Of a stretch of 40,448 bases of DNA, positions 1 through 40,448 are shown piece by piece; position 1 is the first letter of the stretch, and the number at the start of each line of letters is the position of its first letter. The DNA is taken from NCBI GenBank assembly GCA_026418035.1, contig JAOACC010000021.1, positions 1 to 40,448 on the forward strand. The letters run 5' to 3'. This DNA is from a bacterium. Its GTDB lineage: Bacteria; DUMJ01. Position numbers and translations under genes: made by a program. Under the pieces are notes generated by a model. The model was given only the letters and a program-made list of their open reading frames with translations. It ran no database searches and was not told the DNA's origin.

Positions 1-22
1 CTAGGACTTTGGAATCGTATAA

Positions 23-76
23 CAATAACATAAACATAAACAATAACATAAGCAATAACAATAACATAAACAGAGA
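23..76. repeat. Three 18-bp imperfect tandem repeats
   Basis: The core CAATAACATAA starts at 23, 41 and 59, giving an exact 18-bp period with small differences between copies. The strand is A-rich and G-poor. The frame starting at position 3 is open through the repeats to a TAA at 87-89 and would encode an Asn/Ile-rich tail, so this may be the 3' end of a gene entering from the left. It could equally be a non-coding low-complexity tract upstream of the peptide transporter promoter. Confidence 0.6.
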
Positions 77-142
77 GAAACTAATATAACTAGCACTAGT
101 TAAAAAAGCAACCAGAAGAAGAGTTTTATTATCGGTGTCTGA

Positions 143-172
143 TTGACAAGTTGGTGTGAAATTTAGTATATT
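143..172 (+). promoter_or_regulatory. Promoter of the peptide ABC operon
   Basis: A perfect -35 TTGACA (143-148) is followed after 18 bp by TATATT (167-172). The first gene starts at 210 behind a GGAGGTGG ribosome site at 198-205. This is the best -35 element in the window and suits a highly expressed binding protein. Confidence 0.7.
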
Positions 173-209
173 AGTAATATCTTAATAAAAAATAATGGAG
201 GTGGAATAG

Positions 210-2312
210 ATGAATAGAGTGTGGAAAAGGCTAGTTGGGCTCATTTTGGCGGTAATGCTTATTTGTATACCGCTATTTACTAATGCCCAAACGGTCAATG
301 CGAACAAAGATGGCTGGTTAGATGAGGTGGTCTTCTTCCCAGAGAAGGACTTAGCTAAAGCTATCGATATGATGACCAAGGGGGATATGGACATCTTCTT
401 CAAGGATATTGATGACCCGGTTCTATTTAGGAGGGTTAAAGAGAACCCGCAACTTGCCTACTCAATGTCTTTTGGTCTCTATAATGAACTGACTTTTAAC
501 CCAGTAGGCCCAGAGTATAAGGATGGTAGACTTAATCCTTTTAGTAATCCAAAGATAAGAGAAGCAATGAACCTAATAGTAGATAGACAATACATTGTAG
601 ATGAGATAATGGGTGGACTTGCTACTCCCAAGTTTGTCCCTCTAAGTAAAGGTTTTCCTGAGTATGAGAGATACAAGACTACAATTTCTACTATAGAAAC
701 TACCTACAAGTATAGTTTTGCAAGGGGACAAAAGATCATATCTGATGAGCTTAAGAAGATGGGTGCAGAGCTAAGGGGCGGTAAGTGGTACTATAAAGGA
801 AAACCAGTTACAGTAAAATTCATAATTAGAACAGAGGATAGGAGAAAGGCTATAGGTGACTATGTCTCTGGCCAACTAGAAAAGCTAGGATTCACGGTAG
901 AAAGGATGTATAAGACATCTAGAGAAGCATCTCCTTTATGGATAAGAGGAGAGCCATCAGAGGGACAGTGGGACCTCTATACTGGTGGTTGGATCACTAC
1001 GGTAGTTACTAGGGATGATGCTGATAACTTCCAATATTTCTACCTGCCAGATTCACCAATGTCCTATTCGCCATTATGGAAGGCTTATACACCAACTAAA
1101 GAATTCAGAGATTTAGGAAATAAGTTAGCTAATAAAGACTTTACAAGTATGAAAGAAAGAAATCTATTTATGACTAAGGCACTACACCTTGCAATGAAAG
1201 ACTCAGTAAGGGTTTGGTTGATTGACCAGAACTCTGCCTGGGTAAGGAGAAAAGGCGTAGATGCAGTAGCGGACTATGCGGGTGGATATTCAGCAAGAGT
1301 GTGGCCCTACACATTGAAGTTTGCCGATAAGACTGGTGGAAGGATGAGAGTTGGAAGTACAGAGGTCATTATAGACCCATGGAATCCAGTCGCTGGTTCT
1401 AATTGGATCTATGACAATATGCTTGTTGAGGCGACAATAGGTAGGGCATTTATATGGCATCCACAGACAGGATTACCAATCCTATTTAAGATAAAGAGCG
1501 CAGAGGTTACAGCCCAAAAAGATGTCCCAACATTTAAGAATCCAGATACAACTTGGCTAAAGCTTACCAAAGTTGATAAGGTTACAGTTCCCGCTGATGC
1601 CTGGTACGGATGGGATGTAAAGAAGCAGGATGTAATAACTGCAGGAGAAGCAGGAGTAAAAGAGGCAAAGGTCAAAGTAGTTGTGAACTACGATGACATC
1701 ATTGGTAAGGATAAGTATCATGATGGCTCAGTTATGAGCACTGCGGACTTTATAGTAGATTGGATTATAGGATTTGAAAGAGCAAGTAAGGACAGTAAAC
1801 TCTATGATGAAGCCTTTGTAAATAGGTTTAATTCATGGAGAGAACAGTTTGTAGCATGGAAGATAGTAAAGACAAATCCACTTGTTATTGAATACTATAT
1901 CAATTTCTCTGAGCTCGATGCTGAGCTTACAGCTACCGCATTTGCTGTCTCTGGATATTATCCATGGCATCTATATGCCCTTGGAATAAGGGCAGAAGAA
2001 GAAGGTAAACTTGCATTTAGTGCAGATAAAGCTAAGGTAAAGAATGTGGAGTGGATGAACTATATAGGTGGACCGAGCTTAACTGTTCTTAAAGATGTGG
2101 TAGAGAGGTCTGAAAAAGAGGGTTATATACCATTTAAGAACTTTGTAGGAAAATACGTAGACCCATCAGTAGCTAAAGAAAGATTCTCTTCTATTAAGAA
2201 GTTCTATGAAAAATATGGACACTTCTGGGTAAGCAATGGTCCATACTTCTTAGAAAAGGTAGATGTAGTAGCCCATACCGCATTGCTTAAGAACTCCAAA
2301 TTCCTAAAGTAA
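210..2312 (+). CDS. ABC peptide-type substrate-binding protein, permuted family 5
   Basis: This is probably the extracytoplasmic binding protein of a dipeptide/oligopeptide-type (SBP family 5) importer. Residues 1-31 form a signal peptide (basic start, hydrophobic core, cleavage near NAQTVNA). The order of the two halves is unusual. Residues about 35-375 resemble the second half of a normal family 5 protein (a 'LDEVVFF' start, the 'NPKIREAMNLIVDR' segment and a 'VRWLIDQ'-like end). Residues about 385-700 resemble the normal first half ('DPWNPVAGSNWIYD', then 'YHDGSVMSTADFI', then 'NGPYFLEK'). At 700 aa it is longer than DppA/OppA (about 530). From memory, a subfamily with this order exists in other bacteria. 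It leads the operon with two permeases and two ATPases; a terminator follows it. The ligand cannot be read from sequence and could be a peptide or an oligosaccharide. Confidence 0.88.
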   Translation: MNRVWKRLVGLILAVMLICIPLFTNAQTVNANKDGWLDEVVFFPEKDLAKAIDMMTKGDMDIFFKDIDDPVLFRRVKENPQLAYSMSFGLYNELTFNPVGPEYKDGRLNPFSNPKIREAMNLIVDRQYIVDEIMGGLATPKFVPLSKGFPEYERYKTTISTIETTYKYSFARGQKIISDELKKMGAELRGGKWYYKGKPVTVKFIIRTEDRRKAIGDYVSGQLEKLGFTVERMYKTSREASPLWIRGEPSEGQWDLYTGGWITTVVTRDDADNFQYFYLPDSPMSYSPLWKAYTPTKEFRDLGNKLANKDFTSMKERNLFMTKALHLAMKDSVRVWLIDQNSAWVRRKGVDAVADYAGGYSARVWPYTLKFADKTGGRMRVGSTEVIIDPWNPVAGSNWIYDNMLVEATIGRAFIWHPQTGLPILFKIKSAEVTAQKDVPTFKNPDTTWLKLTKVDKVTVPADAWYGWDVKKQDVITAGEAGVKEAKVKVVVNYDDIIGKDKYHDGSVMSTADFIVDWIIGFERASKDSKLYDEAFVNRFNSWREQFVAWKIVKTNPLVIEYYINFSELDAELTATAFAVSGYYPWHLYALGIRAEEEGKLAFSADKAKVKNVEWMNYIGGPSLTVLKDVVERSEKEGYIPFKNFVGKYVDPSVAKERFSSIKKFYEKYGHFWVSNGPYFLEKVDVVAHTALLKNSKFLK

Positions 2313-2343
2313 TAAATAAGGGAGTTTTTATTTAGATTTTTAG

Positions 2344-2375
2344 AAACCCGGAGGGTATTGCCCCTCTGGGTTTTT
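2344..2375 (+). terminator. Intrinsic terminator after the binding-protein gene
   Basis: AAACCCGGAGGG (2344-2355) pairs with CCCTCTGGGTTT (2362-2373 region) around a short TATTG loop, with one G-T wobble, and a run of five T closes the stem. Its place between the binding protein and the permeases would give more binding protein than membrane components. Confidence 0.85.
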
Positions 2376-2386
2376 GATTGTATAAT
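2358..2386 (+). promoter_or_regulatory. Internal promoter overlapping the terminator
   Basis: TTGCCC (2358-2363) and a perfect TATAAT (2381-2386) are 17 bp apart. The -35 lies in the loop and 3' arm of the terminator hairpin, so one DNA segment would serve as terminator for the binding-protein transcript and promoter for the permease genes. Confidence 0.55.
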
Positions 2387-2400
2387 AGAATGCAAAAAGG

Positions 2401-2407
2401 AAGGAGG
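2401..2407 (+). promoter_or_regulatory. Ribosome site that points to an ATT start
   Basis: AAGGAGG sits ten bases before an in-frame ATT at 2418. The ATG touching it (2408) opens a frame that ends after four codons, and the first conventional in-frame start (TTG 2466) is almost 60 bases away and would remove the N-terminal amphipathic/TM start typical of DppB. Confidence 0.55.
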
Positions 2408-2417
2408 ATGATTATCG

Positions 2418-3473
2418 ATTAAGAGTTTATTAAAATACATATTAAAGCGTGGTTTATCCCTATTCTTGACTGTATTAGTGGCGGTATATTTAACCATAGT
2501 TATAGCTAATGCTGGTGGATATGTTGATAAATTGGTAGAGACTGAGCTTAGAATGAATATAGCAATGGCTTTTAAAGATGACCCTACTTTTAGAAACCTG
2601 TCTGAAGAAAAACAGAAGGAACTTTTAGAAAGTACTTTTAAGTATGAGATGAGAAGAAGGGGTTTAGATTTGCCGTTTCCTATTAGGAGTATGTATCACC
2701 TTAGAGATGCGATTACCTTAAATCTTGGAAGGGCTATGTATATGACAAGTGACAGTGGTTCTTCTTTAGTAAGGAACATTATTCTAGAAAGACTTCCGGT
2801 GACAGTCCTTCTATTTACAACAGCAACTGTTGTAAATTTCTTTTTACATCTATTCCTAGGATTAAGATTATCTAGAAGATATGGTTCTTTCTGGGATAAA
2901 CTTGTTATAGCTCTTTCACCAACATCAGTCATACCCGGATGGTTTTATGGAATATTCCTGATAATGATTTTCTACTCTTGGTTACATATACTACCAGCAG
3001 GAGGCTTAGTAGACTATCCTCCACCCTCTGGAACTATACCTTACTTTTTAAGTGTCTTAAAACATATGATATTACCTTTATCATCTTGGATTATAGCTAG
3101 TCTATTTTTAGGTATATATCAAGAGAGGACATTCTTTCTTATATACTCTACAGAGGATTACGTAGAAGTTGCTAAAGCAAAGGGCCTCACATCAAGACAG
3201 ATAGAGACTAGATATCTTTTAAGGCCAGCACTTCCTCCAGTAATTACAGGATTTGCCCTTAGTGTTATTTCATCTTGGACTGGGGCAATAGTGACTGAGG
3301 CGGTCTTTAATTGGCCAGGATTAGGACAGGTAATATCTCAGGCAATTAGTTACTTTGATGCTCCGGTGATAGTTGGAGTAACTGTTGTCTATGCATATCT
3401 TTTAGCAGTAACTGTTCTTGCTCTAGATATTATATATGCAATAGTAGATCCTAGAATGAGGATACAAGGATAA
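2418..3473 (+). CDS. ABC peptide transporter permease, DppB/OppB type
   Basis: First inner-membrane subunit of the importer. The frame upstream of TTG 2466 reads IKSLLKYILKRGLSLFLTVL, which matches the usual DppB start 'LLKYILKR', so I place the start at ATT 2418 (351 aa); TTG 2466 would give 335 aa. The second half has the BPD_transp_1 fold with about five membrane spans and the EAA loop 'EVAKAKGLTSRQIETRYLLRPALP' region that docks on the ATPase, followed by 'VEAVFNWPGLG'-like sequence typical of the family. An extracytoplasmic segment with many charged residues follows TM1. The stop is 2 bp before the next gene. Confidence 0.9.
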   Translation: MKSLLKYILKRGLSLFLTVLVAVYLTIVIANAGGYVDKLVETELRMNIAMAFKDDPTFRNLSEEKQKELLESTFKYEMRRRGLDLPFPIRSMYHLRDAITLNLGRAMYMTSDSGSSLVRNIILERLPVTVLLFTTATVVNFFLHLFLGLRLSRRYGSFWDKLVIALSPTSVIPGWFYGIFLIMIFYSWLHILPAGGLVDYPPPSGTIPYFLSVLKHMILPLSSWIIASLFLGIYQERTFFLIYSTEDYVEVAKAKGLTSRQIETRYLLRPALPPVITGFALSVISSWTGAIVTEAVFNWPGLGQVISQAISYFDAPVIVGVTVVYAYLLAVTVLALDIIYAIVDPRMRIQG

Positions 3474-3475
3474 AG

Positions 3476-4870
3476 ATGAAAGGACAAGAGATTATATCTG
3501 AATACAGCTTAAAGGGTATCTTAAAAGAGGTTTTAAGTTATAAAGCGGGGGTATCTGCACTTATTATATTAGCCTTATTTGGAGTCCTCATTATATATAC
3601 AGTGATAGCCTTACCCTATGATGAGACAATAGCTCTTTGGAATAGTAGTACCGCATTTCTAAAGAATCCGAGAAACGCTGAGCCAGTTTGGTGGAATATA
3701 TTCTCTAGAAAGAAAAAGCCAAGAAATGTAGAGTTATTTGTGGATATTAATGATGGTAACTTTAAGCAAGAGGGAGATGTTTTTAAAGGAGAAACAAAGA
3801 GAGATTTTGTCTATGATTATGATGACTTCCCTACAGAGATAAATATATTCTTTAATGCCAAATATAAGAAAGATACCCCAACGGTAAGGTTATATCTAGT
3901 TAGGCCTGATGGAGACAAGATACTTCTTAAGGAGCATAAACTAAGGTCTCAGGATGATATTCTATACCTTAGTAATGACTTTTCTCTGGAAAATAGATTA
4001 GACTCCCATATAAGGTCAAAGATAACCGAACCTATTGACTTCTCTATAACTACTACTAGAGGCCTTTTTATGAAATACGCTAATAAACTAGAAGTCCTAA
4101 AGGGAAATTATTCTTTATTGATAGAGGCAGAGTTGAAAGATAAAGAAGATTCTCTCATGCTAGATGCGATCTTCTATGGTTCTGTCTATGGCATAGCGGG
4201 GACAGACCATTTAAGAAGGCCTATTCATATAGCACTATTATGGGGTGCTCCCTTAGATCTATCATTTGGATTAGGTGCGTCTTTGAGTATTACCATTATA
4301 CATCTAATTATAGCAACTATAAGTGGATGGTTTGGTGGATGGGTAGATTCTCTTATTCAAAGATTTACCGAAGTTTATATGGTTTTACCTTTCCTGCCTA
4401 TTATGATAATGATATCTCTATTCTATAAACTGAGTCTCTGGAGTTTACTTATTGTAGTCGTCCTTCTAAGCATTTTTGGTTTTGGTATAAAGACTACTAG
4501 GGCTTTAGTCTTACAGGTTAAGACTTTACCTTATATCGAATCTGCTCAGGCTTATGGAGCTAGTAACTGGAGGATAATATTCTTATATATAATTCCTAAG
4601 ATACTTCCACCTGTAGTCCCTGGACTAGTAGCTTCTGTCCCTGTTTATGTATTCCTTGAAGCTGTTTTATCTCTATTTGGTGTCTTAGACCCTACACAAC
4701 CAACCTGGGGTAGGGTCATAGAAGATGCATTTTCCAATGGGGCATTATATAAGGGTTATTTCTATTGGGTCTTGATACCTTCATTCCTCTTAATACTTAC
4801 CGCTATATCCTTCTCTCTTTTAGGATTCGTCTTGGATAGAATTGTTAATCCAAAGTTGAAGGAGCTATAG
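3476..4870 (+). CDS. ABC peptide transporter permease, DppC/OppC type, enlarged
   Basis: Second membrane subunit. After TM1 (about residues 20-45) there is a soluble region of roughly 200 residues (about 46-245), rich in beta-forming and charged residues, before the five-helix BPD_transp_1 core. The EAA loop reads 'ESAQAYGASNWRIIFLYIIP'. DppC proteins are usually near 300 aa, so at 464 aa this one carries an added extracytoplasmic domain. The domain may contact the enlarged binding protein. ATG 3476 overlaps the end of the upstream gene's ribosome-site region, and the next gene starts 5 bp after the stop, so translation is probably coupled. Confidence 0.88.
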   Translation: MKGQEIISEYSLKGILKEVLSYKAGVSALIILALFGVLIIYTVIALPYDETIALWNSSTAFLKNPRNAEPVWWNIFSRKKKPRNVELFVDINDGNFKQEGDVFKGETKRDFVYDYDDFPTEINIFFNAKYKKDTPTVRLYLVRPDGDKILLKEHKLRSQDDILYLSNDFSLENRLDSHIRSKITEPIDFSITTTRGLFMKYANKLEVLKGNYSLLIEAELKDKEDSLMLDAIFYGSVYGIAGTDHLRRPIHIALLWGAPLDLSFGLGASLSITIIHLIIATISGWFGGWVDSLIQRFTEVYMVLPFLPIMIMISLFYKLSLWSLLIVVVLLSIFGFGIKTTRALVLQVKTLPYIESAQAYGASNWRIIFLYIIPKILPPVVPGLVASVPVYVFLEAVLSLFGVLDPTQPTWGRVIEDAFSNGALYKGYFYWVLIPSFLLILTAISFSLLGFVLDRIVNPKLKEL

Positions 4871-4875
4871 AGCTT

Positions 4876-5850
4876 ATGGAGAACAATAATCTTCTAAAGG
4901 TCGAAGATTTCAGTATTTCTTATAGGACTAGGAAGGGGGATGTAGAAGCGGTAAATAATGTCAACTTCGAGTTAAGAAAGGGAGAAACATTGGCTATAGT
5001 TGGAGAGTCTGGATGTGGTAAGAGTTCTTTAGCCCGTGGGCTTATTAGGTTGTTTCCAAGAAACATAAAAAAGGTGGAGGGAAAGATTTTACTTGATGGA
5101 AGGGACGTCTTATCCTTAGATGAGGAGACATTTAGAAAAGAAGTCAGATGGAGAGAGATGTCTATGGTCTTTCAAGGGGCAATGAATTCTCTAAACCCAG
5201 TTCTAAAGGTGGTATTTCAGGTGGCAGAACCACTTATGGTTCACTTTGGTGTAGATAGAGAAACCGCATTTAGCAGGGCTAAAGAGGTATTGAGTCTAGT
5301 TGGTATATCCCCTTCTTTTGCTGAAAGATATCCTTTTGAATTAAGTGGTGGAATGAAGCAGAGGGTTGTTATAGCTATGGCTCTTATTACAAATCCTAAA
5401 CTGGTACTTTTAGATGAGCCTACATCCGCTTTAGATATAATAACCCAAGAAAATATAATGAATCTTCTAAAGATGCTGAAAAAAGAGCTTAATTTGACCT
5501 ATATCTTTATTACCCATGATATAGCACTTACTAGTGAGCTTGCAGATAGGATGGCGGTTATGTATGCTGGGGAGATAGTAGAGATAAGTCCAGTTGAGGA
5601 TTTCTACAAGAACCCCTCCCATGTTTATACTAGATTACTCTTAGATAGCGTTCCAACTCTCAGAGAGGATAAGAATCTAAAGTCTATACCTGGGTCTCCT
5701 CCAAGTTTGATAGATCCCCCTACTGGTTGTAGATTTCATCCTAGGTGCCCATTTGTTATGGATATATGTAAGGTTAAAGAGCCACCTCTTTATAAGATAA
5801 AAGAGGATCACTTTGCCAAATGCTATCTAAATGAGGGTAAACAGCAATGA
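4876..5850 (+). CDS. ABC peptide transporter ATP-binding protein, DppD/OppD type
   Basis: Cytoplasmic ATPase, 324 aa. Walker A is GESGCGKSS at residues 43-51, the signature is LSGGMKQR, Walker B is LVLLDEP and the switch histidine lies in 'IFITHD'. The C-terminal oligo_HPY extension contains the Cys-rich 'GCRFHPRCP...C...C' pattern, which in this family can hold an iron-sulfur cluster. Genes for two different ATPases in tandem are normal for peptide importers. The stop overlaps the next start (ATGA). Confidence 0.93.
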   Translation: MENNNLLKVEDFSISYRTRKGDVEAVNNVNFELRKGETLAIVGESGCGKSSLARGLIRLFPRNIKKVEGKILLDGRDVLSLDEETFRKEVRWREMSMVFQGAMNSLNPVLKVVFQVAEPLMVHFGVDRETAFSRAKEVLSLVGISPSFAERYPFELSGGMKQRVVIAMALITNPKLVLLDEPTSALDIITQENIMNLLKMLKKELNLTYIFITHDIALTSELADRMAVMYAGEIVEISPVEDFYKNPSHVYTRLLLDSVPTLREDKNLKSIPGSPPSLIDPPTGCRFHPRCPFVMDICKVKEPPLYKIKEDHFAKCYLNEGKQQ

Positions 5851-6821
5851 ATAACGAACTTCTTAGGGTAGAAGAATTAAAGGTCTGGTTTGATATAAAG
5901 AAGGGTTTGTTCTCTAGACCTGTCTATGTAAAGGCTGTTGATGGGGTAAATTTTACATTAAATACTGGTGAGTCAATATCCCTTGTTGGAGAAAGTGGAA
6001 GTGGAAAAACCACTCTTGGTAAGACTGTACTTAGACTTTATAAGCCAACTAGTGGTAAGATTATCTTTGATGGAAAGGATATAAGTGATTCTGAGCTAAA
6101 GGATATAAAGTGGTATAGAAGAGAAACAGGTTTGGTTCAGCAGGACCCATTTGGGGCATTACCTCCTCACTTTACCATTTATAGGATACTCGAAGAACCA
6201 TTGATAATACATAATATAGGGAGTAAGTCAGAGAGAAGGGATATGATATATCAGGCATTGGAGGAGGTTAGACTTACACCTGTTGAAGACTTTGCACCAA
6301 AGTATCCTCATATGCTAAGCGGTGGACAGATGCAGAGGGTTGTTATAGCTAGGGCTCTTATTATGAGACCAAAGCTTGTAGTAGCTGATGAGCCCGTTTC
6401 TATGTTGGATGCATCTGTTAGGGTTGAGATATTGGAGCTATTAAAGGGTATACAGGATAGACATAAGACTAGCCTGATCTATATAACACATGACCTTGCA
6501 ACAGTGAGGATGTTTACACATTGGATATTTATTATGTATGCTGGTGAGATAGTAGAGAAGGCTTTAACTAAAGAATTACTCTCTAATCCTCTACATCCGT
6601 ATACAAGTGCCTTACTGAATGCGATACCTGATCCAGATCCTGAAAATAGAAAGATACTTAAGGAGGTTCCTCCGGGAGAGCCCCCAGACCTAGTAAATCC
6701 TCCGCCAGGTTGTAGATTTTCCCCTAGATGTCCTCAGGTAAAGGATATATGTAATAAGGAGAGACCAAAAGAGATAGAGGTAAGAGATAAACACTGGGTT
6801 AGGTGTTGGTTATACAATTAA
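5847..6821 (+). CDS. ABC peptide transporter ATP-binding protein, DppF/OppF type
   Basis: Partner ATPase of 324 aa. It has Walker A GESGSGKTT, signature LSGGQMQR, Walker B LVVADEP and the same C-terminal oligo_HPY Cys pattern (GCRFSPRCP, then two more Cys). The start overlaps the previous stop by 4 bp. It ends the transporter operon. Only 2 bp separate its stop from the stop of the convergent gene, and no terminator hairpin is visible there. Confidence 0.93.
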   Translation: MNNELLRVEELKVWFDIKKGLFSRPVYVKAVDGVNFTLNTGESISLVGESGSGKTTLGKTVLRLYKPTSGKIIFDGKDISDSELKDIKWYRRETGLVQQDPFGALPPHFTIYRILEEPLIIHNIGSKSERRDMIYQALEEVRLTPVEDFAPKYPHMLSGGQMQRVVIARALIMRPKLVVADEPVSMLDASVRVEILELLKGIQDRHKTSLIYITHDLATVRMFTHWIFIMYAGEIVEKALTKELLSNPLHPYTSALLNAIPDPDPENRKILKEVPPGEPPDLVNPPPGCRFSPRCPQVKDICNKERPKEIEVRDKHWVRCWLYN

Positions 6822-6823
6822 TA

Positions 6824-7381
6824 TTATTTTTTCCTTAATCGTTCTATAAATTGATTAAGTCTATCCTTGAATGATTTTACGTAGTAGTATGGATTTAGGG
6901 GTTTCCCCTGCATCCAACCTTGGATAACCTTTTCCATATCTTTATCTATCTCTCGGGGAGGTCGATTCTGAGGAAAACCTTGTCCTCCCTGAGATTGATT
7001 TTGTTGCTGTTGCTGTCTCAGCTGTTTAAACCTTTCCTGTCTCTCTATCTGGATTTTATCTATAAATGTAAGCTGAGCATCAGTGAGAATCCCCTCTATC
7101 TTATCAATAAACTTTTCTGCCTCTTTAGATGGAAGACTTTCCTTTTTCATCAAATCTTGTAATACAGGGATTAATTTTTTGGCTTGGTCTTTTGATAAGG
7201 CTAGTTTTTTATCCTTTTCTAATTCATTCAAGTCTTGGATAAGCCTAAGTAGATATTGTAACTCTTTATTATCACCAAATATCCTTCTAGGTGGACCCTC
7301 CTGTTGCTGGGCATAAGAAAGTGGGATGAAAAATAGAGTTGCTAGAAGAATTATACCTATAAGCCTTAGATTCTTTATCAT
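6824..7381 (-). CDS. Small secreted helical protein, end of MacAB-like operon
   Basis: Not recognised as a named family. Residues 1-25 form a signal peptide (hydrophobic run ending SYAQQQ). The mature protein (about 160 aa) is predicted helical with many charged residues, a Gln-rich stretch near residues 120-132 and a 'LTDAQLTFIDKIQ' segment. The length, helical character and 'LT..Q' pattern recall Spy/CpxP-like periplasmic proteins, but that is only a resemblance. The ribosome site GGAGGGAG overlaps the stop of the upstream permease, so it is co-translated with the export system and may be an accessory or sensor for it. Confidence 0.7.
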   Translation of the reverse strand: MIKNLRLIGIILLATLFFIPLSYAQQQEGPPRRIFGDNKELQYLLRLIQDLNELEKDKKLALSKDQAKKLIPVLQDLMKKESLPSKEAEKFIDKIEGILTDAQLTFIDKIQIERQERFKQLRQQQQQNQSQGGQGFPQNRPPREIDKDMEKVIQGWMQGKPLNPYYYVKSFKDRLNQFIERLRKK

Positions 7382-7390
7382 TTCTCCCTC

Positions 7391-8617
7391 CTATTCGTAT
7401 CTTAAAGCCTCTATAGGATTTAGTCCTGCTGCCCTTTTTGCAGGGTAATATCCAAAAAAGATACCTACTATAGCAGAGACTGAAAATGACAAAAATATTG
7501 GGGTAGGTGTTACCTTCATACTTATATTAACTGTTTTACTTATAAATATTCCTAATATTATCCCTATAATAATCCCTATTAATCCACCAGCTACAGAGAC
7601 TAACATAGACTCCATAAGAAACTGCATTAGTATATCTCTTGCCTTCGCACCTATCGCCTTTCTTATTCCTATCTCCCTTATCCTCTCTGTAACATTCACT
7701 AGCATGATATTCATAATACCAATACCGCCAACTAATAGAGAGATCGCAGCAATACCAGCTAAGAACATAGTCATAGTTTGAGTAGCAGATGATACTGCGC
7801 TGATAAATGCTGCCTGATTTTGGACATTAAAATCATCGTCGTCTGGATTTGTGATCTTGTGATTTTTCCTTATAATCTCTTCTATCTGTGCCTGAGTCTT
7901 ATCCATAAGGCTAATATCCTTAACAGAGACATATATGGTTCTTATCCTATCCCCACCTTCTATCTTACGTTGGTATGTTGAGAGGGGAATGAATATAAGC
8001 TCATCCATATTCATAAATCCACCAGCTTGACCTTGTGGTTTCATTATTCCTATTACTTGGAAGCTCATCCCATTAACTTTTATCTTTTTCCCTATAGGGC
8101 TATCATTCCCAAAGAGTGTTTCTGCTATAGAGGAACCAAGAACCGCTACCCTCTTCTTATTAGAATACTCTTTTGTAGTAAAGAATGAACCCTCTTTAAT
8201 TCCCCAGTCTCTCATCACTACATAATCAGGAGAGGTTCCAATAACATTTACATTTGCATTTACAGAAAGATACTTAACTTGTACATTTCTAGAACTTTCT
8301 GGCACTATTGTTACTACACTGTCCTTATCTAATCCTTTTATAAGTGACTCATAATCTTTATTTGTTAGAGTAGATCTACTAGGACCAAACCTTACTAGTC
8401 CTGCTCCTCTTGGTCTACTACCAGAGTTTACTATAAGTAGGTTGGACCCTAATGATGTAAACTGTCTCTCTATACTCGCCTTAGTCCCTTCCCCCAAAGC
8501 CATTAGAGCCACTACAGCAGCTACACCTATCATTATACCTAGAGCTGTAAGAAAAGTCCTAAGTTTATTAAGCCTGAAACTATCTAAAGCCATCTTTAAT
8601 ATTTCAACAAAGAGCAT
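7391..8617 (-). CDS. MacB-like ABC permease (FtsX family)
   Basis: Membrane subunit of a tripartite-like export system. It has one N-terminal TM (about 20-45, 'LTALGIMIGVAAVVALMALGEG'-type), an extracytoplasmic MacB_PCD domain (about 46-270) and three C-terminal TMs of the FtsX domain ending in the family motif 'AKRAAGLNPIEALRYE'. At 408 aa it is the usual length of the stand-alone permease in which the ATPase is a separate gene, as here. The system may export a peptide, antibiotic or lipid-linked product. No outer-membrane channel gene is nearby. Confidence 0.92.
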   Translation of the reverse strand: MLFVEILKMALDSFRLNKLRTFLTALGIMIGVAAVVALMALGEGTKASIERQFTSLGSNLLIVNSGSRPRGAGLVRFGPSRSTLTNKDYESLIKGLDKDSVVTIVPESSRNVQVKYLSVNANVNVIGTSPDYVVMRDWGIKEGSFFTTKEYSNKKRVAVLGSSIAETLFGNDSPIGKKIKVNGMSFQVIGIMKPQGQAGGFMNMDELIFIPLSTYQRKIEGGDRIRTIYVSVKDISLMDKTQAQIEEIIRKNHKITNPDDDDFNVQNQAAFISAVSSATQTMTMFLAGIAAISLLVGGIGIMNIMLVNVTERIREIGIRKAIGAKARDILMQFLMESMLVSVAGGLIGIIIGIILGIFISKTVNISMKVTPTPIFLSFSVSAIVGIFFGYYPAKRAAGLNPIEALRYE

Positions 8618-8628
8618 AGTCCCACCCT

Positions 8629-9924
8629 TTATCTAAAGATTCTAAATGGAGATGGAGATGGATTTCTAGTATTGGTAGAAGTTGAACTAGCTGAAGCCAA
8701 TACTACTTTGTCTCCTTCCTTTAATCCATCTTCTACAACGATATTTGTTCCGTCATCCTCACCTAAAACTACTCTAATCATATCCGTTGTTCCATCATCC
8801 TTTAATACCTCTACATATGCCCTTCTCTCTGTCCTTTTTACCGCTCTTAATGGGACTAAAAGGACATTACGCTGTTCTTTTAAAATAATTTCACCTTCTG
8901 CGGTCATTCCTGCTCTAAGCTCGCCTGTAGGATTAGGTATCTCTACCTGAACCTTAAATATCGCTATATTATTTGATATGGTTGCCCTAGGAGATATATT
9001 TGTTACTTTACCTTGGAATTCTCTATCTGGAAATGCTTCACAGGTGATTCTTACAGGTAAACCTATCTTGACCTTTGGTATATCAGTCTCGTCCACTTCG
9101 AGTTTAATCTTCATAGTACTGGTATCCAAGACGGACATAAGTGTTGTCTCTTTTGCTATATTCTGTCCTCCCTTCTTTATAGAAACATCCGCTACTATTC
9201 CATCTATTGGAGCATATATGGTGGTTTTACTTAGGTTCAATTTTGCTTTATCTAAATCGAGTTTAGCCTGTTCAAGAGATGATTCTGCTAAAGTTATATC
9301 TTTCTCTGCCTGAGTTAATTTGTCTACCTTCATATCTTCCAAAAGTCGGAGATTTTCTACCGCTTGATTATAGGTATTTAATGCTTTACTGTAGTTATCT
9401 CTGTAAGTCTTGAGTTCATTTAGAGTTATAGCATTGGCTTTATACAGTCTCTCTGCATCATCTAACTGTCTTTTAGCCTTTTGGAGTTCTATATAGGTGT
9501 TATCCTTACTTGTTTTTGCGTCACGGATATTCTGTTCTAACTGCTTCTTTTGATTTTCTAAGTTGATCTTAGCCTGCTCTAGTTTTAATCTTGCATTCTT
9601 ATAGTTTAACTCTGCCTGGGTAAGGGCTAACTCATAATCATGAGGGTCTATCTTACATAGGATATCCCCCTTTTTTACCTTTGAACCTTCTTCAGCAACC
9701 CAGATTACTGTTCCCCCTATCTCACTAGTTATATCTACAGTATCCTTTGCCTCTAGAACTCCACTACCAGAAACAGATACTATTAGGTCTCCTCTCGTTA
9801 CCGTATAAGTCTCAACTGATGCAATCGCAGGTTTTTGGACTTTTCTAGAGGATAGAAAAAAATAACCTCCTATAGAAATCCCTAGTAAAACAACTATAAC
9901 TATTAACCACCTTTTCTTTTTCAT
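8629..9924 (-). CDS. Membrane fusion protein, HlyD/MacA type
   Basis: Periplasmic or extracytoplasmic adaptor of the export system, 431 aa. Residues 5-25 form an N-terminal membrane anchor. A biotinyl-lipoyl-like half motif ('GSGVLEAKDTVDITSEIGG', then 'EGSKVKKGDILCKID') precedes a long coiled-coil hairpin (about 95-230, alternating Leu/Lys/Glu). It is followed by the second lipoyl half ('APIDGIVADVSIKKGG') and beta-barrel and membrane-proximal domains. It lies between the ATPase and permease genes. The Ser/Thr/Pro-rich C-terminus is probably disordered. Confidence 0.92.
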   Translation of the reverse strand: MKKKRWLIVIVVLLGISIGGYFFLSSRKVQKPAIASVETYTVTRGDLIVSVSGSGVLEAKDTVDITSEIGGTVIWVAEEGSKVKKGDILCKIDPHDYELALTQAELNYKNARLKLEQAKINLENQKKQLEQNIRDAKTSKDNTYIELQKAKRQLDDAERLYKANAITLNELKTYRDNYSKALNTYNQAVENLRLLEDMKVDKLTQAEKDITLAESSLEQAKLDLDKAKLNLSKTTIYAPIDGIVADVSIKKGGQNIAKETTLMSVLDTSTMKIKLEVDETDIPKVKIGLPVRITCEAFPDREFQGKVTNISPRATISNNIAIFKVQVEIPNPTGELRAGMTAEGEIILKEQRNVLLVPLRAVKRTERRAYVEVLKDDGTTDMIRVVLGEDDGTNIVVEDGLKEGDKVVLASASSTSTNTRNPSPSPFRIFR

Positions 9925-9943
9925 TTTCCTCTCTCCCTCAACT

Positions 9944-10630
9944 TCAAGAACGTTTTTCTATACCAATTATCTTTCCGTCAGCCATTCTGACTATCTCTTT
10001 AGCATAACTTGCAATATCGTGTTCGTGTGTTACTAGGACTATTGTCAAACCCTGTCTATGAAGCTCCGATATAAGCTCCATAATCTCATGGCTAGATTTA
10101 CTATCAAGATTCCCAGTAGGTTCATCTGCTAAAAGTATTGCCGGTTCTACAGCTAAAGCCCTGGCTATGGCAACCCTCTGCTGTTGTCCTCCAGATAATT
10201 GTGTTGGACGATGATTTATTCTGTCTCCTAAGCCTACCATTTCTAATAACATCTTTGCCTTCTCTCTTCTCTCTTTAGGAGAAAGTCCTCTGTATATGAG
10301 TGGGAGTTCTACATTCTGTAACGCGGTATACCTGGGTAATAGATAGAAGCTCTGGAAGACAAAGCCTATCTTTTGATTTCTTATTAAAGCCAATTCATCA
10401 TCAGAAAGTTGGGAAACGTCTTTTCCTTCCCACAGAACCTTACCCGATGTAGGTCTATCGAGACATCCTATAATATGCATCATGGTAGACTTACCTGATC
10501 CAGAGGGTCCCATAATAGCTTTGAAGTCTCTCCTATTAATGGTAAGGCTTACTCCATTTAGAGCTACAGTTTCTACACTATCCATCCTATATATTTTCTG
10601 TATATTGTCTATAACGACTAGTTCTTCCAT
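9944..10630 (-). CDS. ABC ATP-binding protein, MacB/LolD type
   Basis: Cytoplasmic ATPase of 228 aa for the FtsX-type permease downstream. Walker A is GPSGSGKST, the signature is LSGGQQQR, Walker B is ILLADEPTGNLD and the switch histidine is in 'LVTHEHD'. The 'DEPTGNLDS' sequence is typical of the MacB/LolD/FtsE group. The start follows a weak AGGAC ribosome site. The gene is separated by 34 bp from the 347-aa gene upstream and shares its promoter. Confidence 0.93.
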   Translation of the reverse strand: MEELVVIDNIQKIYRMDSVETVALNGVSLTINRRDFKAIMGPSGSGKSTMMHIIGCLDRPTSGKVLWEGKDVSQLSDDELALIRNQKIGFVFQSFYLLPRYTALQNVELPLIYRGLSPKERREKAKMLLEMVGLGDRINHRPTQLSGGQQQRVAIARALAVEPAILLADEPTGNLDSKSSHEIMELISELHRQGLTIVLVTHEHDIASYAKEIVRMADGKIIGIEKRS

Positions 10631-10664
10631 AGTCCTATTAACTTAGACGGAGAGATAGTAGCTT

Positions 10665-11708
10665 TTATTCTATATCCTCTTCTGAGGATCTTCTTATTGT
10701 CTCTTTAAAATTCTCTATCTGTTCTATCTCTTCTACTAGATTTATTTCTATATTTAAAGGTCTAGCAATTTCTGATAGTATATTATAAATATCTATATCT
10801 CTTACAAATATTGACTTGGGAAGACGTTTTGTCATCTCTACAGTATTAATGAATAATTCTACCGGATACGTAAGACGTTCTTCTGAAGAGTACTTATACA
10901 CTCCAAAGTTAATTCCTAGTCCTGTTACATTATTAATCAATAATCCGAAATATGGGAAATATGCTTCTTCTGAATTCTCATCATCCTTTACAGGACTGGA
11001 TAAGAAAAGAAAATCTATAGCCCACTCTTCTAAGGTTCTTTGAGGTCTTATAAAATTTTTGATGGTTTCTATTATCTCGCTAGTATTATATATGGTCAAT
11101 TCCTCTACAGGATACTCTAATTCAACCCAGGTATCTTTCCAGTTTATATTTGAACCTACCTTTTCACTTGTTCTTACGAGAGTTTCATCTCTTTCACTTA
11201 ATTCAGGTTTATCTCTAAACATAAGGCATATATCTATAACTTGCTCTAGGGTGGAGAGTAGTAGGTTCGCTTCTTCCTTATTTATAATTCTGGGTAAACG
11301 TCCCGGAAGCATTCTCTTAAAAGATATCCACTCACTCTTTCCTCTAAATTTTAGCCCTAAACTTTTTATTATCTCTAAGTCTTCTTTAGTGAGAAATTTT
11401 CTGTCGGAGAACTGAACTACTATAATATCATTAAAGTAGAATTGTTCTTCCTCATTGTGTCTTTCTGATAAAATATCTAATAGAGAGATCAATCCACTAT
11501 CTCCAGGATATAGTGCTAGAGTATAGAGGTTTACATCCTCTTCCAAGAAGGTTATAACATTAAAGTAACAGGTCTTGCCTGTATTTGGGTCCTGCACACC
11601 AAAGATATTCATAGGACTCATCCATTCCCAGCTCTTTATCTCCTTAAATTCCATAGCTAGGTCAAAAAGCTTACGCCACTCCTCTGTTGAAGGAGCTATA
11701 AATTCCAT
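10665..11708 (-). CDS. Uncharacterised 347-aa soluble protein, first gene of export operon
   Basis: No signal peptide or membrane span is visible. The acidic protein starts 'MEFIAPSTEEWRKLFDLAME' and includes 'WEWMSPMNIFGVQDP'. I associate that N-terminal pattern with DUF7309 (often joined to DUF6930), from memory and with moderate trust. It has a strong ribosome site (AAGGAGGT) and a good promoter at 11758-11786, and is followed closely by the MacAB-like genes. No catalytic motif is evident. Its role in export is unknown; it may be only a neighbour. Confidence 0.75.
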   Translation of the reverse strand: MEFIAPSTEEWRKLFDLAMEFKEIKSWEWMSPMNIFGVQDPNTGKTCYFNVITFLEEDVNLYTLALYPGDSGLISLLDILSERHNEEEQFYFNDIIVVQFSDRKFLTKEDLEIIKSLGLKFRGKSEWISFKRMLPGRLPRIINKEEANLLLSTLEQVIDICLMFRDKPELSERDETLVRTSEKVGSNINWKDTWVELEYPVEELTIYNTSEIIETIKNFIRPQRTLEEWAIDFLFLSSPVKDDENSEEAYFPYFGLLINNVTGLGINFGVYKYSSEERLTYPVELFINTVEMTKRLPKSIFVRDIDIYNILSEIARPLNIEINLVEEIEQIENFKETIRRSSEEDIE

Positions 11709-11757
11709 TGTTTAAAGACCTCCTTAAATTTTTAAATTAAAGATTATCCCTAGATAG

Positions 11758-11786
11758 ATTATACTTTTTTATGAATTAATACTCAA
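11758..11786 (-). promoter_or_regulatory. Promoter of the 347-aa gene and export operon
   Basis: On the minus strand TTGAGT (11786-11781) is 17 bp from a perfect TATAAT (11763-11758). It lies just downstream of the CDF gene, so the export operon can be transcribed independently. Confidence 0.65.
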
Positions 11787-11799
11787 GTATAGATTATTT

Positions 11800-12693
11800 T
11801 CAAGGACTTGTCTTTTTAATCAATCCTACCCCGTTACAGCACTCATACTCTATCTGAATAGTAGAATGTGTTATACCATAATTTTTTAGTATCTCTTCTA
11901 TCTTTCCATATAGTGGAACTATTTCAGTCGCACTTAAGTTTTCTCTTAGATTTATATGCCCTTCAAAGTGGATATTTGTATCATTAAGCCTCCATATGTG
12001 AACATGGTGTAAATCCTTGACCTCATCTAGAGACTCTATCTCTTCTTTTATCTTCTTCAAGTCTATACTCTTTGGAACCGCTTGCATTAATATCTCTACT
12101 GTTTCACTAATTATAATGAGAGTTTCTCTAATGATATATATACCTATAAGAAATGTTAGTATAGGATCGATATAGTAAAACCTGTATAGATGTATTATTA
12201 TTCCACCAATAACAACCCCTACAGAAGATAAGGTATCAGATAAGAGATGTATGTAAGCAGACCTGACATTGAGATTTTTATGAGAGTCTTCTCTTAGTAT
12301 CAAAACAGAGATAAAATTGGCTACAAGACCTATTATTGCTACCCCTATCATTAGAGAGCTATTAATAGGCTCAGGATTTTTAAGTTTTACAAATGCCTCT
12401 TTAAAGAGGAATACTGATATCGCTAAGAGGACAACAGCGTTAAAAAGGGCTGATAGGATCTCTATTCTTTTATAACCAAAGGTAAGTCTCTCGTTATTCT
12501 GCCGTTTTGATATCTTTAATGCTAAGTAACTGATAACTATGCTAATGCTGTCACTAAAATTATGTAAAGCATCAGATAGAAGTGATAGGCTTCCGGAGAT
12601 GATACCCCCAATTATTTCTCCAGCGGTAATAGAGAAATTCAGCATTATAGCAACTATAAGGTTATTCTTATTAACCTCATGAGAGTGATGCAC
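11800..12693 (-). CDS. Cation diffusion facilitator (CzcD/ZitB-like)
   Basis: Inner-membrane divalent metal/proton antiporter, 297 aa, six TMs. The metal-site acidic/His patterns are present: 'LLSDALHNFSDS' in TM2 and 'HLLSDTLSSVG' in TM5 (the H/D-x3-D pair of zinc-type CDFs). A cytoplasmic C-terminal domain carries 'DLHHVHIWRL' and a closing 'STIQIEYECC'. The N-terminus has His residues (HHSH). The start is GTG 12693, supported only by a weak upstream GGGGA. A minus-strand TATAAT at 12729-12724 may be its -10, but I see no convincing -35. The likely substrate is Zn, with Cd, Co or Fe possible. Confidence 0.93.
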   Translation of the reverse strand: MHHSHEVNKNNLIVAIMLNFSITAGEIIGGIISGSLSLLSDALHNFSDSISIVISYLALKISKRQNNERLTFGYKRIEILSALFNAVVLLAISVFLFKEAFVKLKNPEPINSSLMIGVAIIGLVANFISVLILREDSHKNLNVRSAYIHLLSDTLSSVGVVIGGIIIHLYRFYYIDPILTFLIGIYIIRETLIIISETVEILMQAVPKSIDLKKIKEEIESLDEVKDLHHVHIWRLNDTNIHFEGHINLRENLSATEIVPLYGKIEEILKNYGITHSTIQIEYECCNGVGLIKKTSP

Positions 12694-12741
12694 TATACTG
12701 TCCCCATCTATTATTTTTAGATTATTATAGCAGATTTGACC

Positions 12742-12770
12742 TTGAAAAAATATCTTCTCTCTTGTAAAAT
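12742..12770 (+). promoter_or_regulatory. Promoter of the c-di-GMP protein gene
   Basis: TTGAAA (12742-12747), a 17-bp spacer and TAAAAT (12765-12770). A TG directly before the -10 may help. It is followed by a GGGAGGAGA ribosome site at 12791-12799. Confidence 0.55.
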
Positions 12771-12804
12771 ATGAGAAAAGAAGTTTCCTAGGGAGGAGAC
12801 TGAA

Positions 12805-14586
12805 TTGATAAGTGATAACTATAAGAGGTTACAAAAGCTTATAGAAAATCTTGAGGGTTTCCTCTATGAAGTAGATGTAGAGACCTCTAAGATTTTATTT
12901 TTGGCAGGAAAAGTAGAAGAGATCACTGGTTATTTAGAAGAAGACTTTTATAAGGGAAAAATCAGCTGGAAAGACTTAATATATCCTCAAGATTTATCTA
13001 GGGTGGAGGAAGAGAGAAACAAGTTATTATCTATGCCTAATTATGTAGCTAGGAGTGAGTATAGAATCATAAATAAAAATGAAAGAATCCGATGGGTCAC
13101 TGATATAGCTACTCTAACAACCGATGGTGAAAGAACTATTATCCAGGGATTTGTTCAGGATATAACTAAGAAGAAGGAGGTTGAATTAGAGTTAAAAAGA
13201 AGAGAAGAACTTTTAGTTTCTATATTTAACTCTATTCAGGATGGATTAAGCATACTTGATAAAGACCTAAATATAATAAAGGTAAATGATAAGATGAATA
13301 AACTCTATCCACATATGGTTCCACTTGAAGGTAAAAAGTGCTACTTTGCCTATCAGGGAAGAGATTCTGCCTGTAGTTTCTGTCCGACGGTATCTGCTAT
13401 AGAGAATAATACCTTAAATAGTGCAATAGTTCCATATACCGGACCAGGTGAAAGTAGCGGCTGGCTAGAACTATACGTATATCCGCTTCATAATCACAAT
13501 GGAAGTATTGTCGGAGCAGTTGAACATGTGAGGGATATAACAGAGAAGAAGGAGTTGGAGGAAAGACTCAGGTTTTTAAGTTTTCATGATATACTTACAG
13601 GTTTATATAACAGGACCTTCTTTCAGGAAGAACTTAGACGTTTGGATACTTCTAGATCCTTGCCTTTAGGCATTTTAATGGGTGATGTAGATGGGCTTAA
13701 ATTAGTAAATGATGTCTTTGGCCATAAGGAAGGGGATAGACTTCTAACAGAAGCAGGTAAAATACTAAAGATGTCCTGTAGAAAGGAAGATATAGTGGCT
13801 AGATGGGGGGGAGATGAGTTTGTTATACTATTTCCAAATGTAACTAAGGATATCTTAGATAGGATAGTTGAAAGAATCTACAATAATTTTCAAACTCAGA
13901 GATCTTTAAAGATCCCTCTTTCTATTTCTCTAGGATATGCAATAAAGTATAAACCTGAGGAAGATGTTGAAGATATAGTTAGAGAGGCAGAGAGTAATAT
14001 GTATAGGAGAAAGCTATCAGAAAGTAGAAAGATAAAGGAATTCGTTATGAAGTTTCTATTAGATACATTACAGAAAACTACTTATGAAACCTTAGAACAT
14101 ATGGAAGAGGTAGAGAAGTTTTCTGCTAGATTAGGAGAGGTCCTTGGTTTAGAGGGTAAAGAGTTGGAAGACCTTATACTTACAGCTAGACTCCATGATA
14201 TAGGTATGATAACAATACCTAAAGAGATTTTAGAGAAAGAGAAACTTTCTCAAGAAGAATGGGAGATTATAAAGAGACATACTTCCGCTGGGTATCGAAT
14301 AGCTCTTTCGACTCCTGAATTTGCTGGTATAGCGGATTATATACTCTCTCATCATGAGCATTGGGATGGAACTGGATATCCACAAGGTTTAGGAGGTAAT
14401 AATATCCCCCTTATATCTAGGATTATCTCCATAGTTGATGCCTTTGTTTCTATGAGGGAAGAAAGACCATACCGAAAAGCTAAATCAATGGAAGAAACCG
14501 TAGAGGAACTAAAGACTTGTAGTGGAAGCCAATTTGATCCAGAACTGGTAAAAATATTTATAGAGAAAGTCTTAAATGATAAATAA
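12805..14586 (+). CDS. PAS-PAS-GGDEF-HD-GYP c-di-GMP turnover protein
   Basis: Soluble signalling protein of 593 aa without membrane spans. PAS 1 spans about 8-130 and ends 'GFVQDITKKKE'. PAS 2 (about 131-252) contains a Cys set (KKCYFAYQ, then ACSFCP). The GGDEF domain (about 255-410) has an intact GGDEF at 335-339 and an inhibitory RxxD (RKED) five residues before it. The HD-GYP domain (about 415-593) has 'RLHDIG' and 'HHEHWDGTGYP'. It can therefore plausibly both make and degrade c-di-GMP. The start is TTG 12805, chosen for its good spacing from GGGAGGAGA. Its end overlaps the plsY-like gene by 11 bp. Confidence 0.93.
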   Translation: MISDNYKRLQKLIENLEGFLYEVDVETSKILFLAGKVEEITGYLEEDFYKGKISWKDLIYPQDLSRVEEERNKLLSMPNYVARSEYRIINKNERIRWVTDIATLTTDGERTIIQGFVQDITKKKEVELELKRREELLVSIFNSIQDGLSILDKDLNIIKVNDKMNKLYPHMVPLEGKKCYFAYQGRDSACSFCPTVSAIENNTLNSAIVPYTGPGESSGWLELYVYPLHNHNGSIVGAVEHVRDITEKKELEERLRFLSFHDILTGLYNRTFFQEELRRLDTSRSLPLGILMGDVDGLKLVNDVFGHKEGDRLLTEAGKILKMSCRKEDIVARWGGDEFVILFPNVTKDILDRIVERIYNNFQTQRSLKIPLSISLGYAIKYKPEEDVEDIVREAESNMYRRKLSESRKIKEFVMKFLLDTLQKTTYETLEHMEEVEKFSARLGEVLGLEGKELEDLILTARLHDIGMITIPKEILEKEKLSQEEWEIIKRHTSAGYRIALSTPEFAGIADYILSHHEHWDGTGYPQGLGGNNIPLISRIISIVDAFVSMREERPYRKAKSMEETVEELKTCSGSQFDPELVKIFIEKVLNDK

Positions 14587-15784
14587 CATCTTTTCTATTC
14601 TTATAGGTTATTTCCTAGGTTCTATACTTCCGGGATATCTTATTCCTAGATGGGAGAAAGGAATAGATATAAGAACTCTTGGGGATGGAAATCCTGGAAC
14701 TACGAATGTTAAAAGGACATTAGGCTTTCATATAGCTATACTAACAGGACTCTACGATTGCTCTAAGGGGCTTCTTGCTATGTTTATAGCCAAAGAGGTA
14801 TTCCATTCGCAAGAGTTATTTATCTATCTCTCTGGTATATCAGCAATATTAGGCCATGTGGCTCCATTCTATCTAGGTTTTAGGGGTGGAAGAGGTGTTG
14901 CTACAGCAACAGGAATGCTTGTCCTTACTCTAGGCAAAGTAGCTATAAGAGAGATATCGCCTTCAGAATTATTGAGCTCTTTAATTTATCTATCCTTTTT
15001 TACACTATGCATATACTGCTCAACCTGGGATGAAAACTTTTTGGCAGTAACAGTCTTGCCTATGGTTGCTTTGACTCTGATTTTTCTAGTTAGATTATCC
15101 AGTGATTTAGTCTTTCTCCTTGGACTTATATCTTTTATCTTTGTTGTAAGTGTTATGAATATGAGACGTTTAAAGATGTTTACTATTAGAAGTGAAAATC
15201 TTCCACTATGGAGGGTCTTTATACGTCCTGCTGGAATGTCTTTTTTCTTTTTAAGTATGGCTATAAGTAGAAGGGCATTAATAACACTTATAGGATTAGT
15301 TCTTCTTGCCTCTTTTATAGCAGATTCTCTAAGAATTCTACATAAAAGGACTGGAGATCTATTGAGTAGTGAGATATCTAAGGGTTTCAGGGTATATAAG
15401 GCAAAAGAGAAGAAGAGGATCTCTTCTATAACAACTTTTTTATTGGGGGTCCTTCTGACTTTTTTATTGTTTAAAGAAAGCATTGCAATAGCAAGTTTAA
15501 GTTTTTTAGTTTTTGGAGATATGATGGCAAAGATAGTAGGAATAAACTATGGTAAAAGAGTTATCTTCAATTCAGAAGCAAAGAAAACTCTAGAGGGTCT
15601 TATGGGTTTTTTCTCTATATCTATTAGTTCTGCTTACTTTCTATGGCTAGCAAATACATTACCCTTGTGGATAGGGGTTATTGGAGCAATAGTAGCCTCT
15701 ATTGTTGAGGTGTTTCCATTTCCAGTAGACGATAATGTAAGTATCCCTGTTGTCTCTGGAGCAGTAATGTCTTTCCTTCTTTAA
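14576..15784 (+). CDS. plsY: PlsY acyltransferase fused to a CTP-dependent lipid-kinase-like domain
   Basis: The N-terminal half (about 1-200) is glycerol-3-phosphate acyltransferase PlsY, which uses acyl-phosphate to make lysophosphatidate. It shows 'GSILPGYL', 'GDGNPGTTNVKR', and 'GHVAPFYLGFRGGRGVATATG' motifs. The C-terminal half (about 205-402) has more TMs and the pattern 'FGDMMAKIVGINYGKR', 'KKTLEGLMGFF' and 'PVDDNVSIPVVSG'. That is the signature of the DGK1/SEC59/phytol-kinase (CTP-dependent) family. PlsY alone is about 200 aa. The fusion would link lysophosphatidate synthesis to phosphorylation or recycling of a lipid alcohol or diacylglycerol. The frame is continuous, so this looks like a true fusion. 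Confidence 0.85.
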   Translation: MINNIFSILIGYFLGSILPGYLIPRWEKGIDIRTLGDGNPGTTNVKRTLGFHIAILTGLYDCSKGLLAMFIAKEVFHSQELFIYLSGISAILGHVAPFYLGFRGGRGVATATGMLVLTLGKVAIREISPSELLSSLIYLSFFTLCIYCSTWDENFLAVTVLPMVALTLIFLVRLSSDLVFLLGLISFIFVVSVMNMRRLKMFTIRSENLPLWRVFIRPAGMSFFFLSMAISRRALITLIGLVLLASFIADSLRILHKRTGDLLSSEISKGFRVYKAKEKKRISSITTFLLGVLLTFLLFKESIAIASLSFLVFGDMMAKIVGINYGKRVIFNSEAKKTLEGLMGFFSISISSAYFLWLANTLPLWIGVIGAIVASIVEVFPFPVDDNVSIPVVSGAVMSFLL

Positions 15785-15800
15785 TAGTTCAAACATTTTG

Positions 15801-15830
15801 TAGACTCCTTGTATATTAAAATGATATAAT
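15801..15830 (+). promoter_or_regulatory. Promoter of the DUF1292-metG operon, with palindrome
   Basis: TAGACT (15801-15806) and TATAAT (15825-15830), 18 bp apart. GTATATT (15811-15817) and AATATAC (15828-15834) form an inverted repeat that covers the -10. It could be an operator, or a by-product of the AT-rich sequence. Confidence 0.5.
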
Positions 15831-15877
15831 ATACAAACAAAATAAGAGGTCTAACTCCATCTAATAAGGAGGGTATA

Positions 15878-16111
15878 ATGGAGGATTTGATTAAGGTAAT
15901 GGATGAATTTGGCAACTATAACAATTTTCAGGTAATAGATATCTTTAGTATAAAGGATAAAGAGTATATAGTATTGGCACCTCAAGGAGAAGCAGTAGAT
16001 GCCTTTATTATGAGGATAGATGGAGGAGTGTTAAGAGAGTTAACAGATGAAGAATTTATGGAGGTAGAGTTGTATCTCACCTCTGATCTTGAAGATAGAG
16101 AGGTAAACTAG
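15878..16111 (+). CDS. DUF1292 family small protein (YrzB-like)
   Basis: Small acidic protein of 77 aa with the usual DUF1292 layout: 'DEFGNYNNFQVIDIFSIKDKEYIVLAP' region, then 'DAFIMRI' and 'ELTDEEF'. The family is common in Firmicutes and related bacteria, usually near alanyl-tRNA synthetase/yrrK or other translation genes; its biochemical role is unknown to me. A strong AAGGAGGG ribosome site (15866-15873) sets the start. metG follows after 3 bp. Confidence 0.8.
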   Translation: MEDLIKVMDEFGNYNNFQVIDIFSIKDKEYIVLAPQGEAVDAFIMRIDGGVLRELTDEEFMEVELYLTSDLEDREVN

Positions 16112-16114
16112 GAT

Positions 16115-17659
16115 ATGAAAGAAGGAACTTTTTATGTAACTACACCTATCTATTATGTAAATGCGTCTCCACATATAGGGCATGCCTATACTACTATTAC
16201 CGCAGATGTTATATCTAGATTTAAAAGGATGTGGGGATACAAGGTATTATTCTCCACTGGGACAGATGAGCATGGACAGAAGATACTAGAATCCGCAAAG
16301 GCTCAGAATAGAGACCCAAAAGAGCATGTAGATATGTATTCACAGGTATTTAAAGATACCTGGAAGAAACTTCATATATCATATGATGAGTTTATAAGGA
16401 CTACAGAGCCAAGACATGAAAAGGTTGTTCAGTATATTATAAATAAGCTTTATGAACAGGGAGATATCTATAAAGGGGTGTATGAAGGCTGGTACTGTGT
16501 CCCCTGTGAGACCTTTTATCAGGCAGATGAACTTGTAAATGGAAATTGCCCTAACTGTGGGAGACCTGTTATCTGGAATAAGGAAGATGATTATTTCTTT
16601 AGAATGTCAAAATACCAGGATAAGCTTCTAGAACATATAGAGAAGAATCCGGATTTTGTTCAACCCCAAACTAGAAGGCAGGAATTACTGAACAGAGTAA
16701 AGGAAGGTATGAGGGATTTATGCATATCTAGAAAGGGCCTTACTTGGGGAATACCTATACCTTTTGCCGAAGAGTATTCTATATACGTTTGGGTTGATGC
16801 CCTTATAAATTATCTGACTGTTGCAGGTTACCCAGATGATAGAGAGAAATTTGAAACATTCTGGCCCGCTGTTCATCTTGTGGGAAAGGATATACTTTGG
16901 TTCCATGCTGGCATATGGCCCTGTATACTTTTGGCTTTAGGTATAGATGTCCCTAGAAAGGTATTTGCCCATGGTTTCTGGACAGTAAAGAAAGAGAAGA
17001 TGTCTAAGAGTAAGGGGAATATTATAGATCCTGTTCAGATGGCTAATAGCCTGGTCGATAAAGGTTTTGATTGGGATATAGCGATAGATGCGGTGAGATA
17101 CTTCTTAATGAGAGAGGTTCCTCTAGGTCTAGATGGAGAGTATTCAGATGAAAGTTTTATCCATAGGGTAAATTCTGATTTAGCTAATGATTTGGGTAAT
17201 CTATTCTTTAGAAGTGTAGGGATCATAAATAGATATGGGGATGGGATTATTCCAAACACGGGGAATGCAGAGAATGAGTTGTTAAATATAAAAGATTCTA
17301 TAATCAAGGGTCTAGATGAATATATGACAAATTTTGAATATACAAAGGTCTTGTCAGATATCTGGGATTTCATAGGGGCGGTAAATAAGTATCTAGACCA
17401 GAAATCTCCCTGGAGTTTGGCAAGAGATGGTAAGAGGGAAGAGTTTGATAGTATTATGTTTAATGTCTTTGAATCTATAAGAAATATAGCGATATTGATT
17501 TATCCATTTATGCCTAAGGTATCTGAGTATTTACTGAGTTCTCTTGGAGTAGAACTAGAGTCTTCCCTTAAAAGAGAGGCTTTAGAGGGTTGGGGAAAAT
17601 TAAAGCAAGATTGGAAGATACCTGAGGTAAAGCCATTATTCCCTAGAATAGAGGTGTAA
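16115..17659 (+). CDS. metG: Methionyl-tRNA synthetase, catalytic subunit
   Basis: Class I aminoacyl-tRNA synthetase that charges tRNA-Met with methionine. HIGH is at residues 20-23 and KMSKS at 295-299. One zinc knuckle is formed by C128, C131, C145 and C148 (the four-Cys type). The helical anticodon-binding domain occupies roughly 360-500, with a C-terminal tail. At 514 aa it lacks the fused C-terminal tRNA-binding domain, which is supplied by the separate gene beginning 2 bp after its stop. Confidence 0.96.
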   Translation: MKEGTFYVTTPIYYVNASPHIGHAYTTITADVISRFKRMWGYKVLFSTGTDEHGQKILESAKAQNRDPKEHVDMYSQVFKDTWKKLHISYDEFIRTTEPRHEKVVQYIINKLYEQGDIYKGVYEGWYCVPCETFYQADELVNGNCPNCGRPVIWNKEDDYFFRMSKYQDKLLEHIEKNPDFVQPQTRRQELLNRVKEGMRDLCISRKGLTWGIPIPFAEEYSIYVWVDALINYLTVAGYPDDREKFETFWPAVHLVGKDILWFHAGIWPCILLALGIDVPRKVFAHGFWTVKKEKMSKSKGNIIDPVQMANSLVDKGFDWDIAIDAVRYFLMREVPLGLDGEYSDESFIHRVNSDLANDLGNLFFRSVGIINRYGDGIIPNTGNAENELLNIKDSIIKGLDEYMTNFEYTKVLSDIWDFIGAVNKYLDQKSPWSLARDGKREEFDSIMFNVFESIRNIAILIYPFMPKVSEYLLSSLGVELESSLKREALEGWGKLKQDWKIPEVKPLFPRIEV

Positions 17660-17661
17660 CT

Positions 17662-17988
17662 ATGGAAGAGATAACGATAGAAGAATTTCAAAAAATAGAC
17701 CTGAGGATTGGTAAGATTATAGATGCTAAAAATGTAGAAGGGGCTAAAAAACTTTTACAGCTTACCGTTGATATTGGTAGTGAGTATAGACAGCTGGTTG
17801 CTGGTATAGCGGAAGTCTATAAACCTGAAGACCTTATAGGAAAAGAGGTTGTAATCGTTGCTAATCTAAAGCCAGCTGTTATTAGAGGTATAACCTCTAA
17901 TGGTATGATTCTTGCTGCATCCAGTGATGGTGTCATATCTATTCTATCTCCAGATAAGGAGATGCCTCCTGGAGCTAAGGTAAAGTAG
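17662..17988 (+). CDS. MetRS beta/tRNA-binding (EMAPII-like OB-fold) subunit
   Basis: 108 aa, one OB-fold tRNA-binding domain homologous to the C-terminus of single-chain MetG. The motifs 'KIDLRIGKIIDAKNVEGAKKL' and 'VAGIAEVYKPEDLIGK' and the 'ANLKPAVIRGITSNGMILAA' block are family hallmarks. The domain dimerises MetRS and increases tRNA affinity. It sits 2 bp after metG with a GAGGTG ribosome site, so this is a split MetRS. The alternative label CsaA is less likely given the neighbour. Confidence 0.92.
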   Translation: MEEITIEEFQKIDLRIGKIIDAKNVEGAKKLLQLTVDIGSEYRQLVAGIAEVYKPEDLIGKEVVIVANLKPAVIRGITSNGMILAASSDGVISILSPDKEMPPGAKVK

Positions 17989-17992
17989 ATTC

Positions 17993-18748
17993 TTGTTTAT
18001 AGATACCCATATTCATTTAGATGAATTTAAAGATTTAGAAGAAGTATTGGACAGAGCTAGGGGGGTAGGAGTTGATGGTTTTATTTGTGTAGGATATGAT
18101 GTGCAATCCAGCAAGTTTTCCTATTCTCTGTCTATTCAGTATAATGATATCTATGCAATTCTTGGTATTCATCCTCATTCTGCTAGTGAAGTTACGAATG
18201 AATTCTTAAATTGGATTTGCAATGTAAAGGACAATAGAAAGATTTTAGGTATAGGGGAGATAGGTTTAGACTACTATAGAAATCTGTCCCCTAAAGAGAT
18301 ACAGTTAGAAGCTTTTGAAAAACAACTCTCTTTAGCTCAAGAATTAAAACTACCAGTGAGCCTTCATATAAGAGATGGATATAAGGATGCATTCAATATA
18401 TTGAAAAAATACAAAGTAAATGGTGTTTTTCATTGTTATTCCGGAGGACTCCATTTCTTAGAAGAAGCCCTTTCTCTTGATTTTTTTATCGGCTTTGATG
18501 GACCTGTAACCTTTCATAACGCTAGGGAACTTATAGAGGTTGTAAGGAGATGTCCCCTTGATAGGATTCTTTTAGAGACAGATGCCCCTTATCTTGCACC
18601 AGAGCCTTATAGAGGAAGGAGAAATGAGCCTGCCTATTTAATATATATCGCAGAAAAGATAGCAGAAATAAAAGGGATAGATTTGGAGGAGTTATCCAAG
18701 ATAACTATAGAAAATACAAAGATATGCTTTCCAAGATATGCTACTTAA
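17993..18748 (+). CDS. TatD-family metal-dependent hydrolase/DNase
   Basis: 251-aa TIM-barrel amidohydrolase fold. The motifs are 'FIDTHIHLD' (HxH metal pair), 'GIGEIGLDYYR' (Glu), 'PVSLHIRDG' (His), 'GVFHCYSG' (His) and 'LLETDAPYLAP' (Asp). It is probably a 3'-5' DNase of the YcfH/YabD type. The start is TTG 17993, 4 bp after the previous stop; no closer ATG keeps the HxH motif. The metG-tatD adjacency is conserved in many bacteria. Confidence 0.93.
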   Translation: MFIDTHIHLDEFKDLEEVLDRARGVGVDGFICVGYDVQSSKFSYSLSIQYNDIYAILGIHPHSASEVTNEFLNWICNVKDNRKILGIGEIGLDYYRNLSPKEIQLEAFEKQLSLAQELKLPVSLHIRDGYKDAFNILKKYKVNGVFHCYSGGLHFLEEALSLDFFIGFDGPVTFHNARELIEVVRRCPLDRILLETDAPYLAPEPYRGRRNEPAYLIYIAEKIAEIKGIDLEELSKITIENTKICFPRYAT

Positions 18749-19409
18749 GGAATTACTTTTCCCCTCAAGATGCCTTATATGTAAGAAAATAAGTAAAGAT
18801 GTTATATGTAATGAATGTCTATCGAAGATTTCTGTTATAAAAGGTCCCGTATGTGAGATATGTGGTAGTCCAATAGAGGAAGAAGGGATATGCTACAGAT
18901 GTAAGATTTCTCCACCCTACTTTTTTAAGGCTCGTTCATATGCCCTATATGATGGTGTTATAAGAATAGCCATCATAAGATTTAAATTTGAAAAGAAAAA
19001 AGATCTAGGTATATTCTTGGGTAAACTGCTCGGTGAATTTGTATTAGAATTGGCTTGGAATATTGATTTTATAGTTCCTATTCCTCTATCAAAGGAGAGA
19101 TTAAAGATTAGGGGTTTTAATCAGTCAGAGGTATTGGCTTTAGAGGTAAGTAGGGTTCTTGGTATCCCAATGTCGCTTGGACTTATAAGAATAAAAGAAA
19201 CTAAGCCTTCTATTAATTTAAATATTGAAGAAAGATTGGATAATATTAACAGGGCATTTCTGTTAGAAGATCATAACTTAAAGAATAAAAAGGTTCTGCT
19301 GGTAGATGATGTATATACTACAGGGGCAACAACAAACGAAGCTAGTAAAACTCTATTAGAAAGAGGTATAAAAGAGGTAAGGGCTATTACGTTAGCTAGA
19401 GAACTATAA
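18738..19409 (+). CDS. ComF-like amidophosphoribosyltransferase-fold protein
   Basis: 223 aa. The N-terminal zinc-ribbon-like region has repeated CxxC pairs (CLICK, CNEC, CEICG, CYRC). The C-terminal phosphoribosyltransferase domain has the PRPP loop 'VLLVDDVYTTGATT'. ComF supports DNA uptake in competent species and is also found in non-competent ones with unclear function. It overlaps tatD by 11 bp and is followed by a terminator. Confidence 0.92.
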   Translation: MLLKELLFPSRCLICKKISKDVICNECLSKISVIKGPVCEICGSPIEEEGICYRCKISPPYFFKARSYALYDGVIRIAIIRFKFEKKKDLGIFLGKLLGEFVLELAWNIDFIVPIPLSKERLKIRGFNQSEVLALEVSRVLGIPMSLGLIRIKETKPSINLNIEERLDNINRAFLLEDHNLKNKKVLLVDDVYTTGATTNEASKTLLERGIKEVRAITLAREL

Positions 19410-19410
19410 A

Positions 19411-19437
19411 AGGGAGTAGATGTTTAGTCTACTCCCT
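19411..19437. terminator. Bidirectional terminator between comF-like gene and rubredoxin
   Basis: A perfect 10-bp stem: AGGGAGTAGA (19411-19420) with TCTACTCCCT (19428-19437), and a 7-base loop. T-rich sequence follows on the plus strand (CTATTTTTCT) and A-rich sequence precedes it (ATAAA), giving a U run for minus-strand transcripts as well. It separates convergent genes. Confidence 0.85.
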
Positions 19438-19452
19438 CTATTTTTCTATATC

Positions 19453-19611
19453 CTAAATCTCTTCAAAGTCTTCCTTAGGAGCTCCGCATTCGGGACATAC
19501 CCAATCTTCTGGTAACTCTTCAAACGGTGTTCCTGGTGGAATTCCATTTTCTGGGTCTCCTTTTTGGGGGTCATAAATATACCCACATACTATACATTGC
19601 CACTTTCCCAT
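19453..19611 (-). CDS. Rubredoxin
   Basis: 52-aa electron carrier with a single iron held by four Cys: C6 and C9 ([10 protein letters not shown]) and C39 and C42 ([10 protein letters not shown]). '[15 protein letters not shown]' is the standard core. The start is set by AAGGAGG at 19619-19625. Rubredoxin typically serves oxygen or superoxide detoxification and other low-potential redox reactions in anaerobes. It lies downstream of the pyruvate-kinase-like gene on the same strand, with the TAG-broken frame between them. Confidence 0.97.
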
Positions 19612-19621
19612 AATCATTCCT

Positions 19622-19801
19622 CCTTACATAATTCTCTTTTGATAGCATTTCCTCCTAACACTCTTCTATACCACTTATCTTTTCAAGGGCATTTGTCTAA
19701 GCTAACTCCTAAACAGTCATATCCATAGCTTCATTCTTTAATCTAACTATATCGGTAGTCTCTATCTCACCCCTTCCTAAAACCGCATCAAAAATCTACA
19801 T
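19622..19801 (-). pseudogene. Protein-like frame interrupted only by TAG codons
   Basis: From ATG 19801, eight bases after a GAGGT ribosome-like site, 60 codons look coding-like: 'IFDAVLGRGEIETTDIVRLK', then 'NEAMDMTV', 'ELA', 'TNALEKISGIEEC', 'EEMLSKENYV'. TAG occurs at codons 2, 31, 35 and 49. No TAA or TGA appears until codon 77, and the frame is also in phase with the upstream gene, whose own stop is TAG. I do not recognise the protein. The choices are a decayed gene, a chance open frame, or amber recoding. TAG ends many clearly normal genes here, so general reassignment is unlikely. Confidence 0.3.
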
Positions 19802-19813
19802 TTTAAACTACCT

Positions 19814-20380
19814 CTATCTAGGTTTAGCTAAGATTTCTTTTATCTCAAAAGAGAGAAAATCTCTTGCATAGGATGGCTTTACTACTATCGCAGTGTCTGC
19901 TCCTCTATCGGTTCCAGCTATAGCTATAGTTTCCTGATTCACATCTATCAATCCTGCCTCGGCGGACATAATGACAATTTCTACTGCAACCTTCATACCT
20001 TGAGAAAACCTTCTTAAAACCTCTGCTACTATCTGGTTAGGATTATGTCCACCAAATTTACTACTAAAGGCAGAACTTACATCATCTCCCAATGCATGAA
20101 TACAGGTAAGGACCTTGGCTCCTTTAGACTCTAGTTCTTTTCTTACATTATCAGGCATAATCCATCCTTCCTTAGTAAATCCGGAAGAGATGGTTACTAT
20201 AACAAGATTTACTCCTAAGTCCTTGAAGACTTCTATCGCTTTTTTCCCAGTTTCTCCATATGTTGATGCCACTACTATCTGTTTTATTCCTAGAGCCTTC
20301 GCTCTTTCCTTGGCTACCTTTAATGTTTCATCAGTGTTTACATTTCCTTTTGTTTCAAAATATTTTACATTTACATCCAT
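19814..20380 (-). CDS. Pyruvate kinase C-terminal (alpha/beta) domain-like protein
   Basis: 188 aa and no catalytic pyruvate kinase barrel. It resembles the stand-alone PK_C-type proteins: 'TDETLKVAKERAKALGIKQIVVASTYGETGKKAIEVF', a central 'GFTKEGW' segment and a closing 'ETIAIAGTDRGADTAIVVKPSYA'. The family's function is unknown; the fold could bind a phosphorylated ligand, as the PK allosteric domain does. I start at ATG 20380 because AGGGAGGC lies 6 bp upstream; an extra 16 codons to ATG 20428 would cross the likely -10 element. Confidence 0.82.
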   Translation of the reverse strand: MDVNVKYFETKGNVNTDETLKVAKERAKALGIKQIVVASTYGETGKKAIEVFKDLGVNLVIVTISSGFTKEGWIMPDNVRKELESKGAKVLTCIHALGDDVSSAFSSKFGGHNPNQIVAEVLRRFSQGMKVAVEIVIMSAEAGLIDVNQETIAIAGTDRGADTAIVVKPSYARDFLSFEIKEILAKPR

Positions 20381-20413
20381 AAATAGCCTCCCTAGATTAC
20401 CTATTTTAGGATG

Positions 20414-20446
20414 ATTATACCATAACATATAAAGTTAGGATATAAT
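20414..20446. promoter_or_regulatory. Divergent promoter region (two -10 elements)
   Basis: A perfect TATAAT reads leftward at 20419-20414, 34 bp upstream of the PK-like start. Another reads rightward at 20441-20446, about 30 bp upstream of the GH123-like start. I see no good -35 for either, so these may depend on activators or on A-T rich upstream DNA. Confidence 0.45.
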
Positions 20447-20476
20447 TGATATAAAGTAATAATAGGAGGTAAGCTG

Positions 20477-22213
20477 ATGACACTAAAATCTACTCTTGTG
20501 GATGAGAGTTATAAGGCTAGTTATGGTGTTGATGCATATGGAGAAGACCTTATCTTTGAAAAAATCTTCAATAAGTTTATAGCATGTAGAGGTGATTGGT
20601 CTGTTTTTCAACTGCTTTTAAAGCTAGATGAAGACTTCTATCTAAATGTTGGTAAAAGACCAAACTTTTCACCTAAGGGTCCCATAAGAAATGTAAGGAT
20701 AGAATGTGTCATATCTAATCTGGAGACGAGAATTTATCCTATTGGATTTATAGAAGATGACGACAGGGTATATAAAGCGGACTTACTACTTAATGATGAG
20801 GTTATCTTTGTAGAAAAGGGAAAGATACAGCCAGTTTGGATTGAGATACCAATTCCTAGAGACATCCCCCCTGGAGATTATAAAGGAAAAATAAGGATAT
20901 ACACCCAATGTATGTTTGAAGATGAAGAGTTGATAAAGGATTTTGACTTTAGCATCTTAGTAAAAGATGTAGAACTTCCTAAACCTAAAGATTTTAAATT
21001 TTATCTTGACCTTTGGCAACATCCTTCTAATATAGCCCGTAAACATGAAGTTTGGCTTTGGAGTGAAGAACATTTTAAGGTTTTGGAAAACTATGTGAAG
21101 TCTTTATCGGAACTAGGACAAAAGGCAATAACTATAATAGCTTCTGAGATTCCTTGGTCGGGGCAGAGATGTTATCGTGTAAAGAATTACCCTTCAGACC
21201 TTTTTGAGTATAGTATGATTCGAGTTGAAAAGGATGAGTCTGGATATCACTATGACTTTTCACCTGCTGAAAGATACATAAACCTATGTATGAAGTATGG
21301 TATCGATAAAGAGATAGAGGTCTTTGGCCTTACAAATATATGGCTTGACCCTGAATATGGGTATGGTGCTCTGGCTGATGACTATCCTGATGGTATAAGG
21401 ATAAGATACTATGATAGGATCGATGGATCCTTTAAGTACATTAGAAGTGGAGAAGATATAAAGGCATATATAAAGGCACTTGAACAGTTTTTTATAAAAA
21501 GAAATCTTATAGATAGGGTTAGAATAGTGGCGGATGAGCCTGGAGATATAGAGAGATATAGAAGAAGTTTAGATACTATTAGAGAAATAGCTCCTAACTT
21601 TAAGTTTAAATCTGCGATAAACCATCCAGAGTTCATAGAGGAATTCAAAGATAGGATATCTGACTTTGTCCCTGTATTACCGGGGGTATGTGAAAAGTGG
21701 GATATACTTAAGGGATTAAAGGGTAAGATAGATGGACGTGTACTGTGGTACGTTTGTTGCTGGCCTCCATATCCAAATACATTTATTAGCTCACCATTAG
21801 TTGAGAGTAGATTGATAGGTATACTGACAGCCTTCTTAGAACTTGATGGCTTCTTAAGATGGAACTATACAGTATGGCCAGAGAATCCAAGGGAGCGTAT
21901 ATCTTATAGATTCCCATACTGGAAGGCAGGGGACACCAACTTTGTATATCCAGCTAAGGATGGAAGGCCTATACTTACCCTAAGATATAAAAATCTGAAA
22001 AGAGGAATAGAAGATTATGAGCTCATAATGATGCTTAAAGAAAGGAATGATAACCTGCTAGAGACATTGTGGGATAAGATATTTAAGATTAGAGATGTAA
22101 GAGCATTTCATCCATCTTCTGGTAAAAGCCCAAATGAGCTCTATAGTTTAGATAGCAGAGATTATTATGAATTTAGAGTATCCATACTTAATGCTTTAGA
22201 AGAAAGAACTTAG
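20477..22213 (+). CDS. GH123-like glycoside hydrolase, DUF4091 domain
   Basis: 578 aa with no signal peptide, so probably cytoplasmic. An N-terminal beta-sandwich-like region (about 1-165) is followed by a TIM-barrel and the DUF4091 block ('WYVCCWPPYPNTF', 'GFLRWNYTVWPENP', 'GIEDYELIMML'). In the barrel 'RIVADEPGD' places D353-E354, matching the adjacent Asp/Glu pair used by GH123 beta-N-acetylgalactosaminidases in substrate-assisted catalysis. The substrate is unknown and could be a HexNAc-containing glycan. TAGGAGGT (20463-20470) sets the start. Its stop overlaps that of the convergent ABC gene by 4 bp. Confidence 0.8.
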   Translation: MTLKSTLVDESYKASYGVDAYGEDLIFEKIFNKFIACRGDWSVFQLLLKLDEDFYLNVGKRPNFSPKGPIRNVRIECVISNLETRIYPIGFIEDDDRVYKADLLLNDEVIFVEKGKIQPVWIEIPIPRDIPPGDYKGKIRIYTQCMFEDEELIKDFDFSILVKDVELPKPKDFKFYLDLWQHPSNIARKHEVWLWSEEHFKVLENYVKSLSELGQKAITIIASEIPWSGQRCYRVKNYPSDLFEYSMIRVEKDESGYHYDFSPAERYINLCMKYGIDKEIEVFGLTNIWLDPEYGYGALADDYPDGIRIRYYDRIDGSFKYIRSGEDIKAYIKALEQFFIKRNLIDRVRIVADEPGDIERYRRSLDTIREIAPNFKFKSAINHPEFIEEFKDRISDFVPVLPGVCEKWDILKGLKGKIDGRVLWYVCCWPPYPNTFISSPLVESRLIGILTAFLELDGFLRWNYTVWPENPRERISYRFPYWKAGDTNFVYPAKDGRPILTLRYKNLKRGIEDYELIMMLKERNDNLLETLWDKIFKIRDVRAFHPSSGKSPNELYSLDSRDYYEFRVSILNALEERT

Positions 22214-23976
22214 ATAGCTGATATTAATGCAGGGTCAAACTGTGCCACATTCATTCTATAGTATATACCACCAAGAGCCAAGAGTTCGCTGTGGGTCCCT
22301 CTTTCTACAATTTTCCCGTTCTCGATAACTACTATTAAATCTGCCTCCCTTATGGTAGATAGCCTATGAGCGATGATAAATGCGGTCCTTCCTTTTAGTA
22401 ATGTTCTTAGGGCAGATTGAATCTGTTGCTCTGTTTCTGTATCTATATTCGAAGTAGCCTCATCTAGGACTATAATCCTTGGATCCGCTAGTATTACTCT
22501 TGCAAAAGATAATAGCTGTCTCTGACCCATAGACAGTGATATTCCTCTTTCTCCTATAGTTGTATCAAGTTTATTGGGTAGTCTCCTTACAAATTCTCCT
22601 GCACCTATTATATCTAAAGCCCTCCAGATTTCATCATCTTGGGCTGTTTCTTTCCCATACTTCATATTGTCCCTTATAGTTCCGGAGAAGAGGAATGGTT
22701 CCTGTAGGACTACACCAATCTGTCTCCTTAGAGACTTAAGCGTTACACTCTTTATGTCATATCCATCTATAAGAATTGAACCACTTGTGGGCTCATAAAA
22801 TCTGCAGAGGAGATTTACAAGTGATGTCTTTCCCGCACCTGTGTGTCCAACAATAGCTACCGTCTGTCCTGGCTCTACAGTAAGGTTTATCCCCTTTAAA
22901 ACTATTTCTGAACCGTCATATGAGAAATATACATCTCTAAATTCTACCCTTCCTTCTACCGGTGGAAGCTCCGTGGCATTAGGTTGGTCCTTGATGTCAA
23001 CCTCAGTGTCTAGTATAGAAAAGACCTTCTCTGCTCCTGCTGAAGCCCTCTGTATAATCTGTAAAAATTGACTCAAGCTTCTTATTGGACCAAAGAAGTT
23101 ACCAATATAAGATATAAATGCGGTTATTATACCTACAGTAATGGTATCCTTTATAAGCCAATAACCGCCAAGACCCACAACAACTATAGATGCCAATACC
23201 CAGAAGACTTCTACGCCTGGCCAGAGTATAGCTATATACCTAATAGTGTTTAGACAGGCATTATAGTGTTTTTCGTTGTAATCTTTAAATCTCTCTAGGT
23301 TATACTCCTCCCTATTATAAGCTTGTATTACTCTAACCCCTGAGATACTCTCCTCTAGGTTTATATTCATATCGGTAGCGGTGGTTCTTACATTACGCTC
23401 AGATTCCAGAAGTTTTCTTTCAACAACTGCAAACATATAGATAAGTAATGGAAGGGTAGCCAATACCGCCCAGGTAAGCTGTATATGAAGTCTGAACATC
23501 ATATATACTATACCTACAAGCATTACTAGTTCTGATATTACATTAATTATTCCTCCGCTTACTAATTCACTCATAGCATCTATATCACTGGTAAGCCTGG
23601 TTACAATCTTTCCAACAGGGGTATTATCATAAAACTTAAATGAGAGATTCTGTAGATGTTCAAAAAGTTCCTGCCTTATCTTGAAGATAACTTTTTGGCC
23701 AGTAAGGGCAAGGATTCTTGTCCTTAGGTTAGATAGTATCCAGCTAGCTATATATATCCCTACCAGTAAGGCAATCATCCTTAGCATACCTATGTAATCG
23801 CCCTTCATTATGTAGTTATCAATAGTAATCTTCATCACCAATGGGGCATATAAAGATACGCCTATGAGGCCAAAGATAATTAAAAGTGCCAATATCAAGT
23901 GAAGCGTATATGGTTTTAAATATGAAAGTAATCTCTTTACATAGTATCTATTAAACTTAATCTTTTCTTCTTCCAT
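22210..23976 (-). CDS. ABC exporter half-transporter, catalytic-site subunit
   Basis: 588 aa: six TMs (about 20-310) followed by an ATPase domain (about 335-580). Walker A is GHTGAGKT, Walker B IIVLDEAT (with catalytic Glu) and the H-loop 'IIAHRLST'. Its signature is altered to LSMGQ. Together with the upstream subunit it should form a heterodimer in which this Walker A/B plus the partner's LSGGQ make the active site, as in TM287/288 or BmrCD. It follows the partner by 2 bp. Likely substrates are drugs, lipids or peptides. Confidence 0.93.
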   Translation of the reverse strand: MEEEKIKFNRYYVKRLLSYLKPYTLHLILALLIIFGLIGVSLYAPLVMKITIDNYIMKGDYIGMLRMIALLVGIYIASWILSNLRTRILALTGQKVIFKIRQELFEHLQNLSFKFYDNTPVGKIVTRLTSDIDAMSELVSGGIINVISELVMLVGIVYMMFRLHIQLTWAVLATLPLLIYMFAVVERKLLESERNVRTTATDMNINLEESISGVRVIQAYNREEYNLERFKDYNEKHYNACLNTIRYIAILWPGVEVFWVLASIVVVGLGGYWLIKDTITVGIITAFISYIGNFFGPIRSLSQFLQIIQRASAGAEKVFSILDTEVDIKDQPNATELPPVEGRVEFRDVYFSYDGSEIVLKGINLTVEPGQTVAIVGHTGAGKTSLVNLLCRFYEPTSGSILIDGYDIKSVTLKSLRRQIGVVLQEPFLFSGTIRDNMKYGKETAQDDEIWRALDIIGAGEFVRRLPNKLDTTIGERGISLSMGQRQLLSFARVILADPRIIVLDEATSNIDTETEQQIQSALRTLLKGRTAFIIAHRLSTIREADLIVVIENGKIVERGTHSELLALGGIYYRMNVAQFDPALISAI

Positions 23977-23978
23977 AC

Positions 23979-25775
23979 CTATACCCTACTCCCTTCCTCT
24001 CTTAGCTCTCTAAGTAGTAACTCCGTCTGACCCCACTGTATATCGTATATTCTCCTATAGTATCCATCTTTAGAGATAAGTTCACTATGAGTTCCTCTCT
24101 CTACAATCCTACCCCTATCTATAACTATAATCTGGTCAGCCCTTTTAACGGTGGAGAGACGTTGTGCTATTACAAAGGTTGTTCTCCCTCTCATAAGATT
24201 CTCTAGTGCCTTATGAATCTTGATTTCTGTCTCCTGGTCTACACTACTTGTTGAGTCATCTAGTATAAGAACTTTAGGATTCATAAGTAAAGCCCTAGCT
24301 ATAGCTATTCTCTGTTTCTGTCCACCTGAAAGTCCAAGTCCTCTTTCACCAACAATGGTATCGTAGCCGTTGGGAAGCTCTCTAATGAATTCGTCAGCCT
24401 GTGCTAACTTTGCACACTCCACTATCTCTTCAAATGATGCCTCTGGTTTTCCAAAGGCAATGTTGTCTCTTATAGAGGCAGAAAAGAGAAAAGTCTCTTG
24501 AAATACAACAGCTACAATCCTTCTTAAGGTTGAAAGTGGTATGTCCCTTATATCTAGCCCATCTATCCTTATGCTACCAGCAGTAACATCGAAGAATCTA
24601 GGTATAAGCTGAACTAATGTGCTTTTACCAGAACCAGTAGTCCCGACTAAGGCTATAAGTTCTCCCGGTTTAGCTATTAAATTTATATCTTCTAATACAA
24701 GGTCTTCCGAGTCGGGATATTTGAAATATACATGCTCAAAGACCACCTCTCCCTTTACTTCTTCTGGTTTAATTTCTATTCTGCCAAGGTCTGGGAGATA
24801 TCTTTCTGATAAAAGCTTGAGTATTCTTCCAGCAGAAGCATCTCCCCTTTGGAAGAGACTTAGAGTAAAACCTACAAGTCTTACGGGCCATATCAACATA
24901 GATAGGTACCCACTAAAAGCAACTAACAACCCTATAGTTGCCTTATCCTGGATCACTGATCTACCTCCATAGAAGAGGACAAGCCCTACAGTCATAGCTT
25001 CTAAAAAGTCCATAAACGGATAATAGAAGGCTTGAAGCTTTGCAATAGCCATATTAGTATCAAGAAGTACCTGATTCTGCCTTGTAAATCTTGCTATCTC
25101 CATTCTTTCTTTGAAAAATGCTTTTACTACCCTTATACCGGAGATATTTTCCTGAACAATAGTGGTAAACCTTGCTATCTCCTCCTGTATCTTTTCATAG
25201 AGAGGATTTATCTTACTTCTAAATCTTACACCTACATACATTAGTATTGGCAGTGTAGCACTAGCTACAAGGGTAAATTTCCAGTTTAAGTAAAAGAGGA
25301 CACTCATTATCCCAAGATAATAGGTGATACAGTAGAAAGCATTTAATACTCCAAACCCAAGCGCTTCCCTTATAGAATTTACGTCGCTTGTAGCCCTAGA
25401 CATTAAGTCTCCAGTCATAGTAGTATTGTGGAATGAAAACGGAAGCTTTAATATATGTCTGTAAAGTCTATTGCGTAAGTCTTTAGCTATTAACTGAGAC
25501 GCCTTTTCTACATACATAATCTGTACATATATTGCAAAAGCACGTATAAGTCCTAAGGCAAGGAGGAAAAGAGATACTCTAACCAAGAATGGAATAAGTA
25601 AGTCCTTGTGAGATCCGGCCGATAATATATTATCGATAATAAGTTTAGCACTCCATGGGCCAAATAGATTTGTAATAATCTCTATCAGAGACCCAGTAAA
25701 CCCAGCTATATAGAATCTTTTATACGGGCTCATAGAGGACAAAAATTCTCTTAGATTAGATAATGGTAGTTGCAT
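23979..25775 (-). CDS. ABC exporter half-transporter, degenerate-site subunit
   Basis: 598 aa from ATG 25775, chosen because AAGGAGGGA lies at 25781-25789; a longer open frame reaching 25913 would cross the promoter. Six TMs are followed by an ATPase domain. Walker A GTTGSGKS and signature LSGGQKQR are normal, but Walker B is VLILDDS (Asp in place of the catalytic Glu) and the H-loop His is Gln ('VIAQRLST'). These are the marks of the non-hydrolysing site in heterodimeric exporters. Its intact LSGGQ completes the partner's active site. Confidence 0.93.
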   Translation of the reverse strand: MQLPLSNLREFLSSMSPYKRFYIAGFTGSLIEIITNLFGPWSAKLIIDNILSAGSHKDLLIPFLVRVSLFLLALGLIRAFAIYVQIMYVEKASQLIAKDLRNRLYRHILKLPFSFHNTTMTGDLMSRATSDVNSIREALGFGVLNAFYCITYYLGIMSVLFYLNWKFTLVASATLPILMYVGVRFRSKINPLYEKIQEEIARFTTIVQENISGIRVVKAFFKERMEIARFTRQNQVLLDTNMAIAKLQAFYYPFMDFLEAMTVGLVLFYGGRSVIQDKATIGLLVAFSGYLSMLIWPVRLVGFTLSLFQRGDASAGRILKLLSERYLPDLGRIEIKPEEVKGEVVFEHVYFKYPDSEDLVLEDINLIAKPGELIALVGTTGSGKSTLVQLIPRFFDVTAGSIRIDGLDIRDIPLSTLRRIVAVVFQETFLFSASIRDNIAFGKPEASFEEIVECAKLAQADEFIRELPNGYDTIVGERGLGLSGGQKQRIAIARALLMNPKVLILDDSTSSVDQETEIKIHKALENLMRGRTTFVIAQRLSTVKRADQIIVIDRGRIVERGTHSELISKDGYYRRIYDIQWGQTELLLRELREEGSRV

Positions 25776-25809
25776 TAAATTCCCTCCTTGGATATAAGAA
25801 TCCAAATAC

Positions 25810-25838
25810 ATTATACTAACAAAATGTAATAATGGCAA
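25810..25838 (-). promoter_or_regulatory. Promoter of the heterodimeric ABC exporter
   Basis: On the minus strand TTGCCA (25838-25833) and a perfect TATAAT (25815-25810) are 17 bp apart, 35 bp upstream of the start at 25775. Confidence 0.7.
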
Positions 25839-25880
25839 TAGATCGTGAGATTTAAGCTTTTCTACAGAGTTTTTATACTG

Positions 25881-25886
25881 TATAAT
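25881..25886 (+). promoter_or_regulatory. Likely -10 of the helicase/sugar-acid operon
   Basis: Perfect TATAAT, 35 bp before the ATG at 25922, preceded by TTTATACTG. A clear -35 at 16-18 bp is not visible (TTTTCT is the nearest). Confidence 0.4.
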
Positions 25887-25921
25887 AGAGAGAGATTCTC
25901 TAAGATAGGTCAAAATCCTAA

Positions 25922-27493
25922 ATGAATAATATTGAACTAAACGAACAATTTAAGAGAGCCATATATTTGATGGAGAATACAGACAAGAATTTATTCATTA
26001 CTGGTAAAGCCGGAACGGGAAAGTCTACCCTTCTAAATTATTTCCGTTCTATAACTAAGAAAAATATCGTTGTCCTAGCTCCCACTGGTGTCTCTGCATT
26101 AAATGTTGAAGGAGAAACTATTCATTCCTTTTTTGGCTTTAAGCCAAATATAACTATACAAAATATAAGTAAACTTTCCTCCAAAAAGAGAAAGCTTTAT
26201 GAGAAGTTAGACACCATTGTAATTGACGAAATATCAATGGTTAGGGCAGACCTCTTAGATTGCATTGATTACTTCCTCCGATTAAACGGAAGAGAAAAAG
26301 GGGAACCTTTTGGTGGAGTACAGATGATATTTATAGGAGACTTATATCAGCTTCCCCCTGTAGTTACCTCAAAAGAGAAGAGGTTCTTCACTGAAAGATA
26401 CAAGAGTCAATACTTCTTTGATGCAGATGTATTTAAAGAGATATCTTTGGAATTTATAGAACTAGAAAAGGTATACAGACAGAAGGATGAGAGATTTATT
26501 AAACTTCTGAATGAGATTAGAAATAACACTATAACTGAGGAGAGTCTGAATATCTTAAATAGTAGAGTTGGGATAAACCCTCCTTCAGACTCTGATTATG
26601 TAGTCTATCTTACTCCTCTAAATGAGACGGTAGATAAGATTAATAGTGAAAAACTGGATAAACTTAGAGGGAAATTATACACCTGGGAGGCTTATATAGA
26701 GGGAGACTTTGAGGAAGGCTCATACCCTGCAGATGTGATACTTCAGATAAAAATAGGTGCCCAAGTAATGATGTTAAACAATGATTCTAGGGGAAGATGG
26801 GTGAATGGTTCTATAGGAAAGGTCGTTGGTGTAAGGTCTGGTAAAGGCATCGAGGATGATACTATTGAGGTTCAATTTCCAAATGGAGATATAGAGGATG
26901 TGTTACCCCATACCTGGGAGATATTCCACTATAGGTATAATGAAAAGACACAGATGATAGAGACAGAGGAGATAGGTTCATTTACACAGTATCCAATGAA
27001 ACTTGCCTGGGCGGTTACTATTCATAAGAGTCAGGGTAAGACGTTTGATAAAGTTATTATAGACCTAGGAAGAGGGGTTTTTACCCCTGGACAGGTCTAT
27101 GTTGCATTAAGTAGGTGTACGTCTTTTGAAGGGATCTTTCTTAAAAAACCGATAAAGAAGTCACATATCCTTTTAGATAGGCGTATTGTAGAGTTTCTTA
27201 CTAAGTTTCAGTACCAATTATCTGAAGAAAAAATTCCTCTAGAAGAGAAGATAAGTATAATCAAAAAAGCCATAGAGGAAAAAGCAAACCTGTTTATAAC
27301 TTACTTAAAACCCAATGATGAAAAATCTAAAAGAGTTATAAAACCCTGTGAAATAGGTGAATTCTATTACAATGGTAAGATGTTCCTTGGTGTAGCTGGT
27401 TATTGTTATAGCAGGAAAGAAAATAGGACCTTTAGAATAGATAGGATCTTGGATTTAAAAATAATTGAAGGAGGTGTTCAAGATAAAGACTAA
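25922..27493 (+). CDS. Pif1-like DNA helicase with C-terminal WYL domain
   Basis: 523 aa. Superfamily 1 helicase core: Walker A GKAGTGKST (28-36), 'APTGVSALNVEGETIHSFFG', Walker B 'IVIDEISMV', 'QMIFIGDLYQLPPV', 'VYRQ', and motifs V/VI 'AWAVTIHKSQGKTFDKV' and 'YVALSRCTS'. These match the Pif1/RecD2-like 5'-3' group. The last 65 residues ('LFITYLKPN', 'RVIKPCEIGEFYYNGKMFLG', 'ENRTFRIDRI') fit a WYL domain, a ligand/nucleic-acid-sensing module. The ribosome site is weak. It overlaps the next gene by about 29 bp and heads an operon of metabolic genes, an odd association. Confidence 0.88.
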   Translation: MNNIELNEQFKRAIYLMENTDKNLFITGKAGTGKSTLLNYFRSITKKNIVVLAPTGVSALNVEGETIHSFFGFKPNITIQNISKLSSKKRKLYEKLDTIVIDEISMVRADLLDCIDYFLRLNGREKGEPFGGVQMIFIGDLYQLPPVVTSKEKRFFTERYKSQYFFDADVFKEISLEFIELEKVYRQKDERFIKLLNEIRNNTITEESLNILNSRVGINPPSDSDYVVYLTPLNETVDKINSEKLDKLRGKLYTWEAYIEGDFEEGSYPADVILQIKIGAQVMMLNNDSRGRWVNGSIGKVVGVRSGKGIEDDTIEVQFPNGDIEDVLPHTWEIFHYRYNEKTQMIETEEIGSFTQYPMKLAWAVTIHKSQGKTFDKVIIDLGRGVFTPGQVYVALSRCTSFEGIFLKKPIKKSHILLDRRIVEFLTKFQYQLSEEKIPLEEKISIIKKAIEEKANLFITYLKPNDEKSKRVIKPCEIGEFYYNGKMFLGVAGYCYSRKENRTFRIDRILDLKIIEGGVQDKD

Positions 27494-28718
27494 GATTCTT
27501 ATAATATTATCGGTTTATCACTTAGCTCTTATTGTAATTGGTTTCTTTTTATCACCAATAGAAGAGATAAGAATTGGTCTTTTAAACATCCTTAAGTCTC
27601 CAAGTATACTTGTAACTGACTATATAGCCATAGGGGGATTGGGAGCTACCTTTATAAATGCTGGACTTGTAGGCATTGCTGGAATAGTTGTTGCATCCCT
27701 TAGTGGTGTTAAGATTTCAGGTTTAGTTATTGCTGGAGTCTTTACTATGTCTGGTTTTGCTATGTTTGGGAAAAACATATTTAATATCTGGCCCATTATA
27801 TTTGGTGTTTGTCTCTTTTCTAAGCTTACCAAAAGACCGCTGAAAAATTATATTGCTCCTTGTCTCTTTGGAACAACATTGGCACCTACGGTGAGCCAGA
27901 CAGCCTTTGGCTTTGGCTTTGGTATTTTATGGGGGATAGTAGCGGGTATCATTATGGGTATGCTTGTATCTGCACTTGCCAAACATGTCTATAGCTTACA
28001 CCAGGGCTATAATCTATACAATGTTGGAACTACAGGTGGAATTGTAGGGACTATTTATTATATAATGCTGAAGGGCTTTGGTTTTAAGATATCTCCAGTT
28101 ATGCACTGGAGTAGAGAGCATACTGGACTATTATTCCCTATACTACTTACATTTTTTCTCTCCTTCATCATACTTGGTTTATTTCTAGATAGAGATATCA
28201 AGGGTTTAAAGAAGATAATAAAAGAGAGTGGTAGACTTATAACCGATTTTGTGGAAGTTGGGGGATTAGGGAGTGTTCTTATAAATATGGGTATATTGGG
28301 AATTCTGGGCTTGTTATATATTAAGTTTATAGGTGGAGATATAAATGGTCCTGTGATAGCTGGAATCTTTACTATTGTTGGTTTTGGTGCATTAGGAAAG
28401 CATATAAAAAACGTATTGCCTATAATGTTGGGGGTTTACCTTATCTGTATCCCTAAGGTTTGGTTACACTCAGACCCAGGCCCAACATTGGCTGCACTAT
28501 TTGGAACAACACTAGCTCCTTTTAGTGGAAGATTCGGTCCCTTTATTGGTTTACTTGCAGGTATGCTTCATCTTCCAATGGTAATGCATGTGGGAGAGAT
28601 GCATGGTTATATGAATCTCTATAATAATGGGTTTTCTGGAGGACTTGTGGCTATAATTATAGTAGCCATATTAAGGGATTTAAAGCCACATCTTATAGAA
28701 GAGGAGATAAGATACTAA
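27465..28718 (+). CDS. DUF1576 multi-pass membrane protein, candidate sugar-acid transporter
   Basis: About 417 aa, around ten hydrophobic spans, function unknown. The protein is an internal duplication: 'GGLGATFINAGLVGIAG' in half 1 matches 'GGLGSVLINMGILGILG' in half 2, 'LFGTTLAP' occurs in both, and 'GYNLYNVGTTGGIVG' pairs with 'GYMNLYNNGFSGGLVA'. Inverted or tandem duplicated halves are typical of transporters. It overlaps the helicase gene and abuts the LarA homologue by 1 bp. The start is uncertain: TTG 27465 or GTG 27474 are conventional, but the strong GAAGGAGGT at 27467-27475 would best serve ATA 27483. Transport of a sugar acid is inferred from neighbours only. Confidence 0.78.
   Translation: MKEVFKIKTKILIILSVYHLALIVIGFFLSPIEEIRIGLLNILKSPSILVTDYIAIGGLGATFINAGLVGIAGIVVASLSGVKISGLVIAGVFTMSGFAMFGKNIFNIWPIIFGVCLFSKLTKRPLKNYIAPCLFGTTLAPTVSQTAFGFGFGILWGIVAGIIMGMLVSALAKHVYSLHQGYNLYNVGTTGGIVGTIYYIMLKGFGFKISPVMHWSREHTGLLFPILLTFFLSFIILGLFLDRDIKGLKKIIKESGRLITDFVEVGGLGSVLINMGILGILGLLYIKFIGGDINGPVIAGIFTIVGFGALGKHIKNVLPIMLGVYLICIPKVWLHSDPGPTLAALFGTTLAPFSGRFGPFIGLLAGMLHLPMVMHVGEMHGYMNLYNNGFSGGLVAIIIVAILRDLKPHLIEEEIRY
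27467..27475 (+). promoter_or_regulatory. Ribosome site inside the helicase 3' end
   Basis: GAAGGAGGT lies within the last codons of the helicase gene. It is too close for GTG 27474 and lies downstream of TTG 27465. With normal spacing it would serve ATA 27483. Confidence 0.45.
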
Positions 28719-29953
28719 TGGAGATACCGAGATTAGTAAAAGTAAGACAATTCTTTAATAGAGAACATATAGAAGATATTGAGGGTAGGGTAAGGGAAGA
28801 GATCTTTAAGTTAGGACTCTCTATAAAACCCGGTTCGGAGATAGCTATTGCGGTTGGTAGCAGGGGGATAAGGAATATCGATAGGATTGTAAAAACGACT
28901 GTAGATGTAGTAAAAGAATTTGGAGGAAAACCATTTATTGTTCCAGCTATGGGGAGTCACGGTGGAGCTACCGCGGAGGGACAGAAGAAACTACTAGAAG
29001 GTTATGGTATTAGAGAAGACCTAATTGGTGCTCCTATCAAATCTTCTCTGGAAGTTGTAGAGCTACCATCCGATGGGTTGGAGAATAGAGTATTTATAGA
29101 TAAGATAGCGTATTCTGCAGATGGGACTATCATAATAAATCGAATAAAACCACATACGGATTTTCATAGTGATGTAGAGAGCGGTTTACTAAAGATGTGT
29201 GTAATAGGTCTAGGAAAACATAAACAGGCTATAGAGATACACAGATTTGGGACATACGGATTGAGACATCTTATTCCGCCAACTGCAGAGAGAATCATAC
29301 AGTATGGGAATATCATTTTTGGTATTGGTATAGTGGAGAATGCGTATGATGAGACAATGATAATAGAAGCTGTAGAGCCTAAGGACTTTGAAGAGACAGA
29401 TAAGAGGCTTCTTAAGATAGCAAGAGAAAATATGCCTGCTCTCCCTGTAGATAGGTTAGACGTCTTAATAGTTGATGAGATGGGTAAAGATATTAGTGGA
29501 GCAGGGATGGATACCAATATCATAGGTAGGATATACATAGATGGAGAACCGGAGCCTGAAAGACCTAAGATTACTAGAATCGTTGTTACCGACCTTACGG
29601 AAAAGACCCATGGAAATGCTATAGGTATGGGCCTTGCGGATTTTATTACCAAGAGACTCTTTAGTAAGATAGACTTTGATGCTACATATCAGAATGCAGT
29701 TACAAGCACATTTGTCCTTAGAGGTAAGGTACCAATCATTACTAAGGATTCTAGAACTGCTATAGAATGGGCTTTAAGAACCTGTGGACCTATAGAGATT
29801 GAAAGAGCCAAGATTATAAGGATAAAGAATACCTTGAGCCTAAGTGAGCTATACGTATCAGAAAGTGTTTTAGCAGAGATAAAAGACAGAGTGGAGGTAA
29901 TTGGTGATTTTGTAGATATATGTGATGAAAGCGGAGAACTAATACCATTCTAG
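28718..29953 (+). CDS. LarA-family (nickel-pincer type) 2-hydroxyacid racemase/epimerase homologue
   Basis: 411 aa, cytoplasmic, resembling the DUF2088/LarA superfamily, whose studied members racemise or epimerise 2-hydroxyacids with a nickel-pincer nucleotide cofactor. Likely cofactor/catalytic positions by motif: H84 in 'GSHGGAT', H146 in 'INRIKPHTDF', K159 in 'GLLKMCVIGLGKH' and H175 in 'IEIHRFG'. They are spaced roughly like LarA H108, H174, K184 and H200, but this is my alignment by eye. Its neighbours (acid-sugar kinase and PdxA2-type dehydrogenase) suggest a four-carbon aldonate as substrate. larB/larC/larE cofactor genes are not in this window. Confidence 0.8.
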   Translation: MEIPRLVKVRQFFNREHIEDIEGRVREEIFKLGLSIKPGSEIAIAVGSRGIRNIDRIVKTTVDVVKEFGGKPFIVPAMGSHGGATAEGQKKLLEGYGIREDLIGAPIKSSLEVVELPSDGLENRVFIDKIAYSADGTIIINRIKPHTDFHSDVESGLLKMCVIGLGKHKQAIEIHRFGTYGLRHLIPPTAERIIQYGNIIFGIGIVENAYDETMIIEAVEPKDFEETDKRLLKIARENMPALPVDRLDVLIVDEMGKDISGAGMDTNIIGRIYIDGEPEPERPKITRIVVTDLTEKTHGNAIGMGLADFITKRLFSKIDFDATYQNAVTSTFVLRGKVPIITKDSRTAIEWALRTCGPIEIERAKIIRIKNTLSLSELYVSESVLAEIKDRVEVIGDFVDICDESGELIPF

Positions 29954-29962
29954 GAGGTCAAT

Positions 29963-30160
29963 ATGCGAGAATGTAATGTCAATAAGAATCTAAAGAGATG
30001 CACCTGCTCCTATGAGCCCTGTTCTAGAAAAGGCATATGCTGTGAGTGTATTGCTTATCATAGGAGTCATGGAGAATTACCAGCATGCTATTTCCCTGAT
30101 GATGTAGAAAGGACGTATGACCGTTCTATTACTAGATTTATTTCTCTATACAAGGCTTGA
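29963..30160 (+). CDS. Small Cys-rich protein (DUF6485-like)
   Basis: 65 aa with eight Cys in the first 42 residues (C4, C13, C15, C20, C26, C27, C29, C42). It is probably metal-binding, zinc or iron-sulfur. The '[20 protein letters not shown]' segment matches what I remember as DUF6485, a family without known function. GGAGGT nine bases upstream sets the start, and the kinase gene follows after 3 bp. Its placement beside a nickel-type enzyme homologue makes a role in metal handling possible but unproved. Confidence 0.75.
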
Positions 30161-30163
30161 GAG

Positions 30164-31411
30164 ATGCCTAAAATTCTTGTAATTGCTGACGATTTAACCG
30201 GGGCTCTCGATACTGGGGTTCAGTTCTCTAAATGTGGCTTTTTAACAAGGGTAGAGATAAAGGTGGTATTTTTAGAGGATGGGGTAGATGTTACTATATT
30301 TGATAGTGAAACTAGACACTTAAGCTCAGAGGATGCCTATTATACAGTTTTACTCTTTACAAAATTTTTTAAGTGTAAAGAAATCTTTAGTGATTTAGAG
30401 TATATCTACAAGAAGACAGATTCAACTTTAAGAGGAAATATCGGGATGGAGTTTAAAGCTATTTTGGACAATTTTAATTCTCCAATCTTTTTTGTCCCGG
30501 CATATCCAGAACAGGGAAGAACTACCAAGAATGGGATTCAGTATGTTGATGGAATACCTATAGCAGAGAGTGTATTCGCCAAAGACCCATTAAATCCCAT
30601 TAAGACTAGTTTCATACCAGATATCATAAGAGAGCAGGCTGATATACAGACATTTGTAGTTACTAAAGATAAGTATGAGAGTGTATTAGATAGCAAATTA
30701 GAACTTGGGGTATATATATTTGATGCAGAAGCTAGAGAAGATTTAGAAACGATAGGCAAATTATTGAAAGAGAGAGATCTCCTTCACTACACTGCAGGCT
30801 GTGCAGGATTTGCAGAGACCCTAACTAAACTTATAGACTATAAAGGTGTAAAGACCTTACCAGAAATCCAGTTAGAAGCCCATCCTCTTATTGTAATCTG
30901 TGGGAGCATAAACGAGAGGTCATTGAAGCAGATAGAGTATATAAAAAAGAGAAGGAAGGTCTTAGATGTAATCCTTACTCCAGAGGTAGTATTTAAGAAG
31001 AAGAGATTCTTTTTGAGTAACTCTAGCCTTAAAGGTTGCGACATAGTAGTTATAAGAACAGCAGAGAAGACATCTGATGTAAAGATATACGAAGAATATG
31101 CAAAGGCAAACTCGATCAACTTGGAAGATTTGCCTTTGATGGTAGCAAAGAGGTTAGGTGATATAGGTTATAGACTTTTAAGAAGATTAAGGGAAAAAAC
31201 GAATACCTTAGTTGTATTTGGTGGGGATACACTGCTAGCTTTGACTGACAGAATGGGCATAAGATATCTTTTCCCTCTTTTAGAGATAGACAGAGGAACA
31301 GTAGTATCTAGTATGGAGGACCTATTCTTTATCTCAAAGGCTGGTGGTTTTGGAGAGGAAGATGTGATAGAGAAGATATTAAATCTCATAGAAAGCAGAA
31401 ATCATAGGTGA
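30164..31411 (+). CDS. Four-carbon acid sugar kinase (DUF1537, OtnK/DtnK-like)
   Basis: 415 aa. The N-terminal 'ADDLTGALDTG' (from residue 8) is the signature of the family that phosphorylates D-threonate, D-erythronate or related 3-oxo-tetronates. 'YKKTDSTLRGNIG' and the C-terminal 'VFGGDTL' and 'GGFGEEDVI' nucleotide-binding segments are also present. The product would be a 4-phospho acid, the substrate type of the PdxA2-like enzyme encoded next. The two genes are a standard pair in tetronate catabolism, which ends in dihydroxyacetone phosphate. Confidence 0.9.
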   Translation: MPKILVIADDLTGALDTGVQFSKCGFLTRVEIKVVFLEDGVDVTIFDSETRHLSSEDAYYTVLLFTKFFKCKEIFSDLEYIYKKTDSTLRGNIGMEFKAILDNFNSPIFFVPAYPEQGRTTKNGIQYVDGIPIAESVFAKDPLNPIKTSFIPDIIREQADIQTFVVTKDKYESVLDSKLELGVYIFDAEAREDLETIGKLLKERDLLHYTAGCAGFAETLTKLIDYKGVKTLPEIQLEAHPLIVICGSINERSLKQIEYIKKRRKVLDVILTPEVVFKKKRFFLSNSSLKGCDIVVIRTAEKTSDVKIYEEYAKANSINLEDLPLMVAKRLGDIGYRLLRRLREKTNTLVVFGGDTLLALTDRMGIRYLFPLLEIDRGTVVSSMEDLFFISKAGGFGEEDVIEKILNLIESRNHR

Positions 31412-31417
31412 TGTAAG

Positions 31418-32395
31418 ATGCTTATAGGCGTTACTATGGGAGATGCAAACGGGGTTGGTCCTGAGATAATACTTAAGAGTTTTGCTAATGGTGCTCTTAA
31501 GGAGAGATTCATTGTCATTGGCGATTATGATATCCTCCTATTTGCCAATGAGCTCCTTGGATATAATGTGCCAATAAAAAGGCTAGGTTCTCCTACCGAT
31601 GTAGATACAAGTTATCTAAATGTGTTAGACCTAGGAATAATGGGTAGAGATGATCTAACTATAGGCAAAATCTCAGAAAAAGCTGGATATGCCTCTATAA
31701 TGTATGTAGAAAAAGCGGTAAAGATGTCTCTAGAAGGGATGTTAGATGGAATAGTTACCCTCCCTATAAATAAAGAGGCGGTTAGACTTACATTCCCTAA
31801 TTTTACTGGGCATACAGAGTTTATAGCAGAGCTATGTGGAGAGAAGGATTATACTATGATGCTTGCATCTGAAAAGTTGATAGTAACACATGTTTCTACC
31901 CATGTATCTCTAAGAGAAGCCATAGAGATGGTAAAAAAGGAGAATGTGTACAGAGTTATCCTACTTACCCACAGAACTATTTCAAGGTTTATAGATAATC
32001 CCAAAATAGCAGTATCAGGCTTAAATCCTCATGCGGGAGAACATTCCGCCTTTGGTGAAGAGGATGAAAAGGAGATAAAGCCTGCGGTAGAAAGGGCTAA
32101 GAGTGAAGGTATTAATGTGGAAGGTCCTATTCCTCCAGATACTGTCTTTTGGAAAGCCTATAATGGACTATACTCTGCGGTTGTCTGTATGTATCATGAT
32201 CAGGGACATATACCGGTAAAACTATTAGATTTTGAAGGTGGGATAAATATAACGATAGGGCTTAAAGTAGTAAGGACATCTGTTGACCATGGAACAGCAT
32301 ATGATATAGCATACAAGGGTATAGCTAGTACAAAGAGTTTTGAGAATGCCTTCAACTTTGCAGTAAAATTGATAGGTAAAAAAGGAGGTTTTTAA
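31418..32395 (+). CDS. PdxA2-type 4-phospho-tetronate dehydrogenase
   Basis: 325 aa, homologous to 4-hydroxythreonine-4-phosphate dehydrogenase. Metal-ligand histidines are in place: H132 ('FTGHTEF'), H205 ('NPHAGEH') and H260 ('MYHDQGHIP'). The N-terminal 'GVTMGDANGVGPEIILK' is typical. Next to a DUF1537 kinase the family usually oxidises and decarboxylates 4-phospho-D-threonate or -erythronate to dihydroxyacetone phosphate, rather than making pyridoxal phosphate. No other pdx genes are nearby. AGGAGG precedes the following gene within its last codons. Confidence 0.92.
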   Translation: MLIGVTMGDANGVGPEIILKSFANGALKERFIVIGDYDILLFANELLGYNVPIKRLGSPTDVDTSYLNVLDLGIMGRDDLTIGKISEKAGYASIMYVEKAVKMSLEGMLDGIVTLPINKEAVRLTFPNFTGHTEFIAELCGEKDYTMMLASEKLIVTHVSTHVSLREAIEMVKKENVYRVILLTHRTISRFIDNPKIAVSGLNPHAGEHSAFGEEDEKEIKPAVERAKSEGINVEGPIPPDTVFWKAYNGLYSAVVCMYHDQGHIPVKLLDFEGGINITIGLKVVRTSVDHGTAYDIAYKGIASTKSFENAFNFAVKLIGKKGGF

Positions 32396-32396
32396 A

Positions 32397-34649
32397 ATGG
32401 AAGAGAAATGGATACAAAAGAAGATCGAAGAAATATTATCTAAGATGACCTTAGAGGAGAAAATAGCACAACTTGGCTCTGTTCCATCGGGTAAATTGGT
32501 GGAGAATGGAAAGTTCTCTAGAGAGAAGGCTAGAGAGCTTTTAAAAAATGGGATTGGTCAGATAACCAGAGTAGCGGGATATGCTGAGAGAGATCCGGTA
32601 GAGTCTGTAGAGATTATAAATGAGATACAGAAGTTTCTTAAAGAAGAGACAAGACTAGGGATACCTGCAATAATACACGAGGAATGTCTCTCTGGTGTTA
32701 TGACTAAAGGTGCAACAACCTTTCCACAGGCTATAGGAATGGCTAGCACATTCGAGCCAGAAGACATTGAAAAGATGACCTCAATCATAAGAAAAGAGAT
32801 GAAAGCTTTTGGTGTTCACCAAGGTCTTTCTCCTGTTCTTGATATACCTAGAGATCCTAGATGGGGAAGGACAGAAGAGACTTTTGGAGAAGATCCATAT
32901 CTTGTGTCAAAAATGGCAGAGAGTTACATAAGAGGACTTCAAGGCGAAGACTGGAAAGAAGGTATAATTGCTACTGCAAAACACTTTACCGCCTATGGAA
33001 TTTCAGAAGGTGGTAGGAATCTAGGACCTGCTAGGGTATCTGAGAGAGAACTAAGAGAGGTCTTTTTATTCCCGTTTGAGGTTGCGGTAAGAAAGGCTGA
33101 TGTAGGCTCTCTAATGAATGCCTACCATGAGATAGATGGAATCCCCTGTGCATCTTCTAAGTTCTTACTAACTAAGATACTTAGAGAGGAGTGGGGATTT
33201 AAAGGCTTTGTAGTCTCAGATTATTCAGCGATAGAGATGTTACACACATTCCATAAGGTTGCTAAGGATCTAAAGACTGCAGCTATAAAAGCCTTAGAAG
33301 CGGGGATAGAGATAGAGTTGCCAGATATAAAATGCTATGGTGAACCTCTATTACAAGCAGTAAAGGAAGGGGCAATATCCGTATCTGTTATAGATACTGC
33401 AGTTGCTAGGGTTCTAAGGGCAAAGATACTCCTAGGATTGCTAGGGGATAATATCTATGCAGACCCAACTAAAATAAGAGATATCTTAGATAATCAAGAA
33501 CACAGAGCATTTGCTAGAGAACTTGCTAGAAAATCCATAGTTCTATTAAAGAACGATGGAGTTTTACCTTTGAGCAGAGAAGTAAAAACCATTGCCGTTA
33601 TAGGTCCAAATGCGAATAGCACTCAAGGTTTGCATGGAGACTACAGTTATACCTCACATATAGCAGGTGTAAAAGACGGAGTAAGGACAGTAACAGTCCT
33701 AGAAGGTATTAAGAATAAAGTATCTTCAGGAACTACCGTCCTCTATGCAAAAGGGTGTGAACTCAGCGGTGAATCGACAGATGGCTTTAATGAAGCTTTG
33801 GATATAGCAAGTAAATCTGATGTTATTATAGCTGTTATGGGAGAGAATAGCGGTCTATTCAAGAGAGGTATCTCTGGAGAAGGTAATGATAGGATAGATT
33901 TAAATCTACCTGGAGTCCAGAGAAAACTTTTAAAGGCTATAAAGGAACTTAATAAGCCAATAGTACTTGTTATTACTAATGGAAGGCCATTATCGATAAC
34001 TTGGGAGAAGGAAAATATACCAGCAATTATAGAGGCTTGGTATCCAGGAGAAGAGGGAGGAAACGCAATAGCGGATGTTATATTTGGAGATTATAACCCT
34101 GGAGGAAAACTTCCGGTATCATTTCCAAAAGATGTTGGCCAGATACCGGTTTACTATAATAGGAAGCCTTCAGCTTTTAGTGAGTATCTAACAACTGATA
34201 CTAAACCACTATTCCCCTTTGGACATGGATTAAGCTACACTACGTTTGAATATTCAGACTTAGAAGTAAGACCGGAGTCTATTTTACCTGGAGGATATGT
34301 TGATATAAGCTTTAGGATAAAAAATATAGGTAATATAGCTGGAGATGAGGTTGTTCAACTGTATATTCATGATGAATGGGCAAGCGTAGAGAGACCTGTA
34401 AAAGAACTAAAGGGATTTAAGAGGATTCATTTAGAACCACAAGAAGAGAAGAGGGTTACCTTTAGACTATTTGCAGACCAGTTAGCATTTTATGATGAAG
34501 CAATGAGGTTTATTGTAGAGTCTGGAACCTTTGAGGTTATGATTGGCTCTTCTTCAGAAGATATAAGGCTTGTAGGTAAATTTGAGATATCAGAGACAAA
34601 GGTTATAACGAAGGACAGAAGGTTTCATAGTGAGGTAACTGTAGAATAA
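32397..34649 (+). CDS. GH3 beta-glucosidase
   Basis: 750 aa, no signal peptide. The (beta/alpha)8 domain contains 'GLSPVLDIPRDPRWGRTEETFGEDP' and 'ATAKHFTAYG', with the nucleophile Asp at D275 in 'GFVVSDYSAIEM'. Next come the alpha/beta sandwich ('LLKNDGVLPL', 'IGPNA') and the C-terminal fibronectin III-like domain ('DEVVQLYIHDE', 'ELKGFKR'). This is the full bacterial GH3 plan for hydrolysis of beta-gluco- or beta-xylosides in the cytoplasm. It starts 1 bp after the dehydrogenase stop with AAAAGGAGG upstream, suggesting that it releases sugars feeding the same metabolism. Confidence 0.94.
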   Translation: MEEKWIQKKIEEILSKMTLEEKIAQLGSVPSGKLVENGKFSREKARELLKNGIGQITRVAGYAERDPVESVEIINEIQKFLKEETRLGIPAIIHEECLSGVMTKGATTFPQAIGMASTFEPEDIEKMTSIIRKEMKAFGVHQGLSPVLDIPRDPRWGRTEETFGEDPYLVSKMAESYIRGLQGEDWKEGIIATAKHFTAYGISEGGRNLGPARVSERELREVFLFPFEVAVRKADVGSLMNAYHEIDGIPCASSKFLLTKILREEWGFKGFVVSDYSAIEMLHTFHKVAKDLKTAAIKALEAGIEIELPDIKCYGEPLLQAVKEGAISVSVIDTAVARVLRAKILLGLLGDNIYADPTKIRDILDNQEHRAFARELARKSIVLLKNDGVLPLSREVKTIAVIGPNANSTQGLHGDYSYTSHIAGVKDGVRTVTVLEGIKNKVSSGTTVLYAKGCELSGESTDGFNEALDIASKSDVIIAVMGENSGLFKRGISGEGNDRIDLNLPGVQRKLLKAIKELNKPIVLVITNGRPLSITWEKENIPAIIEAWYPGEEGGNAIADVIFGDYNPGGKLPVSFPKDVGQIPVYYNRKPSAFSEYLTTDTKPLFPFGHGLSYTTFEYSDLEVRPESILPGGYVDISFRIKNIGNIAGDEVVQLYIHDEWASVERPVKELKGFKRIHLEPQEEKRVTFRLFADQLAFYDEAMRFIVESGTFEVMIGSSSEDIRLVGKFEISETKVITKDRRFHSEVTVE

Positions 34650-34670
34650 GCTTATAATATTTACTTTGTA

Positions 34671-34692
34671 GGACAGGCATCTTTGCCTGTCC
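34671..34692. repeat. Perfect palindrome, REP-like
   Basis: GGACAGGCA (34671-34679) and TGCCTGTCC (34684-34692) form a perfect 9-bp stem with a TCTT loop. The following sequence (GTATAACTTATATT) has no clean T run, so it is a poor intrinsic terminator. From memory, hairpins with nearly this sequence are scattered as repeats in several bacterial genomes. It lies in the only gap between the beta-glucosidase operon and the receptor gene. Confidence 0.65.
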
Positions 34693-34755
34693 GTATAACT
34701 TATATTTAGAGTTAAATACCGCATAGGATATATTATGTGAGGAGGAGTTAAGACT

Positions 34756-36498
34756 ATGGACAAGATTAGTGTAAGAATTATGTTAGTTGTTTTTATCTTA
34801 GTTCTGATTTTAACCCTTACTAGTATATTTGTATCGAATCCTTTAATATTAATCCCTTTAGCCCTTGTTCTTCTTGGTGTTTCTCTATTTGTTATTCAGA
34901 GTCTTCTGAAGCCCTTATCTAGCATCCTAGATGCTTATAAAGAGAAGGATGGAGCGATTAAAAAGTTTGAGGATTTTGCTGGCCTTATAGAGAGTATGTC
35001 TAGGGAGGGATTTAAGAGTTTTTTGCCAGAAGAAAAGGATAGCATAACTGGTAAGATTTCTTATGCCATTAATTCACTCTTAAAGAGTACAAATAATCTT
35101 ATAAGAGAGCTTGATTCATTCTCGGAGAGGATCCTTAATTCAAGTAGACAGTTGAACGATACTATCAGACAGACATCGGACACTATGGAAGAAGTCAATT
35201 CTGCACTTCAAAATCTTACTCAGGAGACAGATAAATTGAATCTTAATATTGAGGAGATAGCTCAGAGGAGTAAAGAGGTTGAATCTCTGGCTTATGAAGG
35301 AATCTCGAAGATAAATAGTATGACAGAACAGATGCGAGATATAGCCCAAGCCACAGGTCATACGATGGCTATGATTAATGAACTAGACAAAGCCTTTAAA
35401 GAAATAGAAAATGTGGTAAAGGTTATATCTAGCATAGCGGAGCAGACAAATCTTCTGGCGTTAAATGCAGCTATAGAGGCAGCCCGAGCTGGTGAACACG
35501 GTAGGGGTTTTGCTGTTGTAGCGGATGAGGTGAGACAGTTGGCATATCAGACTCAAGATTTTCTTGAAAAGATTAAGGTTATGATAGGTGAACTTTCGGA
35601 AAGGATGACAAATACAGTCAATACAATCTCTTCTAGTAATCAACAGGTAGAAAGAGGAGAAGTAATCTTACAAGAGGTGACTAATACATTCAAGATAATT
35701 ACTGATAACATAAAAGATATAACCGACAGGATTGAGAGAACCGCTGAGTCTAGTGGTGAGATAACTAGAGGTAGTAAGGATATAGCATCCGCTTCTGACC
35801 AACAGTTAAATGTAAATATGCAACTTGCAGATATGGCTAATAATTTGGCTGATATAGCTACAAAATTAAAAGATAGGTTAGCTGAAACGCAGATAGGGGC
35901 TCATAATCTAGAGATTGATATAGACAAATTTGACAGAGAATTCTCTAGTATTGACGAGATAAGAAAGAGAGCTCTTAAGAATGAGTTGAAGATTAACAAT
36001 GAGTTTGTTATAGGGGTTATAGCAAGGCTTGAACCTATAAAGGGTCATAAGTTCCTCTTTGAAAGTTTAAAGCTACTTCTTCCTAAATATAGGAATCTTT
36101 TGTGTCTTGTAGTTGGCGATGGTTCTTTAGAGAAAGAACTAAAGCAGATTGTGGCTAAAGAAGGTCTTTCAGATAGGATTCGTTTCCTTGGATATAGGAG
36201 TGATATACCTAGGCTTCTCAGTATAATGGATTTAGTTACTCTTACCTCTGAAAAAGAGGGAGTTCCTCCAAGGATTATATGTGAGGCATTAGCTGGTAAG
36301 AAACCTGTGGTAGCTACCAATACTACCGGAGCCAGATATCTAGTTCAGGATGGTATAAATGGTAAACTTGTTAACTATGGTGATGTCAGGGCATTAGCAG
36401 AGGCAATAGAATTTTTTGTCAAGAATCCAGAGAAGTGTAGAGAATTTGGAATAAATGGAAGGAATATTATAGAAGGCTTAATAAGAGGAAAGAACTAG
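34756..36498 (+). CDS. Chemoreceptor (MCP) signalling domain fused to a GT4 glycosyltransferase C-terminal domain
   Basis: 580 aa. Two adjoining TMs (about 8-50) have almost no external loop and no clear HAMP. A long coiled coil (about 100-375) carries the MCP hairpin tip '[20 protein letters not shown]' near residue 235, the CheA/CheW contact site. At residue about 384 the sequence changes to '[10 protein letters not shown]', like the 'HNGID..KF' linker of GT4 enzymes. It continues as the complete second Rossmann domain: '[15 protein letters not shown]', '[12 protein letters not shown]', '[15 protein letters not shown]', '[20 protein letters not shown]', 'DGINGKLV'. The GT acceptor-binding half is absent. 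A nucleotide-sugar-sensing receptor is my inference. GGAGGAG at 34741-34747 sets the start. Confidence 0.85.
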
Positions 36499-36542
36499 AT
36501 TTACTTGAATTCTCAATAGAGTAAAGAGAAGGAGGAGGGAGT

Positions 36543-37043
36543 ATGAATAAAGTGGTAGAAGTTATAAAATCGAGAAGAAGTGTAAGAAAATATCTAGATA
36601 AGGAGATCCCTAAAGAGATTCTAGAAGATATAGTTGACTGTGGTAGACTTGCCCCTTCTGGATATAATAAACAGCCTTGGGTCTTTGTAGTTGTGGTAGA
36701 TAAAGAGATGAAAGAGAGGGTAGCAAATGCCACCACCTCTGGCAAATTCATAAGTTCTGCAAGTGCCTGTATTGCTGTATTCTGTGAGAAGGATGCAGAA
36801 ACTGGTCTTGAGGATGCCTCTGCAGCAACTGAAAATATGATCATTGCAGCCCAAAGTTATGGATTAGGTACCTGCTGGATAAACGTCTATAAAAAGTCAC
36901 AATCACCAAAGATAAAGGAAGTATTAAACTGCCCAGATAATATGGAGCTTATGACACTTATATCTATTGGTTATCCTGCAGAGGAAAATAAACAGGTTCA
37001 GAAGAAGAGTTTAGAAGAAGTATTAAAGTGGAATAGCTTCTAA
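36543..37043 (+). CDS. Nitroreductase-family FMN oxidoreductase
   Basis: 166 aa, a short single-domain member. 'IKSRRSVRKYLDKEIPKEIL' and 'GRLAPSGYNKQPWVFVVV' form the FMN phosphate and ring contacts. 'AAQSYGLGTCWI' and 'LISIGYPAEE' are the other usual blocks. It probably uses NAD(P)H to reduce quinones, flavins or nitro compounds; the substrate cannot be read. A strong GGAGGAGGG precedes the start. It has no partner gene on its strand and is followed by a terminator. Confidence 0.92.
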   Translation: MNKVVEVIKSRRSVRKYLDKEIPKEILEDIVDCGRLAPSGYNKQPWVFVVVVDKEMKERVANATTSGKFISSASACIAVFCEKDAETGLEDASAATENMIIAAQSYGLGTCWINVYKKSQSPKIKEVLNCPDNMELMTLISIGYPAEENKQVQKKSLEEVLKWNSF

Positions 37044-37053
37044 TACTATTGTG

Positions 37054-37080
37054 GGGGCAATCTAAAATTGCCCCTATCTT
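37054..37080 (+). terminator. Terminator after the nitroreductase gene
   Basis: GGGGCAAT (37054-37061) and ATTGCCCC (37067-37074) form a perfect 8-bp stem with a CTAAA loop, followed by TATCTTTTTATC. It also lies just beyond the stop of the convergent PHP gene, but no U run serves the minus strand. Confidence 0.8.
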
Positions 37081-37089
37081 TTTATCTAT

Positions 37090-38400
37090 TTATCTATACG
37101 CTTCTTTTGAGAAGCTTTTTCTACCAATATCTGCAAATACTTTTATTCTCTCATTAAGATTTGGATATTGCTTCTTTATCTCCTCTCTAAACATTCCCTT
37201 AGTAATATCTTCTGTTGCAGATATCTCATGCCCTATCAAAGCCCAGGTAGATTCTATAAGATTTCTAAATTCTTCAAGCCTTAGTTTTTCACATATGAAG
37301 GATTGTCTTGGAGAATTAATATCTTCTCCACTTATCTGGAACAATTCGTATCTATCACAGAGGTCTTTTACCCTCTTGAGTTGTTCTAGCGTATTCCTAG
37401 ATGGCATATATGTTACCGCGTCAAATCCAAGGTCTTTTAGAACCTCAAAGAGTAACTCTAGATAGTCATCCTCAAACTTTTCACTCCTTTTATCTCCGGT
37501 AACTGACTCTGTTATATCTCCAAGATAGGCATAGGCTAAGATTGAACCTATCTCTTTAGAGAATTTAACTATCTCTCTAACATCAGGGCACTCAGTAGTA
37601 GCTGGTATAAAGAATCTTGGAACAAGTTCCGCCTTTAATGCCCCTAGCAAGTCATAATCATAATACTGATTATTTATATCTAGCAGATAACCCTCTATCT
37701 TCTTGGTTAGACTTATTTTCAAGGTACCCTTCAAAAAGTTTACAAGCTTTTCTCCCCTTCCAAATTTATCTATAAGCTTTAGTGATAAGGCATAAAGTAT
37801 ATGCCTCTCTGTTATTGTCCCACCATCTTTATACTGTGAAAGGGGAATGACATCATTGTCAAAGTCTATCCTTATATCAAATGTTTCCATTATACTATTT
37901 AACCTTTCTACCATTAATCTATTTCTTTTGTTTCTCTCTGCCTGGTATTTAGAGAAGTAATCTTTTACTTTATCTATCTGTGTATGAGGAATACCATGCA
38001 GAGATACATAGGCTACCGTCTCTTGGTCAGGATTATTTAGCTTTCTTCCCTCCACAGGTGTATTTATAAAATTAACCCTACACTCTACACCAATAGTCGT
38101 TGCTATTCCAATTATTTTCCCAGCGGTAATAAATTCCCTTGCACCACTTATTGAATCGTGGTCCATTATACCGGCTGTCATAAGACCGGCATTATAAGCC
38201 ATCCATATAGATTTTGTAGGTGAGTAAGGAGAGAAAGAATAAGTAGTGTGTATATGATTATTGACCGCATATTCATTTATAGACTGCTTAGGTATATAAC
38301 CTTTATCTACTAGTCCTCTAAGTTTTTTTAGATTAGACAATCTATCATTTACATCTGGGTCATTTAATCCTTGAATAAGTACTTCTATATCATTATTCAT
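37090..38400 (-). CDS. PHP-domain metal-dependent hydrolase
   Basis: 436 aa, cytoplasmic. The polymerase-histidinol-phosphatase (PHP) fold is shown by 'VNNHIHTTYSFSPYSP' (HxH pair), 'GIMDHDSISGAREF' (DHD) and 'TTIGVECRVNF' (Glu). More possible ligands are 'ATTECPD' and a late 'GEDINSP'. The N-terminal 40 residues and a mid insertion of about 100 residues exceed the small PHP phosphatases. The substrate is unknown, perhaps a phosphate ester. The start at 38400 has GGAGGAG upstream and overlaps the MFS gene by 8 bp, so the two are co-translated and may serve one substrate. Confidence 0.85.
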   Translation of the reverse strand: MNNDIEVLIQGLNDPDVNDRLSNLKKLRGLVDKGYIPKQSINEYAVNNHIHTTYSFSPYSPTKSIWMAYNAGLMTAGIMDHDSISGAREFITAGKIIGIATTIGVECRVNFINTPVEGRKLNNPDQETVAYVSLHGIPHTQIDKVKDYFSKYQAERNKRNRLMVERLNSIMETFDIRIDFDNDVIPLSQYKDGGTITERHILYALSLKLIDKFGRGEKLVNFLKGTLKISLTKKIEGYLLDINNQYYDYDLLGALKAELVPRFFIPATTECPDVREIVKFSKEIGSILAYAYLGDITESVTGDKRSEKFEDDYLELLFEVLKDLGFDAVTYMPSRNTLEQLKRVKDLCDRYELFQISGEDINSPRQSFICEKLRLEEFRNLIESTWALIGHEISATEDITKGMFREEIKKQYPNLNERIKVFADIGRKSFSKEAYR

Positions 38401-39544
38401 ATTGCTTTATCTCCTCCTTAAGTTTTAAATTTAGTCCAAACAGTCCCGAAAGAAAGATAGAAGTTGACATGAGAAGAAAACTGGTAAAGTATGTTCCAGA
38501 AACATCTCTAGCATAACCTATTAGATAGGGAACAAAGACCGTGCTTAAGTTAACAAAGAGGCTTAAGATTGCATAACCTAGGCCATACTTATCGGTAATC
38601 TTTGGTAATAGATAGAATATACTAGGTGGAACTAACACTGAAAATATTCCAGCTATTATTATCATTAGAGGGAAGTTTAAAAAGTATACAAGCATCAAAG
38701 ATAATGACAAAAGCACAGCTCCAGTAAATAGAATCAGGTTGTGCCTTTTAGTTCTATCTAAAAGATACCCTATAACAGGTGATAGAAAAGCTCCCATTAT
38801 ATATAGACTACTAACCGATGATGCATATGTTGGAGATAGCCCTCTACTTATAAAGTAATCTGGAGCGAATGTTAAAAATGATAGTGAACCTGCATTGAAT
38901 AAGAACCAGATTATTCCCAAATGCCATACCTTTGGAGAGAGCTCTCTAATAGATTTAAGAAATTCTATATTATTACCTTCTGACTCTTTTGATTTCTCTT
39001 TATAAAAGAATAGTATCAGTATAAATAATAAAACAGTAAACCCTAAGACAATATACATTGGAGTCTTCCAGTGATACCTAGTTGCAATTGGAGAGAAGAT
39101 ATTAAAAGAGATGACAACCGCTACAGGAAGTCCTGTGCTCCAGAATCCTACCGCTTTACCATAATTTTCTCCTTGAAATTCTTCTGCCAGTATTCTCAAA
39201 CCTACTATTGCAAAGATGATACCTCCAAAACCAAGCACTACTCTTGACAGGAGTAACAGACTAAAACGATTGGCTAGAATGAACAAGGTCTCTCCTAACA
39301 TATAGAACAGAGTAGCTACTATTACAGGTTTTTTGTTTCCAAATCTATCTAGGAAGTATCCTCCAAAGATTCCAAGGAACAGAGGAGGCAGTGCTGTTGT
39401 TCCACTAATTAATCCTGCCTGTGACCTTGTTATACCCCACTCTCTAATAATGTGTGGAATTAATGGGGGAATAAGTTGAAAGTTTATAGCTAAGACTAAT
39501 GAGATAAAGTAAGATATAAAGAAATACAATGCTCTTCTATTCAC
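38393..39544 (-). CDS. Major facilitator superfamily permease
   Basis: 383 aa, 12 predicted TMs with a mid-protein cytoplasmic loop near residue 185. The MFS loop 2-3 motif appears as 'GGYFLDRFGNKKPVI', and the related loop 8-9 motif as 'GYLLDRTKRH'. Substrate unknown; the CynX/NNP-like overall shape is too general to name one. The start is GTG 39544, set by GAGGAGG seven bases upstream. It is the first gene of a two-gene operon with the PHP hydrolase. Confidence 0.9.
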   Translation of the reverse strand: MNRRALYFFISYFISLVLAINFQLIPPLIPHIIREWGITRSQAGLISGTTALPPLFLGIFGGYFLDRFGNKKPVIVATLFYMLGETLFILANRFSLLLLSRVVLGFGGIIFAIVGLRILAEEFQGENYGKAVGFWSTGLPVAVVISFNIFSPIATRYHWKTPMYIVLGFTVLLFILILFFYKEKSKESEGNNIEFLKSIRELSPKVWHLGIIWFLFNAGSLSFLTFAPDYFISRGLSPTYASSVSSLYIMGAFLSPVIGYLLDRTKRHNLILFTGAVLLSLSLMLVYFLNFPLMIIIAGIFSVLVPPSIFYLLPKITDKYGLGYAILSLFVNLSTVFVPYLIGYARDVSGTYFTSFLLMSTSIFLSGLFGLNLKLKEEIKQYE

Positions 39545-39580
39545 TTATCATCCTCCTCTTTAGCTAATTTTTATTTCTAA

Positions 39581-39609
39581 ATTTTATCCTAATAGAGTCT
39601 TAAAGACAA
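39581..39609 (-). promoter_or_regulatory. Promoter of the MFS-PHP operon
   Basis: Minus-strand TTGTCT (39609-39604) and TAAAAT (39586-39581), 17 bp apart, 37 bp upstream of GTG 39544. Confidence 0.6.
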
Positions 39610-39646
39610 GGGTATATATAAAGGACTCATTTATCTCTTAGTCCTA

Positions 39647-39655
39647 TGTTATAAT
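39647..39655 (+). promoter_or_regulatory. Extended -10 promoter of uridine kinase
   Basis: TGTTATAAT (TG at 39647-39648, TATAAT at 39650-39655) is a perfect extended -10; no good -35 is visible, as often happens with this class. The ATG lies at 39694 behind AGGAGG. Confidence 0.6.
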
Positions 39656-39693
39656 CTTGTTAGAGTTGTTATATATAGCTAGGAGGCATCTTT

Positions 39694-40311
39694 ATGTTTA
39701 TTATCCTTATTGGTGGTGGTACTGGTTCTGGAAAGACAACGGTATCTAAAAAGATAATAGAAAACTTTGGTGAAGAGAAATGTATTATGCTTCCAATGGA
39801 TAACTACTATAGAGATATGAGTCATATTCCATTAGAGGAGCGTAGGAAGTACAACTATGATCATCCGGATATGATTGAGCATACACTTATAGTTAGGCAC
39901 ATAAAAGAACTTCTTACTGGAAAGGTTATAGAACTTCCAGTATATGACTTTACACAGTATACTAGAACAGGTGAATCAATTAGGATAGAACCTAAACCTA
40001 TCTTACTTATAGAAGGTATCTTTGCATTATATTATGAAGAGCTTCGAACCCTAGCTGATTTGAAATTATTTATAGATGCTGAAAGTGACGAAAGGTTTAT
40101 AAGAAGGCTTCAAAGAGACATCTTTGAGAGAGGAAGGACTATTGAATCTGTAATAAGCCAGTATCTTACTACTGTAAAGCCTATGCATGATGCATATGTT
40201 GAGCCAACTAAAAAGTATGCAGATATTATTATACCTCATGGTGGTTATAACGAGAAGGCAATAAATGTAGTGGTAGAATTCATCCAGAGTGCTATTAAAG
40301 CTGTGCTATAA
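39694..40311 (+). CDS. udk: Uridine kinase
   Basis: 205 aa, P-loop kinase that phosphorylates uridine and cytidine in pyrimidine salvage. Walker A is GGTGSGKTT near residue 7. 'PMDNYYRDMSHIPLEERRKYNYDHPD' is the nucleoside-binding signature of udk/phosphoribulokinase-like proteins, and 'ILLIEGIFALYYEEL' and the 'RRLQRDIFERGRTIESVISQYLTTVKPMHDAYVEPTKKYAD' region follow the standard Udk order. Length matches the family. The next gene begins 18 bp after its stop. Confidence 0.94.
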   Translation: MFIILIGGGTGSGKTTVSKKIIENFGEEKCIMLPMDNYYRDMSHIPLEERRKYNYDHPDMIEHTLIVRHIKELLTGKVIELPVYDFTQYTRTGESIRIEPKPILLIEGIFALYYEELRTLADLKLFIDAESDERFIRRLQRDIFERGRTIESVISQYLTTVKPMHDAYVEPTKKYADIIIPHGGYNEKAINVVVEFIQSAIKAVL

Positions 40312-40328
40312 TCTAAGAGGAGGTAGTT

Positions 40329-40448
40329 ATGGATAATTTTAATAAAAGCTTTATTGAAGATACATTTCCGGTAAAAGAGGTTAGTGAGGAATCTTCTAGA
40401 GAAAAGAATATTCGTCATGGTCATATATCAACGCTTCATATATGGTGG
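40329..40448 (+). CDS. DUF1156-type DNA methylase, N-terminal fragment
   Basis: 40 codons reach the window edge. 'KSFIEDTFPVKEVSEESSRE' followed by a His/Gly segment and 'LHIWW' is the conserved start of DUF1156 proteins, large (often about 900 aa) adenine-specific methylase-like enzymes; the next residues are normally 'ARRPL'. AGAGGAGG at 40316-40324 sets ATG 40329. DUF1156 methylases often accompany DUF499/helicase partners in anti-phage islands, so a defence locus could begin here, but nothing beyond the edge can be seen. Confidence 0.75.
   Translation, partial: MDNFNKSFIEDTFPVKEVSEESSREKNIRHGHISTLHIWW

Follow-up and report, generated by a model that had tools for sequence, protein, structure and literature searches.

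Gene content of the locus

We analysed a bacterial contig of 40,448 nucleotides, the whole of which is referred to here as the window, and identified a string of co-directional genes on its plus strand. The string begins with a gene for a DUF1576 integral membrane protein carrying two internal repeats (27465–28718; PF07613), followed by genes for a LarA-superfamily isomerase of group 22, here called LarA22 (28718–29953; NF052515), a cysteine-rich DUF6485 protein of 65 amino acids (29963–30160; PF20095), a member of the DUF1537 four-carbon acid sugar kinase family (30164–31411; PF07005 and PF17042), and a catabolic-type (PdxA2) dehydrogenase of the PdxA family (31418–32395; PF04166 and TIGR00557). 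The DUF1576 and LarA22 genes overlap by one base, and the subsequent junctions measure 9, 3, and 6 base pairs. An initial annotation had described five genes separated by gaps of 0 to 10 base pairs; all five plus-strand open reading frames are present, with spacings of -1 to 9 base pairs. It had also placed the end of the string at position 32395. However, a gene for a GH3 glycoside hydrolase (32397–34649, plus strand; PF00933, 288 bits, and PF01915, 213 bits) starts 1 base pair past pdxA and is probably part of the same transcript. At the other end, an open reading frame for a PIF1-like helicase (25922–27493) shares 29 base pairs at its 3' end with the DUF1576 frame, so the true start of DUF1576 is uncertain.

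Another genome of the genus (locus L181) has an identical gene order, and the DUF1576-LarA-DUF6485-DUF1537 portion is seen in a third (L003). The adjacent GH3 gene is repeated at loci L012 and L181. The DUF6485 protein scores 40.3 bits against its family model (cut-off 24), and its matches among the loci examined are confined to this genus (the window, L002, L003, L004, and L012), which rules it out as a general part of the module. No Rfam match and no tRNA was found within the window. Promoter and terminator scans returned about as many sites as shuffled sequence and so do not mark the transcript ends.

A group 22 LarA homologue

LarA22 scores 533.7 bits against NF052515, 'nickel pincer cofactor-dependent isomerase, group 22' (cut-off 400). 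It has no Pfam match at E ≤ 0.001, and a PDB sequence search gave no significant relative, the low-scoring rows being chance matches. Its AlphaFold model (pLDDT 95.2) aligns with the LarA-type structure 9eid over 326 residues (Z 21.1, rmsd 4.2). All 12 LarA-type structures listed score between 19.1 and 21.1, and the next row scores 5.8; the protein is thus predicted to have the two-domain LarA fold. Together with the residues described below, these matches bear out its assignment to the LarA superfamily.

An hhalign comparison with LarA proteins retrieved by the malate-racemase model (E 1.4e-8) pairs R49, K159, and H175 of LarA22 with the cofactor-binding residues R75, K184, and H200 of LarA, and H81 and H146 with the catalytic histidines H108 and H174. 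These five residues are invariant in all 52 aligned proteins. Between H146 and K159, LarA22 is three residues longer than LarA. The plausible nickel-pincer residues proposed initially therefore hold for five of seven LarA positions. The counterpart of D72 is missing, its position falling in a two-residue gap of the alignment, and we have therefore kept LarA22 out of the LAR, SAR, MAR, HGR, PLR, and GntE groups. In the global alignment no lysine occupies the position of K298, and an invariant lysine, K257, lies about nine residues earlier. The second catalytic histidine is followed by T147 (threonine in 52/52) and D148 (aspartate in 40/52).

The kinase and PdxA proteins

Both Pfam domains of the DUF1537 kinase are above cut-off (PF07005, 153 bits; PF17042, 49 bits). 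Its best-scoring NCBIfam model is that for D-threonate kinase, NF047819, at 186 bits, which is under the cut-off of 450; the 3-oxo-tetronate kinase model NF043035 gives 87.5 bits, under a cut-off of 350. The PdxA protein scores 336 bits against PF04166 and 346 bits against TIGR00557 (cut-off 290), and its 293 bits against the D-threonate 4-phosphate dehydrogenase model NF002891 fall under the cut-off of 583. Among the best solved relatives, 6e85, recorded as 'D-threonate 4-phosphate dehydrogenase', scores 260 bits compared with 177 for 1ps6 and 1ps7. A Pfam search of the five open reading frames found no domain of the LtnD, OtnI, or OtnC type.

Exceeding the TIGR00557 pdxA cut-off would also be expected of a PdxA that makes vitamin B6 beside incidental neighbours. 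We find this scarcely credible: pdxJ is absent from all three genomes of the genus, pdxS is present in two of the three, and the nearest relatives are PdxA2-like. The pdxJ and pdxS content thus contradicts a vitamin B6 role for this protein.

Recurrence of the LarA22-DUF1537-PdxA trio

We surveyed the best 80 loci of 554 confirmed LarA22 relatives, picked with a window-like alignment, using partner models seeded by the window proteins; contig ends cut some of these loci (e.g., L014, L039, and L050). Recurrence of the neighbourhood in other genomes, set in advance by the initial annotation as a test, was found for one part of the string. Both DUF1537 and PdxA accompany LarA22 in 19 of these best 80 loci, and at least one does in 23, whereas neither DUF1576 nor DUF6485 lies beside LarA22 at any of 79 loci outside the genus. 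Trio carriers span Bacillota, Actinomycetota, Armatimonadota, and Bacteroidota, and include loci L025, L032, and L023 from the cultivable genera Fredinandcohnia, Neobacillus, and Oceanobacillus. Across the best 80 loci, partner genes are on the LarA strand in 41 of 42 cases and no more than 1.5 kb away in 31 of 42; locus L051 was scored as a carrier despite a PdxA gene on the opposite strand. As a control, 20 loci of another LarA type (243 kb) were retrieved by the malate-racemase model, and none of them carries both partners.

The LarA22 tree contains one supported clade (98/95) in which 17 of 23 rows have both partners, and carriers L016 and L051 fall outside it. In a shuffle test restricted to labelled rows the carrier label was not clustered (164 of 500 shuffles were as low). 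Neither partner is present at 57 of the best 80 loci, some of them truncated, and an altronate-dehydratase-like gene occurs at 7 of the 61 loci that do not carry the trio, so group 22 probably does not correspond to a single reaction.

The NCBI annotation of a Rubrobacter plasmid lists the kinase, pdxA, and LarA genes consecutively, adjoining genes like lutABC for lactate oxidation. This neighbourhood could favour lactate over a tetronate as substrate, and relatives of LarA22 are recorded as 'nickel-dependent lactate racemase' or 'lactate racemase domain-containing protein'. We nevertheless think it quite improbable that LarA22 is a racemase of lactate, or of another small 2-hydroxyacid, that only shares the operon. 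Lactate racemases are described in PMC11770544 as having two phenylalanines after the second catalytic histidine, where LarA22 has threonine and mostly aspartate, and the genes that recur beside it encode a sugar-acid kinase and PdxA.

Nickel-cofactor genes

The initial annotation had called for a search of the rest of the genome for larB, larC, and larE. All three are present in each of the three genomes of the genus, with LarB divided between two contigs in one (G000), which rules out absence of the cofactor genes from the organism. Among the 19 trio loci from the best 80 of 554, larE occurs in 8, larB in 5, and larC in 4; none of the three was found at the remaining 61 LarA22 loci. Two LarE proteins from trio loci score 369 and 375 bits against TIGR00268 (cut-off 150). 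Of two other genes with a LarE-like length and a suggestive position, one proved to encode a Ku protein and the other a sugar phosphatase.

DUF1576 and transport

The DUF1576 protein scores 367 bits against PF07613 in two stretches. This is its only Pfam match at E ≤ 0.001, and no Amt/Rh or urea transporter family was matched. When its AlphaFold model (pLDDT 94.2, pTM 0.93) was compared by VIA-align, rows 1–37 were all Amt/Rh ammonium channels or UT urea transporters (Z 10.4–13.2, rmsd 4.2–6.6), although a Z under about 13 can mean an arrangement common in helical proteins. RnfD/NqrB proteins followed at Z 7.3–9.1, and other rows were at 3.7 or less. The best Foldseek match (E 0.04) was to a family other than Amt/Rh or UT. 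The model aligns with the Amt/Rh and UT structures across nearly its whole length, but at only 6–13% identity, and the substrate proposed here is an anion.

DUF1576 had been put forward as the importer of the sugar acid. Its operon position and the channel-like fold of the model are consistent with such a role, and the idea rests on these two features because DUF1576 is not part of the recurrent module. The gene is present in 2 of 12 tested LarA22 genomes, at another place in the genome. Around Clostridia-class DUF1576 genes, none of 40 loci (504 kb) contains LarA22, DUF1537, or PdxA, which rules out DUF1576 as a general part of the module. A gene of about 113 amino acids follows DUF1576 at 27 of these 40 loci, and for one of these genes a GHKL-type ATPase domain was verified. 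These associations, and a predicted Amt/urea-channel fold that would suggest small solutes, make it quite conceivable, if somewhat short of an even chance, that DUF1576 has nothing to do with the sugar acid, acting as a channel or a sensor, and that another protein performs transport. On the other hand, each of the three genomes of the genus has a single copy of the gene, always in this operon position, and the gene overlaps LarA22 in the window. Furthermore, other carriers have an acid transporter in the corresponding unit: with seeds drawn from the trio carrier loci themselves, GntP was found in 8 of the 19 trio loci, TRAP in 5, and an ABC binding protein in 1. DUF1576 occupies the slot where other trio loci have GntP or TRAP transporters.

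A candidate pathway for four-carbon sugar acids

We consider it reasonably likely that the operon serves the catabolism of four-carbon (tetronic) sugar acids through a nickel-pincer C2 epimerase and a kinase-PdxA2 route. PMC11770544 describes C2 epimerisation of 4-deoxy-threonate and 4-deoxy-erythronate by LarA homologues, and PMC10971088 counts kinases of D-threonate and of D-erythronate among the DUF1537 enzymes. We infer a substrate, a reaction, an order of steps, and transport by DUF1576. The sugar acid would enter through DUF1576 in this genus and through GntP, TRAP, or ABC systems elsewhere. LarA22 with its nickel-pincer nucleotide would then invert C2 by hydride transfer via a 2-keto intermediate, for example converting D-erythronate to D-threonate. 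The DUF1537 kinase would place a phosphate onto C4, and PdxA2 with NAD would oxidise C3 to give a beta-keto acid that loses CO2 to yield dihydroxyacetone phosphate (DHAP).

Several observations count against this reading. In addition to the lutABC-like genes, the kinase and PdxA fall short of the D-threonate-specific models, LarA22 has no counterpart of D72 and no lysine aligned with K298, and the GH3 gene is left unexplained by the pathway. The same shortfall would fit a module acting on a different acid, in which LarA22 epimerises a pentonate, a branched or 4-deoxy acid, or a tetronate that is already phosphorylated, and the kinase and PdxA act on that acid. DUF1537 relatives use other acids, some trio kinases weakly match a 3-oxo-isoapionate kinase model, and the polar T147/D148 pair would fit a hydroxylated substrate of any length. 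We nonetheless hold this to be unlikely, since the top NCBIfam model of the kinase and the PdxA relative 6e85 are both tetronate enzymes.

The proposed tetronate route can be compared with known systems. Catabolism of D-threonate and D-erythronate by DtnK or DenK (DUF1537) together with PdxA2 was reportedly detailed by Zhang in 2016. The window shares with these systems a DUF1537 kinase beside a catabolic PdxA and DHAP as the expected product. However, it adds a nickel-pincer LarA protein, trio loci often carry larE, larB, or larC, and its kinase and PdxA are under the specific model cut-offs. OtnK is likewise a DUF1537-type kinase. The four-step L-threonate route in which it acts (LtnD, OtnI, OtnK, and OtnC) also ends in DHAP, as outlined in PMC12540250. 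In contrast to that route, the five genes include none of the LtnD, OtnI, or OtnC type, and a redox-neutral epimerase would act at C2 in place of a dehydrogenase and keto-isomerase. GntE (LarA groups 19–20), presented in PMC7583248 as a D-gluconate 2-epimerase with polar residues after the second histidine, resembles LarA22 in that feature and as a nickel-pincer LarA homologue of a sugar-acid operon. LarA22 differs in lacking D72 and in having DUF1537 and PdxA as partners, and it aligns with the structure 4nar at 12% identity (Z 19.1).

None of the 13 LarA homologues tested in PMC7583248 (Table 1) belongs to group 22, and the text of PMC11770544 does not name the group. The open-licence literature yielded no paper on the LarA22-DUF1537-PdxA trio, although Table S1 of PMC7583248 may already note the association, and none on DUF1576. 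It is possible, if rather doubtful, that group 22 forms a class of nickel-pincer C2 epimerases, without D72 and perhaps without K298, which connects the catabolism of threonate and erythronate with a kinase-PdxA2 route, and that a DUF1576 protein of Amt/urea-channel fold was recruited as importer in this operon.

Tetronates are formed when vitamin C breaks down and also derive from polyols, and the proposed pathway, if correct, would add a nickel enzyme to their catabolism. The link to a kinase and PdxA, with larE, larB, and larC in Bacillaceae, gives group 22 a concrete, assayable set of substrates and cultivable hosts. The predicted structure of DUF1576 may likewise provide a first structural lead for that family.

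A group-22 LarA homologue in a putative sugar-acid gene cluster

Five plus-strand frames occupy positions 27465-32395 of the window, with junctions of -1, 9, 3 and 6 bp. Pfam and NCBIfam models identify them, in order, as DUF1576 (two repeats), a group-22 nickel-pincer isomerase (a LarA homologue, hereafter LarA22), DUF6485, a DUF1537 kinase and PdxA. The same order is found in L181, a locus of another genome in the genus. The tight five-gene run of the initial annotation stands in its coordinates, identities and gaps (-1 to 9 bp), but probably not in its extent. A GH3 glycosidase gene (32397-34649) starts 1 bp past pdxA. At the other end, 29 bp of the DUF1576 frame are shared with the 3' end of a PIF1-like helicase gene; the transcription unit is therefore probably longer than the five genes first described. 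Separately, one frame at 34756-36498 combines an MCP signalling domain (PF00015, 151 bits) with a group 1 glycosyltransferase (PF00534, 119 bits), a fusion kept in L181 (2848-4587).

None of the three families (the kinase, PdxA2 and LarA group 22) is new in itself. Among open-licence literature we found no publications joining the three, the gene-context table of PMC7583248 lying outside that search.

Recurrence of the trio

One profile search of genome contigs yielded 554 confirmed relatives, and the loci of the best 80 were scanned with DUF1537 and PdxA models seeded with the window proteins. Both partners are present in 19 of these best 80 of 554 loci ("carriers"), and at least one in 23; among the 49 loci having at least 5 kb on either side, 14 contain both. 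One carrier, L012, comes from the window's genus. The carriers also include Bacillaceae, Paenibacillus, Rubrobacter, an Armatimonadaceae MAG and a Bacteroidetes MAG, and on a Rubrobacter plasmid the trio is visible in the record's own annotation. As controls, DUF1537 or PdxA occurs in none of 20 LarA loci found with a malate-racemase model, and in none of 40 fetched DUF1576 loci (39 from a search of Clostridia-class genomes, one from a separate search), so that none of the latter has the trio beside DUF1576. The recurrent neighbourhood proposed initially thus holds for LarA22, DUF1537 and PdxA, but does not extend to DUF1576.

In a tree of 85 rows, a clade of 23 (98/95) contains 17 carriers. 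The window falls in a separate 14-row clade (100/96) with locus L016, and carrier L051 lies outside both. In L007 and L008, from Sulfitobacter and Pseudosulfitobacter plasmids, the group-22 LarA gene has larC on one side and a gene of the altronate dehydratase family on the other, so other group-22 branches may act on longer sugar acids.

Conserved residues of LarA22

The family assignment derives from NF052515 (group 22 nickel-pincer isomerase), which matches the window protein at 533.7 bits (cut-off 400); no Pfam family matches it at E<=0.001. All 12 LarA-type PDB entries listed align to its predicted structure (pLDDT 95.2) at Z 19.1-21.1, and the next row scores 5.8. We made a profile-profile alignment (E 1.4e-8) with 24 LarAs from Clostridia-class genomes, picked with the malate-racemase model, in which LarA positions were located by our reading of motifs. 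In this alignment R49, H81, H146, K159 and H175 pair with LarA R75, H108, H174, K184 and H200, whose roles are described in excerpts of PMC7583248. All five are invariant in each of the 52 proteins of a further alignment. The initially suggested pincer residues are borne out to this degree, but LarA D72 falls in an alignment gap and no Lys aligns at K298, K257 being nearby and invariant in the 52-protein alignment. According to the same excerpts (PMC7583248), in some LarA groups of unknown specificity residues like H174 and K298 are missing. The second His is followed by two polar residues, T147 (52/52) and D148 (40/52), whereas F and F are usual at these positions in lactate racemases, and E and V in gluconate epimerases (PMC11770544, in part).

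Nickel-cofactor genes

A search of the rest of the genome for larB, larC and larE, advised by the initial annotation, found all of them: LarC, LarE and LarB score above cut-offs in 3/3 genomes of the phylum sample, all one genus. LarB of G000 is split across two contigs, the better piece alone exceeding the cut-off, and in G002 a larE-larB-larC run lies ~43 kb from the cluster on the same contig. The window's genome also encodes a second LarA, which falls in group 18, 'putative hexonate epimerase' (611.7 bits; L184, G000:C41, 7163-8461); the presence of cofactor genes is thus no proof by itself that group 22 uses them. Frames on the L184 contig resemble, by eye, a glycyl radical enzyme and its activase.

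When the 80 loci were scanned with the genus's own LarE, LarB and LarC as seeds, larE was found in 8 of the 19 carriers, larB in 5 and larC in 4, and none of the three in the 61 non-carriers. Two carrier LarE proteins were confirmed with TIGR00268 (369 and 375 bits; cut-off 150). All eight larE-bearing carriers are Bacillaceae and near kin, and therefore represent one lineage, not eight independent events. Even so, these genes within trio loci are the strongest evidence that the trio would use the nickel cofactor. In L029, L030 and L031, LarC homology runs over two adjacent frames, as expected if larC requires ribosomal frameshifting, which known larC undergoes.

Transport and DUF1576

Using transporter seeds drawn from these same carrier loci, we found a GntP permease in eight of the 19, a TRAP system in five and an ABC binding protein in one. 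Four have none of these, and in the window's genus DUF1576, the candidate importer, is in that unit. When known structures are ranked by their fit to its predicted structure (pLDDT 94.2), Amt/Rh proteins and urea transporters fill rows 1-37 (Z 13.2-10.4), RnfD/NqrB come next and the remaining rows have Z of 3.7 or less; plain Foldseek with this model gave nothing at E<=0.001. DUF1576 scores above cut-off in 40 of 391 Clostridia-class genomes. A gene of ~113 aa follows it on the same strand in 27 of 40 loci (L141-L180); that of L167 is a HATPase_c/GHKL domain, and that of L144 matched no Pfam family. A DUF1576 protein of possible channel fold and a GHKL-like partner may form a sensor pair in the Clostridia-class loci.

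PdxA, the kinase and the proposed pathway

A vitamin B6 role for PdxA is ruled out because pdxJ is absent from all three genomes of the genus and pdxS is present in two; the lack of pdxS in G000 may reflect genome incompleteness. Among solved relatives, PdxA matches D-threonate 4-phosphate dehydrogenase at 260 bits and 1ps6/1ps7 at 177 bits. H132, H162, H205 and H260, which we take to be active-site residues, are kept among eight trio PdxAs. Neither the window kinase nor the window PdxA reaches the D-threonate-specific cut-offs of the NCBIfam models, so the tetronates are candidate substrates, and lactate, another sugar acid or a phosphorylated compound may be the substrate instead.

D-Erythronate and D-threonate differ solely at C2. 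For these tetronates, our proposed substrates, LarA22 would act at C2, which is where LarA enzymes invert their substrates, and the kinase and then a C3 dehydrogenase would follow. Excerpts of PMC11770544 describe epimerisation of the 4-deoxy analogues of both acids by LarA homologues. Genes of iron alcohol dehydrogenase and aldehyde dehydrogenase type lie on the LarA strand within 7 kb in five of the 19 carriers (L024, L027, L031, L052 and L063). A tetritol or tetrose would fit as the starting compound, these enzymes possibly forming the sugar acid from a polyol or aldose. We infer a route for both tetronates in which a C2 epimerase precedes the kinase-PdxA2 pair; one such pair would then serve both acids, without the LtnD and OtnI steps that belong to the known route (PMC12540250, in part).

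Follow-up and report, generated by a model that had tools for sequence, protein, structure and literature searches.

A single 580-residue frame in the window, the whole 40,448-nucleotide stretch of bacterial DNA analysed here, joins the membrane anchor and signalling hairpin of a chemoreceptor (MCP) to the C-terminal, donor-nucleotide half of a GT4 glycosyltransferase (GT). Our analysis indicates that the fusion is a genuine gene, carried full length by all three genomes of its genus. We propose, with a probability of roughly 45%, that it encodes a membrane-anchored receptor in which the cytoplasmic C-terminal GT4 donor half acts as a sensor of a nucleotide or nucleotide sugar, with the flagellar CheA receiving the signal.

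Layout of the fusion protein

The frame is uninterrupted and opens on an ATG (ORF reading; Table 1). Pfam MCPsignal (PF00015) matches residues 181-349 (E=3.6e-44, 151 bits against a cut-off of 34.6) and Glycos_transf_1 (PF00534) matches residues 408-570 (E=2.2e-34, far above its cut-off), so the original prediction of one frame joining a receptor to half of a GT is borne out. It had also called two transmembrane helices without a periplasmic sensor, and indeed hydropathy and AlphaFold2 (AF2) leave a turn of about three residues between the helices and no periplasmic domain. The hairpin tip was wrongly placed near residue 235, and lies at E247-G251.

Table 1. Features of the fusion gene, in window coordinates.
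Feature	Position	Strand	Basis
Ribosome-binding site AGGAGG	34740..34745	+	10 bases before ATG, read directly
MCP-GT fusion gene, 580 aa	34756..36498	+	single ORF; Pfam MCPsignal and Glycos_transf_1; full-length orthologues L011, L012
Two transmembrane helices, residues 2-25 and 29 to about 50	34759..34905	+	Kyte-Doolittle hydropathy, AF2
17-residue helical extension after TM2, residues 56-72	34921..34971	+	alignments; AF2 model
HAMP-like segment, residues 74-120	34975..35115	+	alignment with HAMP-bearing genus MCPs; AF2 break at 85-96
MCP signalling hairpin, 38H class, residues 121-378	35116..35889	+	arm residue counts against genus MCPs
Hairpin tip E247-G251, full CheA/CheW-binding consensus	35494..35508	+	alignment
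Linker including IDIDKF (residues 387-392) and helices preceding the first strand	35890..35985	+	26-GT4 alignment, model
GT4 C-terminal (donor-nucleotide) Rossmann domain, residues 411-577, without crossover helix	35986..36486	+	AF2, Foldseek, alignment
R424...K429, GT4 diphosphate-binding pair	36025..36042	+	sequence comparison
E501-X8-E510, EX7E motif with one-residue insert	36256..36285	+	alignment, orthologues

The joint between the two parts falls where it had been predicted, at the GT4 inter-domain linker: the fusion sequence aligns there with the (Y/H)NGIDxxKF of canonical enzymes, and the AF2 model places linker helices at residues 389-396 and 398-410. The domain beyond it had been described as a complete GT4 C-terminal Rossmann domain. 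The full Rossmann domain with its six strands is present, but the last helix, which ties the two halves of GT-B enzymes together, is missing, and in an alignment with 26 GT4 sequences the protein stops about 20 residues early. In WaaB this helix joins the N-terminal domain (PMC10556518), and its absence here agrees with that of the N half. That the receptor has replaced the acceptor (N-terminal) domain is likewise upheld, and a search of the genus for an orphan GT4 N-half, the PF13579 family lying outside that search, returned none save one gene cut at a contig end.

A structure prediction, one of the checks that had been proposed, supports an intact fold: modelled alone, the GT half reaches a pLDDT of 92.9 and a pTM of 0.90, with all six strands. 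Its best Foldseek matches are HepE structures, including the complexes with UDP and UDP-glucose (TMq 0.83-0.85), and its structural matches also include 5i45, the C-terminal domain of LpcC, indicating that GT4-type C-halves fold alone. The full-length model was built from GT rows only, since mixed MCP and GT alignments (A2, A3) misplaced the C-terminal arm of the MCP; its coiled coil is of low confidence, with a mean pLDDT of 73.5.

For the donor pocket we compared 26 canonical GT4 sequences and the three fusion orthologues. Of 50 consensus columns the fusion retains 38, the canonical enzymes averaging 39.8; R424, K429 (invariant in 29 of 29 sequences), G454-D455-G456, R481, D483, I484, E501 and E510 are all retained. 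In GT4 enzymes UDP sits in the C-terminal domain, the R/K pair contacting the phosphates, the second Glu the ribose and the first Glu the sugar (PMC10556518, PMC10579960); in WaaB these are K195/R188, E276 and E268 (PMC10556518). Contacts to the nucleotide also come from the N half in many GT-B enzymes, for example from F13, G15 and R18 of WaaG (PMC10579960), and the affinity of a C half alone may therefore be low.

The eight-residue spacing of the Glu pair, noticed in the original prediction, is real: it is found in all three orthologues, against a spacing of seven in 26 of 26 canonical relatives. Together with three further departures from consensus (G524T, E528Y and P541Y), the insert may have altered the donor pocket. 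Moreover, both this insert and the missing crossover helix speak against catalysis, in support of the earlier suggestion that activity may have been lost. A donor for this half was not found among the GT paralogues of the same genome, the best of which reaches 34% against 42% in other lineages.

Neck and length class of the receptor half

In the AF2 model helix 2-25 is followed by one continuous helix over residues 29-84, which contains a 17-residue extension missing in all other MCPs aligned. The topology then becomes HAMP-like, with a helix, a break at residues 85-96 and a second helix. Pfam HAMP gave no match to the fusion even at E<10, while a 15-residue stretch aligns with the HAMP AS2 motif DEIGxLxxxxN of other MCPs. 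Methylation-site consensus is weak, with two partial matches, one of them outside the usual methylation region, compared with six in Tsr, and this weakness is a point against the proposed reading.

Heptad length classes and their pairing with pathways have been described (PMC6943060). We took arm length as a residue count, the first arm running from HAMP AS2 to the tip and the second from there to the end. Relative to the other membrane MCPs of the genus, the two arms of the fusion are shorter by 21 and 21 residues; the same count places 40H-type relatives 14 below the genus set and E. coli Tsr (36H), our control, at -28/-28. From these counts the fusion is 38H, its hairpin having the symmetry of a heptad class, and the other membrane MCPs of the genus form one 44H set. 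This mismatch in length class counts against the proposed reading, since arrays are reported to form only within one length class, and 14 residues can separate classes (PMC6759762). From TM2 to the tip, however, the fusion spans 195 residues, compared with 199-201 in the membrane MCPs of the genus and 185-188 in most 40H relatives. Judged by residue counts, the neck extension would thus restore a nearly equal height from membrane to tip.

Conservation, rarity and chemosensory partners

The two orthologues are L011 (JACIXS010000238, genome G002; 82% identity) and L012 (CALGNK010000014, genome G001; 76%). Upstream, GH3 and PdxA-like genes are shared with both and a DUF1537 kinase with L012; downstream, the genes of L011 and L012 are not syntenic with the window. 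We can therefore rule out an assembly chimera, which had been named as the finding that would overturn the prediction, since two other assemblies encode the fusion whole behind the same upstream genes. In L012 only 24 bases separate the GH3 stop from the fusion start, so co-transcription of the two genes is likely there.

Upstream of the fusion, in the gap that separates it from the GH3 gene, the window carries an inverted repeat with near-perfect arms (34671-34692, GGACAGGCA-TCT-TTGCCTGTCC), which is single copy in the genome and was not seen in the intergenic stretches of L011 and L012. It is possibly the terminator of the GH3 transcript, with no T run after it. Elsewhere in the window lie a GH123 glycoside hydrolase (20477-22213) with ABC transporter genes nearby, and a PIF1-like helicase (25922-27493) with a WYL domain at its end, which overlaps the start of a gene for a DUF1576 protein.

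Identity is lowest over residues 1-100 (51-64%), and the GT half, at 82-88%, ranks with the best-conserved parts of the fusion. NG86 dN/dS values are 0.06-0.09 for the MCP part (residues 101-375), 0.06-0.07 for the GT part (384-575) and 0.28-0.39 for residues 1-100. By this measure purifying selection on the GT tail equals that on the signalling domain.

A search for the MCPsignal plus Glyco_trans_1 architecture across genomes, proposed earlier as a check, places the fusion in this genus only: it was found nowhere else among 386 genomes across bacteria, three of which are the genus, and 51 genomes of one further phylum. The contig scan for relatives used six short peptides and detects close relatives only, and distant or independent MCP-GT fusions may thus exist elsewhere. 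Among the genomes compared, none falls between the genus and the domain level, so that the genus has no close relatives there. The plasmid matches listed were MCP-only, with none covering 80% of the query. A literature search returned no MCP-glycosyltransferase fusion and no paper naming both Pfam families. Two apparent second fusions were rejected: the GT match of L078, which lies within an open frame of 556 aa, is an ordinary 411-aa GT4 ORF, and a match in G348:C90 spanning residues 185-571 is an ordinary 359-aa GT4 in L105.

The genus encodes flagellar FliM/FliN, CheR, CheW and CheA. G001 has a single CheA, encoded on the contig that also carries FliM/FliN and CheR, and since that genome carries the fusion, the fusion can use only this flagellar-cluster CheA there. 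A role in another CheA pathway, which the original prediction had left room for, is thus unlikely in general. In the genus genome G000 the CheA match on C59 reaches the contig end and is about 32% like the G001 CheA; C64 ends at a cheR, and the gap that follows probably holds the flagellar CheA of G000. A second chemosensory cluster occurs in G002 (C130:6845-18166), and the same searches did not find it in G001. Its members are an MCP-like protein without an evident transmembrane helix, CheR, several CheW domains and a CheA frame of 916 aa, whose CheW match contains one in-frame TAA. This cluster may be contamination, G002 being 5% contaminated.

Candidate inputs and known systems

What, then, would such a receptor respond to? 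Having no periplasmic domain, it needs another input, and we place a cytoplasmic sensor first because this absence is combined with a donor pocket that is conserved and under strong selection. In our model the input domain would be the GT4 donor half, with sensing in place of catalysis. Its old donor pocket, beside the hairpin's HAMP-like base, would bind a cytosolic nucleotide or nucleotide sugar of the UDP/GDP type; this would alter how the C-terminal hairpin arm packs and change CheA activity at the tip, so that the sugar-nucleotide or energy state would be reported to the flagellar motor. The cell may then steer by its own sugar-nucleotide supply. The original prediction of an intracellular UDP/GDP-sugar receptor is in this way partly sustained: the fusion is conserved and under selection, its donor-pocket consensus is kept, and its sensor slot is a known one. 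We infer ligand binding, the identity of the ligand and the coupling to CheA.

The same observations could be read differently. If the GT half were a docking domain for a partner protein or a membrane lipid, positioning or coupling the receptor while the signal came from the partner, a folded domain under strong selection with an altered catalytic motif would also fit, and hairpin symmetry suggests that this domain lies near the membrane face. Many GT4 enzymes are, moreover, peripheral membrane proteins. Docking alone would not need a donor-pocket consensus kept as in canonical enzymes, however, and we regard it as rather unlikely. The input might instead be the two-helix membrane anchor or the HAMP-like segment, reading membrane or energy state, with the GT half only tuning the response; the transmembrane hairpin and the HAMP-like turn are both present in the AF2 model. 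Yet it is residues 1-100 that are conserved least and the GT half that is conserved far better, which makes an input at the anchor improbable.

Retention of both Glu residues and the R/K pair would suit a protein that is still an enzyme, either pairing with a separate acceptor half, as in split glycosyltransferases such as Alg13/Alg14, or transferring or hydrolysing sugar alone at the receptor array. Against this stand the lost crossover helix, the EX7E spacing changed in every orthologue, and the search of the genus outside the PF13579 family, which turned up no orphan N-half beyond the gene truncated at a contig end; we consider it very improbable. Occurrence in one genus only is what might be expected of an accidental fusion or assembly error with a useless tail, but three assemblies with the fusion at full length, upstream synteny and the low dN/dS of the tail leave this with virtually no chance, and the orthologues refute it. 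Sensing by the GT half is supported by the donor-pocket residues, kept as in canonical GT4s, and by analogy with the hemerythrin and CZB sensors that occupy the same slot after the hairpin.

A bolder proposal, which we put forward tentatively, is that this may be the first chemoreceptor for intracellular nucleotide sugars, in which a donor half without acceptor half and catalysis reports supply to the motor, a lengthened neck bringing the tip to about the height of another length class. If the GT half binds nucleotide sugars, the protein would link the supply of cell-envelope or glycan precursors directly to motility, and would be a natural case in which an enzyme was divided at a domain boundary and one half became a receptor domain. 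More generally, it offers a test case for whether different heptad classes share one array when neck length compensates.

The closest parallels are MCPs with a C-terminal hemerythrin domain (PF00015 + PF01814) of the DcrH type, the published precedent for this sensor slot (PMC9388753). Like the fusion, they place a globular cytoplasmic ligand-binding domain directly after a membrane hairpin; they differ in carrying a diiron domain rather than a GT4 donor half, and in being 40H rather than 38H. Three such proteins appear in our comparison (L074, L077, L081), and L077 and L081, with a short stretch between their transmembrane helices, also resemble the fusion in having no large periplasmic domain. 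MCPs with a CZB domain (PF13682) likewise bear a C-terminal cytoplasmic sensor after the hairpin, although domain and ligand are unlike those of the fusion. One occurs in the genus (L064, G001:C36, ORF 997-3315 on the minus strand); besides its C-terminal CZB zinc domain it shows a periplasmic dCache_3 sensor and a HAMP match below threshold, and its contig carries two other MCPs. With the GT4 enzymes HepE/Alr3699 (4xso, 4xsr), PglA, BshA and WaaB the fusion has in common the C-terminal Rossmann half, the donor-pocket residues and the linker, but it departs from them in having no acceptor half, no crossover helix and EX8E in place of EX7E. Finally, the 38H receptors of Magnetospirillum and Azospirillum, as described in PMC6759762, combine a 38H hairpin with an extra helix between the membrane and the signalling domain, just as the fusion does; the passages on them describe no GT domain, and the linker of the fusion nearly restores 44H length.
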